Below are positions 1 to 41,175 of a DNA stretch of 41,175 bases, piece after piece. Positions within the stretch are counted from its first letter, which is position 1, and each line of letters starts with the position of its first letter. Both the position numbers and the translations under genes were made by a program. The notes under the pieces are model-generated. The model made no database searches. It had not been told where the DNA came from and was given only the letters and a program-made list of their open reading frames with translations. Source of the stretch: a virus. The stretch is from IMG/VR virus record IMGVR_UViG_3300045283_000417, positions 1-41,175 of that record; one strand, given 5' to 3'.

Positions 1-621
1 ACCACATTAAAACCCAAAGACTTAATCGGTATCCCCTGGAGAGTAGCCTTCGCGCTACAGGAAGATGGCTGGTATCTCCGTCAAAATTTGATATGGGCGA
101 AACCAAATCCGATGCCCGAGTCAGTTACCGACCGTTGCACCAAATCCCATGAGTACATATTCCTGCTGAGCAAATCTGAACGGTATTACTACGATCATGA
201 GGCAATCAAGGAACCGATAGCCGAAAGCACGCAAAAAGATGGAAGGCTGACGCGAGAAGATTACGACGTTGGCCGTCCGGAGCGAGGGTTTCCGGGGCAG
301 GCGTCAAGGGGCAGCGGGCTCATCGTCCCGAAGGGTGATCCGACAAAACGCAATAAGCGCAGCGTATGGGAAGTGCCCACACAACCCTATAGCGAAGCCC
401 ACTTCGCCACATTTCCCCCGGCATTAATTGAACCCTGCATTCTCGCCGGATCACGTCCGGGCGATACCGTTTTCGATCCATTCCTCGGAAGCGGCACCAC
501 AGCTCAAGTTTCTCAAGCGCTTGGCCGCAACTGGCTAGGCTGCGAGCTGAACGAAAAGAATTCCACTTTACAGAATGCCCGGACCCGGCAGTTTGGCCTT
601 TCATTGGAGACTGTTGCGTGA
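1..621 (+). CDS. DNA methyltransferase (N4-cytosine or N6-adenine), 5' end outside window
   Basis: The frame is open from base 1, so the start lies upstream of the window and the catalytic DPPY-type motif is not visible. What remains shows the C-terminal half of a beta-class site-specific methyltransferase: a target-side stretch (KSHEYIFLLSKSERYYYD) and then the SAM-binding motif FDPFLGSGTT near bases 472-501, followed by NWLGCELN. Having the SAM motif after the catalytic motif is typical of this class. Phages use such enzymes to modify their own DNA against host restriction. The stop overlaps the start of the replication gene by 4 bases, so it belongs to the early operon. Substrate base and recognition site cannot be read from the fragment. 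Confidence 0.88.
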   Translation, partial: TTLKPKDLIGIPWRVAFALQEDGWYLRQNLIWAKPNPMPESVTDRCTKSHEYIFLLSKSERYYYDHEAIKEPIAESTQKDGRLTREDYDVGRPERGFPGQASRGSGLIVPKGDPTKRNKRSVWEVPTQPYSEAHFATFPPALIEPCILAGSRPGDTVFDPFLGSGTTAQVSQALGRNWLGCELNEKNSTLQNARTRQFGLSLETVA

Positions 622-1340
622 GTATTAAATTAATGACAGTTGCCTGGGAACTGCCGATACCCACCGGACAAAAAATGGTCTTGTTGTCGCTCTGTGACAA
701 TGCCAATGATCAGGGCGAGTGCTATCCGTCCGTCCCCACAATCGCCAGAAAATGCAGCATGAGCGAACGGTCTATTTTTAGCCACATAGACTGGCTGGAA
801 AAAAACAAGATTCTTTATCGTGAGAATAGGAAGGGACGCAGCTCGATATATCACATACACCCCTGCAAATATTGCACCCCTGCTAATTCTGCACCTACCC
901 CTGCAAATATTGCACCCCAACCCCTGCAAATATTGCACCCCACCCCTGCAAATATTGCACCCATAACCATCAATGAACCATCAAAGGAATCGTCAAAGGA
1001 ATCATCAATTGCCAAAAAGCAAAAATCTAACTTACTGGATGGCATTGACCTACAAATCGCTTCTGACTTCCTGGCAATCCGAAAAGCCAAGAATTTACCT
1101 CTTACCAAAACCGCTTTAAACGCAATCGAGCGTGAAGCAGGAAAGATGGGATACACCCTAGAGCAAGCCTTAACCATTTGCTGCGAACGGGGCTGGGGAA
1201 GTTTTAAAGCTGAATGGGTATTACGTGAATCTACAAAAGGGACAGTTATTAACAAACAGGAAGCACTTGAACAATCAAACAGGTCCGCTACTGCGGGATG
1301 GATTCCACCAGAACTTAGGGAGTTAAAACATGCAAACTGA
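618..1340 (+). CDS. Winged-helix replication initiator (lambda O-like role)
   Basis: A 240-residue protein. Residues about 15-75 form a winged helix-turn-helix (GQKMVLLSLCDNANDQG, then PSVPTIARKCSMSERSIFSHI), the HTH_36 type common in phage replication proteins. Residues about 80-118 are a low-complexity Pro/Ala linker encoded by tandem DNA repeats (separate entry), then a Ser/Glu/Lys stretch and a helical C-terminal domain. An initiator with repeats inside its own gene is the arrangement of lambda O and its origin, so I infer that it binds these repeats and recruits a loader or helicase. The next gene is a plausible partner. It overlaps both neighbours by 4-11 bases. It could instead be a transcriptional regulator, but position and internal repeats favour replication. 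Confidence 0.72.
   Translation: MSIKLMTVAWELPIPTGQKMVLLSLCDNANDQGECYPSVPTIARKCSMSERSIFSHIDWLEKNKILYRENRKGRSSIYHIHPCKYCTPANSAPTPANIAPQPLQILHPTPANIAPITINEPSKESSKESSIAKKQKSNLLDGIDLQIASDFLAIRKAKNLPLTKTALNAIEREAGKMGYTLEQALTICCERGWGSFKAEWVLRESTKGTVINKQEALEQSNRSATAGWIPPELRELKHAN
860..963 (+). repeat. Five iteron-like direct repeats inside the initiator gene (candidate origin)
   Basis: Four perfect copies of TGCAAATATTGCA start at 864, 902, 925 and 947, and one degenerate copy starts at 881. Each is flanked by CCCC on the left and CC/CCC on the right. Each unit is an inverted repeat, TGCAA-ATA-TTGCA. The copies fall in three different reading frames (giving CKYC, ANIA and LQILH), so the DNA rather than the peptide is conserved. 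An A+T-rich stretch with TCAAAGGAATC repeats follows at about 964-1030, as in lambda-type origins. Confidence 0.75.
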
Positions 1341-1989
1341 TGATTTTCATAAATTCCACGATGGGATTGTCGGCGTGATGGGCTTTTACGGCAAAACAGT
1401 TTCCGCTTTCGCGCTAGATGTTTGGTGGACCGCGCTCAAAGGCCATGACCTGGCCGCGATCGTGGACGCTTTCAACCGACACCTGGCAAACCCGGATACG
1501 GGACAGTTTCCGCCGAAACCAGCCGACATTATCCGCATGCTGCAGGGTTCTACTCAGGATTCCGCGCTGCGCGCCTGGGCAAAGGTCGATTCAGCCGTGA
1601 GGCGTATTGGCACATATACCGACGTTGTTTTCGATGATCCCCTTATCCATCGCGTTATTCACGACATGGGCGGCTGGATTGGCCTGGGAACAAAGGCAGA
1701 ATCCGAATGGCCCTTCGTCGCAAAAGAATTCGAGAACCGCTACCGGGGATTCAAGGCGCGCAGCGAGATACCAGAATACCCGGCGAAGTTGATTGGGATT
1801 GCCAGTGCCCACAACGAACAAAAGGGATTTAAATCCGACGCGCCGATGTTGATCGGGAATGAAGCGCTCGCCAAACGGGTCTTGTCAGGCGGATCTGATA
1901 AACCGTCCATCGGATTCAAGAAGCTGGATATTGAGTCAGCCATTGAGTCGGTTCTGATTGATACGCCGCATTTGAGGGCCGTGGGGTGA
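1330..1989 (+). CDS. Phage replication partner protein (possible helicase loader; DUF6475-like)
   Basis: A 219-residue soluble protein with an N-terminal helical region (VWWTALKGHDLAAIVDAFNR) followed by FPPKPADIIRML. That arrangement is seen in phage proteins encoded directly after an O-like initiator; I recall it as DUF6475. No Walker motif is visible, so it is not an ATPase of the DnaC type. A lambda P-like or DnaT-like role in handing over the host helicase is inferred from position alone. It overlaps the initiator by 11 bases and the next gene by 4. Confidence 0.55.
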   Translation: MQTDDFHKFHDGIVGVMGFYGKTVSAFALDVWWTALKGHDLAAIVDAFNRHLANPDTGQFPPKPADIIRMLQGSTQDSALRAWAKVDSAVRRIGTYTDVVFDDPLIHRVIHDMGGWIGLGTKAESEWPFVAKEFENRYRGFKARSEIPEYPAKLIGIASAHNEQKGFKSDAPMLIGNEALAKRVLSGGSDKPSIGFKKLDIESAIESVLIDTPHLRAVG

Positions 1990-2543
1990 ACATAGCCGTA
2001 CTTTTTGCCAGGGCTGATAGCGTCTATAAATCCTTGCCGGGGTGTGATGTCTGGGACATGGAGCGCGATGCTAGGGAATGGCATGGCGGCTCTCCGATTG
2101 TGGCACACCCGCCTTGCAGGGCATGGGGAAGGCTGCGCCAGTTTGCAAAGCCACGCGATGATGAAAAGGCATTGGCTCCGTGGGCTATAGAGCAAGTCAG
2201 GAAATGGGGTGGAGTTCTGGAGCACCCGGAAGGGTCAACACTCTGGCCGACGCTTGGATTGCCCGCACCAGGTAAGAAGGATGAATTTGGCGGCTGGACT
2301 CTTGGCATATATCAGCACTGGTGGGGACACAGAGCGGAGAAGGCAACACTGCTCTATGTCGTCGGATGCGACCCCAAGGATATACCGGATATTCCTCTTC
2401 GGATTGATGAGGTGACTCACTGCATCCGCCCCACAAAGAGCTATCCAAGAAAGCCTTCTGTAACCAAGGCAGAGCGGGAACATACCCCTAAGCCGCTGGC
2501 GTTATGGCTTTGTGAACTAGCAAGGAGATGCGGGAAAAAATGA
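1986..2543 (+). CDS. Phage protein with PPC motif (possibly modification-related)
   Basis: A 185-residue protein starting at a GTG that overlaps the upstream stop (GTGA). It contains AHPPCRAWGRLRQFA near residues 37-51. The Pro-Pro-Cys resembles the catalytic loop of C5-cytosine methyltransferases, and EHPEGS and WWGHRAEKATLLYVVG follow. A full set of methyltransferase motifs, in particular an N-terminal SAM loop FxGxG, is not present. Similar proteins are widespread in phage early regions and mostly annotated as hypothetical. It may be a degenerate methyltransferase or a nucleotide-modifying enzyme; I do not assign a reaction. Confidence 0.5.
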   Translation: MNIAVLFARADSVYKSLPGCDVWDMERDAREWHGGSPIVAHPPCRAWGRLRQFAKPRDDEKALAPWAIEQVRKWGGVLEHPEGSTLWPTLGLPAPGKKDEFGGWTLGIYQHWWGHRAEKATLLYVVGCDPKDIPDIPLRIDEVTHCIRPTKSYPRKPSVTKAEREHTPKPLALWLCELARRCGKK

Positions 2544-2734
2544 TTGACACCTACTCCGATGAATACCGTAAGCAATGCGAGGCTCGCCATGTTCTGTCAT
2601 ACCCAAAAGAACAGCGCGTGGCCTACTACGAAGCCGTGAAAGCAATTCGCGGCCAAAAGTCCCTTGACGAGCTGATAGCCGAAGTAAAAAGACAGCATCA
2701 ATTACAACAAGAACGGAACGGGGTTTCTTTGTGA
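2540..2734 (+). CDS. Small phage protein (DUF7696-like)
   Basis: 64 residues from the ATG at 2540, which overlaps the upstream stop as ATGA and lies 13 bases after AAGGAG. An in-frame ATG at 2528 sits too close to that ribosome-binding site. The sequence YRKQCEARHVLSYPKEQRVAYYEAVKAIRG (read here as short motifs RQCEARHVL and RVAYYEAV) is a recurring family in phage early operons. It is charged and helical with no membrane segment. Function unknown. Confidence 0.6.
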   Translation: MIDTYSDEYRKQCEARHVLSYPKEQRVAYYEAVKAIRGQKSLDELIAEVKRQHQLQQERNGVSL

Positions 2735-2735
2735 T

Positions 2736-2933
2736 ATGAGCCAAGAAAATGATACACCATTGATCGAAGAACTCTCGAAGATATTGTGGCACTTGGAAAG
2801 AAAAGGTTATATCCAGACTTTTGACCAGGACCAAGAGGGTGAGGTTGAAAATTTGCGCCACATAGGAAGGGACGCAGTACGACGCGCAAGAATTCGTTTA
2901 GGCCTGCCTCCACTGTTAAACGAAAAACCATGA
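2736..2933 (+). CDS. Hypothetical small acidic protein
   Basis: A 65-residue helical protein, rich in Glu and Arg. It starts one base after the preceding stop and ends in an ATGA overlap with the VRR-NUC gene. No recognised domain. Its tight packing between conserved early genes supports its being real. Function unknown. Confidence 0.55.
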   Translation: MSQENDTPLIEELSKILWHLERKGYIQTFDQDQEGEVENLRHIGRDAVRRARIRLGLPPLLNEKP

Positions 2934-3298
2934 TTCGCCGCTCACCAGAACACGCAATGCAATGCGCCCTGTTCACTTGGGCACGCTATTCGCGCTGTGC
3001 TTATCCGTCACTCGATTTACTCGAAGGTTCAATGAACGGAGTAAAGCTCACCAAGGCACAGGCCGGCAAAGCTAAAGCTGCAGGCATGTTAACTGGTTCG
3101 CATGATGTAAAACTTCCGGTAAAACGCGGCGGTTACATAGGTTTATCCATTGAGCTAAAAGCCGGAAAGAATAAGCCCACAAAAGAGCAGCTTTGGTACG
3201 GGGAGCGACTGACCGAAGAAGGTTGGAAGGTGGTTTATTGCTGGTCTTGGACTGATGCAGCGGAGCAGATCAAAGCATACCTGGAAGGCAGGGTATGA
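2930..3298 (+). CDS. VRR-NUC domain nuclease
   Basis: A 122-residue stand-alone VRR-NUC nuclease of the PD-(D/E)xK superfamily. Visible catalytic pattern: D59 in GSHDVKLP, E75-x-K77 in SIELKAG, and Q87 in PTKEQLWY, followed by the usual VVYCWSWTDA strand and a C-terminal helix. Length matches phage stand-alone VRR-NUC proteins. Family members cut branched or structured DNA, so a role in resolving replication or recombination intermediates before packaging is likely. It is coupled to both neighbours by ATGA overlaps. Confidence 0.85.
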   Translation: MIRRSPEHAMQCALFTWARYSRCAYPSLDLLEGSMNGVKLTKAQAGKAKAAGMLTGSHDVKLPVKRGGYIGLSIELKAGKNKPTKEQLWYGERLTEEGWKVVYCWSWTDAAEQIKAYLEGRV

Positions 3299-3696
3299 GC
3301 GCCATATCAGGCACCCGGCGAAGCGCCAAAGAACTCGCTGACGGCACTCTGCGTGTCATGATCGATATTGATCCACGGTTCAAGGCAGAGTTTCACCGTT
3401 TGTTTCCAAATATCGACATGCCTTGTGCGTTAGCCCCGCTGATTGCCGAATTCGAGCATCTACCAAAAGAGAAACCGAAAGGCGGGCCTCTTTGCACTCT
3501 TGCCGCGCGCTGGTGCAAAGACGAGGATTTTCGGGACTGGTTAGGAGTTGACACCGAAGAAGAAGCGACAATATTTATGCGATCTACTTGCGGTATCGAA
3601 TCAAGAGCGCAGCTAGATCATGATGAACATGCTGCGTTACTGTTCAATGAACATTTCAGAATTCCTTATAAAAATTACTTGAACGAAAAAGAATGA
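3295..3696 (+). CDS. Conserved phage early protein of unknown function
   Basis: 133 residues, soluble. It contains KGGPLCTLAARWC and CGIESRAQLDHDEHAALLF, a pair of segments I recognise from uncharacterised phage proteins encoded beside VRR-NUC genes, especially in betaproteobacterial phages. It starts with an ATGA overlap after the nuclease and ends in one before the HNH-like gene. No catalytic motif is evident. An accessory role to the nuclease is possible but unproven. Confidence 0.55.
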   Translation: MSAISGTRRSAKELADGTLRVMIDIDPRFKAEFHRLFPNIDMPCALAPLIAEFEHLPKEKPKGGPLCTLAARWCKDEDFRDWLGVDTEEEATIFMRSTCGIESRAQLDHDEHAALLFNEHFRIPYKNYLNEKE

Positions 3697-3965
3697 GCGC
3701 CGCCGCTGAACGTCACAAAGACCGTGTAGCGCAACTCCCCTGCATCGTATGCCTTTACAAACTCGGCATCGAAACGAAACCGGTTAGCGTACATCACGTT
3801 ACTGTGCCCGCAGACGACTTTGCCGTTTCCCCGTTGTGCTATGAGCACCACCAGGGATCAACAGGCGTCCACCGATTGCACCGGCGTGGATTCGAGCGCA
3901 TGTGGAAACTGGATGAAACGGGACTACTGGCTTTAACAAATCGTGCTATCGCGGAGAAAAGATGA
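3693..3965 (+). CDS. HNH/Ref-like zinc nuclease
   Basis: A 90-residue protein with metal-ligand spacing C17-x2-C20, then VHHV (H34, H35), then C49-x2-H52-H53 in PLCYEHHQG, followed by GVHRLHRRGFERMW. This is the His-Cys pattern of the phage Ref/DUF968-type HNH superfamily. P1 Ref is a RecA-dependent endonuclease; others act in recombination. The HH and EHHQG elements would supply the metal and catalytic histidines. Overlaps both neighbours by 4 bases. The fold call is firm; the exact activity is inferred. Confidence 0.68.
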   Translation: MSAAAERHKDRVAQLPCIVCLYKLGIETKPVSVHHVTVPADDFAVSPLCYEHHQGSTGVHRLHRRGFERMWKLDETGLLALTNRAIAEKR

Positions 3966-4408
3966 TGCAACAAGATTATGGAACTCACATAGTAAAGCCG
4001 TTCCGCAAGAACGGGAAACTTCCGGTGGCGGCTCTGAAAGATTTATTCATGTTCGCTCGGCCACGCAGAAAAAGCCCTGGTCATAGAAAAGTCTCCGGTA
4101 CAGGCCAAACACGGCGAATTGTTTGGCATGAATTCTGGATTGCACACGAGGCGGCAATTTATCGAATGCTCACCAAGAGGGTCCCCCATCACCAGATCGC
4201 GGACCGCCTGGGAATAACCCGGATTCCGCTGGAAAATTACTTGCGGCGTATGCGCGCAATTGACCCGGTTAAGTATCGTCAAAGAAACATCTCCGACCAT
4301 AAGGAAATCATTGATCGAATGCTGGAAAAACGTGCGACACAGCGGGCTATAGCCAAGGCGATCGGATATAGCGAAAGATCGCTACACACCTACTTAAAAA
4401 CGCGGTGA
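3962..4408 (+). CDS. Double helix-turn-helix DNA-binding protein
   Basis: A 148-residue basic protein with two HTH-like segments: VPHHQIADRLGITRIPLENYLRRM (about residues 74-97) and RATQRAIAKAIGYSERSLHTYLK (about 123-146). Both have the A-x3-G turn and a recognition helix. The N-terminus is Arg/Lys-rich. Its location at the end of the early operon suggests a regulator or a DNA-binding packaging or recombination helper. Two adjacent ATGs (3962, 3965) are possible; the first overlaps the upstream stop. Target unknown. Confidence 0.6.
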   Translation: MMQQDYGTHIVKPFRKNGKLPVAALKDLFMFARPRRKSPGHRKVSGTGQTRRIVWHEFWIAHEAAIYRMLTKRVPHHQIADRLGITRIPLENYLRRMRAIDPVKYRQRNISDHKEIIDRMLEKRATQRAIAKAIGYSERSLHTYLKTR

Positions 4409-4584
4409 CTCCTCGCTACTGTCCGGGCTGCATGCAAATGCGGCCATTCAACGATGATTGGACAATGCGCTATAACCCAAAAACGGGTAAGCCTACGCAT
4501 AGGCGGTGCCACGTATGCAACGAACTAAAAGGTGAGCGCCGCTATGCAAGTAAAAATAAAAAAGAGGTAGTAAATGTTTCGTAA
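4405..4584 (+). CDS. Small four-cysteine zinc-finger protein
   Basis: A 59-residue protein starting at GTG 4405, which overlaps the upstream stop as GTGA, and ending inside the next gene (11-base overlap). It carries C6-x2-C9 and C35-x2-C38 (CPGC and CHVC), a zinc-ribbon arrangement, with a basic tail. Phage early regions often hold such NinF/zinc-ribbon proteins. The double overlap supports translation. Function unknown; nucleic-acid binding is likely. Confidence 0.6.
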   Translation: MTPRYCPGCMQMRPFNDDWTMRYNPKTGKPTHRRCHVCNELKGERRYASKNKKEVVNVS

Positions 4585-5101
4585 CGCGCACAGTGCATTG
4601 GGTTGGGCATATGAAACCGTCACTCGGCCAGTGGTAAAAATGTCAGGGATTAATCATATGCGAGAAGTGCCAACGAGGGGCATTCCGAACGAAATTCTGG
4701 TTACTCTCACGAGTCAGGATCGGCATAAACAGGCCGCACAGATTATAGGCATGGTGGCGCGGATAGCAGGCCAGGCAGAGCGGGAATACATCAGGGCGAG
4801 GTTTGGCAGGGAATGTGGGCAGGCTGATATTCAGGTTTTGGTGTATCGAGGCTGCGAGGCGCTGGGGACTGGCCTGGGCGGACAGCTATCTGTCTATAGG
4901 GTAATGCACGGTTACTTTACCGGGCGTGATATGCCATACCGGGCCATCAGGAAAATGATGGGTTGCCGGGATCAATACGCGCTAATGGTCAAGAGCTGTC
5001 TTTATGATGTTCTGGACGTTATCCACGATCGAGCTATGGCTGATATGACAGAGATTTTCGAACAGCACGGGCTGATACGGTCAACGAGTAACTGTGTCTG
5101 A
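4574..5101 (+). CDS. Candidate late-gene regulator (Q-like by position)
   Basis: A 175-residue protein, last gene of the rightward early operon, followed by a strong terminator. The second half (MPYRAIRKMMGCRDQYALMV, then LYDVLDVIHDRA) could form a DNA-binding helical unit resembling antiterminator Q or sigma region 4, but I do not recognise the family with certainty. The role is inferred from context: it precedes a rightward promoter that is followed at once by an intrinsic terminator and then the lysis and packaging genes, as in lambdoid phages. It could instead be a recombination or structural-regulation protein. Confidence 0.45.
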   Translation: MFRNAHSALGWAYETVTRPVVKMSGINHMREVPTRGIPNEILVTLTSQDRHKQAAQIIGMVARIAGQAEREYIRARFGRECGQADIQVLVYRGCEALGTGLGGQLSVYRVMHGYFTGRDMPYRAIRKMMGCRDQYALMVKSCLYDVLDVIHDRAMADMTEIFEQHGLIRSTSNCV

Positions 5102-5103
5102 AT

Positions 5104-5135
5104 GCAAAACGGGGATTTCTCCCCGTTATTTTTTG
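5104..5135. terminator. Intrinsic terminator, probably bidirectional
   Basis: A perfect 8-bp stem AACGGGGA/TCCCCGTT (5108-5115 with 5120-5127), loop TTTC, followed by a T-rich run on the + strand. AAAAC precedes the stem, so the minus transcript also ends in U-rich sequence. It separates the convergent early operon and the leftward XRE cassette, whose stop codon lies inside it. Confidence 0.85.
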
Positions 5136-5302
5136 ATCTTTAAATTAAACAATTCCCATATTGCGGGCTGCATGTCGCGCTCGTTCTGTTCCCATCGTTG
5201 CCAAGCGCTCTTTGTTACATATACCAGATTTGCCGCTTCAGTCTGTGTAAGACCAGCGGCTTTGCGGGCTGCTTTGATTTCTTCAGGGGTTGGGCTATTC
5301 AT
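5126..5302 (-). CDS. Small XRE-type helix-turn-helix regulator
   Basis: A 58-residue protein (MNSPTPEEIKAARKAAGLTQ...). TPEEIKAARKAAGLTQTEAANLV and the following SAWQRWE form a compact Cro/XRE HTH, of the short phage family that reads PTPEQIRxARxAAGLTQTQAA. ATG at 5302 overlaps the end of the upstream acidic-protein gene by 8 bases, which suggests translational coupling. It ends inside the shared terminator. As the last gene of a cassette whose promoter has an operator in its spacer (6320-6334), it is the obvious candidate autorepressor. Confidence 0.75.
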   Translation of the reverse strand: MNSPTPEEIKAARKAAGLTQTEAANLVYVTKSAWQRWEQNERDMQPAIWELFNLKIKK

Positions 5303-5603
5303 CTTCGTCTAATTCCGCGTTTACTTCATCATCATGTACCCACACCCATGCGGAAACCCACGTGCCGTTTTCTCCCCGCGAAGTCTTTGGGTTATCGTCA
5401 ATCTCGATGTCATCATTCGAAGGCACAGCGTACATTTCGCGCGCTGCGGTTATGTGGGCGCTCGCGTCGCCACTATCCACACTCTCAAAGCTAAGTACTT
5501 TATTTATCAAAGCTGTGACGGTTGCTGATGAGGCTGTATAGCCGTTTTCGATTTCTTTTCTTAAAACCGCTATATCCACTCCATTTACTATTACTGGTGT
5601 CAT
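5295..5603 (-). CDS. Acidic phage protein of unknown function
   Basis: 102 residues, strongly acidic. The C-terminal part NDDIEIDD...ENGTWVSAWVWV is found in uncharacterised phage proteins, and the last residues are Asp/Glu-rich. A good ribosome-binding site (AAGGAGG) lies 6 bases before the ATG at 5603. The middle gene of the leftward cassette. Acidic DNA-mimic behaviour is conceivable given the neighbouring LPD29 protein, but this is speculation. Confidence 0.6.
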   Translation of the reverse strand: MTPVIVNGVDIAVLRKEIENGYTASSATVTALINKVLSFESVDSGDASAHITAAREMYAVPSNDDIEIDDNPKTSRGENGTWVSAWVWVHDDEVNAELDEDE

Positions 5604-5639
5604 GATTTCCTCCTTGGTTAGTTAATTAATCCGTCCACT

Positions 5640-5659
5640 CATGCCCGGTGAAGGGCATG
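5640..5659 (-). other. Intergenic hairpin within the leftward cassette
   Basis: A perfect 7-bp inverted repeat, CATGCCC / GGGCATG with a 6-base loop, lies between the LPD29 gene and the acidic-protein gene. There is no T run on the minus strand, so it is more likely an mRNA-stability or processing hairpin than a terminator. Confidence 0.45.
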
Positions 5660-5669
5660 GATTGAGGGA

Positions 5670-6266
5670 CTAATACGGGTAATCTTCAGCCAGCGCATTT
5701 GCGATGCAGTCGTATTTATGCGCAAAGCGGTGAATCTGTGACTGTGCATTGGCATCGCCTGGGCACCCTCCCTTGATGATCTCAACATTCCACGCGCGGC
5801 CTTGGTTGTAATCTTCAAAACTAACCTTTGGGGCATCCGGGCGGTATCTATCCCAAAGGAAATCAATCGCGGTCTGTACCAGTGCCGGGGAATATTCACG
5901 GCTTGATGAGATGTACTTGGCATCTCCAAAGGCATCTGTCCAAGCGTGATCTTCGCGGTAGTTGTAGCAGTCAGTCATTCCATCGAAGTCGCCAGCTTCA
6001 TATTGATTGCTGATTTGTTCTACCTGGCTTGAGGTTGGGCCATCTATCCAATTTACACGAATCGAATCGCCACCAGCAAAGCGGCTTGTCGTTACTTTGA
6101 ACTTGACTCCAGGGAATGCGCGCTTGAGTTCAATGCGGATATTCTTCGCGGCGGTCACAAGGCCATCGCTTTCGCCAACAGGCACCAGGTGCGGAAATGC
6201 TTGTTTCAATGCATCAGCTGCGAATTTGCGGGCGGCTTCTTTTGCTTTCCAATCTTGGTTGTTCAT
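5670..6266 (-). CDS. LPD29-domain phage protein
   Basis: 198 residues from ATG 6266, chosen because it follows GGAGAAACAAA at good spacing; a longer frame to 6305 has no ribosome-binding site and would start upstream of the predicted transcript. The core NIRIELKRAFPGVKF, then GGDSIRVNW, DGPTSSQV, YEAGDFDGMTD and FGDAKYI match the large polyvalent protein-associated domain 29 as I recall it. LPD domains occur in proteins of phages and conjugative elements thought to act early in the new host. First gene of the leftward cassette. Biochemical role unknown. Confidence 0.7.
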   Translation of the reverse strand: MNNQDWKAKEAARKFAADALKQAFPHLVPVGESDGLVTAAKNIRIELKRAFPGVKFKVTTSRFAGGDSIRVNWIDGPTSSQVEQISNQYEAGDFDGMTDCYNYREDHAWTDAFGDAKYISSSREYSPALVQTAIDFLWDRYRPDAPKVSFEDYNQGRAWNVEIIKGGCPGDANAQSQIHRFAHKYDCIANALAEDYPY

Positions 6267-6306
6267 TTTGTTTCTCCTTTCGTTGGGGTTAAAAATCTGT
6301 AGCACT

Positions 6307-6342
6307 TGGGATCATATTAGCAGCCATTGGCTGCCTTGTCAA
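6307..6342 (-). promoter_or_regulatory. Leftward promoter with operator in the spacer
   Basis: On the minus strand: TTGACA (6342-6337, full consensus), a 17-base spacer, then TAATAT (6319-6314). The spacer holds the perfect inverted repeat GCAGCC-AAT-GGCTGC (6334-6320). A dimeric repressor bound there would block RNA polymerase directly. The predicted start near 6307 gives a 40-base leader before the LPD29 gene. Confidence 0.75.
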
Positions 6343-6380
6343 GCGTAACGTAACAAATAAATAAATATATCTGTAACCTA

Positions 6381-6417
6381 TTGATTTTTACGGGAAGCAA
6401 ATATATAGTTACATTCC
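6381..6417 (+). promoter_or_regulatory. Rightward candidate late promoter
   Basis: TTGATT (6381-6386), a 17-base spacer, TATAGT (6404-6409), with a predicted start near 6416. It lies 40 bases upstream of an intrinsic terminator and 75 bases upstream of the first late gene, in the layout of Q-controlled late promoters. Confidence 0.65.
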
Positions 6418-6449
6418 TATAGTCGAGAAATGCCGACATCAAGCAGACA

Positions 6450-6472
6450 AACCCGCAATCGCGGGTTTTTTT
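6450..6472 (+). terminator. Intrinsic terminator just after the candidate late promoter
   Basis: AACCCGC-AATC-GCGGGTT (6450-6456 with 6461-6467) followed by a T7 run overlapping the stem's end. No gene lies between it and the promoter at 6381-6409, so without antitermination the transcript would be only about 55 nt. Confidence 0.85.
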
Positions 6473-6485
6473 ATGGGCGCTCCTA

Positions 6486-6896
6486 ATGTTCGCAAGTCCG
6501 GCAATTCAGATAATTATCGCGCTGGTAATCGCGCTGGTGGGTTTTGGCGGGGGCTGGGGCGTGAAAGGCTGGAAGGATGGTGCGACAGTCGCCCAAGCCA
6601 ATTCTGATAAAGAGAGGGTTGAATCCAAGAATGCGATTCTCGAAACCGCCAATGGCAATTGCGCCACGGATATCGAAGGCGTGAAGAAAGGTGTAGCCGT
6701 TGTCGTCGCCCAAGTGGAAGAACGGGAGAAAGCGGCAAGCGATGCCATGACGGCGGCAGATGTGAAAATCAAGCAGCGCAACATCAAGGTAAAGATTAAG
6801 GAATTGCCGACGATACCGCCAGCGCCAGATGCCCAATGCGCTGCAATCGTGCAAGAACAAATCAAATACGTTCAGGGGCGCAAGAATGCCGATTGA
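6486..6896 (+). CDS. Inner-membrane spanin-like protein (Rz-like), lysis cassette 1
   Basis: A 136-residue type II membrane protein: hydrophobic residues 7-29 (IQIIIALVIALVGFGGGWGV), then a charged helical, coiled-coil-like periplasmic region rich in Lys/Glu/Ala, ending in a Pro-containing tail (TIPPAPDAQCA). This is the architecture of Rz i-spanins, which join with an o-spanin lipoprotein to fuse inner and outer membranes at lysis. A lipoprotein gene follows 150 bases on, then an endolysin. First gene after the late promoter. Assignment rests on topology, since spanins share little sequence. Confidence 0.6.
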   Translation: MFASPAIQIIIALVIALVGFGGGWGVKGWKDGATVAQANSDKERVESKNAILETANGNCATDIEGVKKGVAVVVAQVEEREKAASDAMTAADVKIKQRNIKVKIKELPTIPPAPDAQCAAIVQEQIKYVQGRKNAD

Positions 6897-7056
6897 ACTA
6901 ATTGTTCACATAGAAGATGGCGCAACCAAGGAACAAATAAAAGAAATCGCCAAAGAGATTTTCCTGTCACCGTTCGTGATCGGCGTATACCGTCCTGCAG
7001 CAGCGCCCCCACCAGGCGTACAAGTTACTCACCACGCGCCAGGAAAGACGCAATGA
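6886..7056 (+). CDS. Small hypothetical protein in lysis cassette 1
   Basis: 56 residues from ATG 6886 (MPIELIVHIEDG), which lies after CAGGGGCG and overlaps the preceding gene by 11 bases. The N-terminal 36 residues look like a small alpha/beta unit (IKEIAKEIFLSPFVIGVY), with a Pro-rich tail. Function unknown. It ends in an ATGA overlap with the lipoprotein gene. Confidence 0.5.
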   Translation: MPIELIVHIEDGATKEQIKEIAKEIFLSPFVIGVYRPAAAPPPGVQVTHHAPGKTQ

Positions 7057-7337
7057 ATAATTTTTGGTTATTGCTGCTGGCTCTGCTGCTACTTGCCACG
7101 CTCACCAGCTGCGCAAGTAAACCCATCATCGAAACCCACGTGATCGAAAAACTAGTACCAGTGTTCTGCACCGTGGAAACGCCAGCGGAGTGCAAAGACT
7201 CTTACGCAGTGGACCGGGTTTCAATCCAAGACCCTCCAGTAATAATCAATCGCGCATTCCGTGAAGAATTGGAAGAGCGCTGGAAGTGTGAAATAAAACT
7301 ACGTGCAGCGCTTAAAGGCTGCAACACAAAGCGATGA
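7053..7337 (+). CDS. Outer-membrane lipoprotein, o-spanin-like (cassette 1)
   Basis: A 94-residue protein with a signal peptide and lipobox LTSC (C20): residues 4-17 are almost all Leu/Ala. The mature part starts ASKPIIE, contains TPAECKDSYAVDR and ends with a short helical segment and Cys-containing tail. Together with the Rz-like protein at 6486 it would form a two-component spanin. It is a separate gene rather than embedded in Rz. It could also be another phage lipoprotein such as a superinfection-exclusion factor. Confidence 0.55.
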   Translation: MNNFWLLLLALLLLATLTSCASKPIIETHVIEKLVPVFCTVETPAECKDSYAVDRVSIQDPPVIINRAFREELEERWKCEIKLRAALKGCNTKR

Positions 7338-7343
7338 ATCCGA

Positions 7344-7880
7344 GTGATTACACTATTCCAGCTTTCGAAGATCGCTCGCACGGCGTCTCGGGCTCGGCTT
7401 TCGGGGTTTATTAACCCACTAAATGATGCAATGAGACAACACGCGATTGATACCCCTATCAGGTGTGCGGCTTTTATAGCTCAAGTGTGCTATGAGTCCG
7501 GCGATTTCTACGTCCTGAGAGAGATGACCTCGGGCAAGGAATACGAGGGGCGCGCTGATCTTGGAAATACTGAGCATGGGGACGGACCGCGCTATAAAGG
7601 ACGAGGGCTCCTGCCGATCAAAGGCCGGGAAATGTATGAGCTATGCGGGAATGAATTGGGGGTTGATTTCATCAGTGACCCGGACCTTTTGGAAGAGCAT
7701 CCGCATTCGTCTCGCTCTGCCGCATGGCTTTGGGCTGAGTTCAAGAATATGAATCTGCTCGCAGATCAAAGGGAACTCATCAGGATCACAAAGCGGCTCA
7801 CTGGTGGCTATTACTCTGGATTGGCTGCGCGCGTTATGTACCATGATCGCGCCATGCGGGCTTTGGGGTTGGATGTATGA
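7344..7880 (+). CDS. GH19-family endolysin (muramidase/chitinase fold)
   Basis: A 178-residue soluble enzyme starting at GTG 7344 (nearby ATG 7334 is in another frame). GH19 features: FIAQVCYESGDF with catalytic-acid candidate E51, second Glu E60 nine residues on, YEGRADLGN, then GDGPRYKGRGL and a C-terminal RITKRLTGGYYSGLAAR. It would cleave peptidoglycan glycan strands at lysis. The usual G-R-G-x-I-Q-x-T-G-R loop reads GRGLLPIKGR here, so the common Gln and Thr are replaced. No signal sequence, so it needs a holin for export. Confidence 0.85.
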   Translation: MITLFQLSKIARTASRARLSGFINPLNDAMRQHAIDTPIRCAAFIAQVCYESGDFYVLREMTSGKEYEGRADLGNTEHGDGPRYKGRGLLPIKGREMYELCGNELGVDFISDPDLLEEHPHSSRSAAWLWAEFKNMNLLADQRELIRITKRLTGGYYSGLAARVMYHDRAMRALGLDV

Positions 7881-8356
7881 CCGCGAGAAAGAAAACAAAA
7901 CCTCGCAAGAAGGGCGCACCAACAATCAAGACTAAAGCGCTATGCGGCAAGATTTGCGAAGGCATCGCGCTTGGTAAGTCTGCCCGCGCAATGTGTATCG
8001 AGCTAAAAATTAGCCAGCGTGTTTTATGGAATTGGTTAGCAACAGATGAAGAATTCATGCAGCAATACGCACGCGCGAAGGAAAAGTGCGCTGATCACTA
8101 CGCCGAGGAAATCATTGAAATATCCGACGATGGCAGCAAGGATACATACATCGATGAAAAAGGCCGCGAAGTCACTGACCAGGAAGTTGTCGCTCGCGCA
8201 CGGCTGCGAGTGGATGCGCGCAAATGGTACGCCTCAAAACTCGCCCCGAAGAAGTACGGCGACCGCATCACAAACGAGCATGAAGGCGGCGACCCCAGCA
8301 AGCCGATCAATCACAATATCCAAGTGTCATTTGTTGCAGCAAATGCTCCAAAATAG
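7877..8356 (+). CDS. terS: Terminase small subunit
   Basis: 159 residues. A basic N-terminus is followed by an HTH-like DNA-recognition region (ICEGIALGKSARAMCIELKISQRVLWNWL), then YARAKEKCADHYAEEIIEI, VVARARLRVDARKWYASKLAPKKYGD, the hallmark of the P22-type small terminase family. It recognises the packaging site and delivers concatemeric DNA to TerL. ATGA overlap with the endolysin gene. Length matches P22 gp3 (about 160). Confidence 0.88.
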   Translation: MTARKKTKPRKKGAPTIKTKALCGKICEGIALGKSARAMCIELKISQRVLWNWLATDEEFMQQYARAKEKCADHYAEEIIEISDDGSKDTYIDEKGREVTDQEVVARARLRVDARKWYASKLAPKKYGDRITNEHEGGDPSKPINHNIQVSFVAANAPK

Positions 8357-8427
8357 CGGAATTGCCTAAAAAGTGAACGATTATAAGGCTCTACAATCGA
8401 TTATTTTTGTGTGGGCAAGGGGTTAGT

Positions 8428-8622
8428 ATGGGTGGCAACGTAGTCTTTCTAGCGTATTCGAGCAAAAAGGTGGATGAAGATGCGCAATCATTGATTGCCT
8501 GCAAACACTGTCGAAACAAGACATTCAAGGTTATTTATTTCGTTGATGGTTTCCCGATGTTGCAATGCGCGGCTTGTGACGATCACATAAGCCGGATTGG
8601 CTGGGCAGAAGATGGTAAATAG
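8428..8622 (+). CDS. Small zinc-ribbon protein
   Basis: 64 residues from ATG 8428, chosen because it follows AAGGGG. Cys pattern C25-x2-C28 and C47-x2-C50 (CKHC and CAAC). Lies between the small and large terminase genes and overlaps the start of terL. Unassigned; nucleic-acid binding during packaging is possible. Confidence 0.6.
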   Translation: MGGNVVFLAYSSKKVDEDAQSLIACKHCRNKTFKVIYFVDGFPMLQCAACDDHISRIGWAEDGK

Positions 8623-9862
8623 GGCCGAGTTTCCCGAAAAGCTCCAATTCTTATTTGAGCCACATCGATACAAGATCCTCTACGGTGGCCGGGGCGGGGC
8701 GAAGTCATGGGGAGTTGCCAGAGCATTGCTGATACAGGGTGCCGCAAGCCCATTGCGTATTTTATGCGCACGCGAGTTCCAGAACTCTATTGCAGACTCG
8801 GTGCATCATTTATTACAGTCACAGATATCAGCCATTGGCCTGGACAATTTCTATGAGATTGAGAAGGCCGCGATCTATGGACGCAACGGGACACAGTTCG
8901 TTTTTGCTGGCATCAAGAACAACACATCCAAGATAAAGTCATTCGAGGCCATTGACCGGGTATGGATCGAAGAGGCGCAGAACGTAAGTAAATCTTCATG
9001 GGATACCCTCATCCCAACCGTTCGCAAGGATGCCTCAGAAATATGGGCAACGTATAACCCGGAACTGGAAACCGACGAGACGCACCAGCGTTTTGTGATT
9101 AACACACCAGCTGATGCAGCGGTAGTAAAGATAAATTGGAGCGATAACCCCTGGTTTCCTGAAGTACTGCAGAAGGAAAAAGACGCACTCAAGGCCAAAG
9201 ATCCCGATGGATATCAGAATATCTGGGAGGGGAATTGCAGGGTGACGCTCGAAGGCGCGATATACGCCAAAGAGTTGAGGGTTGCCCAAGAAGAGGGGCG
9301 AATTCGCAACGTGCCCTACGATGCCCTGAAGCAGGTCCACACCTTTTGGGATCTAGGTTGGGCTGATAACACAAGCCTTTGGTTCACTCAGTCAGTTAAC
9401 AACGAATTGAGGTTGATCGATTACTACTCGAACAATCAACAGCCGCTGCAGCATTACATCCAAGTGATGCAAAACAAAGGGTACATCTATGGTACGGATT
9501 GGCTGCCGCACGATGCAAAAGCGAAAACGCTTGCAACAGGGCGTAGCGTCGAAGAAATCATGGTGGCACACGGCCGCAAAGTACAGATTGTCCCCAATCT
9601 TTCCATATTCGACGGCATCAATGCAGCCAGGACCATATTCAACCGGTGCTATTTCGATGAGCGGAAATGCTCGGAAGGACTGCAAAGCTTGAGACATTAC
9701 CGCTATGACGTGGACCCGGACTCAAAGCAGTTTAGCGGGCGGCCATTGCATGACCATAACAGCCATGCGGCGGATGCTTTTCGATATTTCGCTGTGGCAA
9801 TTGAAGAAGATAGGCCGGTAAGTAGCGCACGAGGTATCAGAATGAGCGGGTGGCGGGCATGA
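8612..9862 (+). CDS. terL: Terminase large subunit
   Basis: 416 residues from ATG 8612 (TTG 8597 is an alternative). ATPase: Walker A GGRGGAKS (residues 25-32) and Walker B VWIEEAQ (117-123). C-terminal RNase H-like nuclease: FWDLGWADNTSLWF supplies the first Asp, and DHNSHAADAFRYFA near residue 390 the last. It powers DNA translocation into the prohead and cuts the concatemer. This sequence style occurs in podoviruses and PBSX-type phages and fits headful packaging, but packaging mode cannot be read directly. It overlaps the portal gene by 4 bases. Confidence 0.93.
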   Translation: MVNRAEFPEKLQFLFEPHRYKILYGGRGGAKSWGVARALLIQGAASPLRILCAREFQNSIADSVHHLLQSQISAIGLDNFYEIEKAAIYGRNGTQFVFAGIKNNTSKIKSFEAIDRVWIEEAQNVSKSSWDTLIPTVRKDASEIWATYNPELETDETHQRFVINTPADAAVVKINWSDNPWFPEVLQKEKDALKAKDPDGYQNIWEGNCRVTLEGAIYAKELRVAQEEGRIRNVPYDALKQVHTFWDLGWADNTSLWFTQSVNNELRLIDYYSNNQQPLQHYIQVMQNKGYIYGTDWLPHDAKAKTLATGRSVEEIMVAHGRKVQIVPNLSIFDGINAARTIFNRCYFDERKCSEGLQSLRHYRYDVDPDSKQFSGRPLHDHNSHAADAFRYFAVAIEEDRPVSSARGIRMSGWRA

Positions 9863-12024
9863 TCGAGTCACAAAACGCGCCAATCACGAAGGATATTTCT
9901 TTCGAGTCATATCAAAGCATCTGCAGAGATATCCGCAATCAGCCGAAATGGCGCTTGGACTCGGATACTGACGCAGATTACTACGATGGTGCGCAAACCA
10001 GTGTCGAGGTCGTACAGCGACTAAAAGATGCAGGCATTCCGCCGCAAGACTCGAATTTGATCAAGCCGACTATCAATGCAGTGCTGGGCATCGAGGCGCG
10101 TAGCCGGACAGATTACAAGGTTACTTCCGACGATGAACAACAAGCGGAAATAGCCGAAGGTCTTTCGGCCAAGATTAAGGAAATAGAAACCGAATCACGT
10201 GCTGACAGGGCGATGAGCGATGCCTATTCCAGCATGATTCGCGCTGGCGTGGGCTGGGTTGAAGTCTCACGCGCATTCAATCCTCTGGAATATCCGTACC
10301 GGGTGCGGGAAGTACACCGCAATGAGATATTTTGGGATTGGACCGCGAGAGAACCGGACCTATCCGATGCGCGTTACCTTCGCCGGGATTCGTGGAAGGA
10401 CCGCCAAAGCGTTTTGGCAATGTTCCCCGAACAGAAGGCCTTGATTGATAACACCTGGTCAGGCTGGAACACGATGGACGTGTATGACGGCACCGACACG
10501 AACATGGCGAGAGCCTATGAAGTTGAGCAGGCTTGGGGGCAGCAACAAGAAGACTATTTGAACAATAGCAGCGGCATGGTGAGGTTATCCGAGCTCTGGT
10601 ATAGGTACTATGAGCAAGCGCCGGTAATTATGCTACCCGATGGCCGTGGACTTGAGTATGACCCGCAGAATATCTATCACCAGGCAGCGGTTGCGCGAGG
10701 CGTGGTACAGGTACAAAAAGCACTTTTGCCACGTGTGCGAGTCTCGATATGGCTAGGACCGCACAAACTAATGGACGTGCCCACACCTTTGCCGCATGGT
10801 AATTTCCCATATGTTCCGTTCTGGTGCTTTCGCAAAGATCGTATCCGCACACCGTATGGCCTGATTCGAGACATGCGCGGGCCGCAAGATCAGATTATTG
10901 ATCTGGATATCCTGCTGTATGAACTCCTAAACAGCAAGCGCATTGAGATCGACAATGATGCGCTGGATTTGACGCAGAATACTTATCAGGAAGTGGCGCA
11001 CAATGTCGCCTCACCCCGTTCTGTAACCATCCTGAATGCTCAACGAAGGAACGCAGACGGCTTTCGAGTCACAACAGATCACGCACTGGCGGCGGCGGTT
11101 TATCAACTGGTGGAAGAAAGACGTGGCCGCATCGAAGCTGTAAGCGGCGTATACCGTGCCATGCTGGGCAAAGAGACGACCGCAGATAGCGGCGTAGCGA
11201 TCAATAGCCTGGTGGAACAGGGCTCAACCGTCCTGGCCGAACCCAATGATAATTTCCGCTACTCGAGGCGACTCGTCGGTGAAATGCTGATCGCCTTCGC
11301 TAAGTCCGACATGATTGGGCGCCCCACACAGATTTCGGTACAGCAAGGCGCAAAGAAGAAAGTCATTTACATCAACCGCGAAGTAATGACGCCTCAGGGG
11401 CCCGTAATTCAAAACGATATTGCCAGCGCCCAAATAAAGGTGGTGCTGGAAGATATCCCAGCGACACCCAGCTTCCGGGCACAGCAACTCCAATCCTTGT
11501 CGCAAATGGTTCAAGTTGCACCGCCACAATATCAGGCCGTGCTTTATCCGATGATGATCGAGCTATCCGATGTACCGAACAGGCATGAAACAGCAGATCT
11601 GTTGCGCAAAGTTGGTGGCGTACCTGGGCCGATGACGCCGGAGCAAGAAGCCCAGCAGCAGCAAATGGCACAGCTACAGCAACAACTGCAAATGAAAGCC
11701 ATTCAGCTCGGCATGGCTGAGAAAGAGGCACAGATTGCCAAACTACAGGCCGAAGTCCAAAAAATAGCCAGCGATGCCCAAGCTCAGCAACAAACCATGC
11801 AGCTGCAAGCGCAAATCGAAGATTTGAAAGCCCAGGTTGCGCAGGCTGAGATACAGCTTAAAGATAAGGCCCTGGAACTCCAGGCTATCAAGATTCATGC
11901 CGATGCCACTATCGGCGCTGAGAAAGTATCCATTGCCGAGCGTCAAATGGCGCTGGACGAGAAAACGGCGGCAGCTGTGCTGGCGGATCCTGCCGCTAAG
12001 AGTGAAAACCAAACGAGATCATAA
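9859..12024 (+). CDS. Portal protein (P22-like)
   Basis: 721 residues from ATG 9859 (ATGA overlap with terL; an in-frame GTG lies at 9850). N-terminal WRLDSDTDADYYDGAQ, then INAVLGIEARSRTDYKV, and VHRNEIFWDWTAREPDLSDARYL are typical of podovirus P22-type portals, and length agrees with P22 gp1 (725). The last about 120 residues are Gln/Ala/Lys-rich coiled coil (QQQQMAQLQQQLQ), equivalent to the helical barrel reaching into the capsid. It forms the dodecameric DNA channel and terminase docking site. Confidence 0.92.
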   Translation: MIESQNAPITKDISFESYQSICRDIRNQPKWRLDSDTDADYYDGAQTSVEVVQRLKDAGIPPQDSNLIKPTINAVLGIEARSRTDYKVTSDDEQQAEIAEGLSAKIKEIETESRADRAMSDAYSSMIRAGVGWVEVSRAFNPLEYPYRVREVHRNEIFWDWTAREPDLSDARYLRRDSWKDRQSVLAMFPEQKALIDNTWSGWNTMDVYDGTDTNMARAYEVEQAWGQQQEDYLNNSSGMVRLSELWYRYYEQAPVIMLPDGRGLEYDPQNIYHQAAVARGVVQVQKALLPRVRVSIWLGPHKLMDVPTPLPHGNFPYVPFWCFRKDRIRTPYGLIRDMRGPQDQIIDLDILLYELLNSKRIEIDNDALDLTQNTYQEVAHNVASPRSVTILNAQRRNADGFRVTTDHALAAAVYQLVEERRGRIEAVSGVYRAMLGKETTADSGVAINSLVEQGSTVLAEPNDNFRYSRRLVGEMLIAFAKSDMIGRPTQISVQQGAKKKVIYINREVMTPQGPVIQNDIASAQIKVVLEDIPATPSFRAQQLQSLSQMVQVAPPQYQAVLYPMMIELSDVPNRHETADLLRKVGGVPGPMTPEQEAQQQQMAQLQQQLQMKAIQLGMAEKEAQIAKLQAEVQKIASDAQAQQQTMQLQAQIEDLKAQVAQAEIQLKDKALELQAIKIHADATIGAEKVSIAERQMALDEKTAAAVLADPAAKSENQTRS

Positions 12025-12614
12025 TGATTAAATTTATTACTGATGCAACCCTGACCGGGGATAAATTCCCGGCAGGCACCGTGGCGGATCTCGGAACCGT
12101 TATCGAAGGACAGCAGATCAGTGCAGGAGTCGCTATTCTCTGCCCTGTCCCGGTGCAAGTGGCGCAGTCCTATGCTGGCTGGACGCGGTCATCTAATGGC
12201 GTTTCGGGAGATAACGTTTACGGGATATTGCAATCCGTAACCATTCCCGGCGGGCTGATGGGGCCGAACAGCAAACTGTCCATCGTGTCGGAATGGGAGT
12301 ATTCATCGTCAACGAATACAAAAATTATGGGGTTGAATTTCGGGGCAACGGAAATCGGGGCGCCGTCTATCGCCACAAATGGCTATAAATCCGCTTCGCT
12401 CCTCACGGACATCATCAATCTGAATAGCCTGACCAGCCAAAAAACATCGAACGCAATCACTTTCTCGCTGACAAATAACGCGCGGATAGCAACGGCAATC
12501 AATACCGCGAACGACTCTACCGTATCTTTCAAATGCGCCTGGGGCGCGGCTGGAGTCGCATCGGAGTCCATTACGCTGCTTGGCTATTCAATCTGGCACT
12601 ATCCAGGATCATGA
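12024..12614 (+). CDS. Phage structural protein, beta-rich (portal-adjacent)
   Basis: 196 residues, starting TAATG after the portal. Residues 1-40 (MIKFITDATLTGDKFPAGTV) resemble a small module found alone next to phage head genes. The rest is Ser/Thr/Asn-rich and predicted beta (LSIVSEWEYSSSTNTKIMGLNFG...), ending SIWHYPGS, like jelly-roll head or spike domains. It looks like a fusion of the two. Next to the glycosidase gene with an ATGA overlap, so the two probably act together on the virion surface. Confidence 0.5.
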   Translation: MIKFITDATLTGDKFPAGTVADLGTVIEGQQISAGVAILCPVPVQVAQSYAGWTRSSNGVSGDNVYGILQSVTIPGGLMGPNSKLSIVSEWEYSSSTNTKIMGLNFGATEIGAPSIATNGYKSASLLTDIINLNSLTSQKTSNAITFSLTNNARIATAINTANDSTVSFKCAWGAAGVASESITLLGYSIWHYPGS

Positions 12615-13825
12615 CCGACTACGTAATCGCGAATGGGGTTAGCTCTGGCTATCCCAAGTCGCACTACGGTGCGCACTTTACCGGCAATCGCGCCACATTT
12701 TGCGAACCGGCAGACTTCGCTGGGCTCAGTGCCAATGTGCTGGCCATTCCGAATTTGCCGATTACCGTTTTATCTGCATCACCCGTTACGGTTCCTGAGA
12801 CATTCTTTGGTATGCACGTACAGAAACGCGCGAACGATAAGTTACCGGGAATCACAGTTAAAGCGGTGCGTTCGCACGACGCGGGGCTGCGCTGGAATCA
12901 GATCGAGACGAGTGCGGGGGTTTATGATTGGGTCGGCTCCGGGATGGATGCGTGGGTTAACACCCACTATGCGGCAGGACGCGCGCTCGTGTTTGTACTG
13001 TTCGGAACTCCTGTGTTCACAAATTACTCAGCCAGGCCAACGGAAGTGGGCGCGTACGGTGCCGGAAGTCCGGGTATACAAGCCGAACCTTCAGACATGA
13101 CGAAATGGGATAACTTTTGTAGTGCGGTGGCCACCCGATACAAGGGAAAGATTCAATATTACGAAGTCTGGAACGAGCCGAATCTCGGCAATGACGGCAC
13201 AACTACCAGCGGATCGGGCTTCTTCTTCTCCGGAACGTTCGCCAAGCTATCGGAAATGGTGCGCCGTGCGAATCAAGCAATCAAGGCTGTAGACCCTACC
13301 GCAAAGATTATTTGCCCTGCGGTTCAAGGTTGGGCCGCGACCTCTGGAACCTCCGACACCTATTTCACCGGCATGATGTCTGCATCGGATGGTGCCAGCG
13401 GGACAATGGCTCAGTGGGTTGATATTATCGCCGTCCATTTGTATCTCCCATCCGTGAACAAGGTTGAAGATCTGGCCGGGTGCATTGCCAGGGTGAACGC
13501 ATGCAAGACTACGGCAAGCGTTTCCGCATTGCCGACATGGGATACGGAAAGCGCCCCGATTGGCGGCGACGTCATAAACCTGACCGACCTACAAGCCAAG
13601 CAAATCATTGCGCGCTGCATGCTCACAATGGCCGCGCTGGGCATAGAGCGCACGTTTTACTATCAGTATGACCACGGCACTATGGGATACATCACAAGAC
13701 CTCAGGTCGAGGCCTACCGAGAGCGTATAGCAAATTTGCTCCGAAGCGGAACTATCAGAACTGTATCGCGCTTTACCGATGGCCGTGTGGGGTATTACAC
13801 CGATTTCGGACTGACCATTATTTAA
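12611..13825 (+). CDS. TIM-barrel glycoside hydrolase (clan GH-A), likely virion-associated
   Basis: 404 residues from ATG 12611 (ATGA overlap). Clan GH-A signature: YEVWNEPNLG with acid/base E189, and WDTESAP with nucleophile E313, 124 residues apart. Upstream, VRSHDAGLRWNQIETSAGVYDW is the entry strand typical of GH39/GH5-like enzymes. No signal peptide. The N-terminal about 70 residues (VIANGVSSGYPKSHYG) could be a virion-attachment part. A tailspike-like depolymerase of host surface glycan is inferred. Odd location between portal and scaffold, followed by its own terminator, suggests an inserted accessory gene. Confidence 0.75.
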   Translation: MTDYVIANGVSSGYPKSHYGAHFTGNRATFCEPADFAGLSANVLAIPNLPITVLSASPVTVPETFFGMHVQKRANDKLPGITVKAVRSHDAGLRWNQIETSAGVYDWVGSGMDAWVNTHYAAGRALVFVLFGTPVFTNYSARPTEVGAYGAGSPGIQAEPSDMTKWDNFCSAVATRYKGKIQYYEVWNEPNLGNDGTTTSGSGFFFSGTFAKLSEMVRRANQAIKAVDPTAKIICPAVQGWAATSGTSDTYFTGMMSASDGASGTMAQWVDIIAVHLYLPSVNKVEDLAGCIARVNACKTTASVSALPTWDTESAPIGGDVINLTDLQAKQIIARCMLTMAALGIERTFYYQYDHGTMGYITRPQVEAYRERIANLLRSGTIRTVSRFTDGRVGYYTDFGLTII

Positions 13826-13851
13826 GCTTTACCTTAAAAGATCTAAACACC

Positions 13852-13876
13852 AAGCCGCCATTGCGCGGCTTTTTTA
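13852..13876 (+). terminator. Intrinsic terminator after the glycosidase
   Basis: AAGCCGC-CATTGC-GCGGCTT (13852-13858 with 13865-13871), then a T-rich run. It lies 26 bases after the stop codon. Confidence 0.8.
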
Positions 13877-13916
13877 TTGGGACAAACAGCGATGCCCCAG
13901 CAAACCCAGCCCAGCG

Positions 13917-14081
13917 ATGGGAATACAAGCGTGTACGTGGACAAGTCCGCTTACACCAGGCTTTGAAGGTTTCAACTGTACGAATTTTCCGGACAGTTCA
14001 AAACGCGCTAACGGCGATACCGTAGATTTTATTAACCCCGCGCAAGCGGCGTGCTCACGACGATATGTAGTGGAGGAATGA
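13917..14081 (+). CDS. Possible 54-residue Cys-containing protein (frame uncertain)
   Basis: Within the gap of about 260 bases between glycosidase and scaffold, an ATG at 13917 opens 54 codons (segments GFEGFNCTNFPDSS and ANGDTVDFINPAQAACSRR, plausible as protein). A second ATG at 13892 in another frame gives MPQQTQPSDGNTSVYVDKSAYTRL then a stop at about the point where the first reading makes sense, so the real gene may join both by a +1 shift, or be a decayed gene. Neither start has a strong ribosome-binding site. Low confidence. Confidence 0.3.
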   Translation: MGIQACTWTSPLTPGFEGFNCTNFPDSSKRANGDTVDFINPAQAACSRRYVVEE

Positions 14082-14085
14082 GGCA

Positions 14086-15069
14086 ATGGAAATGGATCAG
14101 CTTACCGATGAGCAAATTGCAAACCTGACGCCGGAACAAATCGAGATGTTGGAAAACGATCCCAACAATCTCGCCGAAATTCTGGCAACGCAAGCGGATA
14201 AAGGCGACACCAAGGACGACCCCGAACAGGCAGTGAAAGGCGCGGCTAACGGCGCGGGCGACGCGGAAGGTGACAACGACAAGGATCCGGTCGTTCTGAA
14301 TAAGAGCGGCAAAGGGACTATTCCCTACGAGAAGCACAAGGAATTGCGGGTAGAAAATTCTTCACTGCGTGAGCAACTTCAAGCGGCACAAACGGCGCAA
14401 GCCGAAGCCACGGAGAAACTGCAAGCGTTGCTGAAGGATAAGGAAGAGGCCAAGGGCAAAGACGTTGCCGTGGCTGATGACGCCCTGGCAAAGCACCTTG
14501 AGAGCATCAAGGAAAACATGCCGGAACTCCACACCGTTATTACCTCAGTACTCGATGGGAGCCGGAAGCAAGGCGAAAAACTGGAAGAAACGCTTAATGA
14601 ATTGAAGCGCGAGCGCGAAGAAGCACAGCGCGCCAACAAACAAAGCGTGGAAGAACAGGTAGCCGAAGCCAAGGAAAATAACCCGGACTTGACACATTGG
14701 GAAGCAAACGACCCGGAAGCATGGGATGAAGCACTGAAGCAGGATGAAATCCTACGAACCAGCAGCAAATGGGCAAAGAAGCCCTATGCCGAACGGTTCG
14801 ATGAAGTTGTCCGCCGTGTGCGCGCCATTATGCCGGATGCCTCCGCAGTAAAAAAACCCGCCGACCCGGAGAAGCAAAAGACCGAGGCAGAAGCCAAGGT
14901 CAAAGCCGCACCGGCAAGGAAACCCACAACCCTATCGGATATTCAGGGCGGCGCTAATCCTGCATCTGAAAGTGAGCTATTGGCAAACTTGAGCCCTCTG
15001 GAGCTCACCCAAAAGCTTATGAAGATGCCTGACCATAAGGCGCGCTCCATGAGAGCCGAACTTGATTAA
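14086..15069 (+). CDS. Capsid scaffolding protein
   Basis: A 327-residue, highly charged, largely coiled-coil protein directly before the major capsid gene, with a GGAGG site 9 bases before the ATG (ATG 14092 also possible). The N-terminal LTDEQIANLTPEQIEML and acidic region, the central Lys/Glu helices (residues 80-190), and the C-terminal SELLANLSPLELTQKLMKM that could bind coat protein all match tailed-phage scaffolds. It would guide prohead assembly and then leave. No protease motif. Confidence 0.8.
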   Translation: MEMDQLTDEQIANLTPEQIEMLENDPNNLAEILATQADKGDTKDDPEQAVKGAANGAGDAEGDNDKDPVVLNKSGKGTIPYEKHKELRVENSSLREQLQAAQTAQAEATEKLQALLKDKEEAKGKDVAVADDALAKHLESIKENMPELHTVITSVLDGSRKQGEKLEETLNELKREREEAQRANKQSVEEQVAEAKENNPDLTHWEANDPEAWDEALKQDEILRTSSKWAKKPYAERFDEVVRRVRAIMPDASAVKKPADPEKQKTEAEAKVKAAPARKPTTLSDIQGGANPASESELLANLSPLELTQKLMKMPDHKARSMRAELD

Positions 15070-15080
15070 AGGAATTTGAA

Positions 15081-16352
15081 ATGGCTGAAACTAACGTAGC
15101 AAGCGGCAGTGCTATTGCAATTAAGCAGTACAGCGCCGCTCTATTTGCAAATACGCTGAAAGCAACTACAGCGATGGACAACCTGATCGGCCCGGTCGAA
15201 CCAACCTCTGCAATGCAGAAGGTGGCCGGCCAATCCGCACCAGGCATGCCAATCGTACGTATCGACAATCTGATGAAGGTTCCGGGTGACACCGTGTCGC
15301 TTGATCTGGTCGATACTGTAAGCGGCGAACCGCTGATGGGCGATGTCAACCGTGAAGGCAAAGGCAATGTCCTTGCATTCTCATCGATGGACATCAAGAT
15401 TGACCTGTCCAGCAAAGTGATCGATGCGGGTGGCAGCATGTCTCAACAGCGCACCAAGTGGCAACTGCGCGAGATTGCGCTGGCGCAATTGTCGGGCTAT
15501 TTCCCCCGCCTATCAGCACAAACCACGCTGGTGCATCTTGCCGGTTCCCGCGGTTCGCAAATGGGACAGGACTGGACCATACCACTGCAAAGTGCATCAA
15601 GCTTTGCGGGCATCATGGTCAACGCGGTCAAGGCCCCTACCTATAACCGGCATTTCGTGGTGAATGGTTCGGGCTTGACTGCTGGTGGGCAACAACTCGC
15701 ATCCATCGCCTCCACCGATGCCCTGAAATTGACTCACCTGGATCTGCTGCGCAAGAAGCTGGACGATATGGATCAGCCTCTGCAACCGTGCAAAATGGAC
15801 GGAGACAAAGCCGCGCAGACATCCAAAATGTGGGTATTCCTGGCGACTCCTAACCAGTATTCCATACTGTTGACGGAAGGCTCGTTACGCGCATTCCAGC
15901 AAAACGCGGTTAATCGCGCGGCCTATTTCGACACCAAACACCCCTTGTTTGCTGGCGAAGTCGGTATGTGGAACGGCATTCTCGTTATCAAAAACGAGCG
16001 TGCCATCCGCTTCATGCCGAGCGACAGCACGCAGATTATTACTGCTGGCAATGCCGCAACCGCAACCGAGAGTGCGCAAACCGTCAATGGTTCGCTGACT
16101 GCTGGTTATGCGGTGGAACGCGGTCTGTTGCTGGGTGCTCAAGCCTTGGGTATTGCTTATGGCAAAACCAAGATCAGCGGCATTCAATTCGGGTGGAAAG
16201 AGCACTGGTACAACTTCGAGAGCAACCTGGAAGTCATGGGCGAAAAAGCATGCGGCCACATGAAAACCCGGTTTTCCAACGATGACGGCACCGGCACCAA
16301 AGTACCGACCGATTTTGGCGTGATCGCGGTGGACTCTGCCGTTCCCCTGTAA
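15081..16352 (+). CDS. Major capsid protein (N4-gp56 / DUF4043-type)
   Basis: 423 residues. The opening AIAIKQYSAALFANTLKATTAMDNLIGPV is typical of the DUF4043/N4 gp56 capsid family; later features include VLAFSSMDIKIDLSSKVIDAGGSMSQQRTKWQLRE and VFLATPNQYSILL, then the C-terminal FGWKEHWYNFESNLEVMGEKACGHMKTRF. Follows the scaffold by 11 bases with an AAAGGAA site. It should form the icosahedral shell with the HK97 fold. Length is usual for the family. Confidence 0.88.
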   Translation: MAETNVASGSAIAIKQYSAALFANTLKATTAMDNLIGPVEPTSAMQKVAGQSAPGMPIVRIDNLMKVPGDTVSLDLVDTVSGEPLMGDVNREGKGNVLAFSSMDIKIDLSSKVIDAGGSMSQQRTKWQLREIALAQLSGYFPRLSAQTTLVHLAGSRGSQMGQDWTIPLQSASSFAGIMVNAVKAPTYNRHFVVNGSGLTAGGQQLASIASTDALKLTHLDLLRKKLDDMDQPLQPCKMDGDKAAQTSKMWVFLATPNQYSILLTEGSLRAFQQNAVNRAAYFDTKHPLFAGEVGMWNGILVIKNERAIRFMPSDSTQIITAGNAATATESAQTVNGSLTAGYAVERGLLLGAQALGIAYGKTKISGIQFGWKEHWYNFESNLEVMGEKACGHMKTRFSNDDGTGTKVPTDFGVIAVDSAVPL

Positions 16353-16370
16353 TCCATCATGACATAAGCG

Positions 16371-16386
16371 GGGCTTTCACAGCCCT
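16371..16386 (+). other. Weak hairpin between capsid and head-protein genes
   Basis: GGGCT-TTCAC-AGCCC (16371-16375 with 16381-16385) followed by TTCT rather than a T run. It could attenuate or stabilise mRNA and so set the relative amounts of capsid and the next protein. Confidence 0.4.
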
Positions 16387-16418
16387 TCTAGTCCTTTAAT
16401 TCGCAAGGAGATTTACAA

Positions 16419-16859
16419 ATGGCTAGTTTCAACGCAACAGATTTAAACACCAAAGCGCGTCCGATGGGTGCCTCTGGTAATGGTCTGGTAATTTACGGAT
16501 CAGTTACCCCAACTGCTGGCGCATCTGGTGATGTTTACCGTCCGACTCGCATTCCTGCCGGTATGTTGATTACCCAACTGGACATCAATAACGATGACCT
16601 GGATACGGGTGGCACGGCTATGTCTGCATCAATCGGGTATGAGCCGGTCAATGCTGCTGACGGACCTACCGCAAACGCCACTTACTTCTCGGCAACCGGG
16701 ACATTCCTGACTGCTGCGGGGCGCAAATCGTGCGTGTTTCTGCCCATCAAGTTCGAGAAAGATGTGTATATCACGCTGACCTTGACCGTATCCGCGACCA
16801 CGTTCGCATCTGGTGTTGTAACCGCGATAGCTACCGGACAGGCCGAAGGTATCAAGTAA
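16419..16859 (+). CDS. Head decoration-like protein
   Basis: 146 residues, Ala/Thr/Gly-rich and beta-predicted (MGASGNGLVIYGSV, then RIPAGMLITQLDINNDDL), with no charged clusters. It has a strong ribosome-binding site (AAGGAG) and sits directly after the capsid gene, the usual place for an abundant decoration or capsid-stabilising protein. It is followed by a terminator. Family not recognised by name. Confidence 0.6.
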   Translation: MASFNATDLNTKARPMGASGNGLVIYGSVTPTAGASGDVYRPTRIPAGMLITQLDINNDDLDTGGTAMSASIGYEPVNAADGPTANATYFSATGTFLTAAGRKSCVFLPIKFEKDVYITLTLTVSATTFASGVVTAIATGQAEGIK

Positions 16860-16885
16860 GAATCATCGCTGCTGGTGTACCTGGG

Positions 16886-16909
16886 CGGCTCTACGGAGCC
16901 GTCTTTTTT
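16886..16909 (+). terminator. Intrinsic terminator after the head protein
   Basis: CGGCTC-TACG-GAGCCG (16886-16891 with 16896-16901) then TCTTTTTT. It ends 14 bases before the next ATG. Confidence 0.8.
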
Positions 16910-16922
16910 ATGGAGTTCGACT

Positions 16923-17291
16923 ATGGCACAAGTGCAATACATAGGGAAATGCAACAAGCAGGACAGTATCCGCGGCATTGGCTTGTATTGGGAGCCCGAG
17001 CAAGTACGCAATGTAACGCCTGAAGTGGCCGAGCGGCTGCTGCATTACCGCGATACATGGGTAAAGGTAGAAGCAGAAACTGAAGGCGGCGAACCCATCG
17101 GCTTGACACCAGACGAGAAACCCGCCGAAGAGCCGCTACCGGTCATTGATTTTCATGTCATGGATAAGGCATCTCTGGTGCAATTTGCCGAGCGCGAATA
17201 CAACGAACGGCTTGATAAGCGGCTGAGCGAAGATTCGCTGCGGCACAAGGTGATCGCGCTGTTCGGGAAACATCAGGCAGAACTCGGGTAA
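16923..17291 (+). CDS. Head-tail connector-region protein
   Basis: 122 residues from ATG 16923 (after TATGGAG); a longer GTG start at 16875 would run through the terminator. N-terminal VQYIGKCNKQDS and YWEPEQVRNVTPEVAERLLHYRDTWVKV resemble small head-completion or gp-FI-like proteins whose first half is a beta module. The C-terminus is charged and helical. One base overlap with the next gene. Function inferred from order. Confidence 0.5.
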   Translation: MAQVQYIGKCNKQDSIRGIGLYWEPEQVRNVTPEVAERLLHYRDTWVKVEAETEGGEPIGLTPDEKPAEEPLPVIDFHVMDKASLVQFAEREYNERLDKRLSEDSLRHKVIALFGKHQAELG

Positions 17292-17623
17292 TGGCCTTTA
17301 CCTATCAGACAGTCGTGGACCTGGCGCGCGTCCCGCTGAATGACAGCGACAAGGTGCGAGTTACCGACGCGCAACTGGTTACGTTCGCCAATCATGGAAT
17401 GTTGCAGCTCTGGCTGCGACGCCCTGATCTGTTCGTCGGGTTATACGCCAATCTGCCCACTGGTCAGAATGCGCTGGCCGACACTTTCCCGATGGACGCG
17501 AGCTACGTGCAAACAGTGGCCGACTATGTGACGTTCCGGGCCGAAACGATCGATGACGAGAAAATGAACGAACCGCGTGCCATGGCCTTCGCGCAATTGT
17601 TCGGATCGGTGGCGCCAGCATGA
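17291..17623 (+). CDS. Head-tail adaptor (DUF6682-like)
   Basis: 110 residues. TYQTVVDLARVPLNDSDKVRVTDAQLVTFANHGMLQLWLRRPDLF matches the start of the phage adaptor family I recall as DUF6682, which places small helical adaptors under the portal. Shorter than the full family, with the remainder apparently taken over by the next gene. 4-base overlap downstream. Confidence 0.6.
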   Translation: MAFTYQTVVDLARVPLNDSDKVRVTDAQLVTFANHGMLQLWLRRPDLFVGLYANLPTGQNALADTFPMDASYVQTVADYVTFRAETIDDEKMNEPRAMAFAQLFGSVAPA

Positions 17624-18255
17624 AGCTATGGACCGACTTCTACGATCTAGTAGTACCTGATCTGCCCGGCTGCCCGTTCTTGATGATTGATAACGCACTA
17701 CGCCAAGCTGCCATTGCCTTCTGTGAACAGTCTTTGGTATGGCGCTATCAACATCCTGACATTTCGGTAGTGGCGGCCACGGCTGTATATGCCTTTGTTC
17801 CGCCTTCCGGTGCGGTGGTGCATGCCATTACTTATGCAGAATTCGCGGGAACGGCTATCGAATGCAATGCCGCTGAATCGGGGATACTGATTGCCGACTG
17901 GCGCAACCAGACCGGGACGCCAACCTATGTTTTAGGTGGTGCGACATCCGCAACTCTCGTCCCGACACCCGATGTGGCCGGTACGCTCACCATGACTGTG
18001 GCGCTCAAGCCTTCGCCTGCCGCTACCGGCGTCGACGATTCTATTTTCAACGAATACCGCGATGGCATCATCGCCGGGGCGCTGGGGCGGCTCATGCTAT
18101 CGCCCAAGAAGCCGTACAGCAACCCTTCGATGGCTACCTACTATCAACAGCAATTCACGATTAAAGCGGGACAAGCAGGTATGCGTGTCGCGAACACCTA
18201 TACGCGCGCACCGCTTCAAACCGCCATTCTCAGCCGGGGCAGATCATGGGGTTAA
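17620..18255 (+). CDS. Tail adaptor protein (gp4/tail tubular A-like)
   Basis: 211 residues: IDNALRQAAIAFCEQSLVWRYQ near the start, and FNEYRDGIIAGALGRLMLSPKKPYSNP towards the end. This alternation of a helical core and a beta insertion (residues 45-130) is characteristic of podovirus adaptor proteins that ring the portal and hold the tail nozzle. Overlaps both neighbours (4 and 10 bases), showing tight coupling with the DUF6682-like gene and the fibre gene. Confidence 0.6.
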   Translation: MKLWTDFYDLVVPDLPGCPFLMIDNALRQAAIAFCEQSLVWRYQHPDISVVAATAVYAFVPPSGAVVHAITYAEFAGTAIECNAAESGILIADWRNQTGTPTYVLGGATSATLVPTPDVAGTLTMTVALKPSPAATGVDDSIFNEYRDGIIAGALGRLMLSPKKPYSNPSMATYYQQQFTIKAGQAGMRVANTYTRAPLQTAILSRGRSWG

Positions 18256-19256
18256 AGTTTAGCAATTTCGGGAAAGCAGTCGTAGGCTCTGCCCCATCAG
18301 GCACAACGGGACTTAGCTTTACCGTGGCGGCGGGGACTGGCCTTCTCTTCCCGTCGCTCGGCGCGGGTGATTACTTCTACGGGATATTCAAGGACGCTTC
18401 CGGTAACAGGGAAGTGGTGAAGATCAGCGCACGTAGTACCGATGCCATGACTATTGCCACTGGAGGACGTGGGCTGGATGGAACCACGGCGCGCACGTGG
18501 GCGGCTGGTGATTACTTTGTTGCTGGAATAGTCAATGTTGCCCTGCTCGAATCTCTCGGCAACACAAATCTTCAGGCTATCGGTGCGCTAATCTCTGCTG
18601 CCGATCAATTGCCATACTTCACTGGCAGCGGCACGGCTGCATTGACCGGACTCAGCGCGTACATTCGCTCACTACTGGATGACGCGGACGCGGCCACGGC
18701 GCGCGCTACGCTTGGATTAGGAAGTGTTGCTACGCAATCCGCTGGCTCGGTGGCGATTACTGGCGGATCTGTTGCCGGAATAACTGACCTTGCTATTGCC
18801 GACGGCGGAACGGGCGCAAGCACAGCAGCAGCAGCGTTTGCTGCATTGAAACAAGCCGCTGATACTTCTAATACAGGGGTTGTGGAACTTGCAACAAATG
18901 CTGAGGCACAAACAGGCACGGATGCAGTCAGGGCTGTGACGCCAGCAAATCTTGGGGCGACTGTTCTTGGTATGGGGCAGACATGGCAAAACGTCACAGG
19001 TAGCCGCGCTGTATCAACCACATACACCAACTCGACCGGGAGGCCAATTCTTTTATGCATAGGGGGAACTGTCTCTGTGGCAGGTGGCGCGCTTAATGTT
19101 GCTATTGGGGGGGTTAACGTTGCATACAGTCCCGCTGCTTACGTAAATAACGGTTTCATAAGCGCTAACGGGATACTGGTTCCTAATGGCTCAAGTTATG
19201 CCGTAGCACCTGGGACTGGAGTATTCACCATCAATTCGTGGTTCGAACTGAGGTAA
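18246..19256 (+). CDS. Tail fibre protein
   Basis: 336 residues. N-terminal 90 residues (FSNFGKAVVGSAPSGTTGLSFTVAAGTG) form a virion-binding module found on many phage fibres. A repetitive shaft follows, with ATARATLGLG, then IADGGTGASTAAAAFAALKQ and NTGVVELATNAEAQTGTDAVRAVTPANLG, all classic fibre motifs. The C-terminal about 80 residues would be the receptor-binding tip. It overlaps the adaptor by 10 bases. Confidence 0.85.
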   Translation: MGLKFSNFGKAVVGSAPSGTTGLSFTVAAGTGLLFPSLGAGDYFYGIFKDASGNREVVKISARSTDAMTIATGGRGLDGTTARTWAAGDYFVAGIVNVALLESLGNTNLQAIGALISAADQLPYFTGSGTAALTGLSAYIRSLLDDADAATARATLGLGSVATQSAGSVAITGGSVAGITDLAIADGGTGASTAAAAFAALKQAADTSNTGVVELATNAEAQTGTDAVRAVTPANLGATVLGMGQTWQNVTGSRAVSTTYTNSTGRPILLCIGGTVSVAGGALNVAIGGVNVAYSPAAYVNNGFISANGILVPNGSSYAVAPGTGVFTINSWFELR

Positions 19257-19258
19257 TC

Positions 19259-19621
19259 ATGAAATATTTTAAGGATGCAAGCAACAACGTTTTTGCTTTC
19301 GAATCGGACGGATCACAGGATGCATTTATCAATCCGGAACTCGCGCCCATTACTCAGCAAGAGGCTGATGCCCTGCGCGTTCCGCCTGCCACAATTCCCA
19401 CAGTAATCACCATGCGCCAAGCGAGGCTGGCGTTATATCAATCCGGTTATCTAGCCCAAGCAAACACGCTTATTTCTGGGGCGGACGAAGAGTCCAGAAT
19501 TACTTGGGACTACTCATCAGAAGTGCTCCGATCACACCCTCTTGTGGCCGCTATCGCAGCACAACTCGCGCTCACCGAATCGCAACTCGATAACCTCTTT
19601 ACCCTCGGCGCATCACTGTGA
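19259..19621 (+). CDS. Fibre-associated protein (tail-fibre assembly-like)
   Basis: 120 residues from ATG 19259, just after the fibre stop. KYFKDASNNVFAFESDGSQDAFI is the typical opening of fibre-chaperone/Tfa-like proteins, and TMRQARLALYQSGYLAQANTLI recurs in phage fibre operons. Directly after a fibre gene, so chaperone or tip-maturation function is likely. Confidence 0.65.
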   Translation: MKYFKDASNNVFAFESDGSQDAFINPELAPITQQEADALRVPPATIPTVITMRQARLALYQSGYLAQANTLISGADEESRITWDYSSEVLRSHPLVAAIAAQLALTESQLDNLFTLGASL

Positions 19622-19641
19622 TTTTTAATATGGGGCATTAA

Positions 19642-20151
19642 ATGAAAAAATGGCTTTACGACAAATTATCTGAAACTGATAAACGACTCGATTTTTTAAC
19701 CGAAAGGAGTAACAAAATGGCTGGTGAGTACGAAGATCTATTAGCAACAATTCAAGCCGAGCGCGCGCAGTCTGTCGCTCTTCAACAAGCATTTGCAGTG
19801 AAGGATGCTGCATTCCAGGCATCTATCGACTTGCTGAATCAGCATATCGCTGACATGCAAGCCGCTGGCACTACCCCAGGAGTCGGGATTGTTATGACTC
19901 CCGAACAATTTGCCACGCTAAAAGCAAATGCCGCACAAGTCATTACCGACGAGGAAGCCGCTACCGCTGGTCTGCCGGTATCTACCACCGGCACGACCGA
20001 TCCGGTAAACACCGCTGGTGGGAATGCCGAAGGTAGTAATACCGGTAGCTCACCTGTCGAAACTGCTGGATTGCCAGTGTTGGGCGGTAATTCTGGCACC
20101 AGCGATGCCGGTGCCGCCGTGAATACCGACGCCGGACAAGCGACGGTCTAA
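19642..20151 (+). CDS. Hypothetical coiled-coil protein
   Basis: 169 residues if started at 19642, or 144 from ATG 19717, which has a far better site (GAAAGGAG). The shorter start may therefore be the real one and the first 25 residues a leader. The middle is helical and Gln-rich (TIQAERAQSVALQQAFAVKDAAF), the end is Thr/Gly/Ala-rich and unstructured. No known family. It is followed by a terminator before lysis cassette 2. Confidence 0.5.
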   Translation: MKKWLYDKLSETDKRLDFLTERSNKMAGEYEDLLATIQAERAQSVALQQAFAVKDAAFQASIDLLNQHIADMQAAGTTPGVGIVMTPEQFATLKANAAQVITDEEAATAGLPVSTTGTTDPVNTAGGNAEGSNTGSSPVETAGLPVLGGNSGTSDAGAAVNTDAGQATV

Positions 20152-20174
20152 TAGCGTTACTTCGCGCAGCAAAT

Positions 20175-20202
20175 AAGGCCATCCAATCGGGTGGCCTTTT
20201 TT
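20175..20202 (+). terminator. Intrinsic terminator before lysis cassette 2
   Basis: A 10-bp stem with one G-U pair (20175-20184 with 20189-20198; core AAGGCCA/TGGCCTT), loop AATC, then a T-run. The next gene starts 13 bases on. Confidence 0.85.
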
Positions 20203-20214
20203 ATAGGGGGCAAC

Positions 20215-20376
20215 GTGCCAACACCGATTTGGAAAGAAAAAGCAGAAGAATTGAACGTGAAAGCAGATGCCCAAGCTGATTCATTTCTCGACAAGCTGAA
20301 GGCGTCGGATTGGACTGCCGCCATTCTCGCGGGTGCTGCAGCGGTTGTTATCGTAATCCTACTGAGCCTTTTCTGA
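20215..20376 (+). CDS. Small membrane protein (lysis cassette 2)
   Basis: 53 residues from GTG 20215, preceded by AGGGGGC. The first 30 residues are charged and helical; residues about 33-53 are one strong transmembrane segment (AAILAGAAAVVIVILLSLF). C-tail membrane anchor, with the next gene overlapping its stop. Could be a holin regulator or antiholin; not recognised. Confidence 0.55.
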   Translation: MPTPIWKEKAEELNVKADAQADSFLDKLKASDWTAAILAGAAAVVIVILLSLF

Positions 20377-20681
20377 TGCAACACAACCAAGACGAAGAGG
20401 AAGAACAACCAGAAGAGCGGCGAAAAGGTCCGTCTACTTATGCGCTGTCATTCAGCGGCATTATTGCGGTCGCTGGGCTCGCTGCATCGGGCATAGCCAC
20501 GTACAACTCTTTACAGAACGATATTGCCACCCTAAAACGTGGGGAAACGTATCAAGAACGCACCAATGAGCGACTCAGCGAAGAGATCAAATCCGTGCGA
20601 GTCGAACAACGAGAAACCATGCGCGAGTTTAACGAGAAACTTGACCGGATTATCGAACAATGGCCGAGGGGAAGACGATGA
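20376..20681 (+). CDS. Membrane protein with coiled coil, i-spanin-like (cassette 2)
   Basis: 101 residues starting in a TGATG overlap. Acidic N-terminus, transmembrane segment about residues 25-43 (FSGIIAVAGLAASGIATY), then a heptad-like charged helix (TLKRGETYQERTNERLSEEIK) to the end. The topology is that of Rz-like inner-membrane spanins, and the next gene encodes a lipoprotein overlapping it by 4 bases, as in split Rz/Rz1 pairs. Confidence 0.55.
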   Translation: MQHNQDEEEEQPEERRKGPSTYALSFSGIIAVAGLAASGIATYNSLQNDIATLKRGETYQERTNERLSEEIKSVRVEQRETMREFNEKLDRIIEQWPRGRR

Positions 20682-20983
20682 TGCGCTATCTACTTATTCT
20701 GGTAAGCATTCTTGCGGCATGCACTTTTCCACCTATCAGCAATAAGAACACGGCAGAGATGCCGGATGCCGCTATTCCCGAATCTCCGCCTGTCGAAATA
20801 GTGGCACCAAAGAAAGAACCGGCGAAACCTCGCAAGGCGGCACCAAAGCCAGCGGAAAAACCAGATGAGCCTGAACTCACAAACCCGCTGGCCGACTGCC
20901 TGAATCTTGATATCCAAGATCCAAAAGAGGCAGCGAGAGCGAAACTGGACTGCATGAAAGAACGCCTGGATATTCAACCATGA
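20678..20983 (+). CDS. Lipoprotein, o-spanin-like (cassette 2)
   Basis: 101 residues with signal peptide and lipobox LAAC (C15). The mature part is Pro/Lys/Glu-rich (PKKEPAKPRKAAPKPAEKP), suited to span the periplasm, then a short helical end. ATGA overlap with the i-spanin-like gene. The Pro-rich outer-membrane lipoprotein is the usual form of Rz1. A second ATG (20681) is equally possible. Confidence 0.55.
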   Translation: MMRYLLILVSILAACTFPPISNKNTAEMPDAAIPESPPVEIVAPKKEPAKPRKAAPKPAEKPDEPELTNPLADCLNLDIQDPKEAARAKLDCMKERLDIQP

Positions 20984-21207
20984 CACTTATCTCAAACTGG
21001 AAAACCATTCTTAAGAAAGCGTACAGCATGTATTCCGCCTACCTGATTGTGGCATTTTCCATTGTCCTGCAGTTACTTCCGACTGTTGCGCCCCATTTTG
21101 AAATCTCACAGGTGACAGTTGGGCTTATTAATATGGTTCTCGGCGGCTCAGTAGTCGTCTTCAGGGCCATTGACCAGCAATTGGGTATTACCCCGCCCAG
21201 CGTATGA
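20980..21207 (+). CDS. Holin-like protein (cassette 2)
   Basis: 75 residues with two hydrophobic segments (about 17-34, YSAYLIVAFSIVLQLLP, and 44-62, VTVGLINMVLGGSVVVF) joined by a short loop, and N-terminal charges. This matches the phage holin family with a lysozyme gene next to it. It would make the inner-membrane lesion that sets lysis timing. ATGA overlaps on both sides. Confidence 0.7.
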   Translation: MTLISNWKTILKKAYSMYSAYLIVAFSIVLQLLPTVAPHFEISQVTVGLINMVLGGSVVVFRAIDQQLGITPPSV

Positions 21208-21722
21208 TCAATCCAAGCCCTACACAAGTACGCTCTACCGTAGCAGTCATGGTGCTGGCCGCGTCAACGCTTGTTGGCATTGCCTTGCATGAGGGTTATC
21301 AGGATGAGGCGTATATCCCTGCCCCCGGCGATGTGCCAACTATCGGGTTTGGCACTACTCAAGGCGTGAAAATGGGAGATAGAACGACCCCGGCCCGGTC
21401 GCTGGTGCGATTATTGGACGAAGTTGAGGGGATATACGCAGCGGGTGTGAAGAAATGCGTTACAGCGCCTTTATTCCAATACGAGTATGAAGCGTATGTC
21501 AGTCTGGCTTACAACATTGGCGTGGGCGCATTTTGCAGGAAAGCTGAACCCGGTAAGGCACCAAACCTTATTGATCTGATCAATTCAGGTAAATACGCGG
21601 AAGCCTGCGAACGAATTGAAGCATTCAAGTATGGACCGGGAAGAAAGGTTCTGCCTGGACTCGTCAAACGGCGCGCTGAAGAACGAGCGGTATGTGAAGG
21701 GAAAAAGGCAAGTCGGGTATGA
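21204..21722 (+). CDS. GH24 lysozyme with SAR-type signal-anchor
   Basis: 172 residues. N-terminal weakly hydrophobic VAVMVLAASTLVGIAL (13-28) fits a signal-arrest-release segment, which lets the enzyme pass the membrane without a holin pore. Catalytic Glu is E30 in ALHEGY; PTIGFGTT provides the Thr at 46. The usual catalytic Asp position (AY-x-D) reads AYIP, with D43 close by. It cuts glycan strands of peptidoglycan. Cys residues near the end may control activation. Confidence 0.85.
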   Translation: MINPSPTQVRSTVAVMVLAASTLVGIALHEGYQDEAYIPAPGDVPTIGFGTTQGVKMGDRTTPARSLVRLLDEVEGIYAAGVKKCVTAPLFQYEYEAYVSLAYNIGVGAFCRKAEPGKAPNLIDLINSGKYAEACERIEAFKYGPGRKVLPGLVKRRAEERAVCEGKKASRV

Positions 21723-23749
21723 CCGCATTCCGCATAGCCGGTTTCTCCGGGCTGGTCCCGCGGCTGGCAAAGCAATTGCTTGGACCGAATCAGGCGCAAG
21801 TAGCGACAAATTGCATTCTAACGTCCGGCGATTTGCGTCCACGTAGCGGGCCACTGCTGGTATTCGCCCCTGTCATTACCAATGACATCGTTTCCATGTT
21901 CCGCATGGAAAAAGACGGCAACGAAAAGTGGCTGGCATGGGAGCGGGACGTCGACGTAGCCCGATCGCCTATTGCCGGGAATACATCAAGGCGTTTCTAC
22001 TATACCGGCGATGGTGAGCCGCGTGCGTCAGACTATGACACAGCAACCTCCGGAGTCGGGCCTTACCCTTCCGGGTGCTTTGTGCTGGGTGTTACCCCTC
22101 CGATTACCAAGCCGACCGTTACGCCCTCCGGAGGCATAGGTGCTGCGGTAACACGGGAGTATGTCTATACCTTTGTGACCCCTTGGGGTGAAGAATCCGC
22201 ACCCTCGCCGGTGTCCACCCTGGCTACCGGAAAGGTTGATGATACCTGGGCACTCTCCGGCATGGATGCAGCACCGCCGAACTCCGGGACCATATCAGCC
22301 GCGGTAAAAGATACACCATCCGCCGGATATGTGACCGCCACATTTAATAGTGTGTTCGGACTCCGGGCCGGGGAAGAGATTGCCATTGCCTCAGTGGCCG
22401 GCATGACTGATCTTAATGGTACCCAAGCGATCGTAAGCATAAGCGGTAATGATGTCGTGTTCCTGCTATCCACGACACAGACTTATTCCTCTGGCGGCAC
22501 TTGGACCCGCAACGCGCCACATAACACTACTGGCATGACGAAGCGGATATACCGCACCTTGACCAGCGCGAGCGGCACCGAATATCACTACCTGGTTACT
22601 TTGTCAGTTGCCACGACAACCTATAACGACACCATATCTGACACCGTTGCCGCAGTAAATGAAGTGTTGCCCTCCACAAATTGGCTGATGCCTCCCGCCG
22701 ATATGAGGGGAATCATCATCATGGCGAACGGAATAGCCTGCGGATTCTTCGGAAACGAGGTTTGTTTCTCGGAGCCTTTCAAACCCTACGCATGGCCGAC
22801 CGCTTACCGGCAAACCTACGACGAAGATATTGTGGCGATCGGCGTCAATGGCACAACACTTGTCGGCATGACGCAAGGCAATCCATTCACCATTACCGGC
22901 GTAGACCCGGTAACGATGGGCGGCGGCATGGAGGCTATGGGCGTGGCATGGCCGTGCATGTCAAAAAGCAGTGTAGCGACATTTGCGTTTGGTGTTGGAT
23001 ACGCAGCGCCACAAGGATTCGTGATCATAGGCCCGACCGTGGACGTGGTTACCAAGGATTTATTCACGCAAAAAGAATGGTCCGAACTCAACCCATCGAC
23101 CTTCATCGCCACTTCTGCCGATAACCGCTACTACTGCGGATATACCGCTGATGGTAGCTCGCTTATGTTCGTGATCGACAAGGCAGAAGCCGCCAGCTTT
23201 ATCAAGATCAACCAGCGGATCACGGATATCTGGGCGGATCCCTGGACCGGGAAACTATACGTCGCCTTCGACAAGAAAATCTATCAGTGGGAAGGCGATG
23301 TTGGCACAAAACTTTCTTACGAATGGAGAAGCAAAACGTTCGTAACCGCGCCACCGATTAACTACGGCGCTGCGAAGATCGACGCAGACTTTTCCATGAC
23401 GGAAGCGGAATCGGCGGCTTCCAGTGGCTCGTATCAGGGTGTGATCGACGCTAACGAAGCGCTCATCACTGGCGGCCTTATGAACGATGGGCTCGCTGAC
23501 CCCTCGCTGGGAGAGTACGAAATTGGGGGAGATGAGATGTTACCTATCCCCGCGCTGTCCATCGACTCCTTGCAGTTCCAGTTATGGGCCGATGGCGAGT
23601 TGAAGTTATCCAGGAGCGTGACTAACAGCCGCGCATTCCGGCTGCCGACCGGGTACAAAGCCGATAACGTGGAAGTGGTGCTATCCGGTAATGTGAAAGT
23701 AACGGGTGTAGTGCTGGCTGAGACTATGGATGGATTGAAGCAGGCATAG
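21719..23749 (+). CDS. Tail tubular B-like structural protein
   Basis: 676 residues; LAKQLLGPNQAQVATNCILTSGDLRPRSGPLLV is the opening of the podovirus family whose members build the tail nozzle (T7 gp12-like). Later, TPWGEESAPSPVS, a beta-rich central part, and EWRSKTFVTAPPINYGAAKID towards the end fit a beta-propeller. ATGA overlap with the lysozyme gene. Terminator follows about 50 bases after the stop. Confidence 0.7.
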   Translation: MTAFRIAGFSGLVPRLAKQLLGPNQAQVATNCILTSGDLRPRSGPLLVFAPVITNDIVSMFRMEKDGNEKWLAWERDVDVARSPIAGNTSRRFYYTGDGEPRASDYDTATSGVGPYPSGCFVLGVTPPITKPTVTPSGGIGAAVTREYVYTFVTPWGEESAPSPVSTLATGKVDDTWALSGMDAAPPNSGTISAAVKDTPSAGYVTATFNSVFGLRAGEEIAIASVAGMTDLNGTQAIVSISGNDVVFLLSTTQTYSSGGTWTRNAPHNTTGMTKRIYRTLTSASGTEYHYLVTLSVATTTYNDTISDTVAAVNEVLPSTNWLMPPADMRGIIIMANGIACGFFGNEVCFSEPFKPYAWPTAYRQTYDEDIVAIGVNGTTLVGMTQGNPFTITGVDPVTMGGGMEAMGVAWPCMSKSSVATFAFGVGYAAPQGFVIIGPTVDVVTKDLFTQKEWSELNPSTFIATSADNRYYCGYTADGSSLMFVIDKAEAASFIKINQRITDIWADPWTGKLYVAFDKKIYQWEGDVGTKLSYEWRSKTFVTAPPINYGAAKIDADFSMTEAESAASSGSYQGVIDANEALITGGLMNDGLADPSLGEYEIGGDEMLPIPALSIDSLQFQLWADGELKLSRSVTNSRAFRLPTGYKADNVEVVLSGNVKVTGVVLAETMDGLKQA

Positions 23750-23797
23750 CCGGAAGATTCAACCCAAAAATAACTCTCGAATATCCTTGACTTAACC

Positions 23798-23819
23798 AGC
23801 CGCCTAGTGCGGCTTTTTT
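23798..23819 (+). terminator. Intrinsic terminator after tail tubular B-like gene
   Basis: AGCCGC-CTAGT-GCGGCT (23798-23803 with 23809-23814) followed by a T run; 13 bases before the next start. Confidence 0.8.
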
Positions 23820-23832
23820 CATGGGAGTGAAT

Positions 23833-24177
23833 ATGTTTCATTGGTTCATCTTGACCTTCTGGCCGTGGTTTAAAGAGTACGCCTATCAGAATTTCATCGC
23901 ATGGGATCAGCTCCTAAACGTGACGCTCGGCGGATCGGCCGACGAAACGCTGTCGTCTCGCTGCTACCGGACCCGATTCATACCTTTCTTTAACGTGCTG
24001 CGAATCATCATAGACGCAGGATTCTACATTTTCCAAGGGCCAGACCACTGCGAGCATGCCTACATCAAAGAAGTGCTCGGCAGGCAATTACCACAACGCT
24101 TTTATGAGGACGCTATACGTATGAACATAGCTTTTGACGCAGCCCGCTTGGGGCCGAATATTGAGATGCCGCTATGA
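23833..24177 (+). CDS. Conserved phage protein before the internal-protein genes
   Basis: 114 residues from ATG 23833, after GGGAG. An upstream in-frame ATG (23821) leaves no ribosome-binding site. AWDQLLNVTLGGSADETLSSRCYR is a strong recurring phage motif, as is HCEHAYIKEVLGRQLPQRFY. The N-terminal half has aromatic-rich hydrophobic stretches, so membrane contact is possible. Function unknown. ATGA overlap with next gene. Confidence 0.65.
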   Translation: MFHWFILTFWPWFKEYAYQNFIAWDQLLNVTLGGSADETLSSRCYRTRFIPFFNVLRIIIDAGFYIFQGPDHCEHAYIKEVLGRQLPQRFYEDAIRMNIAFDAARLGPNIEMPL

Positions 24178-24611
24178 GTATTCTAGGCGACGAAATAAAC
24201 AATGACCCAACAGGGAAGGGTTACAGCGCTCTTCTGCCTGACAATCCGGGTGCGGTAGTCGAATTATTGAATGCCAAGACAGAGACGGTTACTGGAATTA
24301 TTGACCGCACGAATCTTACAAAATGGGCGGCAAAAACAGGCATGCGATTGGTAATACAGCAGGAGGCCGACAACCAATCCTCGCCCCTATGCCCGTCCGC
24401 TATGTCGATTATTGATGTGTTGCGCGGCTCGTCTGGCGGCATTGATCTTTCGGACCCCGACAATATAACCCTACTGAATGCCTGGGAAGCGTTGAGCAAG
24501 CTGTCTACTACGAACAAGAATCTCATGATCTCCTTGGCTGCGAAAAAAGCCTCCCGCGCCGAAGTCCTCGGGTTGCCTTACATGACAGAAGAACAATTGG
24601 GGAATAGATAA
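24174..24611 (+). CDS. Hypothetical phage structural protein
   Basis: 145 residues, mixed charge. The sequence has a Leu/Asn-rich helical centre (LLNAWEALSKLSTTNKNLMI) and an N-terminal loop region (ILGDEINNDPTGKGYSALLPD). It resembles small tail-region proteins encoded between adaptor and fibre-like genes, but no family is recognised. Both neighbours overlap it by 1-4 bases, showing coordinated translation. Confidence 0.45.
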   Translation: MSILGDEINNDPTGKGYSALLPDNPGAVVELLNAKTETVTGIIDRTNLTKWAAKTGMRLVIQQEADNQSSPLCPSAMSIIDVLRGSSGGIDLSDPDNITLLNAWEALSKLSTTNKNLMISLAAKKASRAEVLGLPYMTEEQLGNR

Positions 24612-25126
24612 TGGCTGCTGACATAAAAGTAAAATACCCGTCAACGAGCACCGTTGCCATTACCTGTGCCATAGCTTCTCTGGCTTCCTCCACATCATGG
24701 GCGGGGAGAGCGAGTACAGCGGTTGATAACACAACAAACCTTGACTTAGATCACGCTGTAAGCGGATCAATAAAGCTAGGCACAAGCCCAACTGTCGATA
24801 TGCAGGTAGATGTTTACGCCTACGCGCCAACAAAGATTGTATCTGGCACTCCGACCTATCCGGACGGAATCACGGGAACGGATGCCAACAAAACCATGAC
24901 CTCAGCATATGTTGCCCAAGCATGTTTGGTTTGGTTATGGACCGCTAAAGTAGACGCCACCACTGGACGTGTTCTTGACATGCCCCCGCGCAGCATCGCA
25001 AATGCTTTCGGTTTCATGCCGCCGTTTTGGGGGCTATTTGTTACGCAAAGCTCTGGAGTTGCCTTGGACTCAACAGCCGGGAATCACTTCTTCCATTACG
25101 AGCGCATTCAAGCGCAGACGGTGTAA
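24611..25126 (+). CDS. Beta-rich structural protein
   Basis: 171 residues, TAATG start. Ser/Thr/Ala-rich, with STSTVAITCAIASLASS, KLGTSPTVDMQVDVYAYAP and PPFWGLFVTQSSG. This is a common phage minor structural protein type with a jelly-roll-like composition, without a well-defined function. Its place before the LamG and repeat fibre proteins suggests a tail-surface role. Confidence 0.5.
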   Translation: MAADIKVKYPSTSTVAITCAIASLASSTSWAGRASTAVDNTTNLDLDHAVSGSIKLGTSPTVDMQVDVYAYAPTKIVSGTPTYPDGITGTDANKTMTSAYVAQACLVWLWTAKVDATTGRVLDMPPRSIANAFGFMPPFWGLFVTQSSGVALDSTAGNHFFHYERIQAQTV

Positions 25127-25129
25127 ACG

Positions 25130-25915
25130 GTGGCCGGGATAATCCTTCCTTACAGGCGTAATAGCCAACCTCAAAGCCCTGTATCGCTTTCGCCTAATTA
25201 CGGTAATGCCGAAATACTGTCGCTATTCAACGACGGTAGTGGGAGAGATTTAGCTAAAGGCAATCACCTAATACCCGGAGTCACCCCCACTCCAGTGGTT
25301 CGGCAGCAAGGAAAAACGCTAAGTTTTAATGGAAGCAACCAGTACCTTGTCAGCACTCGTACTATAACACCTGGGGCCGCATTCACTGTATTCGCATGGG
25401 TGCGCCCCGCCGCGCTTAATACCGCTTACGTACGAATAGTAGAAACAGCCTACGACACCGGGTTTTTTCTTGGTTCTAACGGCGCATCGCAATATGCCTG
25501 GATCATTAATAACGCTTCGCTGGAAGGATGCGTCGGGGGGCAGCAAGTCGTCGGGGGGCGCGATTTTGTATGCGGCACGTTCGACGGTACTAACCGTATT
25601 CTCTACGTCAACGGTTTTCAAGTTGGCAGTGCCTCGGCAACAGCCCCATCAACAGCTTTAACTGTATCTGTCGGAAGGTATAGCGGTGGTGCGGGGTATT
25701 GGAATGGCGATATAGACACCGTTGGCGTGTTCAATCGAGCATTCCCCGCACCGGAAGTTTTGTCAATATACAAAGATCCCTGGCGCTTGATTAGAGGGGT
25801 GCAGCCGAAATTAAGGATCACTCCCGGCGCGCCTCCTCCTCCATCAGCAGCAAATTTCCGATCAACCCTTTCAGTTTATGGTTCTAGGACTGGATCAAGG
25901 CAGGCAATGCGATGA
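25130..25915 (+). CDS. LamG/concanavalin-like domain protein
   Basis: 261 residues, GTG start. Residues about 60-215 form a LamG-like beta sandwich: LSFNGSNQYLVSTRT, AAFTVFAWVRPA, GTFDGTNRILYVNGFQVGSA, and YWNGDIDTVGVFNRAFPAPEVLSIYKDP, the classic ending. Such domains bind carbohydrate and are found on tail fibres and virion-surface proteins. The last about 45 residues are a Pro-rich and Arg-containing tail. Adsorption role inferred. Confidence 0.75.
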   Translation: MAGIILPYRRNSQPQSPVSLSPNYGNAEILSLFNDGSGRDLAKGNHLIPGVTPTPVVRQQGKTLSFNGSNQYLVSTRTITPGAAFTVFAWVRPAALNTAYVRIVETAYDTGFFLGSNGASQYAWIINNASLEGCVGGQQVVGGRDFVCGTFDGTNRILYVNGFQVGSASATAPSTALTVSVGRYSGGAGYWNGDIDTVGVFNRAFPAPEVLSIYKDPWRLIRGVQPKLRITPGAPPPPSAANFRSTLSVYGSRTGSRQAMR

Positions 25916-27468
25916 GCTATCAAATAAAGAATGGCAGCACGGCCTATCCCCTCTTGTTCATGATGATCGATTCCACTGATCACATAAGCGCAAAAACCGG
26001 ATTGACTCCGACTGTCACGCTATCCAAAGCTGGCGCGGCATTCGCTTCACCATCCGGCGCGGTAACAGAGATTGCTAACGGCTGGTACAAGGTGGCCGGA
26101 AACGCGACTGACTCAGGTACGAATGGCCCCTTAATCCTACATGCAAGCGCTACCGGCGCTGACCCAACGGACACCATATTTGAAATCGTGGCATTTGACC
26201 CTCAAGACGCGGTGCGTCAGGGGCTTACTGCCATGCCTAACGTGGCATCCGGCAGCGCTGGCGCGATTGTCACAAGCGGAACAGGAACGGCCCAGCTTAA
26301 AACCACATCGGGCATTGTTGATCTGCCGGCGATTACCTCCGGCTGGCTAACGGCGGCTGGTATCGCAGCGGCGGCCTTGAATGGCAAGGGCGATTGGAAC
26401 ATAGGCAAGACCGGATACACGTTAACACAATCATTCCCGACGAATTTCAGCGCAATGTCGATTACGGCGGGCGGCCTAGTGGATATTACTCAGACTGCGG
26501 CTGATAAGGTATGGGATACGGTAATTGCAAGCCATTTGACTGGTGGCAGTACCGGGGCGGCGCTGAATGGAGCAAGTGCTCCGTCTGCTGCTACGGTAGC
26601 GAGCGCGGTATGGGACGTTGTGCTATCTGGACACTTGACCAGCGGAACCACTGGATATGCACTCAATGCGGCGGGGGCGGCGGGCGATCCCTGGACTACT
26701 TCTCTTCCTGGCGCTTATGGTTCAGGCTCGGCCGGATACATCATGGGCAACAATTTAAACGCCAAAGTTGGCGACGTTAAGACCAAGACAGACTTTCTCC
26801 CATCAGCCACGGCGGGTGCGGCGGGTGGGCTGATGATTGCCGGCGCGAATGCCGCGGTCACGGTCAACATTACCGGCACGATCGACACGGTAACGAACTT
26901 GACCACAAAGACCGGGTTCAGCTTGTCATCTGCCGGAATACAGGCAATATGGGACGCGCTCACATCGGCGTTAACGACCGCTGGCAGCATAGGCAAGCGC
27001 GTTTCCGACTTCCTGACGGGTGATGCTTATGTGCGGCTTGGTGCCCCTGCTGGGGCATCGACTGCGGCGGATATTGCGGCCGCCAAAGTTGATACCGCTG
27101 CAATCAAGGCCAAGACGGATAGCCTCACCTTTACCGGCGCGGGCGTGGTAGATGCCAATCTGGTAGCGGTCAAGAACAGCACTGCGCATGCGACCGCTTT
27201 TGACAGGGCGCTGGCCGGGAATGTGATCGGTACAGTCGGGGCGGGTTCGACCACGACCAGCGTTGTTTCGTCTGCCCTTACCCCGGCAGGATCTGTTTCC
27301 ACGCAGTTCAAGGGTAGGATAATTACCTTCTCTGACAACACGACCACGGCGGCACTGCGTGGGCAGAGTACGGACATTACTGCGAGCACCGCATCTGCTA
27401 CCCCGACATTTACCGTGACCGCATTGACGACCGCTCCTGCATCGGGCGACACGTTTGTGATTACCTAA
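25912..27468 (+). CDS. Repetitive tail fibre-like protein
   Basis: 518 residues. The first 100 residues (MSYQIKNGSTAYPLLFMMID, then GWYKVAGNATDSGTNGPLILHA) are a base module found in many phage surface proteins. The centre has repeats around SAVWD or DKVWDTVIASHLTGGSTG and VWDVVLSGHLTSGTTGYALNAAG. The C-terminal section is Thr/Ala/Ser-rich. It probably forms a trimeric rod at the virion surface. Overlaps the LamG gene by 4 bases. Confidence 0.7.
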   Translation: MSYQIKNGSTAYPLLFMMIDSTDHISAKTGLTPTVTLSKAGAAFASPSGAVTEIANGWYKVAGNATDSGTNGPLILHASATGADPTDTIFEIVAFDPQDAVRQGLTAMPNVASGSAGAIVTSGTGTAQLKTTSGIVDLPAITSGWLTAAGIAAAALNGKGDWNIGKTGYTLTQSFPTNFSAMSITAGGLVDITQTAADKVWDTVIASHLTGGSTGAALNGASAPSAATVASAVWDVVLSGHLTSGTTGYALNAAGAAGDPWTTSLPGAYGSGSAGYIMGNNLNAKVGDVKTKTDFLPSATAGAAGGLMIAGANAAVTVNITGTIDTVTNLTTKTGFSLSSAGIQAIWDALTSALTTAGSIGKRVSDFLTGDAYVRLGAPAGASTAADIAAAKVDTAAIKAKTDSLTFTGAGVVDANLVAVKNSTAHATAFDRALAGNVIGTVGAGSTTTSVVSSALTPAGSVSTQFKGRIITFSDNTTTAALRGQSTDITASTASATPTFTVTALTTAPASGDTFVIT

Positions 27469-27471
27469 GTT

Positions 27472-27819
27472 ATGGCGGCAATTACACGGCTCGGTTCTTC
27501 TGGCTACGGAATACGGCGCGCGGGCAGTTTTTCCGGTAAAACCGCTGATGCCGGGATAGTCGCTGATGCCTTCCTGTCATCGCAAGCAGCGAGCTCTGCC
27601 GGTATCAAGAAACCGGGCATCCCATCAGATACTCCCGATTGGTTAAAAACCATGCTGGAAACAATCGTCGGGCGACGGGATAACGCAATTACTCCGCCAA
27701 GTTTCCAGACATTGACATTCTCAGCCACGCCGACCAAAACGGAGTGTGAAGCGCTATATGCTTACGTCAACACTATCCAGGATGCCCTAGAACAACTATT
27801 GAACAGGATGGACGGATGA
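27472..27819 (+). CDS. Hypothetical phage protein after the fibre-like gene
   Basis: 115 residues. Disordered N-terminus (ITRLGSSGYGIRRAGSFSGK), then a compact helical part (LKTMLETIVGRRDN, ECEALYAYVNTIQDALEQLLNRM). The pattern resembles small fibre- or nozzle-associated proteins that I cannot name. Ends in an ATGA overlap with the acetyltransferase-like gene. Confidence 0.5.
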   Translation: MAAITRLGSSGYGIRRAGSFSGKTADAGIVADAFLSSQAASSAGIKKPGIPSDTPDWLKTMLETIVGRRDNAITPPSFQTLTFSATPTKTECEALYAYVNTIQDALEQLLNRMDG

Positions 27820-28427
27820 GCCAGGAACTATTAAGGATTCTGAAAGCGAATATCGGCATACCTATGACCCCGGAAATAGCGGCGGACATCTACGTGCTCG
27901 CGAACCGATTGCCTACTGTCGTATCTCGAGATGTGATCGACAAAATACGGCCATCCGATTATCAGGGCTTCACCTTCGCTGTAGAGCGAATGGAAGATAT
28001 TGTTGACGAGATGCGACCGCTACACCAAGCGCACTGGAATGAAACAGAAGCGCACCGGCATGGATTGCCTTTCAATCCGGATTACCAGACATTCGTACGC
28101 TATGAACGGGCGGGGCGATTCATTCTCTTTACCCTGAGAAGCGACGGCGTATTGCTCGGTAACTGTGCCATGTATCTATCCCCAAGCGCGCACACGCAAA
28201 CGCTGATAGCTACCGAAGATACCCTTTATTTCCTGCCTGAAGCGAGAATTGGAAACATGGCCGGAAACTTTATTGCTTACTGCGAAAACGCATTGCAATC
28301 ACTAGGAGTACGGGAAATCAACGTAAGCGTTAAGACCGTGAACAAGGCGGGCAGGTTCTTCAAAATGCTGGGTTACAAACACGTTGAAAATGGATTATCG
28401 AAAGTTTTGGAGAATGATCATGTGTAA
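27816..28427 (+). CDS. GNAT-family acetyltransferase-like protein
   Basis: 203 residues. C-terminal half shows the GNAT layout: FILFTLRSDGVLLGNCAMYLS, then LYFLPEARIGNMAGNFIAYCENALQSLGVREINVSVKT (acetyl-CoA site region), and NKAGRFFKMLGYKHVENGLSK, the classic end. The acetyl-CoA R/Q-x2-G-x-G/A loop reads ARIGNMAG. GNAT proteins recur in podovirus structural clusters. Substrate unknown. Confidence 0.75.
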   Translation: MSQELLRILKANIGIPMTPEIAADIYVLANRLPTVVSRDVIDKIRPSDYQGFTFAVERMEDIVDEMRPLHQAHWNETEAHRHGLPFNPDYQTFVRYERAGRFILFTLRSDGVLLGNCAMYLSPSAHTQTLIATEDTLYFLPEARIGNMAGNFIAYCENALQSLGVREINVSVKTVNKAGRFFKMLGYKHVENGLSKVLENDHV

Positions 28428-28596
28428 ACAAGTTCCGCCGGGTATTCATTTACCGTATTCCGAAACGGAAGTGCAGCGTCTTACCAGATTGCTTTCGGAA
28501 GCTCTTTTACGGGAACAAATTAATAAAATGAGACAGTCCTCAGAATTCCAAGGTACGCAAAACGCATATCAGAACCCCTTTGTAGGGAATAAATAA
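28420..28596 (+). CDS. Small hypothetical protein
   Basis: 58 residues from ATG 28420, which has GGAG 9 bases upstream and overlaps the GNAT gene's end. VPPGIHLPYSETEVQRLTRLLSEALLREQINKMRQ: a single amphipathic helix, then an Asn/Gln-rich tail. It overlaps the next gene by one base (TAATG). Unassigned. Confidence 0.5.
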   Translation: MCKQVPPGIHLPYSETEVQRLTRLLSEALLREQINKMRQSSEFQGTQNAYQNPFVGNK

Positions 28597-29783
28597 TGAG
28601 ACACGATAAACGGCTTAACCAAGATACCGAATTCCTGAATCCAAACATCTGCTATTGCTCAAGTTCCCCGCCGCCGCCTGATCCCCTTATCGGCCAATCA
28701 GCCGCGGCCAATGCCGAGATCGGACAGCAACAGGTGGATCTTGCAAAGCAAACGCTCGCCTGGAATCAGACAAGGCAGGCCCAACAAGATCCGCTTATCG
28801 CGAAGATAGCACAACAACAGATTGCCTCTGCCGACACAAACACCGCTCGGGCAGACGACCAATGGAACACGTACAAGACCTTGTTCCAGCCCGTAGAAGC
28901 CAAAATGGTGGAGGACGCGAACAACTTTGATTCGCCAGAGCGTCAAGCGCTGATGGCGAGTCAGGCCGGGGCAGATGTCACCAAGAGCTATCAGGGCGCA
29001 CTTGATTCAAACCAGCGCAATATGGAACGCATGGGCGTCAATCCAAACTCAGGCAAATTCGCTGCAATCAATAACGAAACCAATCTTGCTCAAGCCAAAG
29101 ATACTGCCGGCGCAATGAATAACGCCAGGAACGGCGTCATCACTCAGGGTTTAGCGCTTCGGGCCGGGGCGGCAAATTTCGGACGCAATATGCCGAATAC
29201 CGGACTTGCTGCTGATTCGCTGGCGCTGAATGGCGGGAATGCTGCCGTGGGGAACATGGCGACCGGGGCGAACATGAATAATGCCGGGGTAGGTGCGGTT
29301 AATAATTCGTTTAACAGCGCGGCAAACTCATACGGTTCCGCTGGACAAATCGGGCTCGGGTTATATGGTAATCAGTTGAACGCCTGGAATCAGGAAAACC
29401 AGAATAATATGGCTGCAATGCAGGGGGTTGGGAGTCTGGTCGGATCACTTGGAGGTGCGGCCATCCTCAAAGGATTGAGAACAGGCGGCGTTATTAAGAA
29501 CAACCGGGCATATGGTCTATCTTCCATGCCTTATGTAAGCCGAAATGCGTCTATCAGGAAACGGTATACAAAGGGTTATGCTGCCGGGGGAATGATTAAT
29601 GGACCTGGTACTTCAACGAGTGATTCTATTCCAGCAGAGATCGAGGGGCAGGAGCCGGTCGCACTCTCAAATGGGGAGGCGGTCCTTAATGCAGAAGCCG
29701 TGCAACTGGTCGGGGAGCCATTCATTCACAACATTAACGCGGCTGGGCTTGCGATGTTAAGCAGAAACGGAGGGGCGCAATAA
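28596..29783 (+). CDS. Internal virion protein
   Basis: 395 residues. After an early CYC plus Pro-run, long Gln/Ala/Asn-rich helical sequence (AEIGQQQVDLAKQTLAWNQTRQAQ) runs through the centre, then a Gly-rich hydrophobic segment (VGSLVGSLGGAAIL). The end, GGMINGPGTSTSDSIPAEI, with LSNGEAVLNAEAV, is the motif seen at the C-terminus of tape-measure and ejection proteins. It should be carried inside the head and released with the DNA. Translationally coupled (TAATG) to the next gene. Confidence 0.7.
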   Translation: MRHDKRLNQDTEFLNPNICYCSSSPPPPDPLIGQSAAANAEIGQQQVDLAKQTLAWNQTRQAQQDPLIAKIAQQQIASADTNTARADDQWNTYKTLFQPVEAKMVEDANNFDSPERQALMASQAGADVTKSYQGALDSNQRNMERMGVNPNSGKFAAINNETNLAQAKDTAGAMNNARNGVITQGLALRAGAANFGRNMPNTGLAADSLALNGGNAAVGNMATGANMNNAGVGAVNNSFNSAANSYGSAGQIGLGLYGNQLNAWNQENQNNMAAMQGVGSLVGSLGGAAILKGLRTGGVIKNNRAYGLSSMPYVSRNASIRKRYTKGYAAGGMINGPGTSTSDSIPAEIEGQEPVALSNGEAVLNAEAVQLVGEPFIHNINAAGLAMLSRNGGAQ

Positions 29784-31060
29784 TGGCATCAAGTGGATTT
29801 GCTGGGGGATTGGCCGAAGGTCTTAACAATATCATGCAGCTTCATTTGCAAAGCAAGTACTACGGGGGGCTGAATGATGCACGTGACAGAAATCTTGATC
29901 TTAAGGAAGAAGCCCTTGCAACGCGGCAAGCCAAGGCGGAAGGCGGGGGCGGGGGCGGCGGAAAGGGAGAAGACTATGAAGGACTGGATAATTCCCTGAG
30001 ACCAATTTTCACTGCTGGAGCAACTAACAAACCTGCCGCGCAGACAGCGCCGGTCATGGCGAATCAAGCGGGATTGGCTGGCCCCTCTCCTACCACATTA
30101 CCCGATGCCGAATTATTGACCGGCAATCCGGCAGCGGCATATCAAACAGGTAGCCTTGCTGCCCCTACTCAGGCACCAGCACCGGCAGAGCAAACCGCAC
30201 CAGAAGAACAGATTAATCCACGTCAGGAAATCGTAAAACAAATGATGTTCGGCAACCTGGCAAACGAGCCGGATAAACTCAATGCCATAGCTGCCGCTGC
30301 CGCTTTGCATGGTCTTGGCGGAAAAATAACGCCATGGCTTGAAGGAATATATAGAGCAAAGAAAAGCGGGGTGTTCGATGGAGCAATGAGCCTGATAAAT
30401 AACGATGTGGATGGGGCAATCGATAACCTCAAGCGCGGCGGGATTAAACTCGCTGACCGCCCAACGAAGGTAGCGCCTGATGATCCTAACGACCATCGCT
30501 GGAACATTAATATTGAGGGCACTGGTCAGCGCGTCATGGACGTAAGAAACATGGTTGCTTCGACGATGGACGCGGACAAATTTTCCGAATTCCAGAACAA
30601 AACAAAAGTCGCCAATGCGCAAGCCGATTCATATACGGCAAATGCCGAGGAAAGCCGCGCCAAGGCGAAGTCTTATGCGGCAGGTGGATTGGGCGTAAGT
30701 CGTGCCAGTGGCGGCGGCGCGAAGGCCGCTTCTGTCCGTAAAGTGATGGAAACAGATAAAGGCATATTGGCGATCATGTCTGATGGTTCAAAGCGCGTAA
30801 TTACAGGCGATGATGGAAAACCTTCTTTCGGAACATCCAACCTGAAAATAGCGGCGGGGTTAGTCGGAAAGACACTTGATCCCCTTGGTAACAATAATGA
30901 TATTGCTGATCGGGTGAATACCGTTGCCGGTCAACTTGGCGGCGGCGGTAAAGTTGCCCCTGCCAAAATAAATGAGTTACCCGAAGGCGCAAAGATGATA
31001 GGCACGTCCAAAGGCAAGCCGGTTTACGAAGTGAATGGCAAACGCTTCATTCCAGAGTAA
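29783..31060 (+). CDS. Internal virion/ejection protein
   Basis: 425 residues, TAATG start. N-terminus GGLAEGLNNIMQLHLQSKYYGGL, a poly-Gly-rich linker (GGGGGGGK), a Pro/Ala/Gln-rich middle, then a helical domain and a beta-type C-terminus (KGKPVYEVNGKRFIPE). Such modular, low-complexity proteins between an internal protein and the giant polyvalent protein are typical of podovirus ejection proteins. No enzymatic motif. Confidence 0.6.
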   Translation: MASSGFAGGLAEGLNNIMQLHLQSKYYGGLNDARDRNLDLKEEALATRQAKAEGGGGGGGKGEDYEGLDNSLRPIFTAGATNKPAAQTAPVMANQAGLAGPSPTTLPDAELLTGNPAAAYQTGSLAAPTQAPAPAEQTAPEEQINPRQEIVKQMMFGNLANEPDKLNAIAAAAALHGLGGKITPWLEGIYRAKKSGVFDGAMSLINNDVDGAIDNLKRGGIKLADRPTKVAPDDPNDHRWNINIEGTGQRVMDVRNMVASTMDADKFSEFQNKTKVANAQADSYTANAEESRAKAKSYAAGGLGVSRASGGGAKAASVRKVMETDKGILAIMSDGSKRVITGDDGKPSFGTSNLKIAAGLVGKTLDPLGNNNDIADRVNTVAGQLGGGGKVAPAKINELPEGAKMIGTSKGKPVYEVNGKRFIPE

Positions 31061-31089
31061 ACTTGTAGACTCAACCGTAGGAGGTTTCT

Positions 31090-31317
31090 ATGCGAAGTTT
31101 ACTGGTTTGCTTGTTAGCTGGCCTTCTTTTATCAGGGTGTGCCGCAAGAGTGGTCAGTTCGAGTCCAAGAACAGTAGTGGTTAAAGCACCAGATATGTTC
31201 ATATCTGAGTCTCAGGAATTAGCTAACAAAGAATGTGCCAAACATAACCGATATGCCCGGATGGTTGCCCAACCGACCATTTTCTCAAGTGAATTTATCT
31301 TTGACTGTATTCAGTAG
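31090..31317 (+). CDS. Small lipoprotein
   Basis: 75 residues with a lipobox LSGC (C17) after hydrophobic LLVCLLAGLLL and a strong Shine-Dalgarno (AGGAGG). Mature part CAARVVSSSPRTVVV, with two further Cys. Stand-alone gene between two virion genes and before a terminator. It may act in superinfection exclusion or envelope modification. The terminator behind it separates it from the giant gene. Confidence 0.65.
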   Translation: MRSLLVCLLAGLLLSGCAARVVSSSPRTVVVKAPDMFISESQELANKECAKHNRYARMVAQPTIFSSEFIFDCIQ

Positions 31318-31335
31318 CATGATCCGCATCGTACC

Positions 31336-31359
31336 AAGCCGCCTTCCGGGCGGCTTTTT
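31336..31359 (+). terminator. Intrinsic terminator before the giant virion gene
   Basis: AAGCCGCC-TTCCG-GGCGGCTT (31336-31343 with 31349-31356), then T's. 16 bases before the next ATG. Confidence 0.85.
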
Positions 31360-31374
31360 CATTTAGAGGACCGC

Positions 31375-34300
31375 ATGGCATACACCGAGTTTGATGGCGA
31401 ATTGGACGGCGAATCGCCCGGCTATGTCGAGTTCAGTGGGGAGCTTGATAAACCCGAATCGAAACTTGATAAGGTCAAATCCTTTGTATCAAAGGGTGTT
31501 GATGCTGGCTTATCCATGCTCACTCCCAAAAAGAGCATTGCGGATCAAGCGCAGTCACAACCCACCCTGGCTGCCGACCCGGCAAGAATAAAACGCAGCA
31601 ATCAGATTGGATTGAAAGCGTTCACTTCCGCCGAACCCGTTCCCGAAGAAGGCGGATTTATCAACTCTGCTGGACGCACGATCGGACAGAATATCAAGGG
31701 CGCCGGACAGGTAGCGGCTGATTATCTCGGTGCTGGTAGCAATAATGCCGTCAAGCAATACGGTCAAGCCGTCATCGATGCAAACCCCACGGCAGTAAAT
31801 AGCCTGGGTGACATTGCAGACAAACCCGGCACCGCTGTAGCGGAAGCGACAGGCAACGCTGCGCCGTCTATGGCGGGCATGATTGGTGCGCGAGCCGTAG
31901 GACAGGGCATTACCGCACTCTCCCCGCTTGCCGGGCCTGCTGCGCCCCTGGTAGCCGCTGCCGGTCAGGTTGTCTCATGGCTTGGACCCGCTGCAATCGC
32001 TGCGCTACCGTCTTACGGCGGTATCCGCGAGAAACAAATCTCGAATGATCCCGCTGCTCAACAATCAGCCAAAGCCAAGGCCATTGCAGCGATGGGAGCC
32101 GCTGCCGTTGCTGGTATAGAGGTGGCGTTTGGCCCTCAGAATTGGGCGCTTGCCGCCATGACAAAGCAGGGGCGGGCGCAAATGGCCGAGAAGTTCGCGG
32201 CAACAACGCTGGCCGGTTCAATCGGGAAAGGTGCCGTCAAAGGTAGCGCAATCGAGGGTGCTGAAGAACTCGCGCAGAATCCCATCGAACAACTGGCAGC
32301 CGGAGACAATCCCACCACACCGGAGAATCTGAAGGACACAGCTTTCGGTGCCGCCATGGGCGCAATCGGCGGCGGCGTCTTCGGTGGCGGTTCCGGAATG
32401 ATCCTCGGTAAACCCGCTTCCGAGCAATCCGATGGAGTTCTTAAATACACTGCTGAACGGGGTGGCAAGAAGGCAAAGGAAATAGCGCAAGCCGAACTTG
32501 ATCGACGCGCAAATCAGGGAGTTGATCCAGCCGTAGCAAATGCCCCTGAATCAACGCCAGAGGCCGTGCAGCGCATCATCGCGACTGGCAAGGATAAGGC
32601 AGACGATATCCGCGGGAAGTCAACGGAAAGCCCGGATGCGATTCAGAGCAGTATCTTTGATGAAGAGCCTAACCATATTGGTGACGCCAACAAAATGGTT
32701 GCTGCGCCTGATGCCCCCACTCCCGAACCTGTTGAAACGCTCAACGCTCAACTCAATGCGCTGGCTGATGGCCGCAAGCCGGGAGTATTACTAACACCCG
32801 GGGAACCGCTACCCAACGCATTACCGCAAGGCGTTAAGTCTGCGGATGTTCCAGGTCGCGGCACACTCCTATATCGCGATGACTCCACCCTGCATGCCGC
32901 CTTAAACGGTCAAATGGGCACGGCTCTTGGTTATGGCATCGATGAGAAACCAGCCGACGCTACCCATGCCGTGACTGCTCGGGATGAACAAGGGAACGTC
33001 ATTCAGGACGTGGCGACCGATGGCAGCAAGTCTGTGTTGCAAGCGGCTAAGAATGTAGCGGGGCCGGGTGGCACGGTAGAAGTACGTCCTGTTGCTGATG
33101 CGATGGTAGAGCGCGATGCCAACACAAAAACAAAGGATGGATTATCCAATCTTCTAGGAAAGGTTGCCAAACGCGCCGCAATGGAGAGTCAAGGACGGGC
33201 CGCGCTGGATGAGCTTGAGGAACGGAATGGTTCCCCAGCGGCGGAAGCAAAGAAGTTTTGGTCAGAGACATATTTCAAGCTACCCGCCAAAGCACAAGCC
33301 ACATTCACGCAACTACTTAAAGGCCATACCGGCATGGAGCCGGGTGTGGCGGTGAGCGTGGATCGTGATGGAAAAGTTGAACACGCCAAGGATTGGCAGG
33401 ATGTAGCTGATCTGATCGACCTGCCGAACAGTGTTGAACATTTGGAAGGGACTGATCGCGGGTTTGTTGCACTGATGGCCGATGCTAATAAACGGTTTGC
33501 ATCGACATCTGGAGCTACTCAAAATACCGATACCGCGCCTGCCACTGCGATCGAAAACAAACCACGCGAAACCCAACCTCCGGTCAACAAAGAAATCCCG
33601 ACAAAGGAAGCCGCAGCACCACACCCGATCCGACCTCTTCTAGAATCGCTGATCAAGCGCCGGGCAGCGGCAAAACAAATAGGCAAGGAACGCAGTCTAA
33701 GCAACGCGGTATCTCGCGCTAAAGAAGTCATGGAAGGCAAGCGTACGGATGCCGCCCTTGAGTCAAAATGGTTCCGGCTGCAAGCGGCTGCGATGAGAAA
33801 GGCAGACCCCGCCACGGCAGATATGCTGCTTAAGATCAGTGAAACGATAAAACCCGCCGACAAGGTTGCAAAACAGAAACCGACCGACTATGATGGTTCT
33901 CATGGAAAAACGAGCCAAAAAGACACAACCTCTGCACGTGTGCGGGGGGATAAGCGCACCGTATCGAGTGAACGGGGTGGACGAATCCTTGCAAATGGGA
34001 TTGCCGAAACCATACAAAAACACGGTGTATCAGCCCTCATTGGTCAAAAAATCGACTCGCCGGCAAAACTCGCCGAACTAGCTCAGATCTACCGCAACCC
34101 GAAATACGAAACTTTCCGCATTTTCTTCACCAAAGGTGCCAGCATTGTTCACGCTTCCGGCGTGACATCTCGCCTTCCTGGCTCTACCCCAATATTTCCT
34201 GAAGACATGACGCCAGAGCAAGGGGCGGCATGGATCAAGGGGATGATGGAATCCTCCGGAGCAGACGGATATTGGATGCTTCACAATCACCCGTCCGGAA

Positions 34301-37300
34301 TTCCTACCCCAAGCAAAGCCGACATTGACGCAACAAAGGGAATGGCAAAACTAGTGCCCGGACTGAAAGGGCACGTCATAATCAATTCCAATAAGTACGC
34401 ACAGATCATGTTTCCTAATGGCAAGATATCTGCGAGGGTAATAGATCGCCATTTTTCTGAAGAAATGCTCCTGAAGGCTTCAAAGCCACACCCCTACATA
34501 GGGAAGCGAGTTGCCCATCCAGGGGCCGTTGCGGCTATCGGCAAATCGTTCCAGAAAGAAGGCTGGGTTACGCTTATTGGGGTATCCGGACTCTCCGGAG
34601 TGCGATCCATTGCCGAAATACCGTCAACAACATTCACTAATCCAATGTTCGCAAGAGCCGCAATAAGACGCTTTTCCCGCAGCACTGGTGCGGAGAGTAT
34701 CTTTGTTTATGGGTCAGCTTCTGATTTGACCGCCGGAAATGCCAGCGACCTAATCACAGACGGATTCTTGCGCGCGGCCGTGGATGAAAATGGGGCATCA
34801 CACACGGGGAACAATAAAGGCAAATCTTTTGGCAAGAGCAGGGGGCAAGGCGGCATAGAGATAGAACAATCGAATGCGCCGTTTAATCCCTCATGGGATG
34901 CGCCTGAACCGTCAAAGATGGACAACCTGATCTACACCCTGCAGAACAAGCACGTCGATTTAAAACGTGTCGTAGAAGCAATCAAAACGACCGGCGCCCA
35001 GCTTACCGACCAGTGGAACACCTATCTGCAAGAGGAGCTATTCCACGGCAGGGCAGCGAAGCGTACGCAAGACTTCGTGAACCGCGAACTCAAGCCGATC
35101 ATGATGGGCATGAAACTGCGTGGACAGACTGTAGACGAACTGGATAAATATCTGCATGCCCGCCACGCGGAAGAGGCTAATAACCTGATCGCTGATCGAG
35201 ATCCAAACATGCCTGACGGTGGATCCGGCATGACTACCAAAGACGCAAAGGATTATCTCGCGAACCTTCCCGCGGATAAACGCACCGCGCTTGAGAATAC
35301 CGCCAAGCAGGTTGATGCCGTCATCACCAAGACGCGCAATTTATACGTTTCCTACGGACTGATCGACAAGGACACCGCCGACTCATGGGAAAATATGTTC
35401 AAGCATTACGTGCCCTTGATGCGCGAAGATCACGATGGCGGTATGGGAATAGGGCAGGGCTTCTCAATCAAAGGGAAAGAGGCAAAACACCGTACCGGCT
35501 CAAAGCGGAAAGTGGTAGACATCCTTGCCAACATTGCTTTACAGCGTGAACGTGCGATCGTGCGAGGGGAAAAGAACCGGGTTGCGGTATCCCTGGCCGG
35601 GTTGGCCAAACTGAATCCTAATCCTGATTTCTGGACTTTCCAGAATGCGCCTCAACGCCATTACAACGAGAAAACAGGGCTCGTGGAAGAGCGCGCCGAC
35701 CCACAATATAAAAACAGGGCTAATGTCATCGTCGCCAAGATCAAGGATAGCAAGGGAAAGGTGCAAGAGAAAGCCGTCATATTCAACGAACAGGACGAGC
35801 GCGCGATGCGTATGGCCGCCGCCATGAAGAATCTTGATGCGACCCAACTTGAGGGAGCGCTGGGGGTATCCGCTGCAATCACTCGCTATTTCGCCGCGAT
35901 TAACACGCAATACAATCCTGTCTTTGGCGTGGTCAACCTGACGCGAGACTTGCAAGCATCCTTACTCAATCTTTCCTCAACTCAGATTGCCGGGCACAAG
36001 GCGCAAGTCCTAAAGAACATTGTCCCCGCCATTATTGGTATTTACAGGGCATCGCGGGCCAATACAAAAGGAAAGGCGCAAGTACGCTCACCTATGGCCG
36101 ACCTATGGGATGAGATGCAACAGGAAGGCGGCATGACCGGCTACCGCGATCTATTCAAGACCAGCGAGGACCGGGCAAACGCGATCAAGGGTGAGTTGGA
36201 CCCTACCGCCTGGATGAATAGCGGGCTGGGAAAGATATTCACCGCTGGCGGCGCATTAAAGGTTCCGCTGGCCGTCGCACAGAAACGGGCAAAGTGGTTG
36301 TTCGATTGGCTATCCGACTATAACCAAACGCTTGAAGGCGCCATGCGGTTATCGGTTTATAAGGTTGCGATCGATAACGGGGTAAGCAAGCCGCGCGCCG
36401 CCAGCATTGCCAAGAATATCTCTGTCAATTTCAACCGCAAGGGACAGTCTGGGCAACAGGCCGGGGCGCTGTACGCCTTCTTCAATGCTGCCATGCAGGG
36501 CACGGCGCGCATGGGCGAAACCATGACGACAATGGAAAAGGGCGATCCCAAAACGTTCAAGTTCAACCGCGCCGGGAAAACGATCATTGCCGGTGGCATA
36601 TCGCTTGGTGTCATACAAGCGCTGGCGCTGGCCGCTGCCGGATTCGATGATGATGAGCCGCCCGAATTCGTGCGCGAGCGTAGCCTGATAATCCCGATAG
36701 GTGAGAAGAAATACATCACGATCCCCATGCCGCTGGGCTTCCATGCCATACCTAACATTGGCCGGCTGAGTACGGAATTTGCCCTGGGGGGGTTCAAGAA
36801 ACCGGCTGAATACACCGTTAAACTTTTCTCTGTTTTTGCCGAAGCATTCAACCCCATAGGCAATGCTGGAATGTCCTTACAGACGATTGCGCCTACCGCT
36901 ATTGATCCGCTTGCGGCTCTGGCAGAAAACCGGGACTGGACAGGGAAACCTATATACAAGGAAGATATCAGTAAACTTTCTCCAACACCCGGATTTTCCC
37001 GAAACAAAGATACAGCCAGTGATCCGGCGAAATGGATTGCCGAAGCGATCAACACCATTTCCGGGGGAAATAAATACGTTCCAGGAATGGCAAGCCCAAC
37101 AGCGGACCAGATTGATTACCTATTCGGCCAAGTGACCGGCGGGGTAGGGCGGGAAGCAGGCAAGGCGCAACAATCGATCAAGGCCGCGTATACCGGCGAG
37201 GATCTGCCGCCGCACAAGATCCCCTTAGTCGGGCGCTTCTACGGTGACTCTTCCGGGCAATCCAGCCAGGGCAATGCGTTTTATTCAAACCTGAAGCGCA

Positions 37301-37572
37301 TCAATGAGGTTGAAGCGGAGTTGAAAGGACGGCACAAAGACAAATTGCCGATTGATGAATTCAAGGCCGAGAACCCGGAGTATAAGCTGGTGAACCTTGC
37401 CAATCTGGTTGAGCGAACCGTATCCAAGCAACGCAAGATCAAGTCCGATCTTATCAAGCATGATGCGCCTCGGGAACAAGTGAAAGCGGTTGAGGACCGG
37501 ATTACACAGCTCATGTCCGGATTCAATGGGCGTGTTAAAGAATTAAAACAGAAACAGCTAACCGCACATTAG
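31375..37572 (+). CDS. Giant polyvalent internal virion protein with JAMM/RadC-like motif and LPD38
   Basis: 2065 residues. Residues 1-100 acidic; about 150-340 Ala/Gly-rich and membrane-active in appearance (ATGNAAPSMAGMIG...). Near residue 970 is HNHPSG then PSKADID: H970, H972, S980, D983, the zinc-binding HxH...SxxD pattern of RadC/JAMM domains. About residue 1180: LQNKHVDLKRVVEAI; about residue 1510: NTQYNPVFGVVNLTRD, diagnostic of LPD38. A hydrophobic segment lies at about 1735-1755. Proteins of this kind are packaged and ejected into the host. Whether the JAMM domain is an active peptidase cannot be judged, as its upstream Glu is uncertain. Confidence 0.78.
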   Translation: MAYTEFDGELDGESPGYVEFSGELDKPESKLDKVKSFVSKGVDAGLSMLTPKKSIADQAQSQPTLAADPARIKRSNQIGLKAFTSAEPVPEEGGFINSAGRTIGQNIKGAGQVAADYLGAGSNNAVKQYGQAVIDANPTAVNSLGDIADKPGTAVAEATGNAAPSMAGMIGARAVGQGITALSPLAGPAAPLVAAAGQVVSWLGPAAIAALPSYGGIREKQISNDPAAQQSAKAKAIAAMGAAAVAGIEVAFGPQNWALAAMTKQGRAQMAEKFAATTLAGSIGKGAVKGSAIEGAEELAQNPIEQLAAGDNPTTPENLKDTAFGAAMGAIGGGVFGGGSGMILGKPASEQSDGVLKYTAERGGKKAKEIAQAELDRRANQGVDPAVANAPESTPEAVQRIIATGKDKADDIRGKSTESPDAIQSSIFDEEPNHIGDANKMVAAPDAPTPEPVETLNAQLNALADGRKPGVLLTPGEPLPNALPQGVKSADVPGRGTLLYRDDSTLHAALNGQMGTALGYGIDEKPADATHAVTARDEQGNVIQDVATDGSKSVLQAAKNVAGPGGTVEVRPVADAMVERDANTKTKDGLSNLLGKVAKRAAMESQGRAALDELEERNGSPAAEAKKFWSETYFKLPAKAQATFTQLLKGHTGMEPGVAVSVDRDGKVEHAKDWQDVADLIDLPNSVEHLEGTDRGFVALMADANKRFASTSGATQNTDTAPATAIENKPRETQPPVNKEIPTKEAAAPHPIRPLLESLIKRRAAAKQIGKERSLSNAVSRAKEVMEGKRTDAALESKWFRLQAAAMRKADPATADMLLKISETIKPADKVAKQKPTDYDGSHGKTSQKDTTSARVRGDKRTVSSERGGRILANGIAETIQKHGVSALIGQKIDSPAKLAELAQIYRNPKYETFRIFFTKGASIVHASGVTSRLPGSTPIFPEDMTPEQGAAWIKGMMESSGADGYWMLHNHPSGIPTPSKADIDATKGMAKLVPGLKGHVIINSNKYAQIMFPNGKISARVIDRHFSEEMLLKASKPHPYIGKRVAHPGAVAAIGKSFQKEGWVTLIGVSGLSGVRSIAEIPSTTFTNPMFARAAIRRFSRSTGAESIFVYGSASDLTAGNASDLITDGFLRAAVDENGASHTGNNKGKSFGKSRGQGGIEIEQSNAPFNPSWDAPEPSKMDNLIYTLQNKHVDLKRVVEAIKTTGAQLTDQWNTYLQEELFHGRAAKRTQDFVNRELKPIMMGMKLRGQTVDELDKYLHARHAEEANNLIADRDPNMPDGGSGMTTKDAKDYLANLPADKRTALENTAKQVDAVITKTRNLYVSYGLIDKDTADSWENMFKHYVPLMREDHDGGMGIGQGFSIKGKEAKHRTGSKRKVVDILANIALQRERAIVRGEKNRVAVSLAGLAKLNPNPDFWTFQNAPQRHYNEKTGLVEERADPQYKNRANVIVAKIKDSKGKVQEKAVIFNEQDERAMRMAAAMKNLDATQLEGALGVSAAITRYFAAINTQYNPVFGVVNLTRDLQASLLNLSSTQIAGHKAQVLKNIVPAIIGIYRASRANTKGKAQVRSPMADLWDEMQQEGGMTGYRDLFKTSEDRANAIKGELDPTAWMNSGLGKIFTAGGALKVPLAVAQKRAKWLFDWLSDYNQTLEGAMRLSVYKVAIDNGVSKPRAASIAKNISVNFNRKGQSGQQAGALYAFFNAAMQGTARMGETMTTMEKGDPKTFKFNRAGKTIIAGGISLGVIQALALAAAGFDDDEPPEFVRERSLIIPIGEKKYITIPMPLGFHAIPNIGRLSTEFALGGFKKPAEYTVKLFSVFAEAFNPIGNAGMSLQTIAPTAIDPLAALAENRDWTGKPIYKEDISKLSPTPGFSRNKDTASDPAKWIAEAINTISGGNKYVPGMASPTADQIDYLFGQVTGGVGREAGKAQQSIKAAYTGEDLPPHKIPLVGRFYGDSSGQSSQGNAFYSNLKRINEVEAELKGRHKDKLPIDEFKAENPEYKLVNLANLVERTVSKQRKIKSDLIKHDAPREQVKAVEDRITQLMSGFNGRVKELKQKQLTAH

Positions 37573-37573
37573 A

Positions 37574-37643
37574 CGGACTTACCCACCCCCTCAAACCCTC
37601 ATGCACTTTTTACGGTGCGGGAATTCGGGCGTGGATAAGTCCG
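37574..37643. repeat. Inverted repeat at the phage/tra junction with DnaA-box-like arms
   Basis: CGGACTTACCCAC (37574-37586) and GTGGATAAGTCCG (37631-37643) pair over 13 bases with one mismatch, spaced by 44 bases. The arms contain TTATCCACg on the minus strand and TTACCCACc on the plus strand, close to the DnaA box. A nested GCAC/GTGC hairpin (37603-37618) lies inside. It separates two convergent transcripts. Terminator, DnaA-binding site and scar are all possible. Confidence 0.5.
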
Positions 37644-37646
37644 TGA

Positions 37647-38063
37647 TTAAGAATAAACAATTTTGAACAAGGCAAATATAATCATTATCGTGCAGAAGAG
37701 CAAAACACTTGCCGCAGTATGGCGAACTGTTTGGACTTCTTTCTTTGCCTCTAATAATTCCTTTCTTACCTGAATAAGACCCTCTTCCAGTGCTGCCGTT
37801 ACCGCCGTATGAGCCTGCTCGCTCACATAATCGGCGGCTTCAGTAATAACCCTTCCAGCAGTCACTTTTGCATCCGCGATACCTTTTTGCAAAGCCGTAT
37901 CGATCGCTTGACGGTACTTCATGTTCTCGGCCATCAACAACTCTACGTACCTTTGAAACACCAACCCCTGAAGCGTTATCGAAATCAAAGCAGGATCATC
38001 CTTATCAAGCAAAATATTATGCTCGATTGCTATCGTCTTTTTTATTTCATCGAAGTCAATCAT
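37647..38063 (-). CDS. traM: TraM-like conjugal transfer protein
   Basis: 138 residues: FDEIKKTIAIEHNILLDKDDPALISITL is the opening of the IncP/Ti-type TraM family, followed by a long helical region and a C-terminal transmembrane segment (SVLLFCTIMIIFALF). It is last of the leftward traK-traL-x-traM unit, the order in RP4. In RP4, TraM is a Tra1-core protein needed for efficient transfer. It overlaps the preceding gene by 4 bases. Membrane anchoring could attach the relaxosome to the envelope. Confidence 0.75.
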   Translation of the reverse strand: MIDFDEIKKTIAIEHNILLDKDDPALISITLQGLVFQRYVELLMAENMKYRQAIDTALQKGIADAKVTAGRVITEAADYVSEQAHTAVTAALEEGLIQVRKELLEAKKEVQTVRHTAASVLLFCTIMIIFALFKIVYS

Positions 38064-38347
38064 GATTTCTTCTGTGCGTTTAGAAATGCCATAGCCATCC
38101 GCACTGCTATATCATTCAACATTGGTGTTCCATCCATACGCTTCCACCACTTGGGCTGCTCGATGCGGTACTTATCCATGACGCCTTCAGCTATTTTTAG
38201 CGCAACATGAAAGTCCATTTCTTTCTTCTGACCTTCGAGAGATATACCTGATCGCATCGCTCGTAATTCAGACATCATCACTTCAACTTCTTCGCATGTC
38301 GGGGCTCTCCTGATTTCCGCAGGATCTTCATATGGCTTCGTATTCAT
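38060..38347 (-). CDS. Hypothetical protein in the tra unit
   Basis: 95 residues between traM-like and traL-like genes, with a GAGGAATT site before the ATG. KWWKRMDGTPMLNDIAVRMAMAFLN is the only distinctive part. RP4 has no gene at this place, so it is an addition. It overlaps traM by 4 bases. Unknown function. Confidence 0.6.
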   Translation of the reverse strand: MNTKPYEDPAEIRRAPTCEEVEVMMSELRAMRSGISLEGQKKEMDFHVALKIAEGVMDKYRIEQPKWWKRMDGTPMLNDIAVRMAMAFLNAQKKS

Positions 38348-38363
38348 AATTCCTCCATTGATC

Positions 38364-39107
38364 TTAATGCTGCGCCACTTCTTCTGGTTGCTCCATAACC
38401 AGACCTATACGACGATAGATTTCCTCCTTTATGCGGAACAAACGGGACTTTTGCATCAGATCAAAATCCGATGACATATTGATTTCCGCAAACGTCATCT
38501 TTCTGGTTAGCATCTTTTCCATTGCCGACGCGAATGTTTGACTCTGCTTTTCAAGCCGAACGATTCCCTTAACCCTATCTTTGTTCTTGGCATAGATTTT
38601 CATTTCATCGAATACCTTGCCTTCTGATTCAATCTTGGCGAAGTGCTCATTAAGCCATACCACTATCTGCACTTGTTCTGGCATTTGTTTAACAAGATCA
38701 GCAAAACCAGTAAGGGTTTCAAGCAACGCCGATCCACCAGCAATCACGGTATGCACAACGACCTGTTTACCGTGATCCGCGATCATCGATGCGATGTCGT
38801 TTTCGATCATGTAATTATTCAGCGCAACAAAACTGGACGCGCCATTATCGATTACGAAATTAGAATCTTCATCAAAGATCCGAAGTGTCAGGGCATCGAA
38901 TTTCTCCTCAACAATCGCGTTGCCTTCCATAAGGTCAAGGCGCTGCACCTTCAGTGCCTCATAACCGAATAGAGTTGGGTTAACCGGGTCCGCATCAATT
39001 ACCGCAACCGGTTCACCACGGCTCAAAAGATATTGAGCGATCAATGAGGCTACGAGAGACTTTCCAACGCCGCCCTTGCCCTGCAATGTGAAATGTACTT
39101 GTTTCAT
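38364..39107 (-). CDS. traL: TraL-like ParA/MinD-type ATPase
   Basis: 247 residues from ATG 39107 (after GGATCAAGA; the open frame runs further upstream but overlaps traK). Deviant Walker A GKGGVGKS at residues 8-15 directly after VHFTLQ, then DADPVNPTLFGYEAL, the signature of RP4 TraL. Walker B-like FVIDNG. A P-loop ATPase of the ParA/MinD class that is believed to act in relaxosome or DNA positioning. Gene order traK-traL matches RP4. Confidence 0.82.
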   Translation of the reverse strand: MKQVHFTLQGKGGVGKSLVASLIAQYLLSRGEPVAVIDADPVNPTLFGYEALKVQRLDLMEGNAIVEEKFDALTLRIFDEDSNFVIDNGASSFVALNNYMIENDIASMIADHGKQVVVHTVIAGGSALLETLTGFADLVKQMPEQVQIVVWLNEHFAKIESEGKVFDEMKIYAKNKDRVKGIVRLEKQSQTFASAMEKMLTRKMTFAEINMSSDFDLMQKSRLFRIKEEIYRRIGLVMEQPEEVAQH

Positions 39108-39129
39108 TCTTGATCCTTTATCGTTTGGT

Positions 39130-39423
39130 TTAAACAAGATCGTCGAGTTTTGGTGTGCTGGGTTTGAACCTTCGTCTGTCGTCGTCTGGTTCAGGTTTTT
39201 GGTTCTTTCCTTCTTCTGGTAATTTGGGTTCATTCGGTTTGCTCCTGATAAATTTTGCGATATAGCGTGCGAACTGGCTGTAGCTGATATCAACCTCTTT
39301 TTGATATTCCCGGTAGACGCTCATTGATGTTCTTCCTGCTTCAATTTTCGCCTTGATTGCATCCTTCCTGGCGAGGAAAGCTACCCTCCCGGTCCCCAAC
39401 TCCTTTGCTTCACCTGGTTTCAT
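39130..39423 (-). CDS. traK: TraK-like oriT-binding protein
   Basis: 97 residues. GTGRVAFLARKDAIKAKIEAG and SYSQFARYIAKFI are the core of the TraK family as recalled from mobile elements; the C-terminus is basic and Pro-rich. RP4 TraK binds and bends the leading side of oriT. Here it lies directly beside the candidate nick region, on the expected side, and its promoter is inside the oriT region. First gene of the leftward tra unit. Confidence 0.78.
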   Translation of the reverse strand: MKPGEAKELGTGRVAFLARKDAIKAKIEAGRTSMSVYREYQKEVDISYSQFARYIAKFIRSKPNEPKLPEEGKNQKPEPDDDRRRFKPSTPKLDDLV

Positions 39424-39451
39424 TCATTCCTCCTGTTTTCTTGCGAGAAGA

Positions 39452-39552
39452 TGCGTATTCCTGCGTATACTCGCGATTAAAATATATCCTATTATGCGGG
39501 TTCTAGCAAGAACTAAGTAAATCTAGGTGAGATATGCGAATAGTTGCGTATT
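39452..39552. repeat. TGCGTAT-type repeats in the TraK side of oriT
   Basis: TGCGTAT at 39452, 39462 and 39545, TGCGAAT at 39535. Pairs are spaced exactly 10 bases (39452/39462 and 39535/39545), so each pair faces the same side of the helix. Candidate binding sites for TraK or another relaxosome protein. Confidence 0.5.
39474..39513 (-). promoter_or_regulatory. Leftward traK promoter with overlapping inverted repeat
   Basis: Minus strand: TTGCTA (39509-39504), 17-base spacer, TATATT (39486-39481). The -35 lies in the perfect inverted repeat GTTCT-AGCA-AGAAC (39500-39513), suggesting repression at -35. Predicted start is about 39474; traK begins at 39423. Confidence 0.6.
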
Positions 39553-39555
39553 TCC

Positions 39556-39601
39556 TTGATTTTTCGTACTGGTTGCGCTAGTATCATCTAAACTTCGTAC
39601 T
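39556..39601 (+). promoter_or_regulatory. Rightward traJ-operon promoter candidate
   Basis: TTGATT (39556-39561), 17-base spacer, TAGTAT (39579-39584). The direct repeat TTCGTACT occurs in the spacer (39563-39570) and again just after the predicted start (39594-39601), a possible operator pair. It would drive 39717 onwards and run through nic. Confidence 0.5.
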
Positions 39602-39610
39602 ACGGAAAGA

Positions 39611-39620
39611 AGGCAAGATG
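39611..39620 (-). other. Candidate nic site
   Basis: The minus strand reads CATCTTG^CC, with the cut expected between 39614 and 39613. The RP4 family consensus is YATCCTG^Y, so it differs by one base. The 8 bases between the inverted-repeat arm and the cut are the same number as in RP4. The 5' end at 39613 would lead traK, traL, traM first into a recipient. Confidence 0.72.
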
Positions 39621-39621
39621 T

Positions 39622-39663
39622 GTATTGTAGGCCTACGCGCTGCGCGCTTCGACTCCCCAATAC
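39622..39663 (+). repeat. Inverted repeat beside nic (candidate TraJ-binding site)
   Basis: Arms GTATTG (39622-39627) and CAATAC (39658-39663) enclose CGCGC-T-GCGCG (39636-39646), a central hairpin. In RP4 the repeat with arms GTGAAG/CTTCAC and a central ACCCGC/GCGGGT lies at the same distance from nic, and TraJ binds its nic-proximal arm. Confidence 0.72.
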
Positions 39664-39716
39664 TTCGTTTTACTCGCCTTCGGCTCGACACGAATCTTGA
39701 AACTTAAGGAGAAACA

Positions 39717-40088
39717 ATGAGCGACAGAGACAAAGTGGTGCATGCATTCCCCGGCACAACGTTTCCTGAAAACCTGATGGAAATAGAGCGCAATGAAACC
39801 GCGACCTATCATTGCAACCATGAAAAAGTAAGCCTAAACGAGCATGACCGAACGGTGTTATGCGCCAAGTGCAAGGCAACGCTAGATCCATTTAATTTTC
39901 TGATGCACAACGCAAAAACCATACAGATGGCTTGGTATAACTACAAAACCGCAACCCAAGAAGTCAGCAAGCTCCATGAAAGAATAGGAGCTCTTAAGAA
40001 AGAAGAAAAAAGCCTGCGTGACAAAGTAAAGCGCCTCAACGAGAAGACCGGCGGGGATTTTATAAACGTGCGAGGACACCCGCTTTAA
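39717..40088 (+). CDS. Zinc-binding coiled-coil protein at oriT
   Basis: 123 residues with a good AAGGAG site. Putative metal ligands C33, H35, C49 and C52 (YHCNHEKV and LCAKC), then a helical segment ending in a charged coiled coil (LHERIGALKKEEKSLRDKVKRL). Lies where RP4 has none, between oriT and the traJ leader. It could be a relaxosome accessory DNA-binding protein or a phage single-strand-DNA-binding protein. Function unknown. Confidence 0.6.
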   Translation: MSDRDKVVHAFPGTTFPENLMEIERNETATYHCNHEKVSLNEHDRTVLCAKCKATLDPFNFLMHNAKTIQMAWYNYKTATQEVSKLHERIGALKKEEKSLRDKVKRLNEKTGGDFINVRGHPL

Positions 40089-40106
40089 TCTTGCTCTGCG
40101 AGGCTG
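40087..40106 (+). other. Leader motif resembling RP4 pre-traJ sequence
   Basis: The run TGCTCTGCGAGGCTG (40092-40106), preceded by AATCT, matches the untranslated leader just before traJ in the RP4 oriT region as I recall it (one mismatch in 20). Here traJ starts 400 bases further on, after an Ea22-like gene. The motif also occurs in other phages and plasmids, so chance transfer is possible. Confidence 0.4.
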
Positions 40107-40130
40107 AAACTTAATCGTGAGGAAAGAGAA

Positions 40131-40505
40131 ATGGACCAGCGCCAACAGTTTGAAAAGTGGTGGAATAGCTTGCCGCTTTCGTATCGAATGACATTCCAGA
40201 CAAATGAGCATCATTGGGTGGGCTATCAAGCCGCGCTCGCCGCTGCACCAACACCGCCAGTGCGAGAGAGTGAACCGGTTGCTTACCAGATGTGGCACCC
40301 GAACTTTCCAACATGGGTAAATTGCAATAAGTCAGTGGCCGATCAAATGGCTACCTACAACGAAGGTCACATAATACGTCCGCTCTTTACCCATCCGGCA
40401 GATGACAAACTCAGGAAGGCTGCGGAAGAAGCTGCTGAAGTCCTTGAGTGGTATCACGAAGAAAGAATATCCGGTGAACTTCGTGCCGCACTCAAAGAAG
40501 AATGA
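40131..40505 (+). CDS. Ea22-like phage protein
   Basis: 124 residues with GAGGAAAGAG before the ATG. FEKWWNSLPLSYRM, VGYQAALAAAPTPPVRESEPVAYQM and PLFTHPADDKLRKAAEEAAEVLEWY are all standard for the Ea22/DUF551-type family of lambdoid early accessory genes. Its presence upstream of traJ with a 4-base overlap makes it part of the tra operon. Its function in phages is not known. Confidence 0.72.
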   Translation: MDQRQQFEKWWNSLPLSYRMTFQTNEHHWVGYQAALAAAPTPPVRESEPVAYQMWHPNFPTWVNCNKSVADQMATYNEGHIIRPLFTHPADDKLRKAAEEAAEVLEWYHEERISGELRAALKEE

Positions 40506-40837
40506 CACGCCCCCGCGCTAAACCCATCAAGGTATGGGTATCTGAAGATGAGCGCGCCGAAATCCTACGGCTTGCCGCTTCCGCGAATCTCTCGCAATCC
40601 GCTTACCTCCGCGCTGCCGGATTAAATCAGCGAATCCGATCCATCATTGACATAGAAGCCGTGAACGAACTCGCAAAAGTGAACGGGGATTTAGGACGTG
40701 TGGCCGGCCTATTGAAACTCTGGCTGGCTGAGAAACGCGGCATAGGTGCCGACCCTAAGCGCGTTGAAAAGACAATGGACGATTTTCGCGCCATTCAAAC
40801 AAGATTACTTAATATTATGGGGAGTGTAATGAGATGA
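40502..40837 (+). CDS. traJ: TraJ-like relaxosome protein
   Basis: 111 residues. IKVWVSEDERAEILRLAASANLSQSAYLRAAGLNQRI is the ribbon-helix-helix MobC/TraJ domain, followed by VNELAKVNGDLGRVAGLLKLWL, the most characteristic RP4 TraJ segment (ELARINGDLGRLGGLLKLWL as recalled). RP4 TraJ (123 residues) binds the inverted repeat at nic and lets TraI cut. Overlaps both neighbours by 4 bases. The relaxase it would serve is not within the window. Confidence 0.85.
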   Translation: MTRPRAKPIKVWVSEDERAEILRLAASANLSQSAYLRAAGLNQRIRSIIDIEAVNELAKVNGDLGRVAGLLKLWLAEKRGIGADPKRVEKTMDDFRAIQTRLLNIMGSVMR

Positions 40838-41175
40838 GAGTTGGTGAACTTACCGGCGCGAAGCTGGATTACTGGGTAGCGAAGGCAGAGGGGGCCGACA
40901 AGATCACACCATCTGATCTTACCAAGCGTATTCGAATCGGAGAAAGGTACGGCATCTACTCCCCCTCAACAGACTGGTCACAGGGCGGGCCGATTATCCA
41001 AAACAATTTCATTGAATTGGCGTGGAACGGTGACCCAAGCGAATGCAAAGCATCGTGGATGCACAATAATGGAGTTTATTCGTGGCAATTTGGACCTGAT
41101 GCATTGACAGCGGCCATGCGCTGCTATGTTGCCGCAAGGTTTGGTGAAGAGGTCGATGATAGCCAAGCGGATTGA
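40834..41175 (+). CDS. DUF2591-like phage protein
   Basis: 113 residues. VGELTGAKLDYWVAKAEG and YSPSTDWSQGGPIIQNNFIEL are the core of the DUF2591 family of small phage early proteins. TAAMRCYVAARFGEE is the usual ending. Its stop falls exactly at the window edge. ATGA overlap with traJ puts it in the tra operon. Function unknown. Confidence 0.75.
   Translation: MRVGELTGAKLDYWVAKAEGADKITPSDLTKRIRIGERYGIYSPSTDWSQGGPIIQNNFIELAWNGDPSECKASWMHNNGVYSWQFGPDALTAAMRCYVAARFGEEVDDSQAD

Follow-up and report, generated by a model that had tools for sequence, protein, structure and literature searches.

Is the nick region with its inverted repeat at positions 39611-39663 of a viral contig an origin of conjugative transfer (oriT), and if it is, what use would a phage have for one? 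The window analyzed here, meaning the whole 41,175-nucleotide stretch, is an IMG/VR virus contig of metagenomic origin from a podovirus-like phage. A first-pass annotation, made from the sequence alone, had read the site as an RP4-type oriT with a minus-strand CATCTTG^CC nick region and a hairpin-centered repeat; the motif, repeat, and hairpin were all confirmed, with every coordinate right.

Site geometry and plasmid relatives of the oriT

The elements of the site, which recurs in two other phage contigs (G001 and G024), are listed below.

39556-39584, plus strand: promoter-like TTGATT-17-TAGTAT, weak (8/12), predicted start ~22 nt upstream of nic
39612-39620, minus strand: nic region CATCTTG^CC, identical in 3/3 phages; the transferred strand would head toward traK
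39614-39621: 8-base spacer from the nick to the TraJ-type inverted repeat
39622-39663: imperfect inverted repeat, GTATTG (39622-39627) pairing with CAATAC (39658-39663)
39670-39689: second conserved oriT block, TTACTCGCCTTCGGCTCGAC, recognized from the plasmid alignment and phage comparison
39693-39699: truncated distal oriT arm AATCTTG (complement of CAAGATT), broken after 39699
40087-40106: intact distal oriT arm, AATCTTGCTCTGCGAGGCTG, a copy displaced to the far side of ORF 39717-40088

Minus strand 39620-39612 reads CATCTTG^CC, with the nick predicted between 39614 and 39613, and CGCGC-T-GCGCG forms the center of the repeat (39636-39646). The core CATCTTG^C meets the pattern YATCYTG^C; it had been described as one base off the RP4-family consensus, but the nearest plasmids usually have CATCTTG too, and it is not a defect. 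The claim of an 8-base spacing identical to that of RP4 held against the published arrangement, in which the 19-bp TraJ repeat sits 8 bp from nic (PMC7314908), and the spacing expected of a MOBP oriT is met. The claimed ungapped match of 22/30 bases was slightly high, the counts being 21/30 to the IncP-alpha oriT (R702 served as the reference) and 19/30 to R751. In RP4, TraI cleavage requires TraJ bound at the 19-bp repeat (PMC7314908); by analogy, the nic-proximal arm of the phage repeat would correspond to the RP4 TraJ-binding arm. In RP4, traJ is transcribed from a point 24 nt upstream of nic (PMC7314908), and the starts predicted from the promoter-like pairs of the window and of G001, where the pair scores 11/12, fall 21-22 nt upstream. 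A stricter standard promoter scan did not find the window pair and showed no excess of promoters. When folded, the window oriT DNA strand was no more structured than expected (z -0.04; G024, z -2.5), and DNA folding was left out of the evidence for the oriT. The traK-side leader contains direct repeats (TGCGAGAAGATGCGTATT / TGCGAATAGTTGCGTATT; 39442-39459 and 39535-39552) that might be TraK-binding sites.

The oriT family pattern (nic, spacer, repeat start, and TTAYTCGC) was matched once in the window and in 0/100 shuffles, and a looser nic-plus-repeat rule at exact spacing also gave a single match, with 11/200 shuffles containing any match. Matches to the oriT pattern at two loci in other viral contigs (L117 and L119) were rejected as chance occurrences inside genes of an unrelated kind of phage. 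When region 39424-39716 was compared by blastn with 72,556 plasmids, 37 records matched, with an aligned block of 39606-39699. The top match, Nitrosospira plasmid pNRS527-1 (86%, E 3e-19), is identical to the window over the 37 bases from nic through the proximal arm, and the absence of any oriT alignment, which had been named as refuting the oriT reading, was not observed. In pNRS527-1 the block has traK on one side and traJ-traI on the other, and the plasmid has coupling-protein and trb genes; the same traK / oriT / traJ-traI layout is found in Pseudomonas aeruginosa pJHX613, Nitrosomonas C91 p1, Xanthomonas pE, and R702. Multiple alignment showed the nic region, spacer, repeat, and second block to be recognizable in most of the plasmids, with R751 and R702 more diverged; the oriT of G024, like that of most plasmids, runs on through the distal arm to ATCTTGCTCTGCGAGGCT. 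RP4-type oriT cores were also seen in two plasmids typed as non-mobilizable with no tra genes annotated nearby (Sphingomonas p2, L111:3001-3077, and Paracoccus pCP157_21, L112:1251-1321).

The window phage shares with the Nitrosospira MOBP plasmids (pNRS527-1 and an NpAV contig) and the wider RP4/R751 family the nic region, 8-base spacer, TraJ-type repeat, and second block, and its traK / oriT / traJ order and polarity are alike. The expected position between divergent traK and traJ is met, and the placement of traJ on the repeat side and traK on the other, as had been claimed, held, with two ORFs (39717-40088 and 40131-40505) intervening before traJ. On the basis of the plasmid and phage oriT alignments, the TraK-like and TraJ-like flanks, and conservation in two other phage contigs, we conclude that the RP4-type (MOBP) assignment is very likely correct; nicking itself is inferred. 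What the first-pass annotation had not seen is that the element is a phage, that no relaxase was found alongside, and that the distal arm of the oriT is broken by an inserted ORF.

The tra module in its phage context

The oriT lies among tra genes that follow a long block of phage genes.

7344-37572, plus strand: phage lysis and virion block, with endolysins at 7344 and 21204, terS at 7877, terL at 8597, portal at 9850, major capsid at 15081, internal virion protein at 21719, and a 2065-aa protein with an LPD38 domain at 31375-37572
37647-38063, minus strand: TraM-like protein, 59% to the Nitrosospira NpAV homologue
38060-38347, minus strand: unidentified small ORF between traL and traM
38364-39107, minus strand: TraL (ParA-like ATPase), NCBIfam TraL E 1.5e-78, below the curated cut-off
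39130-39423, minus strand: TraK-like protein (Pfam DUF5338), 48-51% to G001, G024, and Nitrosospira plasmid TraK
39717-40088, plus strand: unknown ORF inserted in the distal part of the oriT
40131-40505, plus strand: unknown phage-cargo-like ORF, 4-base overlap with traJ
40502-40837, plus strand: TraJ (ribbon-helix-helix oriT-binding protein; Pfam NikA-like, E 1e-19)
40834-41175, plus strand: P22 NinX-like gene (PF10765, E 5e-21), 4-base overlap with traJ; the contig stops at its stop codon

Virion and packaging genes are both present, as required of a phage-plasmid, and the replication gene is of the O-like phage type. G001 (51,003 bp) and G024 (35,701 bp), each from another metagenome, share synteny with the window throughout the structural genes, and both have the arrangement traM-traL-traK / oriT / small ORFs / traJ; no counterpart of ORF 39717-40088 was seen in either. 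Protein identities indicate that the three are separate, diverged genomes. No tyrosine integrase was seen in the tra-bearing phage contigs, all of which are incomplete, and TraL is the only ParA-like gene that we noticed in them; plasmid-like lysogeny is no more than possible. A TraL query of the viral contigs returned nothing, and a weak NikA-like match in another viral contig (G017) was rejected as below the family cut-off. A serine resolvase gene adjoins the terminase in G001 (G001rc 16209-16847; L094:14157-14795, minus).

Across the three phages nic plus the 8-base spacer is identical at 10/10 positions and the proximal arm at 19/20, and the window and G001 oriT cores are 91% identical over 90 bases. 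By comparison, the traK-side leader no longer aligns, and coding dS exceeds 1.3, near saturation. The dN/dS of traJ is 0.04-0.13, similar to that of the capsid gene. Because the nic, spacer, and arm are conserved despite near-saturated synonymous sites and traJ dN/dS is low, we infer that the oriT and the gene for its presumed binding protein, TraJ, are both under selection; TraJ binding is likewise inferred. Window TraJ is 85-88% identical to Nitrosospira plasmid TraJ and joins those plasmids in the TraJ tree (97/95), whereas in the TraL tree the three phages form one clade (98/94). This conflict may reflect acquisition of the module from host plasmids with later exchange, single versus repeated gain not being settled.

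Proteins with 78-90% identity to the window capsid protein occur in 22 of 125 genomes of the Nitrosospira sp. NpAV family, and in one more the identity is 42%; the capsid gene is not linked to TraJ or TraK in any of these 23 genomes. One Nitrosospira-family prophage (G143; L213, L191, L192, and L215) has structural, replication, and recombination genes syntenic with those of the window phage but differs in possessing tyrosine-integrase genes, at its left end, and in lacking the oriT and linked tra genes. On its right side it stops after the large LPD-like protein, adjoining host cas genes; in the tra-bearing phages the module comes after the large protein, at the end where this integrated relative meets host DNA. 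The fuller prophage relatives lie at G144:C2 ~1,050-1,095 kb and G143:C24 ~331-395 kb, the right end of the latter abutting a host type I-E cas operon. Separately, about 11 Nitrosospira-family genomes hold a cluster of podovirus structural genes, ~20-26 kb in length (spanin-like, terL, portal, capsid, and virion proteins; G127:C1, L175-L178; G140:C6, L186-L188; G126:C1, L182-L184; flanks L189-L208), apparently at one chromosomal locus with some shared flanking host genes (FAD-oxidase, acetolactate-synthase-like, glycosyltransferase, and ligase). It is without the phage's replication, RecT, and large LPD genes and appears domesticated or gene-transfer-agent-like.

The relaxase gene and the distal arm

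The phages differ from their plasmid relatives in having no traI after traJ, in the small cargo ORFs between oriT and traJ, and in the state of the distal arm. A search of 23 viral records and G024 found no PF03432 relaxase, nor is there one in the window, G001, or G024 (contigs of 41, 51, and 36 kb, none a closed genome); the closest plasmids, searched as controls, do contain the domain. The traI and traJ genes of Nitrosospira plasmids share a 4-base overlap, and the P22 NinX gene of the window and G024 overlaps traJ to the same extent and occupies the plasmid traI slot. A cognate TraI beside traJ, a trait of plasmid transfer regions and not of the oriT itself, is thus not met. Two independent contigs stop exactly at the NinX-like stop codon (window, 41175; G024, position 1), and these ends are likely the product of provirus trimming at a gene border by the database. 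Since the contigs were probably trimmed there, a traI elsewhere in the genome is not excluded.

The distal arm of the window breaks off after AATCTTG (39699); ORF 39717-40088 comes next, and from 40087 the arm is present again in intact form. G001 is without the TCTGCGAGG motif, leaving G024 as the only one of the three phages with a full-length oriT. The distal arm ATCYTGCTCTGCGAGG, present in nearly all aligned plasmids, is interrupted in the window, lost in G001, and intact in G024; whether this oriT needs it for function is not known. The nic and putative TraJ-binding parts are intact in all three phages.

Proposed trans-mobilization and rival explanations

Sequence homology, layout, conservation, and linkage to phage genes in three contigs are shown, as is the lack of a relaxase in the available sequence. 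The best explanation, to which we assign a probability of about 0.6, is that these are relaxase-less phages mobilized in trans by the TraI and secretion system of a co-resident MOBP plasmid; binding, nicking, transfer, and the action of TraI in trans are all inferred. A tailed-phage lineage would have acquired oriT with traJ, traK, traL, and traM from a Nitrosospira MOBP plasmid, and selection would retain them. With phage TraJ bound to the nic-proximal arm of the repeat and TraK to the region on the traK side, the oriT would be ready for TraI of a co-resident plasmid of the same family to nick the minus strand at 39613/39614. The phage genome would next leave the cell as single-stranded DNA, traK end first, through the plasmid coupling protein and type IV secretion system, giving the phage conjugation as a route of spread in addition to its virions. 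Several Nitrosospira-family genomes hold TraJ-oriT systems that could supply TraI. Against this reading stand the split distal arm of the window and the absence of TCTGCGAGG from G001, which leave only G024 full-length, as well as the lack of any transfer or nicking data, the incompleteness of all three genomes, the failure to find a cultured phage with the module, and the chromosomal relatives without it. A bolder version, a dual-vehicle virus that is a functional tailed phage and, having dropped the relaxase gene, is also mobilized in trans by conjugation with the help of its own oriT and relaxosome proteins, is one that we would not yet back over its negation.

An assembly chimera of phage and plasmid is conceivable for a metagenomic contig, but it is all but excluded by the same junction and gene order in three independent metagenomes with diverged proteins. 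The phage might instead encode its own relaxase in an unsequenced part and need only a secretion system, being self-sufficient for nicking. The three contigs are incomplete, and the apparently trimmed ends of the window and G024 could have cut off plasmid-like genes beyond NinX; nevertheless, the usual slot after traJ is without traI in both contigs that reach beyond it and none is present in the 51 kb of G001, so we regard this alternative as unlikely. A purely regulatory use, with TraJ/TraK and the oriT repeats forming an autoregulated promoter for cargo genes and no DNA transfer, has a precedent in RP4 TraJ, which represses its own promoter through the oriT repeat (PMC7314908). The promoter-like sequence ~21-22 nt before nic in the window and G001, as in RP4, would transcribe the cargo ORFs, traJ, and NinX, and it is this position that the inserted ORFs use. 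This too seems improbable, as the nic bases and block 39670-39689, which lie outside the repeat, are conserved as much as the repeat, and TraL and TraM are also retained.

Two further alternatives appear weaker still. The phage oriT and relaxosome proteins could act as a decoy, titrating TraI/TraJ and blocking plasmid transfer or entry, and the closeness of phage to plasmid TraJ (85-88%) together with the missing TraI would suit such fertility inhibition; there is no direct evidence for it, however, and TraL/TraM and the conserved traK/traJ polarity would be unneeded. Alternatively, the module could be a passenger in decay, a piece of plasmid that recombination brought in and that is now being lost, as the split arm of the window, its loss in G001, the lack of a detected traI, and the patchy distribution among relatives might suggest. 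Such decay is hard to reconcile with open reading frames, purifying selection on traJ, and an oriT core that is well conserved between the window and G001 despite near-saturated synonymous sites.

Oriented against known systems, the trans-mobilization reading finds partial parallels. Like the pOriT / iOriT hitchers (PMC11389934), the window phage has an oriT in cis and no relaxase in the incomplete sequence available, and it would need TraI and a secretion system in trans; it differs by its own relaxosome accessory genes and its virion and lysis block. Phage-related elements with an oriT also occur among the P1-like phage-plasmids and the plasmids that descend from them (PMC10879196, PMC12977533). 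In the open-access literature searched, P1-like elements that have an oriT have lost virion genes, and the oriT serves to place them among the plasmids (PMC10879196, PMC12977533). The two P1-related oriT cases of PMC12977533 were assigned to the plasmids for want of virion proteins, which the window phage has. Searches of 50,697 phage records for TraJ, TraK, and the DNA of the module were negative, the oriT block giving only 25-base matches at E about 1. That such a phage lineage is absent from the open-access literature searched does not by itself show that it is new.

Conjugative elements and phages are treated as two separate kinds of vehicle. Here, a phage family related to prophages of the soil ammonia oxidizer Nitrosospira carries a well-preserved oriT and four of the proteins that dress it. 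A lineage with both virion genes and a selected oriT raises the directly testable question of whether a phage genome can enter a cell by mating and so bypass receptor loss. If it can, there would be consequences for gene flow among the ammonia oxidizers that drive soil nitrification.
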